A stretch of 64,000 nucleotides of DNA, taken from Ruminiclostridium papyrosolvens DSM 2782. GTDB taxonomy: Bacteria > Bacillota > Clostridia > Acetivibrionales > DSM-1351. The notes beneath the pieces were generated by a model that saw nothing but the letters and a program-made list of their open reading frames with translations, was not told the origin of the DNA and did no database searches. Positions 1-64,000 of this stretch are shown here, one piece after another. The stretch lies in assembly GCF_029318685.1 (NCBI RefSeq), contig NZ_CP119677.1:2409001-2473000 (forward strand), in the 5' to 3' direction. Each line of letters starts with the position of its first letter. Within the stretch, counting starts at the first letter, position 1. A program made the translations under genes and the position numbers.

Positions 1-1
1 G

Positions 2-316
2 TCTGCAAACAAGCTTGGAAAGGCTGTTATGCCTGTAGTATTTACAAGTATGCTGCAAGGTAAGCTTGAGTTTGACGAAGCTTCTGATTTCAGAGAAGTA
101 TATGCAATAAGCCAAACACCTCAGGTGGTATTGGACCATCAGGCAAGAGATGATAATGGAGGCTTGGCGTTATCCTGGGATTACGTTTCTGATGCCTTTG
201 ACTATGGAGAGCTTAAAAATATGTTTGAAATATATATTGAGCAAATAAAAGGACTGATAGAAAGCGACTGCTGGGATACGCCTGTATTTATCAAAGAAAA
301 CCGTGAACATTCATAA
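2..316 (+). CDS. NRPS heterocyclization (Cy) domain protein, 3' end only
   Basis: The reading frame is open to the left edge of the window (the first in-frame codons give S-A-N-K-L-G-K-A-V before the first Met), so this is the C-terminal end of a larger gene. The visible ~104 residues match the end of a Cy/condensation domain: the segment P-V-V-F-T-S followed by the ISQTPQV stretch also occurs in the Cy domain of the PchF-like protein downstream (P-I-V-F-T-S and ISQTPQV). The gene stops 17 bp before the next NRPS gene, which begins with an A domain, so it would supply the Cy domain, and perhaps the aryl carrier domain, missing from that protein. In Pseudomonas PchE these parts are one polypeptide (ArCP-Cy-A-E-PCP); here the equivalent seems divided over two genes. 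The N-terminal domains cannot be seen. Confidence 0.85.
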   Translation, partial: SANKLGKAVMPVVFTSMLQGKLEFDEASDFREVYAISQTPQVVLDHQARDDNGGLALSWDYVSDAFDYGELKNMFEIYIEQIKGLIESDCWDTPVFIKENREHS

Positions 317-333
317 GTTGGAGGTATGAAGAA

Positions 334-3210
334 ATGACAATAACCGATTTTCTTCCGGAATCGCAAAAAGAAATACGTGAGAGAATTAATGATACATATA
401 TTGATTTGGAATATAAGTGCTTACACGAGGAATTTTATGAAAATGCATTAAATAATAATACTTCAACAGCATTGATTTGGCGCCAAGACGGTAAAAGACA
501 TGAAATGTCCTATGGAGAATTAAAAGACAGTTCTTTGAAGGTAGCAAAAATGTTAATTTCTCAAGGAGTAAAAAAAGGAGATTTGGTTTCGGTAATTTTA
601 CCAAAAGGTATTGAGCAAATAATAGCGGTACTGGGGATTCTTTCTGCGGGTGCCGCCTATGTACCTGTGGGAATTAATCATCCTACAGAAAGAAAAAGGA
701 AAATACTTGAATCGGGTAGGATACAATACATACTAACAAATAGAGATGAAAAAAAGAATTTGTCTCAAATTGAGGTTGTAAATCCTATAGCAATTGAGGA
801 CAGAGATAATTTTGAAAGCTTGGAATCACCTGTGCTAATGCCTGTAGAAGCAACCACTTATGTGATATTCACTTCAGGAACAACAGGAACGCCAAAGGGT
901 GTAATTATTACTCACAAATCCGCCTACAACACCATCTATGACATAAATAGAAGATTTGAAATTTCAGATAAGGATTGCATTATTGCAGTATCCGAGTTGG
1001 ATTTTGATTTGTCTGTATACGACATTTTTGGTTTGCTTAGCGCAGGTGGAAAGCTGGTAGTACTTAACGAAGAGAATAAGAAGGAAGCCTCGGAATGGAA
1101 CAGGTTGGTACAGGACTATGGAGTTACCATATGGAATACTGTGCCTACGTTGTTTGATATGTTTTTAACAGCCAGTGAGTCGGAAGGTAAAAGCCTGCCA
1201 TTTACAAAGGTTTTTCTTTCCGGTGACTGGATAAAAATAAATTTGTTTTCACGGCTAAAAGCTTTGAATGCTGATTGCAGATTCATTTCTCTTGGAGGAG
1301 CTACTGAGGCAGCAATATGGTCAAATTACTATGAAGTATTAGAGATAGAAGAAAACTGGAAATCAATTCCTTATGGAGCTCCCTTAAGCAATCAGTGCCT
1401 TCGTGTAGTGGACAAGAATGGTTTCGACTGTCCCGATTATGAAGGCGGAGAGCTATGGATAGGTGGATTGGGAGTTGCAGAAGGGTATTTAAACCAAGAA
1501 GCCTTAACAAAAGAGAAATTTTTAACAGAAGGCGGTACAAGGTGGTATAAAACAGGAGATATGGCCAGATATAGAAGTGACGGCGTACTTGAATTTTTAG
1601 GGCGAATGGATACTCAGGTAAAAATAAATGGCTTTAGAATTGAACTGGAAGAAATAGAAAAGGTATTAAATAAATATGATGGCATAAGTGAGGCAGTTAT
1701 AGCACTTGCCGAAGATAATGGCAGTAAAAAGCTTGTGGCAGCAATAGTACCTGAGTTATACAAAAAAGAAAATGAGAACCAAAAGCAGCAAGTAATTCAG
1801 GAAGAGTATACGCACACTTTAGGGGATAACAAGCTAAAAGAACGTATTGAAACAGTGGAACGCTTTTTACTAAAAATCCTTGTGGCAGAGGATTTATTCA
1901 TTAATGAGATTGATGAGAAAACAAGTAATGTAGTGAATATATGGACTGATTGGTTAATACAACGTGAAGTGTTTGAAAACCATGGAGATAAACTTATACA
2001 AGGAAAGAGATACAGTGAAGTACTTAGCAATGAAGAAGCAGAGCAAACAGAAGTTGGTGAACGATTATTTAAGCATATTGATTTATTTAAAGCAATTTTA
2101 AAGGGTGAAAAAGAAGTAGTTGTGCTTCTTGAATACGAGGATATTTTACCCGAAGCATTGGCAATGCAAGGAACTGAAACAATATTTTGTATTGAAAAAA
2201 TTATTGAGGAAATAAAAAAGAAAGTAAATAGTAAGCAGCGGACAAAAGTTGCTGTTTTAGGAGCCAGAACCGGCATAGCAGCAGAGAGATTAATACATCG
2301 TTTGGGAGAAGGCATTGAAATTACCCTATTTGATACTTCGGCAGGAATGCTTTCGGCAGCTCAAAAAAGGCTGTGCAGTTACGGAAGACATATTGATTAT
2401 GAATTAGTTACAGAAGGCTTTGTAAACAGGAAACACTTGTATGGTTATGATTTTGTTGTGGCTGTTAATACCTTACACCAATACCTAAATCCAATGCATG
2501 GAATATTGGAGGCTTCAATATTATTAACTACTAATGGAAGCTTATTAGCTGTTGAGTACGAGGATTTAGACCCTATGGCATTAGTTGTATCAACGCTGCT
2601 GGAAAATGGCTTTCCCGATTTTACAATGGGAAGAAGCAGAAAGAACAATCCTTTGTTGACAAAAGAAGAATGGCTAAAAGCGTTTTCTGTTTCAAAGTTT
2701 AGTGAAGTGTATGTCAGCACATTTTCAGATACGTCAGTAAAATATATTAATGCAAAAATGTTCGGTGAAAAAAACAATGTTTCTGAGGCTTTTATACAAC
2801 AATATTTAAAGGAGCAGCTACCCCATTACATGGTGCCTGAAAAAGTTGAAGTATTACCGTGGCTTCCTTTAAGCCCCAATGGCAAGGTTGACAGGAAAAA
2901 AATCGCACAGCTTTTGAGTTCAAAAAAAGTCATTGAAAATACAGAGGTTTGCTATACGGGAATGGAAAAGGAAATAGCTGAAATATGGAGTGGCTTTTTC
3001 CGCTGTAACTGTATAGGAAGAGAACAAAGTTTTTTTGAACTTGGTGGGGACAGTTTACTGGCTACAAGATTTTTAACTGATATAAAGCAAAGCTATAAGA
3101 TAGAAATCTCACTTAGGGATATGTTTAATAATCCAAAGCTTTGCCAAACAGCAGAGCTAATAAAGGATAAGCTCGAAGCAGTGTCCTCTATGGTGGAGGG
3201 AGAGTTATGA
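334..3210 (+). CDS. NRPS, A-(pseudo-MT/epimerase)-PCP, cysteine-specific (PchE-like C-terminal half)
   Basis: A 958-residue NRPS module without a condensation domain. The adenylation domain (about residues 20-480) has the ATP motif FTSGTTGTPKG and specificity residues D-L-Y-N-F-S-L-I-W plus the NGK lysine, close to the cysteine code DLYNLSLIWK of pyochelin and yersiniabactin synthetases. A methyltransferase-like domain is inserted before the A-domain tail (about residues 500-810), but its SAM loop reads V-A-V-L-G-A-R-T-G instead of LEIGAGTG, so methyl transfer is doubtful; in PchE and HMWP2 a similar insert acts as an epimerase, which is the likely role here. A PCP follows, with the 4'-phosphopantetheine serine at S907 in ELGGDSL. 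Start chosen at the ATG behind GGAGG. It overlaps the next gene by 4 bp, indicating translational coupling. Confidence 0.93.
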   Translation: MTITDFLPESQKEIRERINDTYIDLEYKCLHEEFYENALNNNTSTALIWRQDGKRHEMSYGELKDSSLKVAKMLISQGVKKGDLVSVILPKGIEQIIAVLGILSAGAAYVPVGINHPTERKRKILESGRIQYILTNRDEKKNLSQIEVVNPIAIEDRDNFESLESPVLMPVEATTYVIFTSGTTGTPKGVIITHKSAYNTIYDINRRFEISDKDCIIAVSELDFDLSVYDIFGLLSAGGKLVVLNEENKKEASEWNRLVQDYGVTIWNTVPTLFDMFLTASESEGKSLPFTKVFLSGDWIKINLFSRLKALNADCRFISLGGATEAAIWSNYYEVLEIEENWKSIPYGAPLSNQCLRVVDKNGFDCPDYEGGELWIGGLGVAEGYLNQEALTKEKFLTEGGTRWYKTGDMARYRSDGVLEFLGRMDTQVKINGFRIELEEIEKVLNKYDGISEAVIALAEDNGSKKLVAAIVPELYKKENENQKQQVIQEEYTHTLGDNKLKERIETVERFLLKILVAEDLFINEIDEKTSNVVNIWTDWLIQREVFENHGDKLIQGKRYSEVLSNEEAEQTEVGERLFKHIDLFKAILKGEKEVVVLLEYEDILPEALAMQGTETIFCIEKIIEEIKKKVNSKQRTKVAVLGARTGIAAERLIHRLGEGIEITLFDTSAGMLSAAQKRLCSYGRHIDYELVTEGFVNRKHLYGYDFVVAVNTLHQYLNPMHGILEASILLTTNGSLLAVEYEDLDPMALVVSTLLENGFPDFTMGRSRKNNPLLTKEEWLKAFSVSKFSEVYVSTFSDTSVKYINAKMFGEKNNVSEAFIQQYLKEQLPHYMVPEKVEVLPWLPLSPNGKVDRKKIAQLLSSKKVIENTEVCYTGMEKEIAEIWSGFFRCNCIGREQSFFELGGDSLLATRFLTDIKQSYKIEISLRDMFNNPKLCQTAELIKDKLEAVSSMVEGEL

Positions 3211-4307
3211 TTGGTATCTTTGGCGGATATGGAGACATCGGATTAAACGCTGCTAAGCTGCTTTCAACGAGCCTAAAGGAAGAAATAAGAATTGGTGGAA
3301 GAAATGCAGATACGCTCCCCAAGGATATAAAAGAAGAATTTAAAAACACACATTGGGTTCAGGTAGACATAAATAATAACGAGAGTATAAAAGCATTTAT
3401 TACAGGTTGCAGGATTATTGTAAATTGCACAGGTCAATCTGGCAGTGCTTCATTTAGTTTGGCGGAGTATGCCAAAAATATTAATTCTTCATATATAGAT
3501 GTAGGGGCCAATGAGAAATTAAAGACACTTAAAAATATATCCGATGATGTCTCAATAATTTACGAAGCAGGAAGCATACCGGGACTGTCAAGAATAGTGC
3601 CGGGATATCTGGCAAAAGAATTTGATTCTGTAGAGGAATTGGAATTCTATTATGCAGCCTTGGGTAAATTTACTCCCACAGCTGCTAAAGAATATTTAGA
3701 GGGCTTATTTGATACAAGAAACAAACCTATGATGGAGTGGAAAAATGGAAAAGCTCAGCCCTATGATATCAATAATTCTGTTCTCAAGACCTTACCCTTC
3801 TCCAAGGAGGAGTTAAGAATACTTCCATACTTTGATAAAGAATCGGAGCTTATAGCAAAGGGATTAAACCTGAAGCAGGGACAGTGGTATATGAGTACAG
3901 CCGGTAATCAAACTATTAAGGTATTGGAAAAGGCAAGATTTAATTATTTACATAATACAAGTGATGTAATACAGAATTTATGTGCTGCTGCTCAAATTGA
4001 TTGTCAAAGCAGGGAGCCATATGCCGGGTTTGTTATTCAGATGAAGGGATTAATTAATGGAGAGAGTACAACAAAAACACTTATTTTAAAATGTGACAGT
4101 CCTTCACAATTAACCGCCCTTGCTGTTGCCTCCACAGTGCTTGCTGTTTCAAAGGGATTATTCAAGTCAGGAGTGCAGGCCATGGGAGAATGCATGAAGG
4201 TGAAGGAGTATATAAAGCTTATGACAGAGCTGAATAAAGCTTTGACACTTGATATACAGACATCAGGCATTAATGAATTGTTTAAAGAAATAGAGGGGGA
4301 AATATAA
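3207..4307 (+). CDS. Saccharopine-dehydrogenase-like NAD(P)-dependent oxidoreductase in siderophore cluster
   Basis: 366 residues. An N-terminal Rossmann fold is visible as G-I-F-G-G-Y-G-D-I-G-L-N, followed by R-I-G-G-R-N (dinucleotide ribose region) and I-V-N-C-T-G at the end of a beta strand, as in the saccharopine dehydrogenase NADP domain family. The ATG overlaps the stop of the NRPS gene before it (4 bp) and the next NRPS begins 21 bp later, so it is made together with the assembly line. Its substrate is not known. It is distinct from the PchG/Irp3-type thiazolinyl-imide reductase, which this cluster also encodes at 9839-12010, so it may carry out an additional reduction or produce a building block. 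Domain family is fairly sure; the reaction is unknown. Confidence 0.8.
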   Translation: MIGIFGGYGDIGLNAAKLLSTSLKEEIRIGGRNADTLPKDIKEEFKNTHWVQVDINNNESIKAFITGCRIIVNCTGQSGSASFSLAEYAKNINSSYIDVGANEKLKTLKNISDDVSIIYEAGSIPGLSRIVPGYLAKEFDSVEELEFYYAALGKFTPTAAKEYLEGLFDTRNKPMMEWKNGKAQPYDINNSVLKTLPFSKEELRILPYFDKESELIAKGLNLKQGQWYMSTAGNQTIKVLEKARFNYLHNTSDVIQNLCAAAQIDCQSREPYAGFVIQMKGLINGESTTKTLILKCDSPSQLTALAVASTVLAVSKGLFKSGVQAMGECMKVKEYIKLMTELNKALTLDIQTSGINELFKEIEGEI

Positions 4308-4328
4308 ATATTAATGGAGGACAAGCCA

Positions 4329-7300
4329 ATGAAATTAATCAATGCAAAAGATATTTTGGATTATTATAAAAAAATAGGTATAGAGCTATGGAGTGAAGCC
4401 GGAAAGTTAAAATATAAAGCTCCCCAAATGTCCTTATCAGAGGAACATATTAAGGTGCTGAAAGAAAACAAGGAAGAGCTTCTTGATTATCTGGAAAATA
4501 AGAAAGAGGATATAGCAATAACTATAGACAGAAATTCCAGATACGAAGCCTTTCCTATGAACGATGTTCAAACGGCCTATCTCCTTGGGAGAAAGAATAC
4601 CTTTGAGTATAGCGGAGTAGCCTGCCATGTTTATTTTGAGGTAAATTATGATAAATTAAATATAGAGAAAGTAAGAAAGACTTGGGATTTGTTAGTCTCA
4701 AGACATGATATGTTAAGAGCTGTTATGAATGAGAATGGATATCAGCAAATCTTAGAAGCAGTACCGGAGCTTGATATACCCTATATTGATATAACAGAAG
4801 ATAGTTTAAAGGATAATGAAGAAATTCAATCTCTCAGAAAGGAAATGAGCCATAGAATATATGAATTAGGCAAGTGGCCAATGTTTGGCATTGCTGTTTC
4901 AAAGCATAATAGAGGGGCTACTCTGCATTTTTCAATGGAATTTTTAGTTGCTGACTGGACAAGCATATGGTTACTATTATCTGAGTTTGAAGCTTTGTAT
5001 TTTAGTTTGGATAAAGTACTTCCTGATTTTCAATTGAGCTTTAGAGATTATATCTTAGCAGAGCGCAGGCTAAAAACTTCTGATGCTTATGAAACTGATA
5101 AAGCTTATTGGATAAAGCAGATTGAACAATTTCCTGCAGCGCCTGAACTTCCGCTGAAAATATCAATGGATATAAATGATAAGCCTGCTTTTAAAAGAAT
5201 TCTTATGAAAATGGATATTGATAAATGGCTGTCCTTTAAAAGCAATGCGCAAAAATGCGGAATTACGCCTACAGTTGCCGTATTGGCGGTCTATGCCGAG
5301 GTTATTGAGCGTTGGAGCAATAATAAAGAATTTTTAATTAACTTAACAGTTCTAAATCGTATGCCCTTACATGAGGATATTAACAAGCTTGTGGGAGACT
5401 TCACAACGGTAAGCCTTCTTGCTGTTGATGCCGGTAAAAGCAATGAGTTTACCGAATTTGCCAAGAGCATAAACAGTAAATTATTTGAAGATCTTGATCA
5501 TAGGCTGTATTCCGGTATTGAAGTTATTAGAGAGTTGGCAAGAAAACGAAACCAGCCTTCTTTAATGCCAATTGTTTTTACCAGTGCCATAGGATTAATT
5601 GACAGTAATAATCAATTATTGGGTAAGGTAGAGGGCTTTGGAATTTCTCAAACTCCACAGGTTTTTATAGATTGTCAGGCAATGGATGGTAACTTTGGAT
5701 TACAGATAAATTGGGATATAAGAGAGGGCATTTTTCCTGATGGAATGATTGCAGATATGTTTCAAGCCTTTGAGGAAAAAATCTATAGGCTGTCAGCAGG
5801 GCTGGAGGAATGGAGCAATAACATGGGAATTGATATTCCACAATGGCAAGTACGGGAGAGGGCAGAAGCAAATGCTACAAAAACAGCTTTACCAAAAGGG
5901 TTTTTGTATTCAAAATTTTTAGAACAGGTTAAAATTAGGCCAAATGACATAGCGGTTGACGACGGAGAAGGTCAGTTTACATATAAAGAACTTGATAGCT
6001 TGGCAAAGGCTATCGCTTATGAGATTGTAAAGCACGGCGGGAATAAGCAGGATAAAATTGCGGTGGTTATGGATAAAAGCAGATATCAGGTAGCTGCTGT
6101 TTTAGGGATTCTATACATGGGAGGTGTATATGTTCCCGTTGATGCCAAGCAGGCTGGGTTACGAAGAAATACAATTCTGGATAACTTGGGGAGTAATATT
6201 GTGCTGACGTTATCTTGTAATAACAACATATACACCGAAAATATCTGTACTTTAGAGGTAGATAGGATTATTCGTCCAAATGATTTTGAAGTTGCAGAAA
6301 ACCAAATTGAAAATCCTGCATATATTATATATACCTCGGGTTCAACAGGACTTCCCAAAGGAGTAGTGATTTCACATAAGGCTGCGGTAAATACAATTGA
6401 AGACATAAATAAAAAATTTCAGGTTAAGAGTTCAGACAAAATATTGGCATTATCTCAGTTGAATTTTGATTTATCTGTTTATGACATATTTGGTATGTTG
6501 TCAGTTGGCGGTACAATAATTTATCCAAAAAATGAACATTATTTAAACCCGTCCTACTGGGCTGATTTGATTGTAAAACATAATATTACAATTTGGAACA
6601 GTGTCCCTGCTCTTATGAAAATGCTGCTGACACAGTTGCAGACAGAGACTTCTAAAAGAGAAATGCCTTTGAGACTGGTACTGCTTTCGGGCGACTGGAT
6701 ACCCTTAAATATGCCTGAACAATTAGCGCAGCAGATATCCGAAATAGAAGTAATATGCTTAGGAGGCGCTACAGAAGCTTCCATATGGTCAATTTTTCAC
6801 AGTTTCACGGAAATAAAGCCCCATTGGAGCAGTATTCCTTACGGAAAGCCTCTGTCTAATCAAAGCTTTCGAATATTAGATAAAAACTATAGAGATTGTC
6901 CCGTATGGGTAGCAGGATATATATATATTGCAGGTGCCGGTTTGGCAGAAGGCTACTATCAGGATACAGAATTGACTGAAGCAAAGTTTTTTAAGCATCC
7001 TTTTGATGGACAAAGAATATATAAAACAGGAGATATGGGAAGATATCTTCCGGGTGGAGAGATTGAGTTTCTAGGGAGAGCAGACTATCAAATAAAGCTC
7101 AATGGACACAGAATTGAATTAGGGGAAATTGAAAGTGCAATTAATAAGCATCCTTCTGTATCAGCAGCAGTAGCTTTTGTTGATGAAGGCAAAAATGAAT
7201 TATGTGCCGTTATAGAGCCTGCTACAATTGAGGACTACAGTGAAGCCATGGCTGACCTGAAATTTAATGAACTGACCTCCAATATAGAGGCAGAAGTCGG

Positions 7301-9809
7301 TTATATAGCAGATAAACTGGAAAGTGTGAATCTGGAGGAGATAACGGAACTAAGAAATAAAGCCTCCTTGATTTCCTTGCTTTATGCTTTTCAAAACCTT
7401 GGCTTTTTGGATACAGATAAATACTATGATATAGAAGATTTTAAAAAACATAAAGATATTCAGGAGAAATACCACTGGTTGATTATGCCTTGGCTATCAA
7501 GCCTTACAGTTGCCGGACTTATAAGTCAGAATGAAAGAGGCTTATACAGAGCAGAGCTACAGGTTACGGAAGAACAGCAAAGAGAATTATGGGAAAGGCT
7601 TCACAGCAGTTGGAGTGAAGAGCTGGGCAGCATCGAAATAATAGATTACATAAGAATAAATGCTCAAAAGCTTGCAGAAATATTAAGGGGAAATGTAGAC
7701 CCTTTAAGCTTGCTGTACACGGAAGTAGATACAAGCTATACAAGAGCCCTATATATTGATAATACTATGGCAACCTATTTGAATAAATGTATTGGCCAGT
7801 TTGCAAAAAAGATAGCAGCAGAAAACCCGGACAGAAAGCTCAGAATACTTGAGATAGGTGCAGGCTCCGGAGCTACCACCGAGCATGTCATAAGTAGCTT
7901 GGAGGGTTATGCTTTTGAATATTACTTTACCGATGTTACAAAGTATTTTTTTGCCAATGCAAAAAAGGAATTTGGTGAAAAAGAAGAAGTAATTATAAAG
8001 TCATTTGATATAGACCGGGATTATCTGGAGCAGGGTTTTGCACCAAACAGCTTTGATATAGTTATTGGTGCTTATGTCTTGGAAAATGCAAAGGATATTG
8101 AAGAAAGCCTTAAAAGAATTGAAGCTTTACTTATGCCTCAAGGCTACTTGCTGTTTTCTGCACCTTTTAGAGATGAAGAATGGCTTCTTGTTTCACAGGC
8201 ATTAATGATGACACTTCCCGAGGATAATTTGAGAGATAAAGTTGCTTTCATGAAACAGGAGACTTGGTTGAACATATTGAAACAACATGGAGATAATGAA
8301 GCTGTGAAAGTAATCCCTGAAAAAAATTCAAGATTATCCTGTCTGGGACTTAATTTATTTATTAAACAATTTAAAAGAGAACGAGAAAAAATAAATACTG
8401 AGGATATAAAACAACATATTTCTTTATACCTGCCTGATTATATGAAGCCCAAATCAGTATACTTTCTGGACAATATTCCCCTGACTTCAAATGGTAAAAT
8501 TGATAGAAATAAAGCCCAAAAAGCTATAAATATAGCTTCAAATCAAGATGTAGACATGGATAATACAGACTTAATTGATAACGAATTGGAGCGAGTATTA
8601 AGTAATGTATGGTGTGAGGCATTGAAACTTGAGAAAATAGGGAAAAACCAAAATTTTTATGACTTTGGTGCAGACTCTTTGATTATGGCTCAAGCAGCAA
8701 CAAAAATCAGAAATAATATGAGTTTAGAAATTCCTTTTGAAGCAATATTACGTCAAATGCTGAATCAGCCGACAATATATGATTTGGTAAAATATATATC
8801 CCAAGAAAAAAATAAGACTACAACAGAAAATCCGGCAGATGTTAAGCTCGATGATACTAATAATAGGGAGGGTAGTTTTGCATATCTGCAACGCTACGGA
8901 GGAGCGGCAGATAAAAGAACACGTGTGATGCTTCATGGAGTATTGGGCTCTGTAGATTGTTACAGATTTCTTGCACCGGAGTTGGTTTCACAGGAGCAGG
9001 GTGAAGTACTTGGCATAGGAATATCAGATTTGGATAAATATTGCAGCTTGCTTCCTTCAGAAACAGTAGATTTTTTAGCTGACCACTATACTAAATTGTT
9101 GCTTGAAAGAAAGGTAAATAAGCTGCAGCTCATTGGTTACAGCTTCAGTGGAGTAATTGCCGTTGAAATGGCAAAACGTCTGACAGAAAATGGCGTTGAG
9201 GTTGAGGATGTAGTAATCATTGATGGCGGTTCTATGCCCGTGGATATTCAAGAGGAATTAATGTATGAATTGTTATTTATAGACAATATTCATGTAACAT
9301 TATCAGATTTAGGCTTTAGCAACAATGAACTACTGGAAAAAGCATTCGAAAAAATCATGAAGGATGATAAAAAGACAATATCAATACATGATTTTGAGGT
9401 TGTTTTAAATGATACTTCAGCAGATTCTTCATTAAATATATTGAATAATTTGAAAAATAGTACCCAAAAAGAACGATTTGAAATATATGAAAAATTAACT
9501 GAAAAAAACACAGGTAATATAATACCTGCTCCTGTGATAGCTAAACTGTATCCAATCTTTAAACAATCATTTTGCGCTTTACAGGTTATACCTGATGCAT
9601 ATTTTGGTGATATCAGATACTTTTCTTCAAAAGAAAAAGAGGGGATTTTCAAATATTTCAAAGTATTATTAAAGGACTGGGAAAACGTGTGCCTTGGTGA
9701 TTTCACCCTTGAGGAAATTGAAGGCAATCATTATACCTGTATTGAAGAAAGGGAGAATGCTATTGAATTAGCAAAATTAATCGGAAGTATATATGAAGTT
9801 CAGGATTAA
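4329..9809 (+). CDS. NRPS, docking-Cy-A-MT-PCP-TE, cysteine-specific (PchF-like)
   Basis: About 1826 residues, close to PchF of Pseudomonas (about 1800) and with the same domain order. A TubC-type docking segment (about 1-60) precedes a Cy domain (about 70-520) whose core motif is E-F-L-V-A-D-W-T-S; the first Asp of the usual DxxxxDxxS is Glu. The A domain (about 530-960) has IYTSGSTGLPKG and the full cysteine code D-L-Y-N-L-S-L-I-W-K. The embedded methyltransferase has an intact SAM loop LEIGAGSG, so N-methylation of the second heterocycle is plausible, as in pyochelin. The PCP serine is S1450 (FGADSL) and the thioesterase nucleophile S1605 (GYSFSG). The start at 4329 is preferred over 4314 because GGAGGA lies 7 bp upstream of it and the docking domain begins there. 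Confidence 0.93.
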   Translation: MKLINAKDILDYYKKIGIELWSEAGKLKYKAPQMSLSEEHIKVLKENKEELLDYLENKKEDIAITIDRNSRYEAFPMNDVQTAYLLGRKNTFEYSGVACHVYFEVNYDKLNIEKVRKTWDLLVSRHDMLRAVMNENGYQQILEAVPELDIPYIDITEDSLKDNEEIQSLRKEMSHRIYELGKWPMFGIAVSKHNRGATLHFSMEFLVADWTSIWLLLSEFEALYFSLDKVLPDFQLSFRDYILAERRLKTSDAYETDKAYWIKQIEQFPAAPELPLKISMDINDKPAFKRILMKMDIDKWLSFKSNAQKCGITPTVAVLAVYAEVIERWSNNKEFLINLTVLNRMPLHEDINKLVGDFTTVSLLAVDAGKSNEFTEFAKSINSKLFEDLDHRLYSGIEVIRELARKRNQPSLMPIVFTSAIGLIDSNNQLLGKVEGFGISQTPQVFIDCQAMDGNFGLQINWDIREGIFPDGMIADMFQAFEEKIYRLSAGLEEWSNNMGIDIPQWQVRERAEANATKTALPKGFLYSKFLEQVKIRPNDIAVDDGEGQFTYKELDSLAKAIAYEIVKHGGNKQDKIAVVMDKSRYQVAAVLGILYMGGVYVPVDAKQAGLRRNTILDNLGSNIVLTLSCNNNIYTENICTLEVDRIIRPNDFEVAENQIENPAYIIYTSGSTGLPKGVVISHKAAVNTIEDINKKFQVKSSDKILALSQLNFDLSVYDIFGMLSVGGTIIYPKNEHYLNPSYWADLIVKHNITIWNSVPALMKMLLTQLQTETSKREMPLRLVLLSGDWIPLNMPEQLAQQISEIEVICLGGATEASIWSIFHSFTEIKPHWSSIPYGKPLSNQSFRILDKNYRDCPVWVAGYIYIAGAGLAEGYYQDTELTEAKFFKHPFDGQRIYKTGDMGRYLPGGEIEFLGRADYQIKLNGHRIELGEIESAINKHPSVSAAVAFVDEGKNELCAVIEPATIEDYSEAMADLKFNELTSNIEAEVGYIADKLESVNLEEITELRNKASLISLLYAFQNLGFLDTDKYYDIEDFKKHKDIQEKYHWLIMPWLSSLTVAGLISQNERGLYRAELQVTEEQQRELWERLHSSWSEELGSIEIIDYIRINAQKLAEILRGNVDPLSLLYTEVDTSYTRALYIDNTMATYLNKCIGQFAKKIAAENPDRKLRILEIGAGSGATTEHVISSLEGYAFEYYFTDVTKYFFANAKKEFGEKEEVIIKSFDIDRDYLEQGFAPNSFDIVIGAYVLENAKDIEESLKRIEALLMPQGYLLFSAPFRDEEWLLVSQALMMTLPEDNLRDKVAFMKQETWLNILKQHGDNEAVKVIPEKNSRLSCLGLNLFIKQFKREREKINTEDIKQHISLYLPDYMKPKSVYFLDNIPLTSNGKIDRNKAQKAINIASNQDVDMDNTDLIDNELERVLSNVWCEALKLEKIGKNQNFYDFGADSLIMAQAATKIRNNMSLEIPFEAILRQMLNQPTIYDLVKYISQEKNKTTTENPADVKLDDTNNREGSFAYLQRYGGAADKRTRVMLHGVLGSVDCYRFLAPELVSQEQGEVLGIGISDLDKYCSLLPSETVDFLADHYTKLLLERKVNKLQLIGYSFSGVIAVEMAKRLTENGVEVEDVVIIDGGSMPVDIQEELMYELLFIDNIHVTLSDLGFSNNELLEKAFEKIMKDDKKTISIHDFEVVLNDTSADSSLNILNNLKNSTQKERFEIYEKLTEKNTGNIIPAPVIAKLYPIFKQSFCALQVIPDAYFGDIRYFSSKEKEGIFKYFKVLLKDWENVCLGDFTLEEIEGNHYTCIEERENAIELAKLIGSIYEVQD

Positions 9810-9838
9810 ATAGATAAGCAAAGAAAGGTAAATGTTTT

Positions 9839-12010
9839 ATGAAGCAATTAAAAGTTATGGTTTGTGGAGCTGCTTCAGGGCAATGTTGTCTTGAAGCAGT
9901 GGCAAGCTGCTCTGAAAGGTTTGTCTTGGCGGGATTTTATCGACTAAAGGACAAAAGTGTAGAAAGGCACAGTGAGCTTTGTGAAGTCAGCCTCTATTCT
10001 GATGTTGACGAAGTACCTGAGGGTGTTGATATTACCTATATAGCTGACGAAGATAACTTTTCAAGTGAAGAAAAAGCAACCCTTGCAATAAAGCTGCTTG
10101 AGAAAGGAATTAGTGTAATACTTGAACAACCAATTCAATATAAGGATTTAGTTGCTTGCTTGCAAGCAGCAAAAACAAAGAAGCTGATTTTTATAGTAAA
10201 TGACATAAACGACCATCTAAAGGCTACAAATGTTTTTATAGACAGCTGTAAGCAGCTTTTGGATAAACAAAAGCCGTTATATATAGATGCTGCGTTGGAT
10301 AGGGACAACATATATTCATTTTTTCATATGTTACTAAAGGCGTTGCCGGTAACCAGACCCTTTGAAATTATTTCAGTAGCCAAAGAACTCAAGGAGATAA
10401 CTGTTGTGTCGGCGAAAATAGCCCAGATACCTATGCTTTTGAGAATTTATAATCATGGCATTAATAATGCTGAAAAGCATTTCCTTCAACTGTCACAACG
10501 GGTTTCAATAGGAGTAGAAGGCGGGAATTTGCTGCTGGCAGGAGCTAATGGCCCTATTATTTGGGAAACAAGTATACCTGATATTAAAAAGGAAAGCAAT
10601 TTAAAGGACAGTGGATGTTCGGGATATTTATTTGAGAATAACACAGAAGTTATATGGAAAAGCGATACTCAAAGCTATAAGCAAATATTTTTTAGTGCTT
10701 GGACAGCTTCACTTGTTCAAACTTTACATAATATGGGAAACCTAATACAAGAAAAATCAAATATAAATACTCAAATTCAGTCAGAGTTACTTTGTGCAAG
10801 CTACTGGAGCAAGTTAATATCACATATTGATGAGAAAAAAGAAACAATACACTTAAATTACCTCCAGTTTCCCGCAGCATTATTAAGAAAAACTACAGAC
10901 CAAGATGCAAATAAATTAATGGATAGTATTGACGAAGAATATCTGACTTATTGTGTTTCAAAGCGTGATAATACAATTTATGAGACTATGTTAAATTTCT
11001 TTCAAAAAAATGATTTGTTTATAAGGCCTGAGGTAATGCACAGCAGTAAAGAAGTAATTGAAGCTCTAAATACAGAAGCGGGTCAGGAGCATGTTTTACT
11101 GCGTTGGCTAAAGGTTTTGACTGAAAAGAAGCTTCTTAAAAAGGTAGATGATAAATATTGTTGTGAGAAGAGAATTACTGATGAAATGTTAAATATGGCA
11201 TGGAATGAGGTGGCATATCTATGGAACTATAAATTGGGTTCTCCGCAGACAACAGAGTATTTAATGCATAATATCGAGAAGCTTCCTTATTTAATCAACG
11301 GGGAACAAAAAGCAACCTTTCTTTTATTTCCCGAGGGGAATCTGGACTACGCAAATGCACTTTACAAAGAAACTCTTATACTGAAGCATTTAAACAGTAT
11401 TATAGCAGAGACAGTAATCAGAATAGGAAATAATATTTTCAGCAAAGAAAACTCCCCTTCTCTAAAGATTTTAGAGATTGGAGCGGGTACAGGTGCAACA
11501 ACAGATATAGTTTTAGAGCAGATGCATAAAATGTCCTGGAATAATAAGCGGGAATACATGTTTACCGACGTTTCCACCTTGTTTTTGCAAAATGCAAAGG
11601 AGCGTTATAGGAATTTTGAAGGAATGCAGTTCCAAACAATTAATATAGATAAAGATTTTAAAGCACAAGGTCTGGAAAGCGAAAGTACTAATATAATTAT
11701 ATCAGTAGGTGTTTTAAATAATGCATACAATACAGACAGAACGATAGCTCAATTGTTAAATCTCCTGTCTCAGGGAGGGTGGCTCTTGATTATTGAACCC
11801 GTTATCGAAGTTCCGGAAATATTGATATCTCAAGCTTTTATGATGACACCGCCGGAGGATGACAGAGTAAACAGTGATTCAACCTTTATGAGCAAAGAGC
11901 AGTGGAGAGAAGTGTTTAGCCGGGCAGGGGCAACAGAGATAATTGAGTTTCCCGAAGACGGCAACTATTTAAATTTACTGGGGCAAAAGCTTTTTATGGT
12001 AAAAAAATGA
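9839..12010 (+). CDS. Thiazolinyl-imide reductase fused to a SAM methyltransferase
   Basis: 723 residues, about twice the length of PchG/Irp3 (about 350-370). The N-terminal half (1-345) is a Gfo/Idh-like reductase of the thiazolinyl-imide family: a Rossmann start at V-M-V-C-G-A-A-S-G and the segment V-I-L-E-Q-P-I-Q that marks this family. These enzymes reduce a thiazoline to a thiazolidine on the carrier protein. The C-terminal half repeats the architecture of the NRPS-embedded methyltransferase upstream: a helical lead region, then LEIGAGTGATT (SAM loop), Y-M-F-T-D-V-S, and the A-F-M-M-T-P-P-E-D stretch that parallels ALMMTLPED in the PchF-like protein. It is the last gene before a new promoter at 12018 and follows the NRPS by 29 bp. 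The fusion may deliver an extra methyl group in trans. Confidence 0.88.
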   Translation: MKQLKVMVCGAASGQCCLEAVASCSERFVLAGFYRLKDKSVERHSELCEVSLYSDVDEVPEGVDITYIADEDNFSSEEKATLAIKLLEKGISVILEQPIQYKDLVACLQAAKTKKLIFIVNDINDHLKATNVFIDSCKQLLDKQKPLYIDAALDRDNIYSFFHMLLKALPVTRPFEIISVAKELKEITVVSAKIAQIPMLLRIYNHGINNAEKHFLQLSQRVSIGVEGGNLLLAGANGPIIWETSIPDIKKESNLKDSGCSGYLFENNTEVIWKSDTQSYKQIFFSAWTASLVQTLHNMGNLIQEKSNINTQIQSELLCASYWSKLISHIDEKKETIHLNYLQFPAALLRKTTDQDANKLMDSIDEEYLTYCVSKRDNTIYETMLNFFQKNDLFIRPEVMHSSKEVIEALNTEAGQEHVLLRWLKVLTEKKLLKKVDDKYCCEKRITDEMLNMAWNEVAYLWNYKLGSPQTTEYLMHNIEKLPYLINGEQKATFLLFPEGNLDYANALYKETLILKHLNSIIAETVIRIGNNIFSKENSPSLKILEIGAGTGATTDIVLEQMHKMSWNNKREYMFTDVSTLFLQNAKERYRNFEGMQFQTINIDKDFKAQGLESESTNIIISVGVLNNAYNTDRTIAQLLNLLSQGGWLLIIEPVIEVPEILISQAFMMTPPEDDRVNSDSTFMSKEQWREVFSRAGATEIIEFPEDGNYLNLLGQKLFMVKK

Positions 12011-12017
12011 AAAAGTA

Positions 12018-12046
12018 TTGACACTTTTATCCTTTTGGAATATACT
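12018..12046 (+). promoter_or_regulatory. Sigma-A promoter of the tetR gene
   Basis: TTGACA (12018-12023), 17 bp, TATACT (12041-12046): near-consensus -35 and -10 boxes at ideal spacing, 8 bp after the stop of the reductase-methyltransferase gene. It gives the TetR gene its own start, apart from the NRPS operon. Confidence 0.8.
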
Positions 12047-12074
12047 CATAACAGTGTTATGAAACACTGTTATG
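12047..12074 (+). promoter_or_regulatory. Perfect dyad, likely TetR-family autoregulatory operator
   Basis: CATAACAGTGTT, 4-bp spacer, AACACTGTTATG: a perfect 12-bp inverted repeat placed directly behind the -10 box and over the expected transcription start, where bound repressor would block the promoter. The site lies 24 bp upstream of the TetR start codon, so autoregulation is likely; it is an inference. Confidence 0.72.
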
Positions 12075-12097
12075 AAATAACCGAAAGGAGTGTTTGC

Positions 12098-12715
12098 ATG
12101 GCTAAGCAAATTGCAGGGGTATATGAAAGGGTTCTTGAATGTGCAAAAGTTGAGTTTTTAGAAAAAGGCTTTAAAGAAGCCTCCCTGCGGACAATTGCGA
12201 AAAACGCAAATACAAGTACAGGTTCAATATATACACGTTTTGAAGACAAAGGGAGCCTGTTTACCGATTTGGTTTCACCTGTTATTGAGGGGCTGAAAAT
12301 ATGGTTTTGGAAAGAGCAGGAGGAGTTTCATCAATGTACTGATTCAGCAAAGAAAGCGAATTCTTTTGAATATTCAAAAGACAAGATTAATGACTTTGTT
12401 GATTATATATATGACAATTTTGATGTATTTAAGCTTTTGATTACCTGCTCAGAGGGAACAGCTTTTTCAGACTTTGTTCATGATATTGTTGAGATAGATG
12501 TTGAATATACAATCAAATTCATTGAGTCAACAGGCAATGATGCTTTTACGTCAGGCAGGGCAACCACAGAGCTTTTGCATATTCTCTCCAGTTCTTTTTA
12601 TTCAGGTGTATTTGAAACAGTTATTCATGATATGTCCAGAGAACATGCACATATTTACGTTATGTATTTACAGCAGATTTTTCAGTACGGATGGGCAAAT
12701 ATACTAAAATTTTAA
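12098..12715 (+). CDS. TetR/AcrR-family transcriptional regulator
   Basis: About 205 residues. The N-terminal helix-turn-helix reads T-I-A-K-N-A-N-T-S-T-G-S-I-Y-T-R-F, typical of TetR repressors; the C-terminal ligand domain shows no recognisable specificity. The start at 12098 is chosen because GAAAGGAG lies 7-8 bp before it and because an upstream start (12035) would place the promoter dyad inside the coding region. The gene sits between the biosynthetic genes and the transporter operon, so it probably senses the siderophore, an intermediate, or its export state and controls itself and perhaps neighbours. A weak hairpin (12723-12745, ATGGGA/TCCCAT) with a T-run follows the stop. Confidence 0.9.
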   Translation: MAKQIAGVYERVLECAKVEFLEKGFKEASLRTIAKNANTSTGSIYTRFEDKGSLFTDLVSPVIEGLKIWFWKEQEEFHQCTDSAKKANSFEYSKDKINDFVDYIYDNFDVFKLLITCSEGTAFSDFVHDIVEIDVEYTIKFIESTGNDAFTSGRATTELLHILSSSFYSGVFETVIHDMSREHAHIYVMYLQQIFQYGWANILKF

Positions 12716-12722
12716 GTGATTT

Positions 12723-12750
12723 TATGGGATTTATATAGTCCCATATTTTT
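12723..12750 (+). terminator. Weak hairpin terminator behind tetR
   Basis: TATGGGA and TCCCATA form a 7-bp stem with a 9-bp loop, followed by five T. It separates the tetR transcript from the ABC operon. Confidence 0.5.
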
Positions 12751-12760
12751 ATCATAAAAA

Positions 12761-12776
12761 GTTAGAATATACTAAC
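12761..12776 (+). promoter_or_regulatory. Putative DtxR-type iron box 1 (transporter operon)
   Basis: GTTAGAATATACTAAC, a 16-bp imperfect dyad, one of three near-identical copies in the siderophore locus (others at 12784 and 21792). The half site TTAG/CTAA resembles the core of DtxR/IdeR boxes, and a DtxR-family gene lies at 23236-23628. Confidence 0.68.
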
Positions 12777-12783
12777 ACTTAAA

Positions 12784-12799
12784 GTTAGATTATTCTAAC
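12784..12799 (+). promoter_or_regulatory. Putative DtxR-type iron box 2 (transporter operon)
   Basis: GTTAGATTATTCTAAC, 23 bp from the start of box 1 (about two helical turns), and 22 bp before the start codon of the first ABC gene. Two boxes in tandem suggest cooperative binding. Confidence 0.68.
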
Positions 12800-12821
12800 A
12801 AAGAAAGGAGAATATAATATT

Positions 12822-14579
12822 ATGGAAACAGAGCAAAAGCAAAGCTCATTTTCCCGTCTTAAAGACTTAGCACAGCCCTATAAAGGGAAATATATCGCTT
12901 CAATCCTTTTAGCAATTGCAGGTATTGCAGCAGGTCTCGTTCCTTATTTTGCAGTGACACAAATTATAATAAATTTGGTGACTGGAAAAAGGGAATTGTC
13001 TATTTATCTAATGTACTCTATTGTTACTGCGGTTGGCTACATTGCAAAGACCGTTTTTTCAAACTGGTCTACATCACTATCCCATACAGCAACCTTTCTT
13101 ACATTGAAGAGTATTCGTAAGAAGCTTATTTCAAAGCTTTCAAAAATGCCCATGGGTATATTATTAGATACGCCCTCCGGTCAATTCAAGGATACTATTG
13201 TTGACAGGGTAGAAAGCCTTGAAACTCCGTTGGCACATTTATTGCCTGAGATGACTGCGAACATACTTGTTCCTATACTTATGCTTGCATATCTTTTTAT
13301 TCTTGACTGGCGTATGGCACTTGTTTCATTAATCACATTGCCAATAGGAATGCTCTTTATGATGAGAATTATGAAGACTTATCCCAAACAGTATGAAGGT
13401 TCTGTGAAAACCAGTAAAAACATGAGTAATGCTGTTGTAGAGTATGTAAACGGAATAGAGGTTATTAAAGCATTTAATCAAAGTGCTAATTCTTACAGGA
13501 AGTATACAGATGCTGTATGCCGTAATGCAGATTATTTTTACAAATGGATGAAAAGCTGTCAGTGGCCAATGGCGGCATACACAGCTATTTGTCCGGCAGT
13601 ACTTATAACGGTATTGCCTGTGGGATTTATGTTTTTTTCAGGTGGAAGCATAGCTGTTCATGAATTAATTACAATCATCATACTGTCACTTGGAATAGTA
13701 GGCCCTATTCTAGCGGCTTCAAGTTTTACTGATAGTCTTGCCATGATTGGTACAGTTGTAGAACAGATAACGGATATACTGGAAAGCCCTGAGCTGCTGC
13801 GGCCAACTAAAAGGGTAAAGCTTAAAAATATGAGTATAACCTTAAAGAATGTATCCTTCTCATATCATGCTGAAATTAATAAGCAAGCACTGAAAAATAT
13901 TAATCTTGCAATTCTCCCCGGAACAGTAACAGCTCTTGTAGGGCCTTCCGGCAGCGGAAAGTCAACCATTACAAAGCTGATTGCCGGATTTTGGGATGTA
14001 ACCAAAGGGGAGATTGAGCTTGGAGGTTTCAACCTTGAAACTATTCCTCAATATCAGCTTTCAGAGCAAATTGCATATGTATCTCAGGATAATTACTTAT
14101 TTGATGACACAATAAGGGAGAATATCCGAATGGGGTGCAAAACGGCTACTGATGAACAGGTAGAGAAGGCAGCAAAGGATGCAGGGTGTGATTCATTTAT
14201 CAGAGGTCTTGAGCAGGGGTATGACACAAGGGTTGGCGGTGCAGGCGGTCATCTCTCGGGAGGAGAACGTCAGAGAATTGCAATTGCAAGGGCAATGCTA
14301 AAGAATGCTCCTATAGTTATTCTTGATGAAGCAACGGCTTACATTGACCCTGAAAATGAAGCTATAATTCAAAAGGCTGTGGGCAAGCTTGTAGCCGGGA
14401 AAACACTGATTATTATTGCTCACAGACTGTCTACTATTATAAATTCAGATCAAATTATCGTTATGAAGGATGGATGTGTTTCTGCAAAAGGCACACACGA
14501 AGAACTTTTGTATAAATCATCAATCTATCAGGAAATGTGGCAGGCCCACATTGGTGTTAAGGATGGTGAAGCAGTATGA
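12822..14579 (+). CDS. ABC transporter, fused TMD-NBD half transporter (YbtP/IrtA-like)
   Basis: 585 residues: an ABC-exporter-type membrane domain (six helices, about 20-310) followed by an ATPase domain with Walker A G-P-S-G-S-G-K-S, signature L-S-G-G-E-R-Q and Walker B I-V-I-L-D-E-A. It pairs with the next gene, which overlaps it by 4 bp. Pairs of this build inside salicyl-thiazoline siderophore clusters (YbtP/YbtQ in yersiniabactin, IrtA/IrtB for mycobactin) import the ferric siderophore despite their exporter fold; that role is inferred from context. Two putative iron boxes lie directly before it, which fits repression in iron-rich cells. Good SD (AGAAAGGAG) 12 bp ahead of the ATG. Confidence 0.9.
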   Translation: METEQKQSSFSRLKDLAQPYKGKYIASILLAIAGIAAGLVPYFAVTQIIINLVTGKRELSIYLMYSIVTAVGYIAKTVFSNWSTSLSHTATFLTLKSIRKKLISKLSKMPMGILLDTPSGQFKDTIVDRVESLETPLAHLLPEMTANILVPILMLAYLFILDWRMALVSLITLPIGMLFMMRIMKTYPKQYEGSVKTSKNMSNAVVEYVNGIEVIKAFNQSANSYRKYTDAVCRNADYFYKWMKSCQWPMAAYTAICPAVLITVLPVGFMFFSGGSIAVHELITIIILSLGIVGPILAASSFTDSLAMIGTVVEQITDILESPELLRPTKRVKLKNMSITLKNVSFSYHAEINKQALKNINLAILPGTVTALVGPSGSGKSTITKLIAGFWDVTKGEIELGGFNLETIPQYQLSEQIAYVSQDNYLFDDTIRENIRMGCKTATDEQVEKAAKDAGCDSFIRGLEQGYDTRVGGAGGHLSGGERQRIAIARAMLKNAPIVILDEATAYIDPENEAIIQKAVGKLVAGKTLIIIAHRLSTIINSDQIIVMKDGCVSAKGTHEELLYKSSIYQEMWQAHIGVKDGEAV

Positions 14580-16306
14580 TTAGTGTATTTAAAAAAGTAT
14601 GGCTGTTTTCAGGATGTGAACAAAGCAATATCAAGAAATCAGTTATTTTAGGCTTTTTCAATGCCATATTCAATACTTTACAGGTTGGCGCAATTTATGT
14701 TGTTTTGAAAGCACTAATAGAGAATAATTCTTCAGTAAGTGTAGCAGGGCAAGCCTTCGGTTTGATGTTTGCAAGTATTTTGGGAAAAATCGTTACCCAG
14801 TATTATTCACAGCTTCAGAGAACACATGCAGGTTATTTTATGGTTGCAGACAAACGGATATATATTGGCAATAAGTTGAAATTAGTTCCAATGGGATTTT
14901 TCAATAGAAACAGCCTTGGTAATATTACTGCAATAGCAACAACAATACTGAGTGATGTAGAAAATACTGCTCCGGTGGTTTTGGTTACAACACTTGGAGG
15001 TTTCTTAAATGCAATAGTATTTTCAATTGTAATACTATTATTTGACTGGAGAATCGGGTTAATAGTATTGGCAGGTATGTTAGTTTTTCTAGGTATTACT
15101 GCACTGATGGAAAAAAAATCACGTAAGGATGCTCCACAGCGTCAGGTTGCACAAGGGTTATTGGTAGAATCCGTTCTTGAAACCATACAGGGAATGAGTG
15201 TGGTGAAAGCCTTTAATCTTGACTCAGAGAAAAATAAAAAGGTTGATAAAGCAATTTATAAAAGCTGTGATAAAAATATGACCTTAGAAAAGGCTATGAC
15301 ACCTTATATTGCTTTACAGCAGACGGTTCTTAACCTATTTAGTGTCTTAATAATGCTGGCAGCTATTATGCTATACCTAAATGGAGCCATGTCTCTGGTA
15401 AATTGTCTTATGATGCAAATTGTTTCATTTATTGTATATGAACATTTAAAATCTGCCGGAAGCGGAACGGCAATGCTGCGTTTAACGGAAACTTCCATTG
15501 ACCGCGCAAATGATATTGATTCTGTTCCGATTATGGATGAGGGAGGAAGGTCAATTACTCCAACTAAGCATGATATTGAATTTGAGAATGTCAGTTTTGC
15601 ATATGAAAAACGCTTGGTGCTGAATAATATCAGCTTCAGGATACCTGAGAAGACTATGACTGCCATAGTAGGGCCTTCGGGTTCGGGAAAAACAACCCTG
15701 TGTAACCTGATTGCAAGGTTCTGGGATGCAGATACAGGTAAAGTTTTTATTGGTGAACATAATGTCAAGGAATATACGCTGAACAGCTTGCTGGCAAATG
15801 TAAGCATGGTATTTCAAAATGTATATTTATTTGCAGATACCATCGAGAATAATATTAAGTTCGGTAAACCGGATGCTACACATGAAGAAGTAGTTACTGC
15901 TGCCAAAAAAGCGTGCTGTGATGACTTTATATCAGCTTTGCCGGAGGGATACAATACAATGATTGGAGAAGGCGGGGCTTCTCTCTCAGGAGGCGAAAAG
16001 CAACGTATTTCAATAGCCAGAGCAATGCTTAAAGATGCTCCTATTGTAATATTTGATGAAGCAACTGCAAATGTAGATCCTGAAAATGAAGAACGGCTTC
16101 AATTGGCAATAGAAACACTTACACATAATAAGACTATTATTATGATTGCTCATCGCTTAAAAACAGTACGAAATGCGGATCAGATTCTTGTATTGAAGGA
16201 TGGAGAAATTGTTCAAAACGGTGTTCACAATGAATTAATCCGCCAGAAGGGAATTTATGCAGACTTTGTCAGCGGACGAAAATCTGCAATCGGATGGAAA
16301 ATCTAA
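14576..16306 (+). CDS. ABC transporter, fused TMD-NBD half transporter (YbtQ/IrtB-like)
   Basis: 576 residues with the same layout as the preceding gene: membrane domain (about 15-310), Walker A G-P-S-G-S-G-K-T, signature L-S-G-G-E-K-Q, Walker B I-V-I-F-D-E-A. The 4-bp overlap with the upstream gene implies coupled translation and a heterodimer. Predicted role is uptake of the ferric siderophore made by the neighbouring NRPS; export cannot be excluded from sequence. Confidence 0.9.
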   Translation: MISVFKKVWLFSGCEQSNIKKSVILGFFNAIFNTLQVGAIYVVLKALIENNSSVSVAGQAFGLMFASILGKIVTQYYSQLQRTHAGYFMVADKRIYIGNKLKLVPMGFFNRNSLGNITAIATTILSDVENTAPVVLVTTLGGFLNAIVFSIVILLFDWRIGLIVLAGMLVFLGITALMEKKSRKDAPQRQVAQGLLVESVLETIQGMSVVKAFNLDSEKNKKVDKAIYKSCDKNMTLEKAMTPYIALQQTVLNLFSVLIMLAAIMLYLNGAMSLVNCLMMQIVSFIVYEHLKSAGSGTAMLRLTETSIDRANDIDSVPIMDEGGRSITPTKHDIEFENVSFAYEKRLVLNNISFRIPEKTMTAIVGPSGSGKTTLCNLIARFWDADTGKVFIGEHNVKEYTLNSLLANVSMVFQNVYLFADTIENNIKFGKPDATHEEVVTAAKKACCDDFISALPEGYNTMIGEGGASLSGGEKQRISIARAMLKDAPIVIFDEATANVDPENEERLQLAIETLTHNKTIIMIAHRLKTVRNADQILVLKDGEIVQNGVHNELIRQKGIYADFVSGRKSAIGWKI

Positions 16307-16345
16307 ACAAACAATCTGTAAATATAAAAAAGGAGTTAAATCAAT

Positions 16346-16927
16346 ATGGATAAAAAGTTAAATGTAAAAGACCTCATTAATATAGGAATTTTCTCAATAT
16401 TATATTTTATTTTCTTCTTCATTTGCGGCATGTTAGGCTATATACCGGTATTTGTAATCTTACTTCCTCTGTTATTAGGCATATTTAATGGAATACCTTT
16501 TATACTTTTCGTAACAAAAACCGGAAAATTTGGTGCTATAACAATTATGGGTACCCTTGAAGGTCTATTATGCTTTTTCTGCGGGCAAAGCTGGATTTCA
16601 ATTGTTTTTGGAGTAGTTTTCGGATTTCTTTCAGACTTGATTTTTAAGGCCGAAAATTACAATAGCTGGAGAAACACTGTGCTGGGGTATTGTGTATTTA
16701 ATCTATGGATTATAGGTTCAATGCTTCCAATGTGGATTATGCGGGATGTTTTCTTTGAACATTCAAAGTCAATAAACAGTGAAGAGTATCTGTCCGCAGT
16801 TATGACACTGACTTCAAATTGGATGCTTCCCGTAGTAGTAATACTTAGTATTGTGGGTGCAATTATAGGGGCAAATCTTGGACGAAAAACCTTGAAGAAG
16901 CATTTCCAGAGAGCGGGGATTGTTTAA
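16346..16927 (+). CDS. ECF transporter S component, Trep_Strep/MptD family
   Basis: 193 residues, strongly hydrophobic with five or six predicted membrane helices, of the type seen in MptD/Trep_Strep family substrate-capture (S) proteins. It is followed at once by a CbiQ-like T component (1-bp overlap) and a double ATPase, making a complete dedicated ECF transporter. The substrate is unknown. Its position in the siderophore operon suggests an iron chelate or precursor. I recall a comparable transporter mixture in the equibactin locus of Streptococcus equi, but cannot verify that here. Confidence 0.82.
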   Translation: MDKKLNVKDLINIGIFSILYFIFFFICGMLGYIPVFVILLPLLLGIFNGIPFILFVTKTGKFGAITIMGTLEGLLCFFCGQSWISIVFGVVFGFLSDLIFKAENYNSWRNTVLGYCVFNLWIIGSMLPMWIMRDVFFEHSKSINSEEYLSAVMTLTSNWMLPVVVILSIVGAIIGANLGRKTLKKHFQRAGIV

Positions 16928-17661
16928 TGCAGCCACAACTTTTTTCAAATTCATATGTACATACAGCCCTGAGACTTGATCCGCGTACAAAGCTATATCT
17001 GTTGGTAATATTCAGCATTGTTATGGTGGATGGCGGAACGACAGGCATTTTGTCTTACGCCAAACCAATTCTTGCTGCTATTCCGTTCCTTCTTTTGCTT
17101 ACAGCGGGAAGAAGGAACGTGGCTTTGACATACGCTGCGATTTTTAGCTTGTCATGGTTGTTTAGCATATACGAAATTAATTTTTTAAACGGTATGATAA
17201 ACATCCTGCTATCATTATTTGCACGGCTGGGTATCCGTTGGTTTCCCTGTGCTGTTATGGGCTATTACCTTTTGGTATCAACCCATGTAAGTGAATTTGT
17301 GGCAGCAATGGAAAGAATGCATGTAACTCAGAAAATTACAATTCCTCTATCGGTTATGTTTCGATTTTTTCCAACAGTACAAGAAGAATACCGTTCCATC
17401 AGAGATGCCATGAATATGCGTGGTATAGGCATTAGAAACTTTTTTAGTAATCCAACGGCTATGCTTGAATATCAAATGGTTCCGCTGATGATGTCAGTTG
17501 TTACTATTGGCAATGAACTATCTGCTGCAGCACTTACAAGAGGTCTTTATGGAACCGTCAAACGTACAAGTATATGCAAAATTGGTTTTGCCTTTTGGGA
17601 CTTAATATTTTTTTTATTAGCAACATCAGTTTTTATAGCTTTTATCATTTCTAAGCTGTAG
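16927..17661 (+). CDS. ECF transporter T component (CbiQ/EcfT-like)
   Basis: 244 residues with several membrane helices and the family's cytoplasmic coupling region (A-M-N-M-R-G-I-G and A-A-A-L-T-R-G-L-Y-G, the Ala-Arg-Gly motifs that contact the ATPases). Begins at the last base of the S component stop codon and lies 15 bp ahead of the ATPase gene. It links the S protein to the ATPase pair in the membrane. Confidence 0.9.
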   Translation: MQPQLFSNSYVHTALRLDPRTKLYLLVIFSIVMVDGGTTGILSYAKPILAAIPFLLLLTAGRRNVALTYAAIFSLSWLFSIYEINFLNGMINILLSLFARLGIRWFPCAVMGYYLLVSTHVSEFVAAMERMHVTQKITIPLSVMFRFFPTVQEEYRSIRDAMNMRGIGIRNFFSNPTAMLEYQMVPLMMSVVTIGNELSAAALTRGLYGTVKRTSICKIGFAFWDLIFFLLATSVFIAFIISKL

Positions 17662-17676
17662 TAGAAGGAGGGCAAA

Positions 17677-19158
17677 ATGATTGAACTAAAGAATATATCC
17701 TTCTCCTATTCACAGGGAGCACAGGAAAAAGGACTGAAAGATATTAATTTGACAATTGATACAGGTGAGGTGATTTTAATCTGCGGAGAGTCCGGCTGCG
17801 GAAAAACATCTCTGACCCGTCTTATAAATGGTTTGATTCCTCACTATTATGAAGGAAAGCTTACGGGGGAGATACTCATTGACGGAAAAAAAATCAATGA
17901 GTTACCCTTATATGAAACAGCAAAGCTTGTAGGTTCTGTTTTTCAGAATCCACGTACTCAGTTTTTTAATGTTGATACTACCAGCGAAATAGCTTTTGGT
18001 GCGGAAAACATGGGGATGTCTATAAATGAAATTGAAAACAGAATGGGAGCTATTATTGATGAATTTAATATTAGCAGCTTAATGGGAAGGAATATTTTTA
18101 AACTTTCGGGAGGTGAGAAGCAAAAAATTGCTTGCGCCTCCGTATCTGTATGTGATGCACCAATACTTGTACTGGATGAGCCGTCTTCTAATCTTGATAC
18201 TGTTGCTATTGAAGATTTACGCAGGCTGATTCGTATTTGGAAGGAAAAAGGTAAAACCATTATCATTGCAGAGCATAGACTATATTTTTTGATGGAGCTT
18301 GCTGACCGCATTATATATATGAAAGAAGGGAGCATAAAAAAAGAGTTCAGAGTTGATGAATTGACTGCACTTTCTGCAGAGGAAACCACCAAAATGGGTC
18401 TTCGCTCCTTGACCATGGAATGCTTTTCTAAAATGAAACAAAAAAATCAGCTCCATCTGGAAAATCTTGCATTGTCTAAATTTACTTATTGCTATAAACA
18501 TGCTAAAAATCCATCAATAGACATAAATAATCTTGTTGTTCCCAAGGGTGCCATAGTGGCGGTGATAGGCAATAATGGGGCAGGAAAATCTACCTTTGCC
18601 AGATGCTTATGCGGTTTGGAAAAACAGTGCAAAGGGACAATAAATGTTTGCGGGAAGGAGCTGAACTCTAAGAAGAGATTAAAGAATTGCTACATGGTAA
18701 TGCAGGATGTAAATCATCAACTTTTTAGCGAAAGTGTTTTTGAAGAAGTATTGTTAAGTATGGAAAATGAGAACGAAACGCAAGCAGAACAGATTCTTGA
18801 CAGCTTGGATTTGCTGTCTGTGAAGGAACTTCACCCCATGTCACTTTCCGGGGGACAAAAGCAACGAGTTGCTATAGCAAGTGCCGTTGCAAGTGATAAG
18901 GACATACTGCTTTTTGACGAACCAACAAGCGGACTTGATTTGCGTCATATGCATGAGGTATCGGAGAATCTGAAAAAGCTTAACCACCAAGGGAAAACAC
19001 TGTTCATTATAACACATGACTTGGAATTAATTTTAGAGTGCTGCAATCATGTTCTGCATATTGAAAAAGGAAAAGTTATTAATAATTACTTATTAAATCA
19101 TGAAGGGGAAAAGCAATTGAAAGAGTTTTTTCATAATGAAGTGGTTAGAAAGGATTAA
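17677..19158 (+). CDS. ECF transporter ATPase, two fused ATP-binding domains
   Basis: 493 residues carrying two ABC ATPase domains in tandem. Domain 1 (about 1-230): Walker A G-E-S-G-C-G-K-T, signature L-S-G-G-E-K-Q, Walker B I-L-V-L-D-E-P. Domain 2 (about 250-490): Walker A G-N-N-G-A-G-K-S, signature L-S-G-G-Q-K-Q, Walker B I-L-L-F-D-E-P. This replaces the separate EcfA1/EcfA2 subunits. SD AGAAGGAGGG lies just before the ATG. Together with the two preceding genes it forms a complete energy-coupling-factor transporter. Confidence 0.92.
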   Translation: MIELKNISFSYSQGAQEKGLKDINLTIDTGEVILICGESGCGKTSLTRLINGLIPHYYEGKLTGEILIDGKKINELPLYETAKLVGSVFQNPRTQFFNVDTTSEIAFGAENMGMSINEIENRMGAIIDEFNISSLMGRNIFKLSGGEKQKIACASVSVCDAPILVLDEPSSNLDTVAIEDLRRLIRIWKEKGKTIIIAEHRLYFLMELADRIIYMKEGSIKKEFRVDELTALSAEETTKMGLRSLTMECFSKMKQKNQLHLENLALSKFTYCYKHAKNPSIDINNLVVPKGAIVAVIGNNGAGKSTFARCLCGLEKQCKGTINVCGKELNSKKRLKNCYMVMQDVNHQLFSESVFEEVLLSMENENETQAEQILDSLDLLSVKELHPMSLSGGQKQRVAIASAVASDKDILLFDEPTSGLDLRHMHEVSENLKKLNHQGKTLFIITHDLELILECCNHVLHIEKGKVINNYLLNHEGEKQLKEFFHNEVVRKD

Positions 19159-19202
19159 TTAATATAAAAAATTTTATCAAATAAATAAAAGGAGGCTTGT
19201 AA

Positions 19203-20618
19203 ATGAATGAAAATCTAAATGAGCAGAATGACAGGCAGAAGCAATTCATACTTTCAGGCAATATGTGGAAGATTATGGTAAACCTTTCTTGGCCTGCTAT
19301 CGTTGCAATGGTGCTTTATGGTCTGAACTCAGTTATAGATGCTATCTTTGTAGGACATTTTATAGGAGAGACTGCCATGGCAGGTGTCAGTGTTGCATAT
19401 CCTCTTTCACAAATCAGTGTTGCATTGGGTTCTTTAGTAGGGGTAGGGGCAGGCTCAGTATTAAGTATAGCTTTGGGTGCTCAAGATAAAAAAACTCAAA
19501 GCAGATTATTTGGAAACATAAATCTGATATCTCTTGTTGTAACTGTATTTTATATAATAATTGGACTGGTATTTTCAACTGAGTTAATTAAGATAATGGG
19601 TGGAACCGGGGAAGCTCTTGCTTTAGGTGACAGATATTTTAGAGTTACCGTAATCGGTTCTTTTTTCTGGATATATGGGTTAGCGGGAAATATGGTTGTT
19701 CGTGCCGAAGGAAAAATGAAGACGGCAGCAGTAATGATGGGTGCCGGTCTGGTGGTTAATGTCATTGCAAACTACATTTTTATAGTAATTTTAGGTTTTG
19801 GAGTTGAGGGTTCAGCTTGGGGGGCAAACATAGGAATGTTTGTATATACCTTAGTAGGCTGGATATATTTTGGCAAAGGTTTTGCAACTTTTAAATCAAA
19901 GGTGTTTGCAGTTCATTGGGACAAAAAAATAGGTACCTCTATAATAAGGCTGGGAATGTCCTCCTTGATTATGAGCATAATGACTTTAGTTCAGGCTGTT
20001 TTTGTTTTTAATGCGTTGTCAAAATATGGAACAACAGCAGATATAGCATTCTATGGAGTGGTTTATAGAGTTTTCACCTTCTTGCTTACACCAATTTTTG
20101 GACTTATGCGTGCGCTGCAGCCGATAATAGGTATCAATTACGGTGCAAAACAGCATGGGCGTGTTATCCGCTCCTATAAGGTGTTTGCGTATGCGTCTAT
20201 GCTATTAACCTTACCTTTCTGGATAATTTCAATGCTTTTCCCTGAAAGCATCTTAAAGCTGATGCTAAAATCGCCTGTGTTTACATCCGGAGAGATTAAC
20301 AACTTTAGAATTTATATGGCTATATTGCCACTATTATCAGTTATTTTTATGGCAATGACCCTATTCCCATCTATAGATAAAGGAAAGCCTGCAGCAATTA
20401 TAGGAATTGCCAGACAATTTGTTTTCTATGTGCCGGTTATGCTATTTCTGCCAAAGGCAATCGGAGTTAATGGAATTTATTACGGTTCATTTGCCATTGA
20501 TGCAGTAATTGTACTATGGACTATGTTAATGGTAAAGAAGGAGTTTAGCAGGCTCAGGCAGATAGATAGCAATGATGATAAGAATTCCTTTACTTTTTTA
20601 AAGGCAAAAGATATTTAA
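19203..20618 (+). CDS. MATE-family efflux transporter, possible siderophore exporter
   Basis: 471 residues with about 12 predicted membrane helices in two related halves and the MATE hallmark near the N-terminus (W-P-A-I-V-A-M-V-L-Y-G-L-N-S-V-I-D-A-I-F). MATE proteins export small organic molecules using ion gradients. It is the last gene of the transporter run, 45 bp after the ECF ATPase with a good SD (AAAGGAGG), and is the best candidate for export of the apo-siderophore; that is inferred from position only. A bidirectional hairpin follows. Confidence 0.9.
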   Translation: MNENLNEQNDRQKQFILSGNMWKIMVNLSWPAIVAMVLYGLNSVIDAIFVGHFIGETAMAGVSVAYPLSQISVALGSLVGVGAGSVLSIALGAQDKKTQSRLFGNINLISLVVTVFYIIIGLVFSTELIKIMGGTGEALALGDRYFRVTVIGSFFWIYGLAGNMVVRAEGKMKTAAVMMGAGLVVNVIANYIFIVILGFGVEGSAWGANIGMFVYTLVGWIYFGKGFATFKSKVFAVHWDKKIGTSIIRLGMSSLIMSIMTLVQAVFVFNALSKYGTTADIAFYGVVYRVFTFLLTPIFGLMRALQPIIGINYGAKQHGRVIRSYKVFAYASMLLTLPFWIISMLFPESILKLMLKSPVFTSGEINNFRIYMAILPLLSVIFMAMTLFPSIDKGKPAAIIGIARQFVFYVPVMLFLPKAIGVNGIYYGSFAIDAVIVLWTMLMVKKEFSRLRQIDSNDDKNSFTFLKAKDI

Positions 20619-20636
20619 AGAACTTTACATAAATAG

Positions 20637-20672
20637 GGGTCTAGCTTCCGGGTGAGATTCTAGACTCTTATT
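20637..20672. terminator. Bidirectional hairpin between MATE and AraC genes
   Basis: GTCTAG (20639) and CTAGAC (20660) form a stem that extends to about 9 pairs with G-U, with a T-rich flank (CTTATTTATT). It lies between convergent stops. Confidence 0.7.
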
Positions 20673-21685
20673 TATTGAAAATTAAGCTCATCTAATGGCT
20701 TATATGGGGAGTAACTGTTGTATGAAGATAATTTCCGATATTCATTAGGTAATAAGCCTGTATTTTTACGAAAAATTTCTGAAAAGCTGCCTGCTTTTTT
20801 GTAACCTATGCTTTGAGATATTTGGCTTATGCTCAAATCTGTACTAGAAAGAAGATATTCGGCCTTTTTTAAACGCTTATTCAGTATATAGTCTGAAATT
20901 GTACAGTTATAGACTGCTTTAAAGGTATATTTCAGCTTAGTGGTCCCCATACATGCGATTTTAGACAAAGCATCCAGCTTGATTTCAAGAGGGAAATGCT
21001 TGTCTATATATTTTGTGACAGATACTAAACTTTCAAAATCCTGTGGAGCTACTCTTTTTGCAGAGCTTGACGAAGCTGTTGCATTAATTTTTTGTACAAT
21101 CATAGAGATTGCTTCCATAACTTTGCTTTCGTAGTATAGTTTTGCAGATATCCCGCTGAATCGGCAGTTTTTTATCTGATTTAATAAATATATTAATTCA
21201 GGAAAATCAGGTACACTATCAAGATTTGAAAAGGCTTTGGCTAAGTTTTTATATTGCTGAGAATTTTTTGCATGAATATATTCCTTGCAGTATTCAGGCG
21301 TGACTATGAGACTAATGCAGCGGACAGGAATATTTTTATGGAAGATGCATTTATAGGGGTTATTATTACAGAAGTGACCTTTTAAGCAGGGTGCAGCGAA
21401 TTTGTAATATGGCTCAAATTCTGTACCTGATATGGATTCATAGTAGCTCAGACTTAAATAATTTCCGTTGGGGTATTCAATAAACAGGTCTTCGTACAAC
21501 ACAAAATCCAGAACAGATATCAAGAAAATATTCTTGTAGGAATAAAACCAATAATGTCCCTTTCCTTTATCCGGTAACAGGGTAAAACAGCTACCTTCAC
21601 AATTAAAATAATAACTATTTAAATCTCGATAGAAACCATTCTTATTTAACAAAGCTTCGTGTATTTCATTTTTTATATGGCTCAT
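20672..21685 (-). CDS. AraC-family transcriptional regulator (PchR/YbtA-like position)
   Basis: 337 residues. The C-terminal third has two helix-turn-helix units typical of AraC activators (A-L-S-K-I-A-C-M-G-T-T-K-L and S-I-S-Q-I-S-Q-S-I-G-Y), ending in F-R-K-N-T-G-L-L-P-N-E-Y-R. The N-terminal domain is not clearly related to anything I recognise but contains a cysteine cluster around residues 100-122 (C-x6-C-x6-C ... C), possibly metal or redox sensing. It is divergent from the salicylate synthase; in pyochelin and yersiniabactin loci an AraC regulator (PchR, YbtA) in this position activates the system with the ferric siderophore. That analogy is inference. Confidence 0.9.
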   Translation of the reverse strand: MSHIKNEIHEALLNKNGFYRDLNSYYFNCEGSCFTLLPDKGKGHYWFYSYKNIFLISVLDFVLYEDLFIEYPNGNYLSLSYYESISGTEFEPYYKFAAPCLKGHFCNNNPYKCIFHKNIPVRCISLIVTPEYCKEYIHAKNSQQYKNLAKAFSNLDSVPDFPELIYLLNQIKNCRFSGISAKLYYESKVMEAISMIVQKINATASSSSAKRVAPQDFESLVSVTKYIDKHFPLEIKLDALSKIACMGTTKLKYTFKAVYNCTISDYILNKRLKKAEYLLSSTDLSISQISQSIGYKKAGSFSEIFRKNTGLLPNEYRKLSSYNSYSPYKPLDELNFQ

Positions 21686-21752
21686 TCAGTTACCTCCCAT
21701 ACCGTAAGTGGACAACAATATGCCCTTCAAGGACGAAATAGCAATTGCTCCA

Positions 21753-21782
21753 TTGACTGAAAGTTTAATTAATGTGTAATAT
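21753..21782 (+). promoter_or_regulatory. Putative promoter of the salicylate synthase
   Basis: TTGACT (21753-21758), 18 bp, TAATAT (21777-21782), placed so that the iron box at 21792 covers the start of transcription. Confidence 0.55.
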
Positions 21783-21791
21783 AAGATATAA

Positions 21792-21807
21792 GTTAGAGTA
21801 TTCTAAC
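21792..21807 (+). promoter_or_regulatory. Putative DtxR-type iron box 3 (salicylate synthase)
   Basis: GTTAGAGTATTCTAAC, the third copy of the dyad found twice at 12761-12799; a single mismatch breaks its symmetry. It lies about 10 bp downstream of the predicted -10 box, a repressing position. Confidence 0.72.
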
Positions 21808-21874
21808 AATCTTAGTTAATTATAGCAACGTTTTACTTATTATGCAAGTTGAATATTGGGAGGATAAAACAATA

Positions 21875-23227
21875 ATGAAAAATAATAGTTATTTTGAAAG
21901 CACGATAGAATTTCATGGAGATACTTATTTTATTGCAGCACAGATAATTGACAAGGAACTTTTTGAAAACTATCTCTTTTATGAAAACAATGAAGATTTC
22001 TCTTTGGGTATCGGAATTTATAGTTTACTAACTGTTGATTCAGAATATACAACAATAAATATAAACGGTGATACACAATGTTTTAAAAATGCTGTTCTTA
22101 GTGAAACTATTCATAAGGCTTTTTCATTAGTTACGCTTAAAGACTGGCGTGCCTATGGAGTTGCGAATTTCGGACTTGCAAGATATAATCACAATTTGCC
22201 TCTTTTATCAGAGGATAAGAATCTATTAAAACTATTTATACCTGAAATAGAAGTGAGATTTAGCAAAAGCAAAATCATTTTAAGGGCAATAAGTGAAGAT
22301 AAACTTCAAGAGATTGATGTTTTAATCAGAAATATATTGAATGATACCAATAGCGAAAGTAGTCTGGCTAAAAGAGTTGCAGCTCAGAAGCTGGAAGTAC
22401 CTGAAGCTGATACATATAATTCCCATGTGTATATGGAATTAGTAGCTAAGGCAGTGAAAGAAATTAATGAAAGAAGATATCAAAAAGTAATTTTATCCAG
22501 AAAAATACCTCTTAATCAGGAAATAGATATGGTTGCCAGTTTTATTGCAGGAAGAAAAGTCAACTCTCCTGCAAGGTCATTTATACTTAGCATAGATGGT
22601 CTAACTGCAACAGGCTTTAGCCCCGAAACAGTGGTTGAAGTTGATGCTAACGGATGGGTAAGTACTCTGCCTCTTGCAGGAACTCGTTCTTGCGGATGCA
22701 GCGGGGAAGAGCAGAAGAAGCTAAAAGAAGAACTGATTAATGATACAAAAGAAATTGCTGAACATGCTGTTTCGGTTAAGCTGGCTTTTGAAGAAATGAG
22801 CTGTGCTTGCGAACCTGAAACCATTGCAGTAAGTGATTTTATGTCCATTGCTAATAGAGGAACGGTTCAGCATATCGCATCAAAACTGCGTGGAAAGCTC
22901 AAAGCCGGCTATAACTCCTGGCATGCATTTAATAGTCTTTTTCCTGCGGTAACTGCTTCGGGAATTCCTAAAAGTGAATCTATTGAAGCAATAGGCAGAT
23001 TGGAGCCTGTTCCAAGAAATCTTTACAGTGGTTGCGTAATGACTGTGGACAGTGATGGAGCAATGGATGCTGCCCTTGTTTTGAGGACTATCTATCAAAA
23101 AGACAAAACTGCTTGGCTTCACGCAGGAGCCGGAATAGTAAAGATGTCTAAACCAATTAGAGAGCTTGAAGAAACCAGAGAGAAACTAAGCAGCTTTTCT
23201 AAGAATCTTTTATCACTTAAACAGTGA
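21875..23227 (+). CDS. Salicylate synthase (MbtI/Irp9-type chorismate-utilising enzyme)
   Basis: 450 residues, the length of MbtI and near Irp9. The chorismate-binding fold of the MST family is visible: an N-terminal W-R-A-Y-G-V-A-N-F-G-L-A-R-Y segment typical of Irp9/YbtS, K-V-I-L-S-R-K, T-G-F-S-P-E-T, the L-A-G-T-R-S-C-G loop, I-A-N-R-G-T-V-Q-H-I-A-S, and the C-terminal G-C-V-M-T-V-D-S-D-G and A-G-A-G-I-V-K segments. These enzymes turn chorismate into salicylate through isochorismate without a separate lyase. Salicylate would prime the assembly line. The start at 21875 is preferred to the upstream ATG at 21842 because GGGAGG precedes it and nothing like an SD precedes the other. Confidence 0.9.
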   Translation: MKNNSYFESTIEFHGDTYFIAAQIIDKELFENYLFYENNEDFSLGIGIYSLLTVDSEYTTININGDTQCFKNAVLSETIHKAFSLVTLKDWRAYGVANFGLARYNHNLPLLSEDKNLLKLFIPEIEVRFSKSKIILRAISEDKLQEIDVLIRNILNDTNSESSLAKRVAAQKLEVPEADTYNSHVYMELVAKAVKEINERRYQKVILSRKIPLNQEIDMVASFIAGRKVNSPARSFILSIDGLTATGFSPETVVEVDANGWVSTLPLAGTRSCGCSGEEQKKLKEELINDTKEIAEHAVSVKLAFEEMSCACEPETIAVSDFMSIANRGTVQHIASKLRGKLKAGYNSWHAFNSLFPAVTASGIPKSESIEAIGRLEPVPRNLYSGCVMTVDSDGAMDAALVLRTIYQKDKTAWLHAGAGIVKMSKPIRELEETREKLSSFSKNLLSLKQ

Positions 23228-23235
23228 AATATGGT

Positions 23236-23628
23236 TTAATCCTTCTGGGGCTTATTTTTATCAGAATTTAACAACTTTTGCATAGCAGTAATTGAGTCAT
23301 TACTTATAACATGCTCAATAGCACAAGCATCACTTTCTGCAATTGAAGGGGATATTTTTAGTATATTTATTAAGAATTGTTGAATTACATGGTGCTTTAT
23401 TGAAGTTTGCTCAGCGAATTTTAAGCCCTCAGGAGTTAAAAACACTTCCTTATACTTCTCATTAGTAATCAGGCCTTTTTCTGCAAGACTGGACATAGCG
23501 CTATGTGTACTAGCTTTTGTAACACCCAGACGTGAAGCGATATCTGATACTCTTGCTCCATTTCCTGAACTTGATAGTTCATATATTGCTTCAAGATAGT
23601 TTTCCATAGTAAATGTTAGTTTTGCCAT
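23236..23628 (-). CDS. DtxR-family iron-dependent repressor, short form
   Basis: 130 residues: winged helix (S-D-I-A-S-R-L-G-V-T-K-A-S-T-H-S) plus the metal and dimerisation domain, without the SH3-like third domain, hence MntR-sized. In the metal site the stretch D-A-C-A-I-E-H-V-I-S matches DtxR/IdeR (Cys102, Glu105, His106) instead of MntR, which has Glu at the Cys position; this points to iron. The residue matching DtxR Met10/MntR Asp8 is Asn. Convergent with the salicylate synthase (8-bp gap). It probably acts on the three GTTAGA-type dyads in this locus. Confidence 0.92.
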   Translation of the reverse strand: MAKLTFTMENYLEAIYELSSSGNGARVSDIASRLGVTKASTHSAMSSLAEKGLITNEKYKEVFLTPEGLKFAEQTSIKHHVIQQFLINILKISPSIAESDACAIEHVISNDSITAMQKLLNSDKNKPQKD

Positions 23629-23688
23629 GAATACTCCTTTGTATTTTAGATTTTCAGCAACTATTGTAATATTTATAGTATAGCTTAC

Positions 23689-23728
23689 AATCCTGCAAAA
23701 ATAAAGTATACGTTATTTTTGCAGGATT
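23689..23728. repeat. 40-bp near-perfect palindrome upstream of the DtxR gene
   Basis: A 16-bp perfect inverted repeat (left arm AATCCTGCAAAAATAA) with an 8-base centre that itself contains GTATAC, so 19 of 20 pairs are symmetric. There is no T-run suited to a terminator for a neighbouring gene. It lies 61 bp upstream of the DtxR start codon, beside a second, looser dyad ATTGTAA/TTACAAT (about 23662-23690). Confidence 0.8.
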
Positions 23729-23739
23729 ACTGCTGTGAC

Positions 23740-24070
23740 TTATAGGGATAAATTTGCCGTAAATGTGGTAAGTTCATTTTTACAGATGAACTAATAAGAA
23801 ATTAGTTGCAATTTATGATATTTATGTCGTAGGTTGCAGCTTTTTTATTTGCATTACGATTAATTTCCACAAATAATTTTGTAGTGACATAATTTAAAAT
23901 GGAATCAGATAGTCAAAAAACCACGAATTATATCCGCATAAGCAAGATTTTCAACCAAATCGACGGAGCTTATTGAAAATATAGAAAGACTTAGTTAACA
24001 TATAAGCGGTTATTACAGCTTGCGGCGTTTAATAACGCCTGTTTAAAATAAAATAGATGAGGAAATCAAT
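23740..24070. other. Intergenic stretch with possible resolvase remnant
   Basis: No intact gene. At 23899-23976 a 25-codon frame reads ...T-T-N-Y-I-R-I-S-K-I-F-N-Q-I-D-G, faintly like the start of a serine resolvase, then stops. A short hairpin GGCGTT/AACGCC lies at 24024-24039, ahead of the next gene. The resolvase reading is weak. Confidence 0.3.
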
Positions 24071-24784
24071 ATGTATGATGTGGCCATTATTGGAACTGGA
24101 CCTGCCGGATTATCCGCAGCATTGAATTTAAAAATTCATCAGAAAAAGTTTATATGGATTGGAACAAAGAACTTAAGCGAGAAGGTGGAGAAGGCAGAAC
24201 TTATCTTAAATTACCCCGGCTTAGCAGCTGTATCGGGAGAAAAACTCATGCGTGCTTACCGAAAGCAGATTGAAGATATGGGAATTGAAATTGCAGAGTA
24301 CATGGTAAATGCTGTTATGCCATTATCAGGTCATTACGCCATTATGGCAGGCAGTGAGTACTACGAGGCACAGTCTGTTATTCTTGCAACAGGAATGGCA
24401 AATGTAGCATCCATAAAGGGGGAATTAGGCTTTATAGGTAAAGGCCTAAGTTACTGTGCAACCTGTGATGGAATGCTTTATCGTAATAGAACAATCGGAA
24501 TTGTATGCAACAATAAACGCTTTGAACATGAGATTAAGTATTTGGCGGAAATTGCGAAGAAAGTCTATCTATTTCCGGCATATAAAGATTGCAGTATTGA
24601 CCTCCCAAATGTGGAAATAATCAGCGCTATTGAGGAGATTTGTGGTGAGAAGCGAGTAGCTTCTATAAATTTAAAGAATGGCCATATATTAGAAGTAGAT
24701 GGTGTATTTATATTTCGTAATTCAATAGCAATTAAAACACTACTGCCGGGGCTTATGCTTGAGGACAGAGGCAGTTCCATCTAG
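24071..24784 (+). pseudogene. Truncated thioredoxin-reductase-like flavoprotein
   Basis: 237 residues, against about 290-320 for the family. The FAD-binding start I-I-G-T-G-P-A-G-L-S-A-A is intact and the redox motif C-A-T-C-D is present, as in thioredoxin reductases. The NADPH loop (usually GGGDSA) is replaced by I-G-I-V-C-N-N-K-R-F, and the protein ends at L-P-G-L-M-L-E-D-R-G-S-S-I, just where the family's last FAD-binding segment (PGVFAAGD) should follow. That segment is not encoded downstream in any frame I could recognise. It is therefore either a degenerate gene or a shortened protein of changed use. SD GATGAGGA precedes the ATG. Confidence 0.7.
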
Positions 24785-25115
24785 CGAGAAGATCGAGTAT
24801 TATGAAATTTCGGAAGAGGAAGCATCCAAATGCCATATGGTAATGGGGCAGATTATTTCAAACTGGCAAGACCGCAAGAAAGTAATGGCAACACAAATTA
24901 TAGGGGACTACCTGTCAGGCTCAAACCATATAATTTCAAGAAAAAATCATCAAACAAATAATTCTATTCCCAGTGGGAGCCCAACAAAATACTCTAAAAA
25001 GCAATTAAGTGAAGCACTTCAAATGCGGGATCGTTACACTTACCAAGAGATTGCTAATATCACAGGAATATGCAAAAGGACTCTGTTAAGAGCAAGTAAA
25101 AAGATGCAAATTTAA
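24759..25115 (+). CDS. Hypothetical protein with resolvase-like C-terminal helix-turn-helix
   Basis: 118 codons if read from a TTG at 24759, overlapping the end of the truncated flavoprotein; the true start is uncertain and could be an internal ATG. The last 45 residues (S-P-T-K-Y-S-K-K-Q-L-S-E-A-L-Q ... Y-Q-E-I-A-N-I-T-G-I-C-K-R-T-L-L-R-A) resemble the small DNA-binding helix-turn-helix at the end of serine resolvases/invertases. The N-terminal part (E-I-S-E-E-E-A-S-K ... W-Q-D-R-K-K-V) is not recognised. No catalytic serine domain is attached, so it may be the tail of a broken recombinase. Confidence 0.4.
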   Translation: MRTEAVPSSEKIEYYEISEEEASKCHMVMGQIISNWQDRKKVMATQIIGDYLSGSNHIISRKNHQTNNSIPSGSPTKYSKKQLSEALQMRDRYTYQEIANITGICKRTLLRASKKMQI

Positions 25116-25286
25116 AAAATAAAAATTGAATATATATTTATTTTTGATATATATAAAGTATATTTATGCTTTTTCTATAACTTTACGATTTTATTTAGTT
25201 ATAGAAAATATGGTACTATGCTATTTAAGTGGGTTTTTTAATTTTATATAACTTTTTTCATTATGATACTCATATAAAAAATTACT

Positions 25287-25322
25287 CCCAATTACGCGAA
25301 ATTAAAATTTCGTGTAATTGGG
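25287..25322 (-). terminator. Terminator of the NapH-like gene
   Basis: 17-bp stem (left arm CCCAATTACGCGAAATT, one G-U pair, 2-base loop) followed on the minus strand by AGTAATTTTTTAT. It lies 33 bp beyond the stop of the minus-strand gene. Confidence 0.85.
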
Positions 25323-25354
25323 GGGAATTTCTAAATCCATTATAGACAAAACTC

Positions 25355-26488
25355 TTAATTGCTAGACTTAGTCTTTTCTTTGATTTTATCTAATTCATAA
25401 TCAGGAACTATTTTACTTATACTCTTCATAGTTGTTTCAGGAGGTACAGTTTCAGGAATTTCAAATTTTTTATAGAATTCCTCCAATTTTGTTTTGGTAG
25501 CTTTAGCAGCCTCTGTAATCGTCATATAGCCCTTGACTTCATCAAAAGTTATGCTTTCACCAGATTTTATCTGCTCAGGTAAAAGCTGATACACACCCAT
25601 TTTTTGAAAAGCAAAGATTGAGCCCCAAAACACTACCATTACTAAAGCAATTGCAACCAAAGGCTTCACAGATTTTTTTTGTACTTTACTATATAATGTG
25701 CCTGATTTTGGACAATTTAGTACACAGGTTTGACAATTAATACACTCTGCACTTTTAACTTCCTTAGAATTTTGCACATCAATATTCATAGGACATACCT
25801 TATTACACTTACCGCAGTTGATGCAAATATTCTCATTTCGAACTAGTTTGAAAGGACTTATTTTGCCAATTATACCGTATAAAGCTCCCATTGGGCATAA
25901 ATATTTACAAAAGAACCTATCATAAAGAAAAGACCCTATTAGTATTACAACAAGCAAAATTAAGCCTACTGCTGATTCGCTCCATACACTTTCCAACCCT
26001 TCCGGTAAATGTGCATAGGCTGACCAGGGATCATAAGGAGACATCCATAATCCTGCTGTTTTCCAGGCATAAAAAACTGTAACAATTAAGACGATATATT
26101 TCAGATATCTCAATGGTTTATCAATTTTAGAAGGTATGATAAATTTTTTCCTGAAAATTTTCTGTCCCATTTTTGAAACAAGTTCTTGGATAGCTCCAAA
26201 TGGACATATCAAGCCACAGAAGCTACGTCTGAAAAGGATTGAAACTACAAGAGTTATAACAAAAAGTATCATGGTTCCCGCAAATATCTTGCTTATAAAG
26301 CTTCCTGTTGCAAATAACTGAAACAGGCTTTCAAGTCCGCCAAATGGACATAAAGCATGAATTGATGGCGATTTGCCTCCGCCTTTCACTATATGGAGGT
26401 ACCCGGCTATGGTAATCAATACAGCAAATAATGTTAACAGACCTAATCGTAAATACATTACCAGTTTATAGTTCTTCAACTTAATCAC
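25355..26488 (-). CDS. NapH/NosR-type 4Fe-4S membrane protein
   Basis: 377 residues. N-terminal membrane helices carry two C-x3-C-P-type motifs at helix ends (F-C-G-L-I-C-P-F-G-A and F-C-K-Y-L-C-P-M-G-A), and two ferredoxin-like clusters follow (C-I-N-C-G-K-C-N-K-V-C-P and C-I-N-C-Q-T-C-V-L-N-C-P). A last membrane helix and a soluble tail (about 300-377) end the protein. Proteins of this family (Fer4_5 domain) pass electrons from a quinol or flavin carrier across the membrane. Partner genes are absent, so the acceptor is unknown. The start ATG at 26488 has a weak SD. A dyad at 26599 may control it. Confidence 0.88.
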   Translation of the reverse strand: MIKLKNYKLVMYLRLGLLTLFAVLITIAGYLHIVKGGGKSPSIHALCPFGGLESLFQLFATGSFISKIFAGTMILFVITLVVSILFRRSFCGLICPFGAIQELVSKMGQKIFRKKFIIPSKIDKPLRYLKYIVLIVTVFYAWKTAGLWMSPYDPWSAYAHLPEGLESVWSESAVGLILLVVILIGSFLYDRFFCKYLCPMGALYGIIGKISPFKLVRNENICINCGKCNKVCPMNIDVQNSKEVKSAECINCQTCVLNCPKSGTLYSKVQKKSVKPLVAIALVMVVFWGSIFAFQKMGVYQLLPEQIKSGESITFDEVKGYMTITEAAKATKTKLEEFYKKFEIPETVPPETTMKSISKIVPDYELDKIKEKTKSSN

Positions 26489-26598
26489 TCCCCCAAAAAT
26501 ATATTCTAATTTAGTTCAACAGATTTATTTCCTCATTTACACACTCCTTGTCAGATTAGTTTTAAATAATTTCATGGGTTCATTATAAATTGCATATG

Positions 26599-26614
26599 TG
26601 TCAAATGTTTGACA
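26599..26614. promoter_or_regulatory. Dyad TGTCAAA-TG-TTTGACA, possible operator
   Basis: Perfect 7-bp inverted repeat with a 2-bp centre, in the 290-bp divergent region between the NapH-like gene (starts 26488) and the SLH gene (starts 26782). The binding protein is unknown. Confidence 0.5.
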
Positions 26615-26781
26615 AAAATGCGAAACAAATATGTTATTTTTGTTACTACAAAAAATTAATAACAATTACAATAGAATTACAATCTGTTTAAGTTTTTTTT
26701 ATTAAAGACAAATATCAATCTGAATATAGTATTATTTTAACTAGGAAATATTTGAGAAATTACTTACATAAGGGGCGTAAA

Positions 26782-28452
26782 ATGAAAAATAATATCTTTA
26801 AGGATAACTATTACTACTTATGCAAAAAATTAGTAATATGTTTTTCTGTTTTATCAATTATGTTGACTATGATGACTTTAAGTAACAACAATTCGTCTGC
26901 AGCTTCCATTTTATTAAACGACATTCAGAATCACTGGGCAGAAAAAGATATAGAAAAGGCAGTTGATTCTGGTTATGTCAAAGGATATACTGATTCTACA
27001 TTCAAGCCGGACATGCCTGTGACTAGGGCAGAATGTGTTTCAATGCTGAACTCTGCTTTTGGTGTAACGACAAAGGAAAGCACTGCACATTTTACTGATG
27101 TAAGCACTAAGGACTGGTTTGCAGCAAATGTGTGGACTGCAGCAAATGCATCCTATATGAGCGGATACCCGGATAATACATTCAGACCATATAACTTTAT
27201 AACACGGGAACAATGTGCCATGGCTATATTTAACCTTACAAAAATTAACGCGAATAGTAAAAAAGTATTTCAAGACGACGGTCAAATTGCCAATTGGTCA
27301 AGAAATGCGGTAACTGCTCTTGCTTCCGCAGGGATAATATCAGGTTATAATGATGGTAAATTTTACCCTGCTAAAAATGTAACACGTGCTCAAGCAGTTG
27401 TTATGATAAATAATGCAAAAAGCTATTTATCAAAAATGTCTGAGAATACGTCACCTCCCCAGAAGGATTCAGAAAATATTGAAATTACTCCGGTCAGGAG
27501 TTCAATTGTAGTAACAGGCAGTATAGTCAATATTCGTGCTAATCCAGGTACTTCGTACTCTGTTATAGGACAAGTCAAATCAGGAGACATTTTAGAGGCA
27601 AACGGATTGTCAAATAACTGGTATAGGGTCTTGTTCAACGGTTCTACAGGTTGGATTACCGCTCAATATGTAAAAGAAACTTCTGAAACCAGTAGAGGAG
27701 GTTACGGGAGAGATAATCAAAATAATTCATCACAGACTGATAATAACAATGAGCAAAACATGCAAAATGTAACAAATTATGTATTAATATGGAAGCTTTC
27801 GCAATCTGAGTCAGGAAATATTGATGCTCTTATAGAAAAGGCAAAAACACTGCGTATAGGTTATGTAATAAAAACTCATGATGGCAGTGCATGGTGGCAG
27901 GAGCAAGCTGATGCAATCAAAAAGTTTAAAGCTGCAGGTATTCCGTGTGGTGCATGGGGATATTGCTATGGAAATCATTTGCAGGATGAAATAAACAATG
28001 TACAGAAAAGCTTTGAGGCCGGCGCATCTTTTTATATAGCAGATGTTGAAAAAGAATATGAAAATGTAAATATGAGGGATAAAGCACAACAGTTTATGTC
28101 GGCTATTTCCCAGTTAGGTCCTGTTGATTATACCTCCTATGCTTATCCTACCTACCATAGTGCATTACCTTTTGACATTTTTAATCAATATGCAAGGTAT
28201 GCCATGCCACAGTCTTACTGGAAGCTTATAGGAGACTCTCCTCAAGAGTGCTATGATAGGTCCGTAAAGGAATATAAAGCTACAGGCGCAAAAAATATCG
28301 CTCTTATGGGTATGATTTGCGATAATGTTGCTGTTTCTGAAATTAAGGAATTTCAGAAATTGTGTTTGAACAATAATTCCCCTATATTTTGGTGGGACTA
28401 TCAGGAGGCATCGCCAGAGATGCTTAATGCTATTGGTATTGACAGCTTTTAG
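26782..28452 (+). CDS. Secreted SLH-SH3-TIM-barrel surface protein (GH25-like)
   Basis: 556 residues from the ATG at 26782 (SD AAGGGG; the upstream TTG at 26752 lacks one). A signal peptide ends near S-S-A-A-S. Three SLH repeats follow (about 40-210: e.g. D-I-Q-N-H-W-A-E, F-T-D-V-S-T-K-D-W-F), then a bacterial SH3 domain (about 245-305: V-N-I-R-A-N-P-G-T-S-Y-S-V-I-G), an Asn/Gln-rich linker, and a C-terminal domain (about 335-556) with a TIM-barrel glycosidase look (G-I-P-C-G-A-W-G-Y-C-Y-G, I-A-D-V-E-K-E-Y), like GH25 muramidases. The SLH repeats would hold it to the cell-wall polymer, so it may remodel peptidoglycan or secondary polymer. A decayed copy of its second SLH repeat lies at 44719. 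Its stop lies 2 bp from the convergent regulator's. Confidence 0.85.
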   Translation: MKNNIFKDNYYYLCKKLVICFSVLSIMLTMMTLSNNNSSAASILLNDIQNHWAEKDIEKAVDSGYVKGYTDSTFKPDMPVTRAECVSMLNSAFGVTTKESTAHFTDVSTKDWFAANVWTAANASYMSGYPDNTFRPYNFITREQCAMAIFNLTKINANSKKVFQDDGQIANWSRNAVTALASAGIISGYNDGKFYPAKNVTRAQAVVMINNAKSYLSKMSENTSPPQKDSENIEITPVRSSIVVTGSIVNIRANPGTSYSVIGQVKSGDILEANGLSNNWYRVLFNGSTGWITAQYVKETSETSRGGYGRDNQNNSSQTDNNNEQNMQNVTNYVLIWKLSQSESGNIDALIEKAKTLRIGYVIKTHDGSAWWQEQADAIKKFKAAGIPCGAWGYCYGNHLQDEINNVQKSFEAGASFYIADVEKEYENVNMRDKAQQFMSAISQLGPVDYTSYAYPTYHSALPFDIFNQYARYAMPQSYWKLIGDSPQECYDRSVKEYKATGAKNIALMGMICDNVAVSEIKEFQKLCLNNNSPIFWWDYQEASPEMLNAIGIDSF

Positions 28453-28454
28453 AC

Positions 28455-29174
28455 TCAGCCGACTTTATCATCAACTTTTTTATCAATAAATCTGTAACCA
28501 GATTTACGTATACTTTCAATATATAAGTGTTTATTGTCTAACACATCTAATTTTTTACGGAGATATCTGATATGGACATCGAGGGTTCTGCTGTCATTGT
28601 ATCGGTCAGAACCCCATATCTGTTTTATAATGTAATTTCTGTTAAGAACCTTTCCCTTATTGATTATCATAAACATTAAGAGTTCAAACTCTTTTTGAGG
28701 AAACTTTATTGAAATATTTCCGTTGCTGACAGTCCTTCCTTGTATGTCAAATATTAAATTATTAAGTTTTATATTATCCAGTTCTTTAGCTCTATTAAAC
28801 CGTGTCCTCCTCCAGATTGCTTTAATTCTTGAATGCAGTTCTCTAATACTGAACGGCTTAACCATATAGTCATCGGCTCCAACCTCTAATCCTAAAAGAA
28901 CATCAAATTCGTCCTTTTTTTCAGTTAAAAATATTATTGGAATATCTCTTGTATTACATTCCTGTCTTAACTTACGACATACTTCAAGGCCATCTATTCC
29001 ATGTAGATTTATATCCATTATTACGAAATCAGGCTTTAGCTTGATACAATTAATTACAAGTTTATCCCCATTGTCAAATACCTTCACATCAAAATTATAC
29101 GATTCCAGATTTTGCTTTAGTAACTGTAATGCATCATTATACATATCAGCAATATATATGAGCTTGTCTTTCAT
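28455..29174 (-). CDS. OmpR/PhoB-family response regulator
   Basis: 239 residues: receiver domain with phospho-acceptor Asp in V-I-M-D-I-N-L, the K-P-F switch lysine and the L-T-E-K threonine-lysine stretch, then a winged-helix DNA-binding domain (R-T-L-D-V-H-I-R-Y-L-R-K-K-L, S-G-Y-R-F). It is the last gene of the pst-MCP run on this strand, 9 bp after the chemoreceptor gene. No histidine kinase is encoded next to it, so its phosphate donor is elsewhere or it is linked to the chemoreceptor's kinase. Control of the phosphate operon is plausible but only inferred from position. Confidence 0.92.
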   Translation of the reverse strand: MKDKLIYIADMYNDALQLLKQNLESYNFDVKVFDNGDKLVINCIKLKPDFVIMDINLHGIDGLEVCRKLRQECNTRDIPIIFLTEKKDEFDVLLGLEVGADDYMVKPFSIRELHSRIKAIWRRTRFNRAKELDNIKLNNLIFDIQGRTVSNGNISIKFPQKEFELLMFMIINKGKVLNRNYIIKQIWGSDRYNDSRTLDVHIRYLRKKLDVLDNKHLYIESIRKSGYRFIDKKVDDKVG

Positions 29175-29183
29175 GCCAACACC

Positions 29184-30896
29184 TCAATCAGTAGAGAATA
29201 ATTTTTTTAACTGTTCGAATTTTGCTGCTACACTTAAAATATTTTCGGAATTAACAATCACACTGCCCGATATGCTGTGATGTTTTTCAACCTCTGCAGC
29301 AACTTCCTGAGAACTCGCTGCCATCTGGTTAATTATACTTAAGATTTTATCAGAGTTTATTTCAAACTGTTTTATGTTTTCTGATATATGATTGGCTTTA
29401 TATGAGATGTCTTTTACATTTTTATGTGTTTCTGATACTTTATTCAAAATATCATTAAATGTAATATCAGTCACATTTGCCATTTCGCTTCCTTTATAGG
29501 ATACATTCCTGCCATGTTCAGCTATTTTGAGTACAGCATCCATATTGGTTTTTATATCCTTAACTATTTCTTCTACTTCTATTGCTGATACAGCTGAACT
29601 ATATGCCAGATTTTGAATTTCGTGGGCAACCACCATAAAACCTTGGCCTGTTTCACCGGCTCTGGCTGCTTCTATTGAAGCATTTAATGAAAGAAGCTTT
29701 GTCTGACCTGAAATATTCTTAATTGTACTTGTAACTTTATGGATTTCATTAGATTTGTTATCTAAAATATTAACAAAATCAACTATTTGCTTTGAGACCA
29801 ACTCTATTTCGCCCATATATCCGTTTAATTCCTTTATAGTTTTCAAGCCCTCTAATACTGAATTTATCATAAGCTGACTCAGTTCGGCAGTCAGGTTAAC
29901 TTTTTGAATGACTTTTTCAATGGTTTTAATTAGTTGTGTTGCAGACTCAGCTATTTGAGTTGCAAAGGAATTTTGCTCCTCATATTTATTGGACATTTTA
30001 TGTGTAAGTTCACGAATATAAGAAGTACTACAATCTGTTATTTTAGAAATTTGATTTAATTCAATACTGGAGGCATTTAACTCTCCTATAGAAGTTCCTA
30101 TTTCACCCAGTAATTTTTGGAAGTTAGCAAGCATCAAATTTAAACTATTGGAGAGATTTGAAATCTCAGGTCCGCCATGACTGGCTGATGAACGCACAGA
30201 CAAAGCTCCATTTCCGGCGGCAACAACTGTGTTGCTGATTTTTTTTATTGAATTGATAATTCCACGGGTTCCAAGCATATTAAGTCCAAAAGCCAGAAAG
30301 ATACATATAACTCCGGAGATTAGCGAAATAAACTGTAGCTTATATAGTAGTTTGAGATATGAAGCTTTTTTTACGGACACGGCGTATACCCAATCTTTTT
30401 CTAAAATATAGCCGAATGCGACTGTAACATCATTTCCGTCAAGTTTTATCTTCATACTTCCCCTTTTCTCTTTAATAGCGGATTTTAACAAATTATCCGG
30501 CAAATTAGCTTTTTTATCTGTCTTTCTATTGGTGTTAGTTATGTCAACAAATGTTCCATCAGCATGTAACAAATAAATATCGGTATCATACCCTGCTCTC
30601 TTATAACTGGAAAGTTCTGATGTTAAGACATAATTTAGCTTTCGGGAAAATTCCTTAGAACTGTATGCACTGTTTAATAGTGAAATTTGATTTGCTATAG
30701 AACGTACAGAATTATTCAACTGGTTTGATATCATATTCTCAAGGTTGTCTTTTCCTACAGTATAAGTAACTCCTGTAACTATTGCGATTGCTGCAGTAAT
30801 TAAAATTAAAAATAATGCCAATATTCTTGTTCTTATTTTTACTGCACTTAAGTTAAATCTATTGAATCTTATTGTGGATAGGTATTTCTTTTTCAT
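29184..30896 (-). CDS. Methyl-accepting chemotaxis protein in the pst operon
   Basis: 570 residues. One N-terminal membrane helix (about 24-46), an extracellular sensor with a Cache-like look (Y-L-L-H-A-D-G-T-F-V-D-I ... D-W-V-Y-A-V-S-V, about 50-185), a second helix (about 187-210), a HAMP-like stretch, and a signalling coiled coil whose tip E-A-A-R-A-G-E-T-G-Q-G-F-M-V-V-A matches the CheA/CheW contact region of chemoreceptors. It follows pstA by 22 bp on the same strand, so it probably senses phosphate, directly or through PstS. Good SD (GGTTGGTGGTTTGGTG) upstream. Confidence 0.92.
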   Translation of the reverse strand: MKKKYLSTIRFNRFNLSAVKIRTRILALFLILITAAIAIVTGVTYTVGKDNLENMISNQLNNSVRSIANQISLLNSAYSSKEFSRKLNYVLTSELSSYKRAGYDTDIYLLHADGTFVDITNTNRKTDKKANLPDNLLKSAIKEKRGSMKIKLDGNDVTVAFGYILEKDWVYAVSVKKASYLKLLYKLQFISLISGVICIFLAFGLNMLGTRGIINSIKKISNTVVAAGNGALSVRSSASHGGPEISNLSNSLNLMLANFQKLLGEIGTSIGELNASSIELNQISKITDCSTSYIRELTHKMSNKYEEQNSFATQIAESATQLIKTIEKVIQKVNLTAELSQLMINSVLEGLKTIKELNGYMGEIELVSKQIVDFVNILDNKSNEIHKVTSTIKNISGQTKLLSLNASIEAARAGETGQGFMVVAHEIQNLAYSSAVSAIEVEEIVKDIKTNMDAVLKIAEHGRNVSYKGSEMANVTDITFNDILNKVSETHKNVKDISYKANHISENIKQFEINSDKILSIINQMAASSQEVAAEVEKHHSISGSVIVNSENILSVAAKFEQLKKLFSTD

Positions 30897-30918
30897 TCAC
30901 CAAACCACCAACCTTATA

Positions 30919-31812
30919 TTAGTTTTTTCTTCCGGCAAATTTTGTACTTAGAACTCTTCCCAAAAATCTGGATACGATATTAAAGATAAACACAAAAATT
31001 ATTAAAATTGCCGAAGCACCGTCTGCTATTTGCCTTGCATCTGGAGCAAGGCCTTCTGAATTGACTTTCCATATATAAACTGCAAGAGTTTCAGCCGGTC
31101 TGAAAGGATTTAAAGGGGATCTTATGTGAAATGGATTCCAATCATCAAAATTCAGATTAGGACTACTCATACCTGCGGTATATAATAGTGCTGCTGCTTC
31201 ACCGAAAACCCTTCCTGATGTCATAATCAAACCTGTTACTAAGGCTGGTAAAGCAGTAGGTATAATTACTTTATAAATAGTTTGCCAATGTGTAGCTCCC
31301 ATTGCAAGGCTGGCTTCTTTCACTGTATCTGGAACATTTCGTATTGCATCCTCACTAATTCTGGTTATAACAGGTAAATTCAGCACTGCAACCGCCAAAG
31401 CACCTGAAAATAAAGTATACCCCCACCCTGTCATACTAACAAAAACAAGTAACCCAAATAAACCAATTACAATAGAAGGAAGAGATGCTAGTGCCTCAAT
31501 ACAAAAACGTATAATATCAGTGACTTTTCCCGGTTTGGAATATTCTGACAAGTATACACCTGCTGCCAGTCCTATAGGAACAGTAATTATCATAGAAAGG
31601 AATACAATGTACAATGAATTAAACAACTGAGGACCTATTCCTCCGCCTTCTTTCATAAATACGGGTGAAGATATAATAAAATGTAAATTTAGTCGCTCCC
31701 TGCCTTGGTAAAGTAAATAACCTACAAAGGATAAAAGCAGTAGTATGATTCCGGAAGCTATTATATATAAAACTACCGTTGCCAACCTGTCTGCTGTTTT
31801 TGATTTTAGCAC
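30919..31812 (-). CDS. pstA: Phosphate ABC transporter permease PstA
   Basis: 297 residues with six membrane helices and the inner-membrane ABC permease coupling loop (E-A-S-L-A-M-G-A-T-H-W-Q-T-I-Y-K-V-I-I-P). The start is a GTG that shares a base with the pstC stop codon; SD GGGGTGAG lies in the end of pstC. It forms the heterodimeric channel with PstC. A pstB ATPase gene, normally next, is not here: the following gene is a chemoreceptor. Confidence 0.95.
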   Translation of the reverse strand: MLKSKTADRLATVVLYIIASGIILLLLSFVGYLLYQGRERLNLHFIISSPVFMKEGGGIGPQLFNSLYIVFLSMIITVPIGLAAGVYLSEYSKPGKVTDIIRFCIEALASLPSIVIGLFGLLVFVSMTGWGYTLFSGALAVAVLNLPVITRISEDAIRNVPDTVKEASLAMGATHWQTIYKVIIPTALPALVTGLIMTSGRVFGEAAALLYTAGMSSPNLNFDDWNPFHIRSPLNPFRPAETLAVYIWKVNSEGLAPDARQIADGASAILIIFVFIFNIVSRFLGRVLSTKFAGRKN

Positions 31813-32729
31813 TACTTACTCACCCCTTTTTTTCCGATTTTATGAATTAGTATAATAAACAAAAATGACATTATTAACAGTAGCAGTGCCATGGACCACA
31901 GTGCATTGTTCCATACGGTTCCCATAGCGGTATTACCCATATCCATTGTAATTATGCTGGTCATGTTTACAGTGGAATCTACAATTGAGTGAGGAATACG
32001 TATTGTATTACCTAAAACCATTTGAACTGCAAGAGCTTCCCCAAAAGCACGGGCAAGTCCCAGCACGACCCCCGTCAGTATTCCGGGCATTGCAGAAGGT
32101 AATATTATCTTCCAAATTGTTTGCCACCTTGTAGCTCCAATAGATAACGAAGCTTCATAATAATCTCTGGATATTGCTCTGATTGCATCAGCCGATACGC
32201 TTGCAATTGTAGGGAATATCATAATGCTTAAAACCAGAGAGCCTGCAAGCAAACTGAATCCTAGCCCTCCAAAGTTAGCTCTTATCAGGGGAACCAATAC
32301 ACTTAATCCAACCCAACCATAGACAACAGAAGGTATTCCTGTAAATACTTCAATAGCGGGCTGTAATAATTTTTTCCCTAATTTAGGAGATATCTCAGTC
32401 ATAAAAATTGCTATTGATACACTTAAAGGTGTACTAATAATAAGTGCAAGAAGGGAAACTGAAACAGAGCCTACAATAAAAATCAAAGTACCTATTGCAG
32501 GACCACCCTTTGAAACACCTCTGTCAGGTTTCCATACTGTTGAAAACAAAAATTCAATAGGTGAATAGTGATTATTAAAAAACGTCGCCAACCCTTTTGT
32601 TGCAATAAATGTAACAAGACATATTGTTAATATAATAAGAAATATCCCAAAAAAAGTTACAGTATACTTCCCCAAAAGTTCATGTTCTAAATAATATAAC
32701 TTAGAATTCTTATATTTTTCTTTTAACAT
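31812..32729 (-). CDS. pstC: Phosphate ABC transporter permease PstC
   Basis: 305 residues with six membrane helices and the coupling motif E-A-S-L-S-I-G-A-T-R-W-Q-T-I-W-K-I-I-L-P. The pattern F-L-F-S-T-V-W-K-P-D-R-G after the first helix is typical of PstC. It starts 78 bp after pstS and overlaps pstA. Confidence 0.95.
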   Translation of the reverse strand: MLKEKYKNSKLYYLEHELLGKYTVTFFGIFLIILTICLVTFIATKGLATFFNNHYSPIEFLFSTVWKPDRGVSKGGPAIGTLIFIVGSVSVSLLALIISTPLSVSIAIFMTEISPKLGKKLLQPAIEVFTGIPSVVYGWVGLSVLVPLIRANFGGLGFSLLAGSLVLSIMIFPTIASVSADAIRAISRDYYEASLSIGATRWQTIWKIILPSAMPGILTGVVLGLARAFGEALAVQMVLGNTIRIPHSIVDSTVNMTSIITMDMGNTAMGTVWNNALWSMALLLLIMSFLFIILIHKIGKKGVSK

Positions 32730-32807
32730 AATTTTGTCATCCTTAAATTAGGGTAAAAGGAAGCTGGAGAGTAAACTCAACCAGATTCCTTTAGTAAATA
32801 CCAGTAT

Positions 32808-33683
32808 CTATTTATCCCTTGATATTTTCATATCACTGTTTGGTATATATCCCATTTCAGAAATTGAAGAAGTAAAATCACTGCTTGTCATGTAATCAAT
32901 AAAGGCTTTTACCGCACCTGTAGGTTTTCCCTTGGTATACATGTGCTCGTAAGACCATATAGGATACTTACCGCTGGTAATATTCTCTACTGTGGCTTCG
33001 ACACCTTCATATTTTAGAGTTTTTACACTTTTGTCAATATAAGATAGTGCAAGATATGATATTGCTCCATCTGTTTCTGCTACAGCCTTCTTAACTGTAC
33101 CTGATTGATCTTCTGTAAGTGCTTTACCTTCTGCTTCTTCAGCGCCATCTAAAGCATATTTTTTAAATGTTGCTCTTGTTCCTGATGAACTTGGTCTATT
33201 AATAATTACAACCTTCATATCATCTCCGCCGACATCTTTCCAGTTTGTTATTTTACCTGAAAATATATCAATCAACTGTTGCTTTGTTAAGTTGTCAACT
33301 TTAATCTTAGGATTTACAACAGTTGCAAAACCTACAACACAAACTTTGTGGTCCACCAATGCTTTTGCTTTATCCTCAGGGAGCTTTTCGGCAGCATACA
33401 CATCAGAGTTACCTATATCAGCTCCACCTTCGGATACCTGCTTAAGTCCTGTTCCGCTACCTCCACCCTGCACTTGTATATTTGCATCCTTATTTTTATC
33501 CATGAACATTTGTGCTGCCTTTTCTGCTAAAGGCTGAAGTGCTGATGACCCCACTGCAGTAACAGAACCGGAAATATCAGAACCTGTGTCGGTTTCATTT
33601 TTCGTTCCGCATCCGGCTAAGGCAGCGGTTAAACTGATAGCTAATACCATTGATAACGTTATAGATTTTATGAGTTTATTCAT
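32808..33683 (-). CDS. pstS: Phosphate-binding lipoprotein PstS
   Basis: 291 residues. Lipobox L-A-G-C-G (lipid anchor Cys about 26), then the phosphate-binding protein fold: V-T-A-V-G-S-S-A-L-Q-P-L, G-G-G-S-G-T-G-L-K-Q, I-I-N-R-P-S-S-S-G-T-R, where the Ser/Gly/Arg/Thr residues hold phosphate. First gene of the operon, with a strong SD (AGGAGGGT) and an inverted repeat 74-114 bp upstream that may be its Pho-type regulatory site. Confidence 0.96.
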   Translation of the reverse strand: MNKLIKSITLSMVLAISLTAALAGCGTKNETDTGSDISGSVTAVGSSALQPLAEKAAQMFMDKNKDANIQVQGGGSGTGLKQVSEGGADIGNSDVYAAEKLPEDKAKALVDHKVCVVGFATVVNPKIKVDNLTKQQLIDIFSGKITNWKDVGGDDMKVVIINRPSSSGTRATFKKYALDGAEEAEGKALTEDQSGTVKKAVAETDGAISYLALSYIDKSVKTLKYEGVEATVENITSGKYPIWSYEHMYTKGKPTGAVKAFIDYMTSSDFTSSISEMGYIPNSDMKISRDK

Positions 33684-33756
33684 ATCCTATAGACCCTCCT
33701 GTATAGAAGTAATTTTTTATTACAGTAATCATTTTATATATTTTTGTTTAAATACA

Positions 33757-33797
33757 AATTAAAGAAACGTTAATAAGAGGTTAATGTTTCTTTAATT
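33757..33797 (-). promoter_or_regulatory. 17-bp inverted repeat upstream of pstS
   Basis: AATTAAAGAAACGTTAA (33757-33773) and TTAATGTTTCTTTAATT (33781-33797) are complementary except for one pair, with a 7-bp spacer. Read on the minus strand it contains repeated TTAACG/TTAATT-like hexamers reminiscent of PhoP boxes. The position before pstS fits a phosphate-control operator. Confidence 0.5.
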
Positions 33798-33864
33798 ATG
33801 TGCACCCAGCATGGGCGCAATCTCCCGGGTGTAAACAGAAAGCATGGGATTATGCAAACACGAG

Positions 33865-33893
33865 AAAAGGCTATTGGAGAATATCCAACAGCC
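33865..33893 (-). terminator. Hairpin with T-tract downstream of the ClC gene
   Basis: GGCTGTTGG / CCAATAGCC on the minus strand (33869-33877 and 33885-33893, one G-U) followed by TTTTCTCG. A second hairpin lies closer to the gene (33971-34018). Confidence 0.6.
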
Positions 33894-33970
33894 CAATCCT
33901 ATCCAAATCACTTAATAATGATACTTTAAAGAAATTCTGATTATTATAGACAAGTTACAGCGTAAAAGTT

Positions 33971-34018
33971 AACAGCTGCCGAAAATTTAGTCAGAAAATT
34001 AAATCTTGGGCAGCCGTT
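33971..34018 (-). terminator. Hairpin directly behind the ClC gene
   Basis: AACGGCTGCC / GGCAGCTGTT on the minus strand (10 pairs, one G-U) with a partly paired AT-rich loop, followed by AACTTTTACG. It starts about 70 bp beyond the ClC stop. Confidence 0.6.
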
Positions 34019-34089
34019 GTCATGAGATGTCTCTCTTTAAAATTTGATTGTTTCTGAAGAAAGGGTTATAGCAAGGTTGTTTATGACTT

Positions 34090-35670
34090 TTACTCACAGT
34101 GGCCAATTATCTTTGCAAAAGAATCATTGATTTTTGATACTTTGTCATCATTTGTGAGAACAATTAAATAATCACCGGCATATAGAGCTGTATCTCCCTT
34201 TGGAATTATTTCTTGCTCCCCCCTTTTGACTGCAACCAGCAAACAATGGGACGGCCATTTTATGTCTTTTATTACTTTTCCATCAAGTTCTGAACCCATG
34301 CAAATTGCGAATTCCAAAATAGATTTATGCTTATAGCTCCCGATGGCAACTTTTCTACCCTGTTTTCGTAAAATTCTTTCAAGCAAGGACTCATAAATAG
34401 GCTTTGAGCCTAAAAGATCAGCAACTATATAAGCAGTAATTGATACTATGGCAAGGGATAAGAGATGATTAAAAGAGCCCGTCATTTCAGTTATAAGAAT
34501 TATTCCTGTTATAGGTGCTCTTACAACTGCTGTAAAATAACCTGCCATAGCCAGAATTATAAAGCTATTGATATATATATTTTCAAAATGAAATAAATAT
34601 ACTGCCAAAAATCCATATATACTTCCTATTAATGCCCCAATCGAAAGTAATGGTAAAAAAATTCCTCCAGGAGCTCCTGAACCATAGCTTACCATTGTAA
34701 ATAAAAACTTAGCTAACAATAACATCAAGAGAAACAGTATAGGAGAGCCGCCATTTGCTAAAAGAGATGTAATCAACTCATGACCTCCACCTAGCACCTG
34801 TGGCAGTACCAATCCTAATAATATAGAAATTATCATGGGTATAATAATATGAAACTCTTTTGGAATCCTTCTCAATTTTGAATATAAGGTTTGGAACATG
34901 AGTATTGACTTGTTAAATAGCCCTCCCAATGCGCCCAATACTACACCTAAAACAATTATATAAAAGTAAGACTTTAGAGGTAAAGCATTTAAAGTTTTAA
35001 AATTTAAAACAGGTTTTAAACCAAAAAAGCCGCTTGATACATAATCTGCTGATAATGCCGCCGCCAGTGATGATAGTAACACTAATGGCGAGAAATTTTT
35101 ATGAACTTCCTCCAAAGCAAACATTACTCCCGCTAACGGTGCATTGAATGCAGCTGCAAGACCGGCACTTGCCCCACTTGTTATAAGATATTTTTCTTCC
35201 AGTTTTATTCTTTTAAATATTTTGCTGAAACCTTGTCCTATAGCAGCTCCCAATTGGACGGACGGACCTTCCCTCCCCAAAGACAGACCTGAACCAATAG
35301 CCAAAACCCCACCAAAAAACTTACCAAGAATTACCTTCCACCAACTCATTTTTAGCTTTCTTAGTAACACTCCCTCGACCTGAGGAATACCGCTGCCACT
35401 AACCATTGGTTCAGCTTTAATTATTTTCCCTACTATAAAGCCAACGATTACTAATACACCTACCCATATTGGTATCAGATATGGTTTTATTAATAAAACT
35501 CCATATATATATTTAATGAACTCCATGGATTTTTCTAAAGAAAATCGATATAAAATAATCAATAACCCTGTCAAAATACCAACTGCTATACCCTCAAATA
35601 CAAGTTTTAATCTGAAACTATGCCAATGAAATAAAGTATTATATGTATTGTGCTTGTTATCTTCTTTCAT
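34090..35670 (-). CDS. ClC-family chloride channel/antiporter with TrkA-C domain
   Basis: 526 residues. The voltage-gated-chloride-channel fold is clear: G-S-G-I-P-Q-V-E-G-V (selectivity filter helix), G-R-E-G-P-S-V-Q (gating Glu in GREGP) and G-A-P-G-G-I-F-L-P. The C-terminal 80 residues (about 445-526, G-S-E-L-D-G-K-V-I-K-D ... Y-A-G-D-Y-L-I-V-L) form a TrkA-C/RCK-C domain that usually binds a nucleotide or ligand. No fluoride riboswitch was seen. It lies 175 bp downstream of a TetR gene on the same strand, with a large dyad between them. Confidence 0.93.
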   Translation of the reverse strand: MKEDNKHNTYNTLFHWHSFRLKLVFEGIAVGILTGLLIILYRFSLEKSMEFIKYIYGVLLIKPYLIPIWVGVLVIVGFIVGKIIKAEPMVSGSGIPQVEGVLLRKLKMSWWKVILGKFFGGVLAIGSGLSLGREGPSVQLGAAIGQGFSKIFKRIKLEEKYLITSGASAGLAAAFNAPLAGVMFALEEVHKNFSPLVLLSSLAAALSADYVSSGFFGLKPVLNFKTLNALPLKSYFYIIVLGVVLGALGGLFNKSILMFQTLYSKLRRIPKEFHIIIPMIISILLGLVLPQVLGGGHELITSLLANGGSPILFLLMLLLAKFLFTMVSYGSGAPGGIFLPLLSIGALIGSIYGFLAVYLFHFENIYINSFIILAMAGYFTAVVRAPITGIILITEMTGSFNHLLSLAIVSITAYIVADLLGSKPIYESLLERILRKQGRKVAIGSYKHKSILEFAICMGSELDGKVIKDIKWPSHCLLVAVKRGEQEIIPKGDTALYAGDYLIVLTNDDKVSKINDSFAKIIGHCE

Positions 35671-35674
35671 AATT

Positions 35675-35714
35675 TTAAGTAAGAACGTACGTTACCCGTA
35701 CAAGTCTTACTTAA
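35675..35714. promoter_or_regulatory. Dyad between tetR and ClC genes, possible TetR operator
   Basis: TTAAGTAAGA (35675) and TCTTACTTAA (35705) form a perfect 10-bp inverted repeat enclosing a second offset pair GTACG/CGTAC. It lies 4 bp upstream of the ClC start codon, so it could be a TetR operator or an mRNA hairpin that hides the start. Confidence 0.55.
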
Positions 35715-35845
35715 GATTCACTCCCTTTCTTGTTACAATTAAAATACACGTATGTTTCTAAGTTTGCATAATAAGACTAACTAACTTTAATTATGTCCCT
35801 GTTCTTAATTAATACAACAATTCAAACTGCATTTTACCTTCATAT

Positions 35846-36430
35846 TTATACAAGTTCATATCTATGTAAAATATCATTGACAAGCGTCTCACGTTCTCCT
35901 ATATCCAGACCTAAAAGGATTTGTATCATAAATCCATCAAGTAGTGCTACAAAATTCCTTGCCTTTAATTTTGGATTAGACGCTCCAGCTTCGCAGAAAA
36001 GTAACTCTAAATCACTAAATAGGTCATTATATACATTGGTTATGTCTATTGATAAGACATGCTGTAGTTCTGTATTGGAAAGAATCTGAAGGATTAACAT
36101 ACATCCTTCTTTTTTCTCTTGGTACACTTTAATCATTTCCGATATTATACTTCTTAATTTTTCTAAAGGCTGCAAATAATCATTATGGAGAATTCTTGAA
36201 CTTGCTAATTTTATTTCTATAAATTCCTGCATAAATGCGTTTTTATATAGGTTTTCCTTAGTTTGAAAATACCAAAAAACTATCCCCTGACTTATACCAA
36301 GTTCCTTAGCAATTTCAGATACATTAGTACCTTGATATCCTTTTTCAGAAAAATGTTTTATTGCGACTCGCAATATACTCTCTTTCCGAGCTTGCGTTAA
36401 AACTTCATTCTTTCGTTTGTTTCTGGACAT
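35846..36430 (-). CDS. TetR-family transcriptional regulator
   Basis: 194 residues. The N-terminal helix-turn-helix is I-A-K-E-L-G-I-S-Q-G-I-V-F-W-Y-F; the C-terminal domain resembles the QacR/AcrR type but gives no ligand. Read in the same direction as the ClC gene 175 bp downstream, it is a candidate regulator of that gene; the dyad at 35675 lies between them. Confidence 0.9.
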   Translation of the reverse strand: MSRNKRKNEVLTQARKESILRVAIKHFSEKGYQGTNVSEIAKELGISQGIVFWYFQTKENLYKNAFMQEFIEIKLASSRILHNDYLQPLEKLRSIISEMIKVYQEKKEGCMLILQILSNTELQHVLSIDITNVYNDLFSDLELLFCEAGASNPKLKARNFVALLDGFMIQILLGLDIGERETLVNDILHRYELV

Positions 36431-36605
36431 ATAACGCCTTCTTTTACATATTATTTGACTGATAACTCAATCAATTATACGATGTATCCAAATTATATGC
36501 AAATAATTATTTAGCTTTTTATAAGCAAATTATATTCAAATACACAGTTAACTTGAGTTAAACGGGGTTTTTGCGCTCTTTTTCAAAAGATGACTAAAAA
36601 GAAAG

Positions 36606-36650
36606 AATGGTATATCAGTATCCCTATGCTGGAATTATTGATATACCATT
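36606..36650 (-). terminator. Terminator of the c-di-AMP-controlled operon
   Basis: Perfect 12-bp stem AATGGTATATCA / TGATATACCATT (36606-36617, 36639-36650), with a T-rich flank on both strands (CTTTCTTTTT on the minus). It lies 21 bp beyond the darA stop. Confidence 0.85.
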
Positions 36651-36670
36651 TTTTATATAAGTCCGTATAC

Positions 36671-36997
36671 TTAGAACTTCTCCATTTTTTCAACATTAAT
36701 AACAAATATAGTTGAACCACCAACACTTACCTCTGTTCCAACGGTAGCGAAAATTCCCGGAAGTGCTCCATGGGTTGTAGTTTGAACATACTGCGTTCGT
36801 CTTTTGGAATTTGCTTTAATAATCTCTAAAACAGGTTCCAGCTCTTCATCATTTATGCCAATAAGTAAAGTTGTATTACCAGTCCTAAGAAATGAGCCGG
36901 TTGAGCAAAGTTTAGTTACGTAATAACCACTGTTGTTAAGTTCTTCAATAACAGTATACGAATCATCATCATGTACTATGGAAAAGATTAATTTCAT
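36671..36997 (-). CDS. darA: Cyclic-di-AMP receptor protein DarA/PstA
   Basis: 108 residues, a PII-like protein of the CdAMP_rec family: M-K-L-I-F-S-I-V-H-D-D-D at the N-terminus, then G-S-F-L-R-T-G-N-T-T-L-L-I-G, and a C-terminal G-G-S-T-I-F-V-I. This family binds c-di-AMP as a trimer; its output partner is unknown in most species. The gene is the last of an operon that begins with a c-di-AMP riboswitch, and starts 11 bp after ablB. That the receptor is encoded under control of its own ligand is the notable point. Confidence 0.93.
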   Translation of the reverse strand: MKLIFSIVHDDDSYTVIEELNNSGYYVTKLCSTGSFLRTGNTTLLIGINDEELEPVLEIIKANSKRRTQYVQTTTHGALPGIFATVGTEVSVGGSTIFVINVEKMEKF

Positions 36998-37008
36998 CTT
37001 AATTCCCC

Positions 37009-37869
37009 CTAAATATTTTTAACCCATATATTCATATCCTCGTACCTTCCGCATATATGGCAGTTATTTATAAGTCTACCTCTATAACGATAGTTTAGTT
37101 TGCTTAAGGACTTATTTATACCCGGATTAATGGCTCTTGCCAGGCTGTAAAAGGATTTGAATCCTTTATTGGTAAGCTCCTGCTCAAGGGACTCTATAAT
37201 GGAAGTTAATAAACCTTTTCCACGGTAGTCCGGCTGAGTTGCGCAATCGGTTATTTCTGCGTTCATATTTAACAAATCCAACTCTGCTGATGCAATACTT
37301 ATGATTTTGCCATTTTCAACTGCAACCTTAAATATGGTTTGTCTGTTAATAATTTTACTCAGATAAACTTCATTAAAAATGGGCGTCGGATATGTTGAAA
37401 ATACGCTTGAGAATAATCTGGCCATCTCAGGTATATCATTACTTTCAGCTCGTCTTATTGTATACTTAATCGTATCTGTCGGACGGGAATTTGTGGAATA
37501 TAAAGTAGTATTCTCAAGAATTTCATTTTCTTTTTGAATGAAATCTGATATTTCACGCTCTTTGTCAATAAAGTAAGATACACAATATGCATCTTCACCG
37601 TCAAAAAATCCGTTTATTAACCCCTCAACTTTAAAATGCAAATTTCTAAAGGTATCAAGGTTTTTAATTCTGCAATTTGTTATTACTTTGCCAAGTTCAA
37701 TTTCTTTTGCGAAATCTAATATATTTAGTATCTCTCTGGTCGAAATATTATCATAGTCCAGGATTTTAAGTCTTTTATTAATCTGGTCTATAAATATTTT
37801 AACTTTATCTATGTTGCTGTAGTAAATAAGTTGATTATTTTCATGTAATTTATGATTTAATAGTGTCAT
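37009..37869 (-). CDS. ablB: Beta-lysine N6-acetyltransferase (AblB, GNAT family)
   Basis: 286 residues. A GNAT fold occupies the C-terminal half (about 130-280), with the acetyl-CoA loop Q-P-D-Y-R-G-K-G-L-L-T and the N-terminal portion G-L-I-N-G-F-F-D-G-E-D-A found in AblB. The enzyme acetylates beta-lysine to N6-acetyl-beta-lysine, a compatible solute known from methanogens and some bacteria. It overlaps the end of ablA by 20 bp and has SD AGAAGGGAAC inside that gene. Confidence 0.92.
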   Translation of the reverse strand: MTLLNHKLHENNQLIYYSNIDKVKIFIDQINKRLKILDYDNISTREILNILDFAKEIELGKVITNCRIKNLDTFRNLHFKVEGLINGFFDGEDAYCVSYFIDKEREISDFIQKENEILENTTLYSTNSRPTDTIKYTIRRAESNDIPEMARLFSSVFSTYPTPIFNEVYLSKIINRQTIFKVAVENGKIISIASAELDLLNMNAEITDCATQPDYRGKGLLTSIIESLEQELTNKGFKSFYSLARAINPGINKSLSKLNYRYRGRLINNCHICGRYEDMNIWVKNI

Positions 37870-39127
37870 GAAATTGTTCCCTTCTGTTTATTCTAATATT
37901 GTTTCTAGGAATAAGACAAATTTCCTTTTCTTGAAATAGTTTTTCTAATCCCCTGCATGCGCTTTCCTTATACTTGTCGCATAAACCACATTCGTGACAT
38001 TGGTGTGTTTTATCCTGCGGCTCTGTATAACTGCATATTACTCCTTCAAAATTCCTTAATATAACTTTATCATTTGATTGTGATAATAAATATTGAGGGT
38101 TTACAGGAATTTTACCGCCGCCGCCTGGAGCATCAATAACAAAGGTTGGAACTGCAAAACCTGATGTATGACCTCTTAGCATTTCTATTATTTCAACCCC
38201 GACTGTCACCGGAGTCCTGAAATGTTCAATTCCCTCTGAAAGGTCACATTGGTAAAGATAATATGGTCTTACTCTTGACTTCACAAGTCCTTGGACCAAA
38301 TTTTTCATAATGTAGGGACAATCATTTATATTGCTGAGTAATACAGATTGATTACCAAGGGGAATACCGGCATCTGACAACATTTCACATGCTTTAATTG
38401 CCTCAGGGGTCAGTTCATTCGGATGGTTGAATTGAGTATTAATCCATAAAGGATGGTATTTTTTTAGCATATTACATAATTCAGGGGTAATTCTTTGAGG
38501 CATGACGACAGGTACTCTTGTGCCAATACGAATTACTTCTACGTGATTTATTGCTTTTAAGCTTTTGAGTATATATTCAAGACGTTCATTCGATATACAT
38601 AAGGCATCTCCACCGGACAGAATAACGTCTCTTATTTGCTTTGTGTTCTTTATATATTCAATTGCTTTATTAACATTAGTAATAGAAAGCTCTTTATCGT
38701 CGTTTCCGGCAAATCTTCTCCTTGTACAGTGTCGGCAATACATTGAGCACTGATCGGTAACAAGAAGCAATGCTCTGTCCGGATACCTATGGGTTAGTCC
38801 ATTAACAGGACTATCTATTCCTTCGTGCAGTGGATCACTGCTATCACATGTTGATATATATGTTTCATTAATTGTAGGTACGGCTTGCTTTCTTATGGGG
38901 CAAGCCGGGTCTTCCGGATTCATTAATGTTACATAGTAAGGAGTTATTGCCATTCGTAGCTTTTTCAGACACTTCTCTATTCCCCTTATTTCCTCAACAG
39001 TTAAGTTTACTACCTGTTCCAATTGAGTAATCGTTGTTATTCTATTGGCAAGCTGCCATCGCCAATCATTCCATTCATACTCGGTTACGTTCTTCCACAT
39101 AGGTATGTCCTTATAATTTCTTTGCAT
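37850..39127 (-). CDS. ablA: Lysine 2,3-aminomutase (AblA)
   Basis: About 425 residues. Radical-SAM motif C-S-M-Y-C-R-H-C (three cluster cysteines, CxxxCxxC) at about residue 135-145, PLP-binding region with the family's D-A-P-G-G-G-G-K-I-P segment, and a zinc-binding C-terminal Cys group (C-H-E-C-G-L-C). Converts L-lysine to L-beta-lysine, the substrate of AblB. The ATG at 39127 has GAAGGGAGAG 7 bp upstream; a TTG one codon earlier is less likely. It follows the ABC ATPase gene by 34 bp, so uptake and conversion of lysine are linked. Confidence 0.95.
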   Translation of the reverse strand: MQRNYKDIPMWKNVTEYEWNDWRWQLANRITTITQLEQVVNLTVEEIRGIEKCLKKLRMAITPYYVTLMNPEDPACPIRKQAVPTINETYISTCDSSDPLHEGIDSPVNGLTHRYPDRALLLVTDQCSMYCRHCTRRRFAGNDDKELSITNVNKAIEYIKNTKQIRDVILSGGDALCISNERLEYILKSLKAINHVEVIRIGTRVPVVMPQRITPELCNMLKKYHPLWINTQFNHPNELTPEAIKACEMLSDAGIPLGNQSVLLSNINDCPYIMKNLVQGLVKSRVRPYYLYQCDLSEGIEHFRTPVTVGVEIIEMLRGHTSGFAVPTFVIDAPGGGGKIPVNPQYLLSQSNDKVILRNFEGVICSYTEPQDKTHQCHECGLCDKYKESACRGLEKLFQEKEICLIPRNNIRINRREQFHDTIKS

Positions 39128-39161
39128 CAAATCTCTCCCTTCATTTCCTTAGATGCTAAGT

Positions 39162-39887
39162 CTATAGAATTTTACTTAGAAATGTTTGAGTTCTTTCATT
39201 CTGTGGATTAGTAAATATATGATCAGGAGTTCCTTCTTCGAGGATTTTACCATCATCCATAAAAATCACTCTATCGGATACTTCTCTTGCAAAGCCCATT
39301 TCGTGACTCACAATAATCATTGTCATTCCTTCAAGTGCCAATTCTTTCATTACATTGAGTACTTCTCCAACCAACTCCGGATCAAGGGCTGAAGTTGGTT
39401 CGTCAAATAAGATCATTTGAGGTTTCATGGCCAAGGTACGTGCAATTGCAACTCTTTGTTTCTGACCGCCTGACAGCATAGCCGGATAAGCATCCTTTTT
39501 GTCAATTAACCCCACCTTTTCAAGAAGCCCCAAGGCCTCGGGAATAGCTATCTGTTTATTTTCACCTTTAACTTGGACAGGTCCTTCTATAATATTTCCC
39601 AGGACTGTTTTATGAGGAAATAAATTGAAGTGCTGAAAAACCATACCAACATTTTGACGCATTTTATTTATTGTTCGTTCTTTGTTTTCAATTCGTACCC
39701 CATTTATATTAATTACACCTTTTTGTTTTTTTTCCAGAAAATTAATACATCTCAGTAATGTACTTTTTCCTGAGCCGCTGGGCCCGATTATTACTACTAC
39801 CTCGCCTTCTTCCACCGATAGATTTATTCCTTTTAATATTTCATGTTTTCCAAAACTCTTGTGTAGATTCTTTACTTCCAGCATCAT
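39162..39887 (-). CDS. Polar amino acid ABC transporter, ATP-binding protein (GlnQ-like)
   Basis: 241 residues. Walker [10 protein letters not shown], signature L-S-G-G-Q-K-Q-R-V, Walker [15 protein letters not shown], typical of the HisP/GlnQ class. The start at 39887 is preferred to 39911 because AGGAGTGAG lies 7 bp upstream, which also avoids a 10-bp overlap with the permease gene. Works with the permease and the permuted binding protein; lysine is the likely substrate because lysine aminomutase follows. Confidence 0.94.
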
Positions 39888-39900
39888 GTTTATCTCACTC

Positions 39901-40557
39901 CTATCTGTCACTAACGGCTAGTCTTTTCTCAAGTTTATGCACGAAGAATCCAAGTATTGAGGTCATTATAAAATAATAAATTCCAGCAATTAAAAAGTAC
40001 TCCATAAAACGGAATGTAGAAGAACCCATCTGTTGAGATTTAAGTAATAACTCTTTTACTGTTACTGCACTAGCAAGTGAGGAATCTTTTGTCGCAATTA
40101 TAAATTGGTTTCCCAATGGTGGAACAGCTCGCTTTAAAGCCTGAGGAAGTATAATACGGTACATAGCCCTAAATTTACTCATTCCAATAGACCGGGCAGC
40201 TTCAAACTGCCCTCTGTCTATTGATTTAATTGCGCCTCGGAATATTTCTGATATATATGCCCCATTGTGGAGACCAAAAGCAATTATTGCAGAAGGATAT
40301 GCGGAAAGATTAACAATATCAGTTAACCCATAATATACAATGAATAATTGTAATAATATAGGCGTGCCTCTGACCAAATTAACGTAAAAAGTTGCTGGAT
40401 AATATATAAGCTTTATTTTAGAAATTCTGCACATTGACGTTAAAAGTCCAATTACCAAACCGACTATTATGGCTGCAGCTGTTATTTTTAGTGTTTCAAA
40501 TGCCGCAGGTAAAAATATCGGAAATTTTTCAATTAGTATGCTCCAATCGTATTTCAA
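39901..40557 (-). CDS. Polar amino acid ABC transporter, permease protein
   Basis: 218 residues with five membrane helices of the HisMQ class; coupling motif [22 protein letters not shown] single permease gene implies a homodimer. It starts 16 bp after the binding-protein gene; SD GGAGGA. Confidence 0.94.
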
Positions 40558-40573
40558 TAAATTATCCTCCTGC

Positions 40574-41401
40574 CTATTTCAAATCGTCCGGACTGTTTAT
40601 TTTTGAATCATTCCTTACAATTAATTGTGCACCTGAATAATAGTAAGGGTCTGTGAAGTCAACTACTTCAGAACGGTCCTTACTTATAGCCATACTACCA
40701 AAAATACCGTCATAGCGTTTACTCCTCAGGCCTTCAAGTATTCCGCTCCAATCGGTGGTAATGGGTTCGTAGCTGACCCCCAGTCGCTTTGCTACTTCTT
40801 TTCCAATATCGACATCGAAGCCCGTAAGTTCTTCTTTATCATTGAAGTAATTAAATGGAGGATAACCTCCGCTCATTGCAAATTTTATTTTTCCCGCCTT
40901 CTTAACTCTATCCAGACTATCATCAGTTGCAGGTTTTTCATTGGGGATTGTTGGTTTATAATCAACTCCATCAAGGATATTAATGTCGAAATATTTTTTA
41001 CTGATTTTTTCATATGTACCATCAGAAATTATTTCATTTAATACTTTGTTTATAGCCTGTCTCAGGGCATCGTCCTTCTGATTAATTGCAACCGCAATGG
41101 TTTCTTTATATAATAAATCTCCTGCAAGTTTTAGATTTTTATAGCCGCCGTCTCTTATACCGATTGTTCCAACCATTCGGTCTGTTATTACTCCATCAAT
41201 TCTTCCGTTGGACAATTCCCAAAGAGTCAATGTATCATCCTTGTAAAGCTTTACTTCCTTAACTTTAGTCAGCTTTCTAGCTTGTTCTTCAAAGGTTGTT
41301 CCGGTAACCACTCCAATATTTACTCCTTTACTTCCACATCCTGCCAGCAATATAAGTATTAGTATTACCGGGAAAATAGATTTCAATTTGTTTCTAAACA
41401 T
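40574..41401 (-). CDS. Circularly permuted amino-acid-binding lipoprotein (SBP_bac_3 fold)
   Basis: 275 residues. Lipobox L-A-G-C, anchor Cys22. The order of the two halves is reversed compared with ordinary family-3 binding proteins. Residues about 27-140 (V-N-I-G-V-V-T-G-T-T ... I-S-D-G-T-Y-E-K-I-S-K-K-Y-F) are the piece that normally forms the second half; residues about 160-275 (I-K-F-A-M-S-G-G-Y-P-P-F-N-Y-F ... D-F-T-D-P-Y-Y-Y-S-G-A-Q-L) are the normal beginning. The protein stops at N-S-P-D-D-L-K, exactly where ordinary members continue with G-x-x-I-G-V-x-x-G-T-T, which is how this one starts. No fragment of a second copy lies beside it, and the SD (GGGGAGG) and lipoprotein signal are intact. 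First gene of the c-di-AMP riboswitch operon. Confidence 0.92.
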   Translation of the reverse strand: MFRNKLKSIFPVILILILLAGCGSKGVNIGVVTGTTFEEQARKLTKVKEVKLYKDDTLTLWELSNGRIDGVITDRMVGTIGIRDGGYKNLKLAGDLLYKETIAVAINQKDDALRQAINKVLNEIISDGTYEKISKKYFDINILDGVDYKPTIPNEKPATDDSLDRVKKAGKIKFAMSGGYPPFNYFNDKEELTGFDVDIGKEVAKRLGVSYEPITTDWSGILEGLRSKRYDGIFGSMAISKDRSEVVDFTDPYYYSGAQLIVRNDSKINSPDDLK

Positions 41402-41437
41402 TAACTGCGCCTCCCCAAATTAAATTTTCTTAAAAAT

Positions 41438-41469
41438 AAAAAAACACTATGAAAGAGTTATCCATAGCG
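41438..41469 (-). terminator. Riboswitch-controlled intrinsic terminator
   Basis: On the minus strand CGCTATG / CATAGTG (7 pairs, one G-U) followed by seven T and more T-rich sequence, between the aptamer and the SD of the binding-protein gene. A competing pairing (TGTACC/GGTACA, near 41480-41500) precedes it, as expected for a riboswitch that acts at termination. Confidence 0.85.
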
Positions 41470-41510
41470 CATAAAAGGGTGTACCTAATAAAAGGTACAA
41501 CTAATGCATA

Positions 41511-41632
41511 TTAATCACCTTCTCTTTCAATGCTTACGAGATTAGCTGACGGGTTCGGTTTGAAAGATTACCCTACCTTAACTACGGACTCACCCCAAAT
41601 AATTGGTTCTCCCGTTCCATTCTATGGATTAA
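41511..41632 (-). ncRNA. Cyclic-di-AMP riboswitch (ydaO/yuaA motif)
   Basis: Read on the minus strand the conserved blocks of the ydaO motif are all present: ACGGGAGAACCAA, TTGGGGTGAGTCC, AGGTAGGGTAA, AACCGAACCCGTCAGCTAA and CGTAAGC. Helix P1 closes with TTAATC (from 41632) and GATTAA (41511-41516). This class binds c-di-AMP and usually turns the downstream genes off; the terminator just behind it supports that here. Controlled genes: amino acid ABC transporter, ablA, ablB, darA. Confidence 0.94.
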
Positions 41633-41659
41633 GCAAAATTTATATATTAAGTTTTAATA

Positions 41660-42280
41660 TTACTTACTATATTTTTTAAATAAATCATCCAAGGCTTCAC
41701 GTAACAAAAAAGCTTCTGTTTTTTCTTTTTCTTTTGACAATCCTGCCAGTCTGTCAACCTGTGTTTTAGTAAAGTAACTTGATTTCAAAACCATACTTTC
41801 TGCTTCTGACAAGCAGACTCTATTCTTTCCAAGCTTTTTTGCCCTGAACATTGCACTATCAGCAACCCTGAAAAGTTCAACTGCGTTTTTGGCATCTCGT
41901 GGATAACTGGCTATACCACAGCTTATAGTAATATAAACATTCTCTATTTTATTGGAATCACTCAGCGGAAACATATTGTCCGAAAGATATCGTCTTATTT
42001 CTTCCATTTCCATAAAACTTCTTTCTGCACCTTTTTTAACAAGAAGAAAGTTAAATTCATCTCCATGACGAGTAACTAAATCCATACCTGTAAGGTTTTG
42101 TGTAAATATAGACACAAGTTTTTCAATAACCTTGTCTCCTATTTTATACCCATATATTTTATTTATACTTTCAAAATTATCAATATCTGCTACAGCAATA
42201 CTAAAGGGTCCATCAGCATTTGAAATAAACTCTTGAACCTTTTCAATAAACTTTTCTTTTGAAACTATATTGTTATCCAT
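41660..42280 (-). CDS. Small cytosolic GGDEF protein with degenerate active site and C-terminal RHH-like tail
   Basis: 206 residues, no membrane helix. GGDEF domain (about 15-165): A-V-A-D-I-D-N-F-E-S-I-N and the active-site loop T-R-H-G-D-E-F, which is one residue shorter than RYGGDEF and lacks the first Gly, so cyclase activity is doubtful. The last 40 residues (S-S-Y-F-T-K-T-Q-V-D-R-L-A-G-L-S-K ... L-L-R-E-A-L-D-D-L) resemble a ribbon-helix-helix DNA-binding unit. It ends 27 bp before the riboswitch on the same strand. Confidence 0.82.
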   Translation of the reverse strand: MDNNIVSKEKFIEKVQEFISNADGPFSIAVADIDNFESINKIYGYKIGDKVIEKLVSIFTQNLTGMDLVTRHGDEFNFLLVKKGAERSFMEMEEIRRYLSDNMFPLSDSNKIENVYITISCGIASYPRDAKNAVELFRVADSAMFRAKKLGKNRVCLSEAESMVLKSSYFTKTQVDRLAGLSKEKEKTEAFLLREALDDLFKKYSK

Positions 42281-42592
42281 ATATATTATCTCCCTTATAT
42301 ATTATCATATCAAACTTACATATATATGTAAACACAATAATGTATTATTAATATATGAACATTATAATCTAAATGTTCGTTTTTAGTCTATGTTTACAAA
42401 TCTCTTAATATTACGATGGAGAAACAATATAGATATCATATTAAAAGGAGTCTTAATCTTTTACCATAAAAAACGCAGGATACAAGACACGATATAATTC
42501 AAATTTTTGGTGTTATGGAAACATCTGTTCGAGGGAACATATCAAAGACTTTTTTGGGTGTTTTTTGAAAACGCCGGTTATTCTAAACGCTA
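42281..42592. other. Gene-free interval
   Basis: About 310 bp of AT-rich sequence with no coding frame of weight. I see no clear terminator or RNA; promoters of the GGDEF gene should lie in its left part. Confidence 0.5.
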
Positions 42593-43495
42593 TTAAATTC
42601 CAATATTTAATAAGAATCCAATTAAAAGTGCATAAATTATAACATATGCTAAATACAGCACAAACCGTCTGGTACCCAATACAATTTTCACAGCACCCAA
42701 ATTGGTTATTTTTGTGGCTGGCCCTGTAATCATGAAAGCTGCTGCAGATCCCATGCTCATACCGTCAAATAACCACTGCCGCAAAAGCGGTATTGTTCCT
42801 CCTCCGCACATGTAAAGCGGAACACCTATTGTAGCTGCTATCAGTACACCAAATCCCTTGTTGCTACCAAATAAATTAGCAAATGCATCTGCCGGTACAT
42901 ATCTCTGAAACAGCGCGGATAATAATATTCCCAGAAGAAAGTACAGACCGGTTGCTTTCACATTTCTTCCAAAATTTTTAAGGAAACGTAGTAGAATGTT
43001 GGCATCTGTATCATGGCTCTTCATTTCAGAAAAACCGCTGAAATTAAAAAATGATTTTTCTCTGTAGAATAACTTTATTAGCAACCCTGCCATAAATCCA
43101 CATAGTAAGCAGGCGATAATTCGTACAATCAATGCCTTAGTTCCCAATGCTGCACTATAAATAATCAGCTGAGGATTTAACAAAATCGATGACATCATAA
43201 AAGCAGCCAGCCAGTCGTCTCTCATACCCTTCTCTGAAAAGGAAGCGGCAATTGGAATTGTTCCATACATGCAAAGCGGAGAGATTATCCCAAGACAACA
43301 GGCAAGGAAAATGCCTAATACCCCAAGCCTCTTATTCTGCAAGCCACTGAACAGCCGATGTATCCGTTCCTTACCAAACACCGACACCGCAGACCCTATG
43401 AGCATGCCTAACAGCCAATATGTAAAAATCTGTTCCAATTGTACACTAAAGTAATAGAATAAATATATAAACTCACGCTGCAGTATATCAATCAT
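42593..43495 (-). CDS. Permease of the ArsP/DUF318 (UPF0718) family
   Basis: 300 residues, eight or more predicted membrane helices. Characteristic segments are C-C-L-G-I-I-S-P-L-C-M-Y-G-T-I-P-I (cysteine-containing helix loop) and P-L-Y-M-C-G-G-G-T-I-P-L, as in ArsP-like permeases, some of which export organoarsenicals. Its start overlaps the end of the DUF362 lipoprotein gene by 8 bp on the same strand, so the two are co-translated. Substrate unknown. Confidence 0.85.
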   Translation of the reverse strand: MIDILQREFIYLFYYFSVQLEQIFTYWLLGMLIGSAVSVFGKERIHRLFSGLQNKRLGVLGIFLACCLGIISPLCMYGTIPIAASFSEKGMRDDWLAAFMMSSILLNPQLIIYSAALGTKALIVRIIACLLCGFMAGLLIKLFYREKSFFNFSGFSEMKSHDTDANILLRFLKNFGRNVKATGLYFLLGILLSALFQRYVPADAFANLFGSNKGFGVLIAATIGVPLYMCGGGTIPLLRQWLFDGMSMGSAAAFMITGPATKITNLGAVKIVLGTRRFVLYLAYVIIYALLIGFLLNIGI

Positions 43496-44525
43496 TAATA
43501 TTCACCAATTTATAAGTGCGACAACCAAGACCTATTTTCTCTGCGTATTCCAACGTATGTAATCCATTCAAATCTTCAATTCTTTCTTTGAGGGATTCAC
43601 TGCCTTTTGCAGCATATACAAGATCTATACATGCCTTATCCAGCGCTACCGGGTCAGTGGATGCAAGTATTCCGATATCAGCAATCTCCGGTTTTGCCGG
43701 ATTGCCGTTACAGTCACAATCTATGCTAAGATTATTCATCACATTGATGTAAACAATATTCCTTCCGTTTCCCAAGCTGTCAGAAACTGCCTTACCAGCC
43801 TCACCCATAGATTCCAGAAAGGCATCCTGATTTTGTCCATATATACTTGAATTACTATTGCCGGCTGTATGGATCAGACATTTTCCTTCCCTCGAACCAA
43901 GACCTATTGAAATATTCTTAATAGCACCTCCAAATCCGGCCATTTCATGTCCTTTAAAATGAGATAATACAAGATATGAATTATAATTGGAAAAGTGTGC
44001 TCCTACAAGATCTTCTTTCAGATGGGCTCCCCCTGATATCGGCAGCCTCATTGAACCGTCGGCATCCAAAATATCTACCTTTGCAATCGCGGTAAAGCCA
44101 TGATCCTTCGCGACCTGCATATGCATGGCTGTACTGATTCGGGAGCCTCCATACGCTGTATTACATTCCACAATTGTACCCTTGACTGACTGCACCAGTT
44201 CTTTAATCAATTTCGGCTTGAGATAGTTACTAGCCGGCGGCTCACCTGTGCTGAGCTTCACTGCAACATTACCTTTCGGTGTCCAGTCCAGCGCCTTATA
44301 AGCAGCTATTAAACCCTTGGAGCTGATGTCAGGAGTCATATACACGATTGGGGTTTCTCTCTTTGAATGGGTTACTGATGGAGTTGATGGTGAGGTTGAT
44401 GATAAGGTTGACGATGAGGTTACCACAGCAACTTCATTAACACTTTCCTTAGCATTACTGCATGCTACGAGGCAAGGCATAATTACAATGCTTAAAACAA
44501 TACCTATCATACTTTTAATATTCAT
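43488..44525 (-). CDS. DUF362-domain lipoprotein
   Basis: 345 residues. Lipoprotein signal with V-A-C at Cys22, a Ser/Thr/Pro-rich spacer (about 30-55), then a DUF362 domain (about 90-335; G-G-A-I-K-N-I-S-I-G-L-G-S, D-I-G-I-L-A-S-T-D-P-V-A-L-D-K-A). DUF362 proteins often carry iron-sulfur clusters, but no CxxCxxC ferredoxin motif is present here, so this is the cluster-free version. Surface location with an ArsP-like permease overlapping downstream suggests a joint transport or redox role; the function is not known. Confidence 0.85.
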   Translation of the reverse strand: MNIKSMIGIVLSIVIMPCLVACSNAKESVNEVAVVTSSSTLSSTSPSTPSVTHSKRETPIVYMTPDISSKGLIAAYKALDWTPKGNVAVKLSTGEPPASNYLKPKLIKELVQSVKGTIVECNTAYGGSRISTAMHMQVAKDHGFTAIAKVDILDADGSMRLPISGGAHLKEDLVGAHFSNYNSYLVLSHFKGHEMAGFGGAIKNISIGLGSREGKCLIHTAGNSNSSIYGQNQDAFLESMGEAGKAVSDSLGNGRNIVYINVMNNLSIDCDCNGNPAKPEIADIGILASTDPVALDKACIDLVYAAKGSESLKERIEDLNGLHTLEYAEKIGLGCRTYKLVNIND

Positions 44526-44718
44526 ATTTCTTATCCTCCCACTTTTTCAATACTATAAATCAGAAGCAATATCAAATACATGAAATTTATTCCAAAATTT
44601 ACTTTAACATACAATTCTAACCCAAGTCAATTGCTGTATCAAATTGAGCAATTTATTCCAATTTTTTGCACAATATTACCTTTAGAGTGACTTATAATCT
44701 TCATAGGGAAATTCTTCA

Positions 44719-44871
44719 TATTTCACTGATGTAAACAGTAAGGACTGGTTTGTAGCAAAAGTATGGACTGCAGCAAATGCATCCTATATGAGCGGATACC
44801 CTGATAATTCATTCAGACCATATAACTTTATATCACAAGAACAATGTGCAATGGCTATATTCAACATTAGT
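44719..44871 (+). pseudogene. Fragment of an SLH-domain gene
   Basis: Reads Y-F-T-D-V-N-S-K-D-W-F-V-A-K-V-W-T-A-A-N ... F-N-I without start or remaining domains. It is nearly the second SLH repeat of the surface protein at 26782 (about 27088-27240), many bases identical, and loses similarity on both sides. A duplicated, decayed piece. Confidence 0.85.
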
Positions 44872-44889
44872 TATAAATGTTCAGTTCGT

Positions 44890-45110
44890 GTTAGGATTTT
44901 ATGTAATTTCGGAAGTATTGTACAAATGCGGTCCGCTCCATCCTCGTTATGGGTGGAGCGCTCGGTCAAATACATGGGTACTGTGGGATAGAGCTGGTGT
45001 ATACTGGATAAAAGCGAGCAGTCCGCAACTGAATTGTAATCATGAAAGCCTATGCCGTCTATTGCTGCAAAAGCCGATTTATCGGACAATTCGGACAATA
45101 TTGTAGAAAT
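44890..45110 (-). pseudogene. Fragment of a GH30-like glycosidase gene
   Basis: The minus-strand frame reads A-A-I-D-G-I-G-F-H-D-Y-N-S ... L-Y-P-T-V-P-M-Y-L-T-E-R-S-T-H, the strand with the catalytic Glu (T-E-R-S) in GH30 glucosylceramidase/xylanase-like enzymes. Only about 70 residues remain; both flanks are missing. The surrounding 44526-45449 interval holds no intact gene. Confidence 0.6.
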
Positions 45111-45218
45111 GTAATTTATGGTGAAGCTTCCGCCGTCGAAGGACGGTTTAATATTACTATTATTTTATTTATGTATATTCGTCTCTATCCTTTTAATAAA
45201 ATAGAATAATACCTGTGC

Positions 45219-45252
45219 AATATTTTACCATAATTTGTCCCAATTTGGTAAT
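45219..45252 (-). promoter_or_regulatory. Copy A of a repeated promoter-like element
   Basis: On the minus strand ATTACC, 19 bp, TAAAATATT with TATGG before it (extended -10 TGnTAAAAT). The same element occurs at 48031, 52881 and 58694. This copy has no gene close behind; the GH30 fragment lies downstream, so it may be an orphaned promoter. Confidence 0.5.
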
Positions 45253-45286
45253 AACAAATAGTTATATCAGAAAAGTCATATAAATT

Positions 45287-45313
45287 AAAAAAAGCCGTGA
45301 AGGCGACTTTTTT
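45287..45313 (-). terminator. Repeated-type terminator (copy near AraC end)
   Basis: AGTCG / CGGCT on the minus strand with a G-U pair and seven T. Same sequence family as 48091 and 52952. Confidence 0.65.
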
Positions 45314-45386
45314 AATAAACATTTTGGTAATTAACATAATGCAGTCCGGATAAGTTGCACAATAATTGTTTCAGTGTTTTCTCAGG

Positions 45387-45436
45387 TACAACAAAATTCC
45401 AAGTTAATCTGTCCTATAACTTGGAATTTTGTTGTA
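45387..45436. terminator. Exceptionally long perfect hairpin behind the AraC gene
   Basis: A 20-bp perfect stem (left arm TACAACAAAATTCCAAGTTA) with a 10-base loop, 14 bp beyond the AraC stop. No clear T-run follows on the minus strand. It may be a terminator or a palindromic repeat. Confidence 0.7.
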
Positions 45437-45449
45437 TCCTATTTAGTTA

Positions 45450-46415
45450 TTACTTCCTCACCGGTCTGACATACTTAAAAAACCGTTCCGGATTATGATA
45501 AAAGTAAATTATTCTACCGGGAGAAGTATCAAAGCAGTAATCAGTGCCTGCAAAATCAAAAGTTGCCATTGCCTTTTCAATCTTTTCTTCTACACTACGA
45601 TTTTCCTGCTCATAGTCGAAAGGTCCGTGTTCAAAAACAATATACTCGGCCTCGGGAACATCAATCATAAGCATTTGCGGAGGTACTTCGCCTTTATAAT
45701 TAAAAGGAAGTCGTACACCGTAACACTCTGAACGTGGAATACCCCAGTCACAAAGCCTGCCCTCAGGGTCATTTATGTACGCCATAATCTGACCGCTGCT
45801 GCTGTTCGGTTCGCTCCCGCCATCGTCATCCAATTTGCCCTTGATACTATCGAGTAAGCCGCAAATTGTGTCGCAGTCCTGTCCCGGAATAAGATCTTGC
45901 TTTTGCCAAAAATCCCAATACCCGTTACTCTCATAGTTTTTAATATGTAAAAATTTGTGTGCGGGTATGGTTACAAAATATATTTTTATATCATCTGTAG
46001 ATTTCATCATGCCAATCTCTCCTAATCCTAAAAAGTAGCGGTCGAAAGGGTTTATTTTTGTACGAAGAACGACAGGGGTAGGCTTCTTTCGGTACTCATT
46101 AGGAGCTACACCATAGGTTGCTTTAAAAGCTCTGGTAAAAGCTTCATGCGATGAAAAGCCATAATCAAACGCAATATCTAAAAGGCTTTTTTCACTATCC
46201 CGAACCTCCTTTAGTGCGAAGGCTAATTTTCTATGCCGAAGATAATCCCTGAATTGCATACCCGATATTTCTTTGAATTTTCTCGTTGCATAAAATTCGG
46301 AATAACCCAGTCTTCTAGACAAAAAGCGTAGTGTCAAGGCTTCATCATTATAATTTTTAATACATTTGTCAATTTCATCAACAATTATTTGAATTTGTTT
46401 GTGCCACTCGTACAT
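45450..46415 (-). CDS. AraC-family regulator with GyrI-like effector domain
   Basis: 321 residues. The AraC DNA-binding domain is N-terminal (about 8-108; L-S-R-R-L-G-Y-S-E-F-Y-A-T-R-K-F, D-I-A-F-D-Y-G-F-S-S-H-E-A-F-T-R-A-F, G-V-A-P-N-E-Y-R), followed by a GyrI/effector-binding domain (about 145-320; F-V-T-I-P-A-H-K-F ... Y-I-V-F-E-H-G-P-F-D-Y). This order is seen in Rob/BmrR-like multidrug sensors of clostridia. Its targets are not obvious. The next gene upstream is a dockerin GH27 enzyme on the same strand. Confidence 0.9.
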   Translation of the reverse strand: MYEWHKQIQIIVDEIDKCIKNYNDEALTLRFLSRRLGYSEFYATRKFKEISGMQFRDYLRHRKLAFALKEVRDSEKSLLDIAFDYGFSSHEAFTRAFKATYGVAPNEYRKKPTPVVLRTKINPFDRYFLGLGEIGMMKSTDDIKIYFVTIPAHKFLHIKNYESNGYWDFWQKQDLIPGQDCDTICGLLDSIKGKLDDDGGSEPNSSSGQIMAYINDPEGRLCDWGIPRSECYGVRLPFNYKGEVPPQMLMIDVPEAEYIVFEHGPFDYEQENRSVEEKIEKAMATFDFAGTDYCFDTSPGRIIYFYHNPERFFKYVRPVRK

Positions 46416-46533
46416 TGTTTAGTACACCCCGTTTCAACCACCCTAGACATATTATAAATAATTAGAGAGAGCACTGCTTGATTTTACTTGCTGTTATTTT
46501 ATTTTCTATTTAAGCTTTGCATAATCCTCTTAA

Positions 46534-47952
46534 TTATTTCTGGGCAGGAAACTTAGTAATAATCCCCAGTAAATATTGCTTGCTTAATGAAAAATCCAGT
46601 GCAGTTATTTGACCGTCTCCGTCAACATCAGCAGCAAGTTTGCCGTTTGAATGAGGAAAATCCGAAATCTGACCCAGAAGATACCGTTTAATTAAAGAAT
46701 AGTCCAGTGCATCAATCACGCCATTTCCATCAACATCACCATACATTATATCCGTATTTGCAGAGCTTGTCTGAACTTTTAATACCACCGCACCATGGGA
46801 CGGTACATTGGCGGTATACCCGGTGTCAAAGGTTCCGCAATCCTTATGCTCCCAAAGATCACGAACCTTTACAGAGCCATCGGAAAGCTTAATATCTTTC
46901 CAGTTAACTGTAATATCTGACGAAACGCCTCCTCGGTTCAAAAGGATAACTGCCTTTGTGGTACCGTCTGTCCCCAGAGGCTTGCACCATACTTCAAGAT
47001 CTCCGGAAGCACTTACCTTGGTACCTTGAACGCCGGCAGCATCTTGGTCAATAGCGATGACTTCTTTGTTGGTAAGAATGTCTTTTGTAGTACCAGTCAT
47101 ATTCCGTAAATCATTTCCTGCAATAAGTGGAGCTGCCATCAAACACCACATACTAAAATGCGCTTTGTATTCTGTATCTGTCATATTACCATTACCAACC
47201 TCCAACATATCCGGATCATTCCAATGGCCCGGGCCTGCATAAGAGGCTGACTTGGAGTTTTCATCAATAATTTTTGCAACACTTCCCCAGTTGTCACTAA
47301 TATCTCCTGTAGTTCTCCAGGAATTACCACAATCTACTATCCATGGCCCTGCAAAATACCAACAGCATATGCTGTAAAAAATCGGCCTGCCTGTTTTCAA
47401 AAGAGCACTCTGCATTTTTTCGTAGCCTGCTTGCAGGTTACTGTCTGAAGCACAATTATCATATTTCAAATAATCTACGCCCCACTCAGCAAATGTATTT
47501 GCATCCTGTTCCTCATACCCCTGACTTCCACTCTGTGGAACGTTGCAGCAAGTAGTCACTCCCCTGTCACCATAAATTCCAAACTTTAGTCCTTTTGCAT
47601 GAATATAATCTCCCAAAGCTTTCATACCGTTAGGAAAACGTTTTGGGTCAGGAATAAGCTTTCCATTTACATCACGGGCAGGGTTTGCCATCCAATTGTC
47701 ATCAAGGTTGACATACTCATAGCCTGCATCCTTCATTCCTGTAGAAACCATAGCATCTGCAATTTGCTTAATCTTATCTTCATTGATGTCACCTCCGAAG
47801 ATGTTCCAGCTGTTCCACCCCATTGGTGGTGTCAAACCCAGATTGTTGTTCAGAGCCAGCGCTTGATTGCCATTTTGGAAAGCTGACGGGAATGGTGAAA
47901 TAAGCGCCGCTGTCAAAATTCCTAAGGCGATAAGGCGTTTGATTTTTTTCAT
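46534..47952 (-). CDS. GH27 alpha-galactosidase/beta-L-arabinopyranosidase with dockerin (cellulosomal)
   Basis: 472 residues. Signal peptide (1-33, ends near Q-A-L-A). GH27 catalytic domain (about 36-320): G-W-N-S-W-N, the nucleophile region Y-L-K-Y-D-N-C and the acid/base region W-N-D-P-D-M-L-E-V-G. A beta-sandwich (about 325-400) and a dockerin (about 405-470) with two calcium repeats (D-V-D-G-N-G-V-I-D-A-L-D and D-V-D-G-D-G-Q-I-T-A-L-D) follow. The dockerin docks to cohesins of a cellulosome scaffoldin. The choice between alpha-galactosidase and beta-L-arabinopyranosidase activity cannot be made from sequence alone. A promoter-like element lies 79 bp upstream. Confidence 0.92.
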   Translation of the reverse strand: MKKIKRLIALGILTAALISPFPSAFQNGNQALALNNNLGLTPPMGWNSWNIFGGDINEDKIKQIADAMVSTGMKDAGYEYVNLDDNWMANPARDVNGKLIPDPKRFPNGMKALGDYIHAKGLKFGIYGDRGVTTCCNVPQSGSQGYEEQDANTFAEWGVDYLKYDNCASDSNLQAGYEKMQSALLKTGRPIFYSICCWYFAGPWIVDCGNSWRTTGDISDNWGSVAKIIDENSKSASYAGPGHWNDPDMLEVGNGNMTDTEYKAHFSMWCLMAAPLIAGNDLRNMTGTTKDILTNKEVIAIDQDAAGVQGTKVSASGDLEVWCKPLGTDGTTKAVILLNRGGVSSDITVNWKDIKLSDGSVKVRDLWEHKDCGTFDTGYTANVPSHGAVVLKVQTSSANTDIMYGDVDGNGVIDALDYSLIKRYLLGQISDFPHSNGKLAADVDGDGQITALDFSLSKQYLLGIITKFPAQK

Positions 47953-48030
47953 TAAAATACCCTCCCTAAAATAAACTTTAAATTCATTTGATATGTATGC
48001 TTGTTATAATGAGACTTCGTATAAATTAAT

Positions 48031-48063
48031 AATATTTTACCATATTTTATTTAAAATGGTAAA
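48031..48063 (-). promoter_or_regulatory. Copy B of the repeated promoter-like element, before GH27
   Basis: Minus strand TTTACC, 18 bp, TAAAATATT with TATGG before it; an inverted pair TTTTACCAT/ATGGTAAAA is also present. 79 bp ahead of the GH27 start. Confidence 0.6.
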
Positions 48064-48090
48064 ATACGAGCTAATATTTAATATAAATTG

Positions 48091-48115
48091 AAAAAAGCCG
48101 CAATGCGACTTTTTT
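48091..48115 (-). terminator. Terminator behind the TIR gene
   Basis: Minus-strand AGTCGC / GCGGCT (6 pairs, one G-U) flanked by A- and T-runs; 69 bp beyond the TIR stop. Confidence 0.75.
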
Positions 48116-48183
48116 CTTATAATTATAAAGGTATTATTCTGAAACATATCTTTAGAACTGCCAAGAGGTTCTTAAAACTATGC

Positions 48184-49146
48184 TTAGGCAAGCGACTTAT
48201 GTCTAATAATAATATCGCTTACTATATCGTCTGTTGAAACTTCATTTGTATCTATGTAGCCGTCAATTGTGCCAAAAACACCGTCAACTGCTCCCTGCCC
48301 ACATTTGACAAACATAATCCTATCGTCTGCAACTTTTTGGTTCAAAAGGTCACGAATTGCCCTCCACTCAATGCCACACCACTTCTTTTCTTGGTAATCG
48401 GCACATATGAATACCACAATCAAATCAGAATGGTCATGATACAATTTCTGAAGATGCGTATCAAGATTGGGGCGTGCAAACTCCGCACGATGATATCTAT
48501 CGTAAAGAATCTGTTCTTTACTAAAAATCTCTACTAACTTTTCAGCTATTTCCTCAACTTTATCGCGATGTTCACCGGGAAATGAGAAGGCAACTTTAAA
48601 GCGCCTTAAATTAGGGATATCAGCTTTCATATTTACATTTTTTTCCTCTCTGATATTTTTAAATACTTGTGTTAATTCATCGTACATTGATGCCAAACCT
48701 TCATATGTATAATTTTTAACAGAGGCAACTTTTGCTTCTTCTTCCTCTAATTTAAAAATTCTAGATACAATTGTATCACACTCATCATCAAGCATGGGAT
48801 ATTGATTGATTAAATCAACGTATCTGTTTATGTATGACAGTGTTTGACCGTCCAATCTGCGCCATTTATTAACTGATTTTTTGCTAATCGCTTCTTGTAA
48901 CCATTCCTTCAACGAATCATCCTCTGTATTTCTAACAAGACTATCTAAATAGCTTTTTGCTTCATTAAAGCGCTTCTGTGTTTTCCTGCCCCTTCTCAAG
49001 TACTCTAGCTCTTTATTAATTTCCATAAGATGTCTTCGACTATTTTCGTAATTATCTTGAGTTTTCTTAAGCTTTATAAGTGGTTCTTCAAGAGATTCAA
49101 TTATTCCTTTAACCGTCTGGTATAGGTTTTCTTTTCCCAGTCGCAC
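48184..49146 (-). CDS. TIR-domain protein, C-terminal part of a gene broken by a 17-bp duplication
   Basis: 320 codons from this frame's first Met. Residues about 15-170 are a helical coiled-coil region; about 180-320 form a TIR domain (F-K-V-A-F-S-F-P-G, then S-D-L-I-V-V-F-I-C-A-D-Y, and C-G-I-E-W with the likely NADase Glu). The frame overlaps the preceding one by 46 bp; removing one copy of the tandem repeat at 49144-49177 joins them into one 480-residue protein. TIR proteins beside KAP/STAND-type NTPases usually act in anti-phage abortive defence by degrading NAD+. Whether this half is translated alone is unknown; no good SD is seen before its first Met. Confidence 0.85.
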   Translation of the reverse strand: MRLGKENLYQTVKGIIESLEEPLIKLKKTQDNYENSRRHLMEINKELEYLRRGRKTQKRFNEAKSYLDSLVRNTEDDSLKEWLQEAISKKSVNKWRRLDGQTLSYINRYVDLINQYPMLDDECDTIVSRIFKLEEEEAKVASVKNYTYEGLASMYDELTQVFKNIREEKNVNMKADIPNLRRFKVAFSFPGEHRDKVEEIAEKLVEIFSKEQILYDRYHRAEFARPNLDTHLQKLYHDHSDLIVVFICADYQEKKWCGIEWRAIRDLLNQKVADDRIMFVKCGQGAVDGVFGTIDGYIDTNEVSTDDIVSDIIIRHKSLA

Positions 49147-49643
49147 AACAACCTTTTTTTCACAACAACCTTTTTTTCACAAGCAAGCTTGTGTGTTGGG
49201 ATAAACACCAAAGAGGGTATATCTTTTTCGGATAACCCCAAAAAATTCTTTAGCTCTGTAATTGAACTCGTATGGGTAACTGCAAGCTCATTTATTTCAT
49301 CTGTCTTATAGTCAAATGTCGGATATATGCACCTTAGCACTGAGGGCGTATTATCATTTACGAATCGAATTAGTGGATTTGTCAAGGCACGATAATCTTT
49401 GGCTTCATGCCACAACAACGAATCAGGAAGTTTTTCTTCACCATGCTTCCCGGCAAAAACAAACAAAATAGTATTCCCAGTCACATCATTTAAAGAATTC
49501 CAGTATCTTTTAACTTGCTGATAAGTTTCTTCGGCATCCGCATCTCTTGCCAAAAGACACATAATCCACGAGAAGCCTCGTTCGTATGCACTTTCTAAAC
49601 TGTATTTTAAAAAATCCACAATCGGTATTTTCACGATTTCCAT
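49101..49643 (-). CDS. N-terminal part of the broken TIR gene (unknown domain)
   Basis: 180 codons, of which about 165 are native. The N-terminal domain (I-V-D-F-L-K-Y-S-L-E-S-A-Y-E-R-G-F-S ... T-I-L-F-V-F-A-G-K-H-G-E-E-K) has alternating beta and alpha elements but I do not recognise the family. From the tandem repeat on, it reads in a wrong frame and stops after R-R-L-K-E. It starts 100 bp after the KAP NTPase gene with a good SD (CAAAGGAGAAA). It is probably the sensor or adaptor half of the TIR protein. Confidence 0.8.
   Translation of the reverse strand: MEIVKIPIVDFLKYSLESAYERGFSWIMCLLARDADAEETYQQVKRYWNSLNDVTGNTILFVFAGKHGEEKLPDSLLWHEAKDYRALTNPLIRFVNDNTPSVLRCIYPTFDYKTDEINELAVTHTSSITELKNFLGLSEKDIPSLVFIPTHKLACEKKVVVKKRLLCDWEKKTYTRRLKE
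49144..49177 (-). repeat. 17-bp tandem duplication that shifts the TIR gene frame
   Basis: Two exact copies of CACAACAACCTTTTTTT (49144-49160 and 49161-49177), followed by CAC. Since 17 is not a multiple of three, the duplication moves the frame by one; deleting one copy makes a single open frame from 49643 to 48184 reading ...K-L-A-C-E-K-K-V-V-V-R-L-G-K-E-N-L-Y-Q. Confidence 0.95.
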
Positions 49644-49742
49644 AGTTTGTTTCTCCTTTGATAAAAGTTAGGTATTGTATTAAAAGTAAGTAAAATGCAT
49701 AGATATTGCTAAAATCAAAATTTTTGAATTTAGCTCTTATTT

Positions 49743-52700
49743 TTATACGTTATCACTATTTATTAAAAAAGCATCAAGTACATTATAAATTCCATCAACA
49801 CCATTTGCATAAGATACAGTATAATTACTTGTATGAACTTCTCTATTCTCACTTCTAGAAATTTTTGATTTTATTATACTCCTATGCTTCTGCCAGTACA
49901 TAATTAGTTCTTTCTTATCCAAAGATATAGTAAATTCATCTATATTTGGTATATAATTTGTATTACCATAAAGTGTATATGTCCGTGACAAATTAGATAA
50001 TAAATAATCTATAAAATACTTGCAATTACTTTCACTTATTTCTGGATTAAAGCAATAGCCAAAAATGTAATCATTGACTGTCTTCCGTATCCCTTGATTA
50101 TCTTTGTACCCTGTTATGTCATAATAACCGCACCCAAGACTATTATCTGGAGACATACTATTTCCTAACTGGTATAATATAAATATTTTCATATTATTCT
50201 TTAAGATAAGCAGTCTATTGTCCAAATCAATAATTTCACCTAAATTACCCTTTAACTTAACAAACTCTGAATATTTTCCGCAAACATTTTCAATAGAGAG
50301 CTTATCAACCTCATCAAAGATATTTATTTTTTTGTCTATAAAGCGAACTTTAAATATCCGAAAAATCTTTTGAGAAATCTCACGCATTTCTCCAATTAAT
50401 CGGGTACTAATATCACCTTTAATACTAAAATCACTTGATGGAATAGCTTGAGGATTTCCGTGTATATAAAGTGACCTCTCTAAATTAAACAAATCACTAC
50501 CTCTTTCTGCACAACAATATAAACGGAATTTCAGTAAATCATATAATCCCATGACGCCTCGTTCTTCTTTACTTAAAGCATTTATAATCCCTTCACTTAT
50601 ATGCTCACCTTCACCAAATATCCACTCTGCAATTCCATGGATATTTTTATTGTCATTATTTAAAAACTCTCCTTCAATATCGTTCCAACCAACTTTATCA
50701 AGCAATTTTACAATAAAAAATACCAAAGTACTTCTAAAACCAATGTTAATTTTTTCAATTTTAAGAAGTGAATGTTTATGTAAATTAAGTACCGCATAAT
50801 TTATTACCTCTTTGGCTTTTTCAGGTGTAAATTGTGCATGTAAAGAATTTACCAATGTCCTCCAAAGTCTCTCATGGCGTTCTTCATTTTCTAAAAAAGA
50901 AAATTCTTTACTGTTAAGCACATCTTTTATTGTTTTTACAGACAGAATATCATCTTTTAAGTTAACATAGAACCTATATTGCTCTGTTTTTATAGGATTT
51001 GACTGATTAACAATAAGATTTAAATATCTTTCTAAATTTCTATCCCTGTCATTCAATATCGTACCATTAAAGCAAGCATATGATGTAATCATTTCCTGCG
51101 TTATTGTTTCTCTATTCAAGGGTTTACCTGTCGAAGAATCTATAAATTTTTGATTTACGCTAAACACTTTATCTATAAGAAATTTTTGCCTTTTAGAAAG
51201 GGTTTTGATGTACTCCGTGTAGTAAGTGGAATTCTCATACGAGTTTTTACCATCTTTATCTGAATTTTTGCTTTTTGGATACCCATCTTCATTCTTTGAA
51301 ACAACCGAGAAGAATCCTTTTCTGCCCTGAGTTTCTGTGTTATATATTTTTCTAAAAACGTTAGGGTAGTTTATGTAAATCAATATTAAATGTATAATAT
51401 CCTGCTTATCAAAATCACAATTTTGGAAATCCGTTTGTTCAATCCCAAGTAATACAATTGTATTAACAAGCCTCTTCAACTTTCTGGCATCGCCGATAAA
51501 TGATATGTATAGATGAAAATCCTTTGATTCAAAAATATTTCTTAGCCCTTCTACTGCTTTTGATACAAGTTCATTATTTGCAGATAAGTTTTCGGCTAAA
51601 GACGAATCCTTGTTTTCTATAAAATCTTTAAGCAATAACTTTTTGTCTAAATATAGGCTGATTTTCATGTTAACAAATTTTTCTAAAAATTCCGAAATCT
51701 TTTCAGTGTTAAAATTCTTTCGTCCACGAGCTGCAATATTTTCTGTATCATAGCAAAGCACATATGAAATATTCGGTAGCATAAAAGATTTTTTCACTAC
51801 AAAAAGTATTTCTTGAATCTCTAAAAAATCCAATCGGTCTAAATCATCAATAATAATGATAACTTTTTTATCTATATGCAACAATGCTTCTTCCAACTTC
51901 TTAAAAACATCATCTATTGACTCATTCTCAATAGATAAATCAAACCGCAATCCTGAGTATGAAAACGACGGTTTAGTATTCTTTAACATTTTGGCATATT
52001 TCGAAAGAAGTGACCCAAGTTCAGGCACAAAAACCTGTTTTTTAATTTCTTTAACTAAGCCATCAATAAAAATCCTTAATAAATCCTCTCTATTTTCATA
52101 TCTTAACGGTTCAAAATTATATACTATTATTTGGCTGATATATTTCCCTTTCCAATACTCCTTGCAAAGATTGATAAAACTTGATTTACCTGTCCCCCAC
52201 GGTGCATCAATTCCAAATACTAAACTGTCCGGCAATCCGTGATTATAAATGCTCTCAGCAAAACTTTCAGCTTTATCATTAAACATAAATTTATCATCAT
52301 TTTTATTATTAATTTCCTTATCACTCATGAAAAATGACGTTGCTTTATCATCAAAATTCTGTAAAAGTGATTTTCTCAAAAATCCAGAAAGCCAGAAAAC
52401 AAATGGCAGTAAAATAATAATAAACAGCTGCCGCCAAGATAAAAAAATCAACCACTTCTTAGTATTATACAAACCAAAGAAATCAAATACGCAAGTGACT
52501 ATCACTCCCATAAGTAACGGAAATAACAAATCGATTCTATAAGTTATAAATAAAGCTGATGTTCTCTCACTTAATTTGCACTCGTTAAGTGTAAGGCTTT
52601 TAAATATAAATGATACTCTTTCCTTGATTTTTGGAAAAAGGCAATAAGTAAACCCAAAGAAATAGGTTATTGAAATCATCCAAAGCCATAAATCCGATAT

Positions 52701-52835
52701 ATTATTAATTAGCGTTCCTGCTATTATTTTTAACATATAAATGGATTCAGTAAGAATAACTCCCAACAGAAATGTTTTTATAAATAATATATAGTTTACA
52801 GAATATATTTTTTGAGCTTCCTTTTTCATTACCAT
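49743..52835 (-). CDS. KAP-family P-loop NTPase with N-terminal membrane helices
   Basis: 1030 residues. Three or four membrane helices (about 12-155), then a KAP NTPase domain: Walker A G-I-D-A-P-W-G-T-G-K-S-S (about 205-217) and Walker B K-V-I-I-I-I-D-D-L-D-R-L-D, with K-S-F-M-L-P-N-I-S-Y-V-L-C-Y-D after it. The long C-terminal part (about 440-1030) is helical and unrecognised. KAP proteins, such as PifA of plasmid F, take part in phage exclusion; the TIR gene 100 bp downstream strengthens the defence reading. A promoter-like element lies 46 bp upstream. Start at 52835 or the ATG at 52829; GTAGGA precedes the latter. Confidence 0.88.
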   Translation of the reverse strand: MVMKKEAQKIYSVNYILFIKTFLLGVILTESIYMLKIIAGTLINNISDLWLWMISITYFFGFTYCLFPKIKERVSFIFKSLTLNECKLSERTSALFITYRIDLLFPLLMGVIVTCVFDFFGLYNTKKWLIFLSWRQLFIIILLPFVFWLSGFLRKSLLQNFDDKATSFFMSDKEINNKNDDKFMFNDKAESFAESIYNHGLPDSLVFGIDAPWGTGKSSFINLCKEYWKGKYISQIIVYNFEPLRYENREDLLRIFIDGLVKEIKKQVFVPELGSLLSKYAKMLKNTKPSFSYSGLRFDLSIENESIDDVFKKLEEALLHIDKKVIIIIDDLDRLDFLEIQEILFVVKKSFMLPNISYVLCYDTENIAARGRKNFNTEKISEFLEKFVNMKISLYLDKKLLLKDFIENKDSSLAENLSANNELVSKAVEGLRNIFESKDFHLYISFIGDARKLKRLVNTIVLLGIEQTDFQNCDFDKQDIIHLILIYINYPNVFRKIYNTETQGRKGFFSVVSKNEDGYPKSKNSDKDGKNSYENSTYYTEYIKTLSKRQKFLIDKVFSVNQKFIDSSTGKPLNRETITQEMITSYACFNGTILNDRDRNLERYLNLIVNQSNPIKTEQYRFYVNLKDDILSVKTIKDVLNSKEFSFLENEERHERLWRTLVNSLHAQFTPEKAKEVINYAVLNLHKHSLLKIEKINIGFRSTLVFFIVKLLDKVGWNDIEGEFLNNDNKNIHGIAEWIFGEGEHISEGIINALSKEERGVMGLYDLLKFRLYCCAERGSDLFNLERSLYIHGNPQAIPSSDFSIKGDISTRLIGEMREISQKIFRIFKVRFIDKKINIFDEVDKLSIENVCGKYSEFVKLKGNLGEIIDLDNRLLILKNNMKIFILYQLGNSMSPDNSLGCGYYDITGYKDNQGIRKTVNDYIFGYCFNPEISESNCKYFIDYLLSNLSRTYTLYGNTNYIPNIDEFTISLDKKELIMYWQKHRSIIKSKISRSENREVHTSNYTVSYANGVDGIYNVLDAFLINSDNV

Positions 52836-52880
52836 CCTACTTTCAGTTTATCCTATATTTACTTCCCATCTCACTCAACC

Positions 52881-52914
52881 AATATTTTACCATAACTTCC
52901 TTTAAATTGGCAAA
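52881..52914 (-). promoter_or_regulatory. Copy C of the repeated promoter-like element, before the KAP gene
   Basis: Minus strand TTTGCC, 19 bp, TAAAATATT preceded by TATGG. 46 bp from the KAP start codon. Confidence 0.55.
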
Positions 52915-52951
52915 ACATATATCCTTCCTGCAAAAACCCTCACATAACCAG

Positions 52952-52997
52952 AAAAAAAGCCACTATCAATGAATCCCAAAACTCATAAATAGCGACT
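52952..52997 (-). terminator. Terminator behind the triple-GH43 gene
   Basis: Minus-strand AGTCGCTAT / ATAGTGGCT (9 pairs with two G-U), followed by seven T. 68 bp beyond the stop. Confidence 0.7.
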
Positions 52998-53064
52998 CTA
53001 TCTTATATAGGCAATCTATTATCACATAGGCAGTATGCCCGCCGACAGTTCCCCGTAAATCCCA

Positions 53065-56000
53065 CTAATTAATATACGGTAATTTATCAAACTTCCCAAG
53101 CAAATACCCTTTCAGTATTGCTAAATCAATAGCATTTATTTCACCATCCATATTTAAATCTCCGACAAACATTTTGTCCTGTACCGGAAAACTCTCAATC
53201 TTACCCATCAGGTATTGTTTTAAGAATGCAAAATCAATTGCGTTTATTGTTTTGTCACCGTTATAATCACCCACTATTTCTGTGTCAATTGGTGTTTCCG
53301 CAACCCCTTCTACTGTTGGAATGATTACCTTCATTAATCCGCTTTTTGTATCAAACTCTACCTTATCAATACAGGTTTCCCTGTGATACCCAAGTCCGCT
53401 GGTATATTGATTCAGTGGTGTTACAAATCTGTGGTAAGCCATATAGTACTCATCCTTGTTGGGAAGCTTTATAATTGATTGATGTCCGGTTCCAAGAATA
53501 TTCATGTCAGGATTCTTTGATAAAACCGTATACTGATATTGGATAGGCCCATACAGGCTGCTTGAAGTACCGTAGTTTATATGATAATTTTCACTCCCTG
53601 TATCGTCACATGACCATGTGAAATGATAGAGACCGTTTCTCTTTATCACTGTAATTGACTCTCTGAAATCAGTAGCACCACTCAGCTTACTCATGGACCC
53701 CGCTTTAAGGCTTATCATATCATTATTTAGCTGAACTATGGCAGGTGAACCATTGCCAAAAAGCAGATAGGAAGTTCCATCGTCATCAGTAAAGACTGAC
53801 GGGTCTATAGTCTGACTTACTGTTACACTGTTTTCCAGATTCTCAGGTGTGATTAAGGGCGATTTCTCTGCTACAAATGGCCCTGTTGGACTGTTAGAGG
53901 TAGCAACCCCAATACAGGATTTACCGTCTGAACGCTTTGCACAGAAGTAGAAATAGTATTTTCCGTTCTTTTCTTCAATGGTTGGTGCCCAAGCACTTCC
54001 TACCGCCCAAGGAACTTCCTTCCCCACTCCTGCATCAAGAATAACGCCTTCATCTTTCCAGTTAACCATGTCTAATGATGAAAAAGCATGGAACTGCGTT
54101 CCGCTCCATCCTGAAAATCCGTCTGTGGTGGGATAGATATAGAATTTATCGCCAAAAACATGAATGTCCGGGTCAGCAAATTGTCCTCCTAAAACAGGAT
54201 TATTGCAGAGTACGCCTTCTACTGTCCATACCTGAACGCTCCCATCCGGCATTTTGATTTTAACATAAATTGGCTGTGTCAAGTTCACCGTTTGCCCGTT
54301 TATTCCATCTATTGTACAACCGCTTGCCAGCTCATATGTCAAAGGCACTGACGAAATGTCCTTTACAGTACTGTTGCTTTTACTGATATATATGGTGGCC
54401 TTTTTATTTGAAGCATCACATTTAGTGCCTATAATACTGTAGCCTGTTGCAGATGCTCCTTTAATAATATTATTCTCCATAATTTTTGCTTTAACCTTCA
54501 CCGTTGACAGTACTTTTCCGTCAGCCATCGGTGTTCCGAAGTTTGGAGTACCGTCACTGTTCCAGAACAATTTCTGAACCCGTGTATGTCTTCCTGCATC
54601 ATACAGAGGTTCATAGCTGCCGCTAATGTACTTTTCTTCCTGGCGGGCATGGTATACAAGGATATCTTCACTACCATCCTCGGACACCGTAAAGGTATTG
54701 TGTCCCGGGCCATACTGTCCGGCTTCTGTATTGAAAGTCATCACCGGATGAGGTGTTTTCACCCATGAATCAGGATTCAACAAATCGCTTGTATCCGAGG
54801 CTGTAAGAAGTCCCAGACAATACAGAGCATCAGTACCGCTTGCAGAATATGAAATAAATATTTTACCGTTTCTTTTTATAACGCTTGGTCCTTCATTTAC
54901 CTTGTAGGCATGAATTTCCCAGTCGTATTGAGCAGAAGCTATCTTGACTGCATTAGTGTCAATTGTATACGGATCTTTCATTCTTGCAATATACAAGTTT
55001 GAATTAGGGTCATTCTGTGCCCAAACCATATACATATTTCCATTATGCTCAAATACAGTTTCGTCCAGAGAAAAACCGCTAAAAGCCATATCCGAAGAAT
55101 TAGTCTTTTTAACAAGTCCCTTGTCCTGCCAGTTTTCCTTTACAGTTGGATCAAGATTTCCCGGACACATTAATACATGGGGGCGTATTTGCCAAACGTC
55201 GGTGTTGGATATGGTAGTTGTATAGTAAATATACCAGTTTCCTTTAATAAAATGTATTTCAGGTGCCCAAACATGGGGGCTTTTGTTTCCACCCAGAGGA
55301 GCCTTTGTGTAGATTACCTTTTCGGTGGCAGTTTCAAGACCCTGAATTGTTGCTGCCTTTCTAAGTACGATTCTGTCGTACTGATACATACCTATATTGT
55401 TGTGTCCGTTTGAACCATCCGTATATGAAGCAGTAAAGTAGTAATTGCCGTCAGTATGTTTATAAATGCATGGATCTGCTCTGTTCAATATTAAAGGGTT
55501 GTCGTATTCGTTCTCATATACTGTTCCTTCGATTGTAGCTGTTCCATCAGTTGAATATTGAATCTGACTGATATCGTCCCATAACACTTTCGTATTTCCT
55601 GTTGTGCCATTGCTGTAATTGACTTTCACCTTTGAAGGTAATTCAGGTGTCTGACCTGCCTTTTTGGTAACCGTCACATCTTGTGCACTTACTATTTTTA
55701 TCGGCTTGTTGGCGATGCCGAATTCATCTGCAATTTCTGTTTCATTAAGCGCACGATTGTACACTTTTACATTGTCAAAATAGCCTTTAAAGTAATTATC
55801 CGTAGAGTAGAAGGATTTTCCCAAATAAGCCAGCAGGCTTGTGCCCAAATCGGACATTGATATGGACACATTATTATTTCTGCCAAGCATTAAGCCATCC
55901 TTATAAATAGCCATACTCGTAGGTGTTATTACCAACTTAATATTCATCCACTTGTTTGCTGTGGATACAGTAGTTGCCTTAACCTCCTGCTCATTTGAGT

Positions 56001-58608
56001 AGGAATTTATTGTAATGGCATTTCTGCTTTCAGCATCCCGTGTTCTTAAAAACATGTATTTATTTGAATCCTTCCCTACAGTGAAAGTAAAAAAATTCCC
56101 GGACACTGTCACAGGCTTAATATCCATAGAAATAGTTACTGTATTCTTGCCATCAAAGAAACCCTGCGGGAATGCCGCAAAGGTGCCGGTTGTTCCATCC
56201 AGATATAACACCTGAGAATTCTTTTCAGAGTCTTTTACATAAGTTGAATTTCCATTTAAGGTACCAGTACGGTTATTTCCTGATGTATCAGCGATTGTAT
56301 TGCCTGTCTTTGCTTCGTCAAATTTATATTCAAGTACAGGAGTTGTCTTGGGTTCTTCAACAGGTGCATAGCCTCCCCATTTAGCCATGACAGCGTTGTA
56401 TTCAGCCTGTGTTATCTGCATTACTGTTCCATGACGTGGCCCAGTTGGCAACTTATACTCAGAAGTACTTAGTTTCGTAAACACGCCGGAAGTAATGTCT
56501 GTGGATACCATCGGATAGTAACCGCCTCCGCCGTAATAGTCTAATAGGAGACACCATTTGTTTTGACCGTTAAACTTGAAGATTGCCGGCCCTTCAACAC
56601 CTTTCTGGCTTTCAACACTAGTTGATGGTAAAGATACGAAACTCTTATTCAGTAACTGATCACATTTATCTATAAGGATGTTCTTATTAACTTCATCTTT
56701 TGAAAACCTGTAAAACATGTTTTTTTGTTTGATGATGGTTGCATCTATTACATCATTACTTCTTTCAATATACAACTTTGGTTCGGTAAAGGTATAAAAG
56801 TCTCTTGTCTTTGCTACGTATATTCTAAACTTGCTAAAGTTATCTGCTCCTATTCGTGATGCCCAGAACATCACATATTCTCCTGTCTTTTCATCAAATA
56901 CTATTTCAGGAGCCCAAGTACAGCCTGCATCATCTCTTGCAACCTTAACCAGCCTTTCTTTAGACCAATTTACCAAATCATTGGATTCCCAAGTAACAAC
57001 CGATTTACTTCCATATGTTCCGGCTGCATCCCAGCCTTTACCATTTGCTATTCTTAGGTCTGTTGCTACCATATAGAATTTATCACCTTCAGGTGACCTT
57101 AAGATATACGGGTCACGTACACCTTTATCTCCAACAGTTGAAGTCAGTACCGGATTGTCCTTATTTAGCTCATCCCAATGAAGTCCATCTTTACTTGAGG
57201 CAAAGTATATCTGCTCTGCATCAGATCTGGCGGTGCCATTAAAATATGTAAAGAAATATCCATTATAATCTGATTCACTTATAGCTTTTGGTTTTGCCTT
57301 TACAGTAACAGTCAAATCTGCTGTACCGGATGCCGTTCCATTAGTTAGATGTGCTGTTAAGGTTACCTGAGTGTCTTTATCAGGTCTTGTGACGACACCT
57401 GCCGGTGTATTGTCATAGCCCGAATTAACTACTTCATTCACATTGACAATGGAAGGTTTATCCGTTGACCACGTTATTTTAACCGTTACTCCATCAGTAA
57501 CAATTGCTGACGGCAAAGTAATATTTCCGCGTATATCATCTGCATTACGAATAAGAAGCTGCTTTTTGGCATTCTCAATTGTCTGATTCTGCCCTTGTGT
57601 CAATGCTTTAACCGTGACTAGAAATGTTTTAGTATCACTTTCATTTCCTCTTGTGATTGTTGCGGTAAGTGTTGCCTGTTTATCCATATCAGGGTAAACA
57701 GGGCGTGTAACCTCCCCGGTTGAGGAAATCAGACTTGTGTCAGATGATATCCACGTAATTGAACTGCCGTTTACACCTGATGTCGGCAAGCTGATTTTTG
57801 AGGTTACCTGACTCAAATCTCCAAGGGATAGAGCCGCTTTGTCCATTGCAACAATATCTGCTGCCCCTGTGTTGTTTAATTCTGCTATCTCTGTGCTGCT
57901 TAATGCCCTGCTGTAAAGCCGGAAATCTGCAACCTTGCCTTTAAAGTAATTATCAGCAGTGTATGGAGCTCTTCCAATAAAATTCGCTACCGTTGCTTCA
58001 ATATCTTTGGGATTATATGCTATGTTTGCGTTCTCTGCGACCTTTACCCCATCTACATAAAGTGTACCTAAAGTCCCCTTTTGAGTATATGAAACATACC
58101 TCCACACCCCGGTGCTGAAGGCCGAGTTTACCTTGGTATTTTGTTCATCCGTCCAGTGTGCTTTTGCAAGCATAACTCTGTATGCTCCTGATTCCAGCAG
58201 GAGGCCGAAATAATGTGCATTGGCATCACTTTTTGAATCTGTAGTTGTACCGAAATTAAATACCCAGGACGGGGTAACATTTGACGAATCCACAAACACT
58301 CTGGCACTTACGGTAGTTTCTGAGAGCCCTGATAACAGGCCATTCGGCAGCTTTATATACCCTGAACTTCCATCCAATGCTACCGCACCCATTCCATTCT
58401 GAGCAGCTATCCAACTGCAGTTGCCATTCAAAATACCATCTCTGCCATTACCTGAGGAATCGGCAACTTTTAATCCTGTTCCTTCGTTAAACCTGTACCA
58501 AAGCATTAAGCCGGTATCGGCATTTGCTTTATTTGCAGGCATAAATGAAAATAGTCCTGTAAGAATCGAAGCAATTAGCAGACACGACAAAATACGCAAT
58601 TTAATCAT
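53065..58608 (-). CDS. Giant cellulosomal enzyme: LamG-Ig-GH43, LamG-Ig-GH43, GH43, dockerin
   Basis: 1847 residues. Signal peptide (1-30). LamG-like module 1 (about 33-245), immunoglobulin-like repeats (about 250-440), GH43-like domain 1 (about 450-760; R-D-P-Y-I-L, W-A-P-E-I-V-F), LamG-like module 2 (about 775-990), an Ig-like linker, GH43-like domain 2 (about 1055-1380; R-A-D-P-C-I-Y, W-A-P-E-I-H-F, G-P-S-V-I-K), another Ig-like linker, GH43-like domain 3 (about 1465-1760; F-A-D-P-D-I-H, W-A-P-T-I-E-E, R-E-S-I-T-V), and a dockerin (about 1775-1845). The catalytic Asp of each beta-propeller blade is visible in the D-P motifs. Such enzymes release arabinose or xylose from hemicellulose; three domains probably address different linkages. 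SD AGGAGGAAA. It is long for a cellulosomal subunit. Confidence 0.92.
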   Translation of the reverse strand: MIKLRILSCLLIASILTGLFSFMPANKANADTGLMLWYRFNEGTGLKVADSSGNGRDGILNGNCSWIAAQNGMGAVALDGSSGYIKLPNGLLSGLSETTVSARVFVDSSNVTPSWVFNFGTTTDSKSDANAHYFGLLLESGAYRVMLAKAHWTDEQNTKVNSAFSTGVWRYVSYTQKGTLGTLYVDGVKVAENANIAYNPKDIEATVANFIGRAPYTADNYFKGKVADFRLYSRALSSTEIAELNNTGAADIVAMDKAALSLGDLSQVTSKISLPTSGVNGSSITWISSDTSLISSTGEVTRPVYPDMDKQATLTATITRGNESDTKTFLVTVKALTQGQNQTIENAKKQLLIRNADDIRGNITLPSAIVTDGVTVKITWSTDKPSIVNVNEVVNSGYDNTPAGVVTRPDKDTQVTLTAHLTNGTASGTADLTVTVKAKPKAISESDYNGYFFTYFNGTARSDAEQIYFASSKDGLHWDELNKDNPVLTSTVGDKGVRDPYILRSPEGDKFYMVATDLRIANGKGWDAAGTYGSKSVVTWESNDLVNWSKERLVKVARDDAGCTWAPEIVFDEKTGEYVMFWASRIGADNFSKFRIYVAKTRDFYTFTEPKLYIERSNDVIDATIIKQKNMFYRFSKDEVNKNILIDKCDQLLNKSFVSLPSTSVESQKGVEGPAIFKFNGQNKWCLLLDYYGGGGYYPMVSTDITSGVFTKLSTSEYKLPTGPRHGTVMQITQAEYNAVMAKWGGYAPVEEPKTTPVLEYKFDEAKTGNTIADTSGNNRTGTLNGNSTYVKDSEKNSQVLYLDGTTGTFAAFPQGFFDGKNTVTISMDIKPVTVSGNFFTFTVGKDSNKYMFLRTRDAESRNAITINSYSNEQEVKATTVSTANKWMNIKLVITPTSMAIYKDGLMLGRNNNVSISMSDLGTSLLAYLGKSFYSTDNYFKGYFDNVKVYNRALNETEIADEFGIANKPIKIVSAQDVTVTKKAGQTPELPSKVKVNYSNGTTGNTKVLWDDISQIQYSTDGTATIEGTVYENEYDNPLILNRADPCIYKHTDGNYYFTASYTDGSNGHNNIGMYQYDRIVLRKAATIQGLETATEKVIYTKAPLGGNKSPHVWAPEIHFIKGNWYIYYTTTISNTDVWQIRPHVLMCPGNLDPTVKENWQDKGLVKKTNSSDMAFSGFSLDETVFEHNGNMYMVWAQNDPNSNLYIARMKDPYTIDTNAVKIASAQYDWEIHAYKVNEGPSVIKRNGKIFISYSASGTDALYCLGLLTASDTSDLLNPDSWVKTPHPVMTFNTEAGQYGPGHNTFTVSEDGSEDILVYHARQEEKYISGSYEPLYDAGRHTRVQKLFWNSDGTPNFGTPMADGKVLSTVKVKAKIMENNIIKGASATGYSIIGTKCDASNKKATIYISKSNSTVKDISSVPLTYELASGCTIDGINGQTVNLTQPIYVKIKMPDGSVQVWTVEGVLCNNPVLGGQFADPDIHVFGDKFYIYPTTDGFSGWSGTQFHAFSSLDMVNWKDEGVILDAGVGKEVPWAVGSAWAPTIEEKNGKYYFYFCAKRSDGKSCIGVATSNSPTGPFVAEKSPLITPENLENSVTVSQTIDPSVFTDDDGTSYLLFGNGSPAIVQLNNDMISLKAGSMSKLSGATDFRESITVIKRNGLYHFTWSCDDTGSENYHINYGTSSSLYGPIQYQYTVLSKNPDMNILGTGHQSIIKLPNKDEYYMAYHRFVTPLNQYTSGLGYHRETCIDKVEFDTKSGLMKVIIPTVEGVAETPIDTEIVGDYNGDKTINAIDFAFLKQYLMGKIESFPVQDKMFVGDLNMDGEINAIDLAILKGYLLGKFDKLPYIN

Positions 58609-58693
58609 ATGCTTTCCTCCTAAAATTTACTTATTAAAAATTTATGGGAGCTTCTATTTCTACAGATAGATATCATCAAATGAAATGTACAAG

Positions 58694-58727
58694 AATATTT
58701 TATCATAGTTATATACATATAAGTAAA
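58694..58727 (-). promoter_or_regulatory. Copy D of the repeated promoter-like element, before the triple-GH43 gene
   Basis: Minus strand TTTACT, 19 bp, TAAAATATT preceded by TATGA (one change from the other copies). 86 bp from the start codon. Confidence 0.55.
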
Positions 58728-58826
58728 TGATTGTATTCATTACAAAAAAACTTGATATGTATTGCAAATATATTCCATTTCAATATATAATCTTTATGAT
58801 TAAATTACATCGTGGGGTTAACATAA

Positions 58827-59075
58827 ATGAAAAACGAAATTCAGAAGAATTTTCTAAGACAAATGACTGAGGCGGAAATCCAACTTCATGAAGATGCGGA
58901 AAAAAGAAACAAAGGAATTTTCACAAATAAACTATTTGAAATGAGGTTTTACGGCTACAATTCTGAATATAAACCGCCTAGCAAGCTATTGCGTGCAGTT
59001 ATTTATATAGGCTTGCCCATAGCTGTTTTGATGGCTATATCGACTATAATAGACTTTATAGAATTAATATTATAG
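58827..59075 (+). CDS. Small membrane protein, hypothetical
   Basis: 82 residues: a charged N-terminal half (E-I-Q-K-N-F-L-R-Q-M-T-E-A-E-I-Q-L-H-E-D-A-E) and one C-terminal membrane helix (about 56-80; A-V-I-Y-I-G-L-P-I-A-V-L-M-A-I-S). SD TGGGG is 12 bp upstream. Nothing in sequence or neighbours shows its function. A hairpin terminator follows. Confidence 0.65.
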   Translation: MKNEIQKNFLRQMTEAEIQLHEDAEKRNKGIFTNKLFEMRFYGYNSEYKPPSKLLRAVIYIGLPIAVLMAISTIIDFIELIL

Positions 59076-59103
59076 GACTGAATCCTTTTACGGACTCAGT
59101 CCC
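59074..59103. terminator. Hairpin between convergent genes
   Basis: GGACTGA (59075) and TCAGTCC (59096) form a 7-bp stem directly behind the small membrane protein's stop. Confidence 0.6.
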
Positions 59104-59111
59104 TACATGTT

Positions 59112-59555
59112 CTATTTCAGTTCCAGTAATTTTTCAACTATTTCAGCTGAATCTTTAACCAATTTGGGGCAAAGGGTTTTAAAAAGATTCTTTTCGCCAG
59201 CTGTGCTCATTTCTTCCGGGATACTAATATCATAACCTAATAATTCTTTACATCTGACTGAACCATTTAATTCTACAAATTGTCTTTTGTATTCCTGAAC
59301 AAGTGCATAGGTTTTTTCCTTCGCAGCTGTATCATCTACTCGTACTTTTCCATATTTTAAACCGATTAACATTATAGCACCTGTCACCGCACCACAGGTC
59401 TCACCAATAAGCCCCATACCTCCACCGAAGCTGCCGGCAATTCTCAAAGCTAATACAGGGTCTAACCCTAATTCTCCTGAGTATGTAGAAAAAACCGCTT
59501 GCGCACAATTAAACCCGCTTAAAAAACATTGCTCTGAACATTCAACTTTATTCAT
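59112..59555 (-). CDS. C_GCAxxG_C_C family protein
   Basis: 147 residues from the ATG at 59555 (SD AAAGGTGG; an upstream TTG lies in the SD region of the overlapping MarR gene's end). Family pattern visible: N-C-A-Q-A-V-F near the N-terminus, G-E-T-C-G-A-V-T-G-A in the middle, C-K-E-L-L-G and C-P-K-L-V near the end. The conserved cysteines suggest a redox or metal role; no enzyme activity is known to me. It follows the MarR gene by 17 bp and is likely controlled by it. Confidence 0.88.
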   Translation of the reverse strand: MNKVECSEQCFLSGFNCAQAVFSTYSGELGLDPVLALRIAGSFGGGMGLIGETCGAVTGAIMLIGLKYGKVRVDDTAAKEKTYALVQEYKRQFVELNGSVRCKELLGYDISIPEEMSTAGEKNLFKTLCPKLVKDSAEIVEKLLELK

Positions 59556-59572
59556 AATCAAACCACCTTTCT

Positions 59573-60019
59573 CTAACAACAGTCTCTTTTATCAATCGCT
59601 TCCAACAGAACTCCCAAACTTTCCAATACCTGAACTCTTTTATTATGGGGAATTGAATTGTATATCTTACCAAAATATGAATTCTTGCTTTCTTCGATTT
59701 CTGTAAACAGTTTAGCTCCACTATCTGTCAGTGAAATAGTTACATACCTTCTGTCTTTCGGGTCTATATCTCTTTTTGCCAGTTCTGCCTTAACCAAGTT
59801 ATTCACTGTTCTGCTCATGGTACTGTTTTCAAGATTTAATAATTCTGCCAACTCATTTAAGGAAATACTGCCTGAACGACCTATTTCAACTAAAGCATGA
59901 CACTGGCCTAAAGTTACACTACAGCATGAAGTTTGGTTTTCCTCTAATACACCTAGTTTTCTCTCAAGTATTCTAATCAGTTCTCTTAATTTCTTTGAAT
60001 CATCGGTAATGTTAGTCAT
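59573..60019 (-). CDS. MarR-family transcriptional regulator
   Basis: 148 residues from the ATG at 60019 (GGAGG 8 bp upstream; a longer frame to 60064 would run through the operator). Winged helix S-L-N-E-L-A-E-L-L-N-L-E-N-S-T-M-S-R-T-V-N-N-L with the wing D-P-K-D-R-R-Y-V-T. A cysteine pair (C-C at about 42-43) lies near the N-terminus. Regulates itself and the C_GCAxxG_C_C gene, judging by the dyads at 60034-60073. Confidence 0.9.
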   Translation of the reverse strand: MTNITDDSKKLRELIRILERKLGVLEENQTSCCSVTLGQCHALVEIGRSGSISLNELAELLNLENSTMSRTVNNLVKAELAKRDIDPKDRRYVTISLTDSGAKLFTEIEESKNSYFGKIYNSIPHNKRVQVLESLGVLLEAIDKRDCC

Positions 60020-60033
60020 ATGCTTACCTCCTA

Positions 60034-60058
60034 CAACAATTGTACCATACAATAGTTG
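60034..60058. promoter_or_regulatory. MarR-type operator 1
   Basis: CAACAATTGT, 5 bp, ACAATAGTTG: 10-bp inverted repeat with one mismatch, 15 bp upstream of the MarR start codon. Confidence 0.55.
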
Positions 60059-60073
60059 CAACATGCAACTATT
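60051..60073. promoter_or_regulatory. MarR-type operator 2
   Basis: AATAGTTGC, 5 bp, GCAACTATT: perfect 9-bp repeat with the TTGC/GCAA core common in MarR sites; it overlaps operator 1. Confidence 0.7.
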
Positions 60074-60103
60074 TAATTGAAAAGTATAAATCCATTTCCC
60101 TAT

Positions 60104-61090
60104 TTAAAATCCTAAAAGCTCAATAACCTTTTTTTCAACAAGTCTGTTCTTACCTTTGTAGGGGAAATCATGTATATGAAGTGCCGGATTGAAGTTTAAC
60201 TCGATGATGCTGTATTTATCTTTGGCTGGACTTGCTTTAATATCCATGATGATAATATCTGCTCCGCATATTTTTGCTCCCACAGCTTTTGCAGCCTTTA
60301 CAGCAATAGTTTTGTACTCATTGATAATATCATCTGTAAAATCAATACTGTCTCCTCCGGTACTGATATTTGAATTTTCACGAAGATAAACTATTTCATC
60401 TTTTTCAGGTACAGAATCAAAATTTTTACTCTGAAAAGCCAGGTATTCCTTTTCAATAAACCCTAATTCTATCTTTTCAAGGGGTGTTACATATCCTTTT
60501 CCCCTTAATGGATCCTTGTTCTTTTCCTTAACCAGTTCTGCAATTGAGTGTTTACCATCTCCAGTAACATTTGCAGGTACTCTGTGAAGAATTGCTGCAA
60601 CTTCTTCACCAATTACTAAAAACCTATATTCTTTTCCTGATATAAATTCTTCGATTAAAACAGAACTGTCATATTTAAATGCCTGCTCTAAAGCAGTTTC
60701 AACATCGTTCTCTGAATAAGGATTCTTTAGAATTACTACTCCTTGACCAAAGTTTGTTGATTTAGGCTTAATAACTATATCTTTTCCACGGAAACGTAAA
60801 ATCTTTGCTTTATAATCATCACCGTGTTTAATTGTTACCCCGTCAGGTACACAAATCTCGTTTTCTCTTAATATTTGCTTCGTAACCTCTTTGTTTTCCA
60901 TAATTAACGGAGAAATATACGAATCAATTGAAGTACGTGTTGCCTGCTTTAAGTATTCAATTTTCCCTGCTTTTTTTAATCTGATAAAATTATCATCCCA
61001 ATCTAAAACTTCCACCTCAATATCCCTTTGCATTGCCTCTTTTATAATCATTTGAGTAGATAATTCCAAAGCTTCATAACCCTTCAACAT
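60104..61090 (-). CDS. gshB: Glutathione synthetase domain protein (GshF C-terminal type ATP-grasp)
   Basis: 328 residues. ATP-grasp fold of the type found at the C-terminus of the bifunctional GshF: G-Y-E-A-L-E-L-S-T-Q start, V-I-K-P-K-S-T-N-F-G-Q-G-V (ATP loop), E-E-F-I-S-G-K-E-Y-R and I-I-E-L-N-F-N-P-A-L-H. It would add glycine to gamma-glutamylcysteine. The start codon overlaps the end of gshA by 17 bp in another frame, with a clear SD GGGGAGGAA inside gshA 8 bp ahead, so the split is real and the two are translationally coupled. It differs from the classical proteobacterial GshB. Confidence 0.88.
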   Translation of the reverse strand: MLKGYEALELSTQMIIKEAMQRDIEVEVLDWDDNFIRLKKAGKIEYLKQATRTSIDSYISPLIMENKEVTKQILRENEICVPDGVTIKHGDDYKAKILRFRGKDIVIKPKSTNFGQGVVILKNPYSENDVETALEQAFKYDSSVLIEEFISGKEYRFLVIGEEVAAILHRVPANVTGDGKHSIAELVKEKNKDPLRGKGYVTPLEKIELGFIEKEYLAFQSKNFDSVPEKDEIVYLRENSNISTGGDSIDFTDDIINEYKTIAVKAAKAVGAKICGADIIIMDIKASPAKDKYSIIELNFNPALHIHDFPYKGKNRLVEKKVIELLGF

Positions 61091-62564
61091 TTTTCAGTTC
61101 CTCCCCTGTATTGTTTTTATTTTTGTGTTCCATCGCCTTACTAATTCCATAGGTGATAAAAGTATCTCCCTTTAATTTCATATCATTGATAATTTTATTC
61201 GAAGGAAGCAACGTTTTATCTATTAACTTTACAGATTCATTCATAACACATTCCATGTATTTGTTGCTATTTGCGGCATCATCCATAACCTTTGCTATAT
61301 GAAAGAGTTTACAAAAAATGTACTGTCCCCAATCCTCTAACAGTACTTGCCCACCAGTGTAACGGAAAAGAGAAAGCTTGTTCTTCCGACCTGAAATAGC
61401 AATCAAATTATGATTTTTATTCATAAGATTCAGCTCTTTTCTTTTTATATTTTTACTATTTTCAAAAAGACAATAGAGCATAAAAACCTGTAAAAAATAC
61501 ATTTGTTCAATACTAATTCCTGCTCTTTCATAAGGATTAACATCTATAATCCGTACTTCAGCATACCCGACACCTCTTTTTTCAAGAGCATCAAGCTGAC
61601 TTTCTCCTGTCTCAGTAACTTGCTTCAGACGTATAGCAGAATAAAATTCACTATCTTTTTGCAACACGTTATCGCTAAGCTGAATTTGTTTACCATCTTT
61701 GAACATTCCAATTTCTGAGTATTTTTTGCTTTTGGTTTTCATCAATTTTCTGATAGTTTCCAAATATTCAGATTTGCTATTGTAAGAAACTGTGAATTTG
61801 CCTTGTTCACCATTGGAATAACCGAATCGACTTACTCGTAAGGAGGTTGCATATTTCTTATAATTGTTTATAGGATTGCAACATTCAGGACAGCATTTTC
61901 TAATGGTCTTTAGTTCTTTTTGAATTACAGTATTAAATGTTTTATCTGTTGAAGGAGATGCTCCAAACAGGTATATCAACAACCACCTATATCTCAGGAA
62001 ATTTCTTGCCATAGAAAAGTATGCTTTATCAATAAACTCATATTTACCTTCTCCATTACCCCAGTATTTGTATAAAACATCGAATAGCTCATCAGTGAAG
62101 GAAAAATTAAAATGGATACCTGAAATCATTTGCATTTTTTTACCATAGCGGGTTGCAAGTCCATGTCGGTATATTTCCTTCTCTCTACCTTCGGGGGTGT
62201 CATCAAATTTTGCGATTGGAATAATTTCTTCTGAAGGTAATCGTGGAGGCATACTTAATGGCCATAATAATTCATTTTTTAGTTCCTCATTAACTTTTAA
62301 AGTTAAGATTTCCAGATACTTATAAACCTCCTCAACAGAAGAAAGAGGTGGTGTTACAAGTTCCAGCTGACTTTCTGAAAAATCAGTAGTAACCTCACTG
62401 TTTTGAAGTTTATTTCCAAAGGCTACCGGGTGACTGGTTAACGCTAAATATCCGCTTTTAGTGACTCGCTGAGTTTCTCTTTCAATACCCCATTTACCTT
62501 TTAGAAAAATACTGCTGTCTGTTTTCTTGATAATGTCCAATACCTTTTCAAACTTCCAATTCAT
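61074..62564 (-). CDS. gshA: Glutamate-cysteine ligase (GshF N-terminal type)
   Basis: 496 residues. Glutamate-cysteine ligase of the type found in the N-terminal half of GshF and in proteobacterial GshA: G-K-W-G-I-E-R-E-T-Q-R-V, T-D-F-S-E-S-Q-L-E-L-V-T-P, I-S-G-I-H-F-N-F-S-F, and the C-terminal region Q-V-L-L-E-D-W-G-Q-Y. It makes gamma-glutamylcysteine. The gene starts 95 bp after arsR on the same strand and has SD GAGAGGG. A 12-bp sequence also found before arsR lies about 45 bp upstream, suggesting ArsR control. Confidence 0.92.
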   Translation of the reverse strand: MNWKFEKVLDIIKKTDSSIFLKGKWGIERETQRVTKSGYLALTSHPVAFGNKLQNSEVTTDFSESQLELVTPPLSSVEEVYKYLEILTLKVNEELKNELLWPLSMPPRLPSEEIIPIAKFDDTPEGREKEIYRHGLATRYGKKMQMISGIHFNFSFTDELFDVLYKYWGNGEGKYEFIDKAYFSMARNFLRYRWLLIYLFGASPSTDKTFNTVIQKELKTIRKCCPECCNPINNYKKYATSLRVSRFGYSNGEQGKFTVSYNSKSEYLETIRKLMKTKSKKYSEIGMFKDGKQIQLSDNVLQKDSEFYSAIRLKQVTETGESQLDALEKRGVGYAEVRIIDVNPYERAGISIEQMYFLQVFMLYCLFENSKNIKRKELNLMNKNHNLIAISGRKNKLSLFRYTGGQVLLEDWGQYIFCKLFHIAKVMDDAANSNKYMECVMNESVKLIDKTLLPSNKIINDMKLKGDTFITYGISKAMEHKNKNNTGEELKNVEGL

Positions 62565-62608
62565 AATACCCTCTCAATCTATAATCTATATTCTAATGTT
62601 TCATAACT

Positions 62609-62620
62609 ATCGAACAGTTA
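62609..62620 (-). promoter_or_regulatory. Putative ArsR site before gshA
   Basis: TAACTGTTCGAT on the minus strand, identical to 62981-62992 before arsR. 45 bp upstream of the gshA start. Confidence 0.6.
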
Positions 62621-62659
62621 CATTAAAAATTTTTTCCCGCTTTAAATATCAGGAAAAAA

Positions 62660-62968
62660 TTATTTTAAAAAGTTTTGTATTTCAAAAATTGCTTCCTTAT
62701 TTATTTTACAAAGAAAGCTTTGACCTTTTCGTGTATAATTAATTAACCCTGCATTCTGCAACTCTTTAAAATGATGAGAAATAGTTGACCGGGACAAGTT
62801 CATACAGCAACAGGCTTTTGTAAAACATTTTTCAATTCCGTCAGTACAGGTATATTCCCCATCCATACATTCGCCTTCTTCACACCACTCGTATAAGGCT
62901 TTAAATAAGTTAAATCTTTGTTCACATGAAAGTGCTTTAAATATTTTTACCAAATCTAATGTTTTCAT
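62660..62968 (-). CDS. arsR: ArsR-family metalloregulator (arsenic-type)
   Basis: 102 residues. Winged helix with the metal-sensing cysteines in A-C-C-C-M-N-L-S-R-S-T-I-S-H-H at the DNA-reading helix, preceded by a cysteine-bearing insertion (C-E-E-G-E-C-M-D-G-E-Y-T-C). Lies directly behind the Acr3 pump (42-bp gap) on the same strand, so arsenite or antimonite is the likely inducer. There is no clear SD before the ATG; the predicted promoter (TTGACA, 17 bp, TACCAT) would start transcription at or just before the ATG. Confidence 0.9.
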   Translation of the reverse strand: MKTLDLVKIFKALSCEQRFNLFKALYEWCEEGECMDGEYTCTDGIEKCFTKACCCMNLSRSTISHHFKELQNAGLINYTRKGQSFLCKINKEAIFEIQNFLK

Positions 62969-62980
62969 AGTTCTATGGTA

Positions 62981-62992
62981 ATCGAACAGTTA
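62981..62992 (-). promoter_or_regulatory. Putative ArsR site before arsR
   Basis: TAACTGTTCGAT on the minus strand, inside the 17-bp spacer of TTGACA (minus-strand copy at 62996-63001) and TACCAT. Position fits repression of arsR. Confidence 0.6.
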
Positions 62993-63009
62993 GTAATTGT
63001 CAATATTCT

Positions 63010-64000
63010 TTATTTCATAAAATATTTCTTTCTCCAGAATAAAGCCACATTAACCAATCCAATCATAACAGGCACTTCTACAAGAGGCCCTATAACAGCA
63101 GTAAATGCCTCTTTAGACTCAATTCCAAATACAGCAACAGCAACGGCTATAGCAAGTTCAAAGTTATTGCTTGCTGCAGTGAAGGCCAATGTTGTAGTTT
63201 TATTATAGTCAATTCCTGATTTATAGCTTATAAAGAAGGATGTTGAGAACATTATTATAAAGTAAATCAGCAATGGTAATGCTACTCTAACAACCTCTAA
63301 CGGCAGTTGGACAATATATTGTCCCTTATATGTGAACATTACAATTATTGTAAATAGTAACGCTATAAGAGCTAAAGGACTAATTTTAGGAACAAATTTT
63401 TTAATATACCATTCTGTACCCTTTATCGGCTCCAATATTAATCTGGTGAGCATCCCAAGGACAAATGGAATACCCAGATAAACAGCTACGGACAGTGCGA
63501 CTTCTCCCATTGAAATATGCACTTCATACCCTGTAAGTCCAAAAACAGGCGGTAACACTGTTACAAACAAATATGCAAATATTGAATAAAAAACTACTTG
63601 GAAAATAGAATTAAATGCAACTAAAGCTGCCGCATATTCGCTATCACCATCAGCAAGACTATTCCAGACAATAACCATTGCTATACATCTGGCAAGGCCA
63701 ATTAGAATTAATCCTGTCATTAAAGCAGAATCTGATTTCAAGAAAAGAATTGCAAGAACAAACATCAAAATAGGTCCTATTATCCAGTTCTGAACCAATG
63801 AAAGTATCAATACCTTTGGGTTTTTAAAAACCTTACCCAGTTCCTTGTAGTTTACCTTTGCCAATGGCGGATACATCATAACAATTAATCCAATTGCAAT
63901 TGGCAATGACGTTGTTCCAACTGACAGTTTTGATAATAAATTTGCTGCTCCGGGTACTGCCCACCCAAGTACTATACCGCATCCCATTGCAAGGAAAATC
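63010..64000 (-). CDS. acr3: Arsenite efflux transporter Acr3, 5' end outside the window
   Basis: At least 330 residues visible; the frame stays open to the right edge (...[13 protein letters not shown]) and family members are about 350 long, so only a short N-terminus is missing. About ten membrane helices; hallmark R-C-I-A-M-V-I-V-W with the conserved cysteine in a membrane helix, and [10 protein letters not shown]. Acr3 exports arsenite with the proton gradient. It is on the same strand as arsR, gshA and gshB. Confidence 0.93.

Follow-up and report, generated by a model that had tools for sequence, protein, structure and literature searches.

A circularly permuted family-3 solute-binding protein in Ruminiclostridium papyrosolvens, with indications of at least three separate permutations in the family

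The gene at positions 40574 to 41401 in a 64,000-nucleotide stretch of the Ruminiclostridium papyrosolvens DSM 2782 genome (the whole of which is referred to here as the window) raises the question of whether a family-3 solute-binding protein (SBP) can exist with the two halves of its chain in reversed order and, if so, how that order arose and what it changes. A sequence-only reading of the locus had proposed a naturally circularly permuted amino-acid-binding protein, a proposal that is followed up here by computational analysis. The parts of the gene are given below, with relatives cited by locus number and class A denoting the SBPs that share the breakpoint of the window protein.

40574..41401, minus strand: whole coding sequence of the permuted SBP_bac_3 lipoprotein, 275 aa (translation, Pfam, NCBIfam, PDB, pairwise alignments)
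41336..41401, minus strand: lipoprotein signal peptide with lipobox Cys22, LAGC (translation; AlphaFold helix 6-20, strand from 27)
40976..41329, minus strand: residues 25-142, canonical C-terminal half (matches L075 144-259 and L133 149-264)
40922..40975, minus strand: residues 143-160, linker from old C-terminus to old N-terminus (class A alignment)
40577..40921, minus strand: residues 161-275, canonical N-terminal half with the new C-terminus SPDDLK (matches L075 30-144)

As read from the sequence, the open reading frame starts with ATG behind a Shine-Dalgarno-like GGGGAGG and carries the lipobox LAGC, whose Cys is residue 22, followed by GSKGVNIGVVTGTTFEE; its C-terminal end is YYYSGAQLIVRNDSKINSPDDLK. 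Residues 25-142 comprise most of lobe D2 together with the returning C-terminal part of D1, and residues 161-275 the N-terminal part of D1, the hinge crossing and the first D2 strand. The linker between them is partly conserved across class A and was modelled with a mean pLDDT of 83 (block 141-150) and 91 (block 151-160). Four residues separate the lipobox Cys from the first strand in the window SBP; the corresponding spacers span about 16 residues in L112 and 18 in L113, and a very short tether is therefore no rule. All class A proteins but L071, L072 and L073 were read as having a Cys at the end of the signal, which makes 11 of 14. By eye, L071 and L072 appear to be anchored by an uncleaved N-terminal helix, and the Spirochaete protein L073 appears to be a cleaved soluble form.

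In canonical family-3 SBPs, the counterpart of ...SPDDLK precedes the counterpart of GVNIGVV, an order that the window protein inverts. SBP_bac_3 (PF00497) matched it with 133.6 bits against a cut-off of 26.4, in two stretches, the better of which aligned protein residues 172-267 with profile positions 1-95, such that the start of the profile falls in the C-terminal half and the canonical profile order is lost. Likewise, residues 156-275 corresponded to positions 27-148 of the 266 in NCBIfam NF008426, residues 25-142 to positions 132-257 of the 260 in NF011586, and, in PDB 3vv5, residues 28-131 and 140-255 to window residues 162-265 and 25-140, respectively. Pfam names only family-3-type models for the window SBP and the PDB sequence matches listed are family-3 proteins; PF00497 was also matched by all 10 class A and all 15 class C rows searched (E up to 0.001; class C is described below). 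In pairwise alignment, canonical L133 was tiled without gap or overlap (window 161-274 on 35-148, window 24-142 on 149-264); the pieces overlapped by one residue against canonical L075, left five residues over against L076 and overlapped by 16 against canonical L132, where the local alignment extends into the window signal peptide. Because the pieces tile canonical SBPs in this manner, ...SPDDLK and GVNIGVV... are indeed joined in the circular sense. The Pfam, NCBIfam, PDB and pairwise alignments all agree, and both the reversal and circular joining of the halves and the profile comparison suggested by the sequence-only reading (reversed order with PF00497, NF008426 and NF011586 alike) were thereby borne out.

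Structure prediction, which the same reading had recommended, yielded a confident model that matches SBPs (AlphaFold, alignment of 10 class A proteins; mean pLDDT 86.8, pTM 0.79), and the three-dimensional fold of the window SBP is predicted to be retained. Model residues 162-257 superpose on ArgBP 1-96 at 0.9 A. End-to-end alignments were obtained for model residues 24-275 with OpuAC 2b4m (203 residues, 3.9 A, Z 12.1), and for the model with OpuAC 2b4l (209 residues, 4.1 A, Z 11.6) and with the canonical GlnPQ SBD1, the last over 176 residues at 3.3 A with Z 10.8; end-to-end matches of this kind to Type II SBPs (VIA) have Z of 10-12. That canonical SBPs are matched end to end as well is probably due to the pseudo-symmetry of the two lobes: class A would amount to a swap of pseudo-symmetric lobes in chain order, so that aligners which keep that order would still align it from end to end. 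Foldseek with the whole model likewise returned a mixture of partial and pseudo-symmetric matches, which alone neither prove nor disprove permutation. No solved permuted family-3 structure was found among the best 60 of 212 PDB sequence matches to the window SBP, the best 60 of 86 to class C, or the 50 matches listed per fold search.

The arrangement is not peculiar to one genome. Scanning contigs for relatives of the window SBP returned 11 loci, of which seven are permuted (in Anaerobacterium chartisolvens, a Thermincola ferriacetica MAG, Clostridia SKW158, Desulfitobacteriaceae STF2_130, and one MAG each of Mcinerneyibacteriota, Bacillota and Spirochaetes), three are canonical-order sisters with 60-69% identity over the best segment (L074, L075 and L076) and one is a more distant SBP of canonical order (L077). 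The search of other genomes that had been proposed found the same order in 14 distinct genomes, with titles including Bacillota, Mcinerneyibacteriota and Spirochaetes, a count of ordinary class A that sets aside two divergent members (L114 and L120). Related permease and ATPase genes follow the SBP gene in all 14, the contig of L071 stopping inside the latter.

Two further permuted groups, classes B and C, differ from class A in their breakpoints. Class B runs from ...KPEDLAGKKVG to ...AQVIVV(R/Q)P, and class C from about VKVIDIPLTEEEYAFGV to about VIIDEAPAQSIVKAINELN, the N-termini of the latter having the form KILDTEYADEDYAICVAKEN... or KVIDIPLTEEEYAFGV... Among 58 genomes of the window's order, at least 20 encode a permuted SBP of class A, B or C: class A was found in at least five (G000, G035, G032, G046, G042), class B in at least two (G016, G057) and class C in at least 13, inclusive of L060, where only an internal start is visible. 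When genomes were sampled evenly under strict thresholds, class A turned up in at least 2 and class C in at least 31 of 391 genomes of the window's taxonomic class, Clostridia (loci L079-L108 for the latter), and class B in at least 1 of 382 genomes. As no more than six candidates were scored per genome under strict E-values, all of these sample counts are lower bounds. A class A model run against 398 genomes of the phylum matched at least 18, eight over both halves (six ordinary class A proteins, the window's included, and the divergent L114 and L120) and 10 best in one half; a scripted check found no permuted order among these 10, and L115, L116 and L118 (full reading) as well as L119 and L124 (operons) are canonical. 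Class C is a common SBP group with permuted order, and no Pfam or NCBIfam match seen notes that order. At L138 (G010), a canonical SBP gene (4986-6029) adjoins a class C gene (6223-7113) upstream of a single permease and ATPase.

How many origins these classes represent was addressed with trees for which the permuted proteins were cut and reordered in silico. The classes had been named by breakpoint before any tree was built; eight open reading frames with one half detected, seven of them class C, were excluded, and 91 distinct rows were thinned to 75 by the removal of near-copies (40 canonical, 14 A, 2 B and 19 C). Each class formed one clade (A 99/91, B 98/80, C 100/99), class A within a 25-row set containing 11 canonical rows (100/99), class B within a 12-row set containing 10 canonical rows (100/99), and class C adjoining canonical L005 (98/83). 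The tree was rooted at the midpoint and carried warnings on the long branches L114, L120, L104 and L077; that the canonical order came first is therefore parsimony rather than proof. Taken together, these placements indicate that family-3 SBPs were permuted at least three separate times. A single ancient permutation, of which A, B and C would be later re-permutations or shifted ends, could appeal to the breakpoints of classes A and B, which are some 10 residues from each other in one stretch of D2. We consider it very unlikely, since each class is placed among proteins of canonical order, a relative of class B with canonical order is encoded in a collinear operon (L139), and AU tests reject every pairwise union (A+B, p 9.8e-72; B+C, p 1.2e-11; A+C, p 9.0e-6). 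A single origin of the classes was rejected on these pairwise tests.

Trees of the single halves, built without L114, L120 and the class C rows, bear on whether the protein might instead be a reverse-order fusion of halves taken from two separate SBP genes. Both class A halves fall in the same canonical subfamily of 23 rows (half 1, 100/100; half 2, 100/99) and both class B halves within the same 12 rows (98/98 and 99/97), so that neither protein is a chimera of distant genes, and a chimera of two SBP subfamilies was rejected. Details do disagree for class A and two canonical-order SBPs:

L119: canonical-order SBP, L132 positions 6004-6822
L124: canonical-order SBP, L133 positions 5935-6738

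Class A is a single clade at just 44/34 in the half-1 tree, where class B is split, and the half-2 tree splits class A, with L119 and L124 inside it (81/84); the first half of L119/L124 is basal. Such disagreement lends domain shuffling some colour, and yet the shared, highly supported subfamilies and the gapless tiling of L133 make a fusion of two different genes most improbable. Recombination within one SBP subfamily is a possible source of the permuted order, and either recombination or a reversal of the permutation is possible for L119 and L124.

The window protein is best explained as a functional, naturally permuted amino-acid-binding lipoprotein with a predicted Type II fold. What took place, in our reading, is the rearrangement of a canonical SBP gene, now preserved as class A in 14 genomes and under purifying selection where this was measured, with classes B and C as separate cases; we hold this with high confidence. 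The old C-terminus is joined to the old N-terminus via the 18-residue linker, and the new termini were opened immediately ahead of the strand GVNIGVV. Their assignment to a lobe derives from the secondary structure, the extent of the alignments and the domain limits of LAO. ArgBP domain-1 chains (6gpc, 6y16) align as far as about window residue 258, which should put the new termini of classes A and B in D2, and by homology those of class C as well, a placement in line with the LAO domain limits; the anchored N-terminus would in that case have left D1, and all three permuted classes would, by inference, have their N-terminal anchor on D2 where canonical SBPs have it on D1. A first idea that the new termini sit at the hinge was dropped, given that the ArgBP domain-1 chains align no further than about 258 and the last 17 residues should already belong to D2. 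The sequence-only reading had expected both termini and hinge to shift; the former part stands, as a move of N-terminus and anchor from D1 to D2 by inference, and the latter found no support from a model that is confident and SBP-like. The main physical effect of the permutation would accordingly be a lipid anchor seated on D2 instead of D1.

Canonical-order sisters stand in the same type of operon (L074, L075, L076, L132 and L133), and the window permease, which is 53-79% identical to five other class A permeases, shares 57-61% with those beside L074-L076 and 52 and 47% with those beside canonical L132 and L133; the figures for L074-L076 imply that one permease family serves both orders, and the suggestion that docking to the permease is altered is left unsupported by them. 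The picture is clearer still in class B, where gene order in the canonical operon L139 matches that of the permuted operons L050 and L053 (identities of 52-61% for the upstream open reading frame, 70-72% for the permease and 77-80% for the ATPase) and the SBP differs in the order of its halves. With the transporter genes so conserved, the permuted SBP has replaced, or arisen from, a canonical one while the transporter was kept.

The window gene stands in an operon whose members, in order from a c-di-AMP riboswitch, are the SBP, permease, ATPase, AblA, AblB and DarA, with small or negative intergenic gaps from SBP to DarA:

41515..41645, minus strand: c-di-AMP riboswitch aptamer RF00379 (97.8 bits, gathering score 38)
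41444..41470, minus strand: intrinsic-terminator-like hairpin with a T run behind it, placed after the aptamer and ahead of the SBP gene (expected to act as an OFF switch)
39901..40557, minus strand: ABC permease, polar amino-acid type, sole permease gene of the operon (Pfam, NCBIfam)
39162..39911, minus strand: ABC ATPase, polar amino-acid type (Pfam, NCBIfam)
37850..39130, minus strand: AblA, lysine 2,3-aminomutase (TIGR03820, 616 bits, cut-off 525)
37009..37869, minus strand: AblB, beta-lysine N-acetyltransferase (TIGR03827, 276 bits, cut-off 205)
36671..36997, minus strand: DarA-like c-di-AMP receptor (passes the cut-off of PF06153; scores 115 bits with NF058593, short of the 140 required)

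The gene string opened by a c-di-AMP riboswitch hence closes with a gene for a DarA-like c-di-AMP receptor (36671-36997). The SBP is linked in one string to AblA and AblB, both above cut-off. AblA stands beside four of the 14 class A operons, after the ATPase (window, L067, L069 and L070), and AblB accompanies it in two of these, the window and L067; in canonical L076 both lie just upstream of the SBP. AblA was not found in the available sequence beside the other 10 (the L071 contig ending inside the ATPase gene), which is why lysine is assigned from context. A c-di-AMP aptamer precedes three of the 14 operons (window, L067 and L069), with DapB (TIGR00036, 232 bits, cut-off 122) between aptamer and SBP in L069; none was found at the other 11 loci in the available sequence, the upstream part being short in L070 and L072. 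Both ablA and dapB are among the genes under Na+ riboswitches, and Dehalobacter ablA lies under a tandem Na+/c-di-AMP riboswitch at which high c-di-AMP ends transcription (PMC9337991). The abl linkage, the aptamers and this published regulation together make lysine the likely substrate and N-epsilon-acetyl-beta-lysine the likely end product, and the ligand of the window SBP is probably lysine. A scheme with a good chance of being right would thus have the SBP close on lysine between D1 and D2 in Venus-flytrap fashion and pass it on to a permease in which the product of the one permease gene occurs twice; a fall in c-di-AMP would release uptake through the riboswitch, and AblA and AblB would turn lysine into the osmolyte N-epsilon-acetyl-beta-lysine.

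Residues Arg243, Asp74, Thr35 and Thr36, which align with identical residues of the 3vv5 chain, show no variation across the 10 class A rows aligned and are also kept in L110-L113. We take these four to be the ligand-holding residues. The divergent class A members, L114 (L130 5756-6607, G641) and L120 (L131 1400-2317, G792), are without a lipobox, an adjacent permease/ATPase pair and the Arg243-equivalent, and keep Asp74; L120 stands immediately before genes for trehalose synthase and trehalose-phosphate synthase, and is perhaps a membrane-bound osmosensor. Were these two representative, the permuted SBP might be a membrane-tethered sensor that has lost its transport role; the window and 13 of 13 other non-divergent class A genes are nonetheless followed by permease and ATPase, with the ligand residues kept, and such a role is highly implausible for them.

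An assembly error or a rearranged pseudogene is ruled out, at vanishing probability, by the recurrence of the order in 14 distinct genomes, the confident model and the purifying selection in close relatives, where dN/dS is 0.062, 0.064 and 0.048 for the three pairs among class A L068, L110 and L111 (the window gene, with no comparably close relative in the sampled set, not being among them). The relatives thus indicate an old rearrangement that selection has preserved, and the sequence-only reading was upheld in that signal, ribosome site and operon place are intact and the gene is no pseudogene.

A broader proposition may be put forward tentatively, as one that we judge somewhat less probable than its negation: that permutation is a recurrent, selected route by which at least three events re-seated the tether from D1 to D2 with the cognate permease family unchanged. 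If true, the position of the tether on the SBP would itself evolve, and capture or docking would be tuned by it. Permuted SBPs and their close canonical sisters in matching operons constitute a natural experiment in which the permease family is the same and the ligand site similar while order and tether have moved, and the role of tether position in SBP-dependent ABC transport becomes testable, with a bearing on annotation, structure prediction and biosensor design.

Among known systems, canonical family-3 SBPs of the lysine/arginine type such as TTC0807 (3vv5) and LAO share with the window protein the family, the predicted fold, the conserved ligand residues and an operon with permease and ATPase; the window SBP differs in its swapped halves and in an N-terminus and anchor that would sit on D2, not D1. 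For use in FRET sensors, ligand-binding modules have reportedly been circularly permuted by engineering (Okada et al. 2009); judging by the title, they resemble the window SBP as permuted modules of this sort but are man-made. The Na+/c-di-AMP riboswitch system shares the osmolyte pathway and a c-di-AMP riboswitch on ablA, with no SBP or permutation seen in the parts of the account available (PMC9337991). CPSARST, as far as the available excerpt goes, reported permutation relations among the glycine-betaine SBPs OpuAC (2B4L) and ProX (1R9L, 1SW1) (PMC2395249). These are likewise SBPs related by circular permutation, but they were detected by structure at below 24% sequence identity, and no close canonical sister or operon was seen in that excerpt; a word search of the accessible text of an OpuAC paper (PMC2861598) returned no mention of permutation. 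In Treponema pallidum, TpMglB-2 (Tp0684) is a circularly permuted Type I SBP ('Type Ic / Cluster Bc') that binds glucose and has been crystallised, and for which its authors suggested tethering as a possible reason for the topology (PMC4990184); that such proteins are missing from the fold-search lists of the window model proves nothing by itself. TpMglB-2 too is a natural permutation of a tethered ABC-transporter SBP with Gram-positive relatives and ligand binding kept; it differs in being a Type I sugar SBP with another breakpoint, which requires a fourth hinge crossing, and in that its permuted part is 13% identical to the canonical protein, against 60-69% over the best segment for the canonical sisters of the window SBP. 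The sequence-only reading knew of no description of such a protein, which holds for family 3 in so far as the open-licence PMC literature searched, as available, yielded no natural permutation there, but not for SBPs at large, whose permutation is in print (PMC4990184, PMC2395249). What is new against these known permutations is the presence of close canonical sisters, the retention of permease families, and the indication of at least three separate events within one family.
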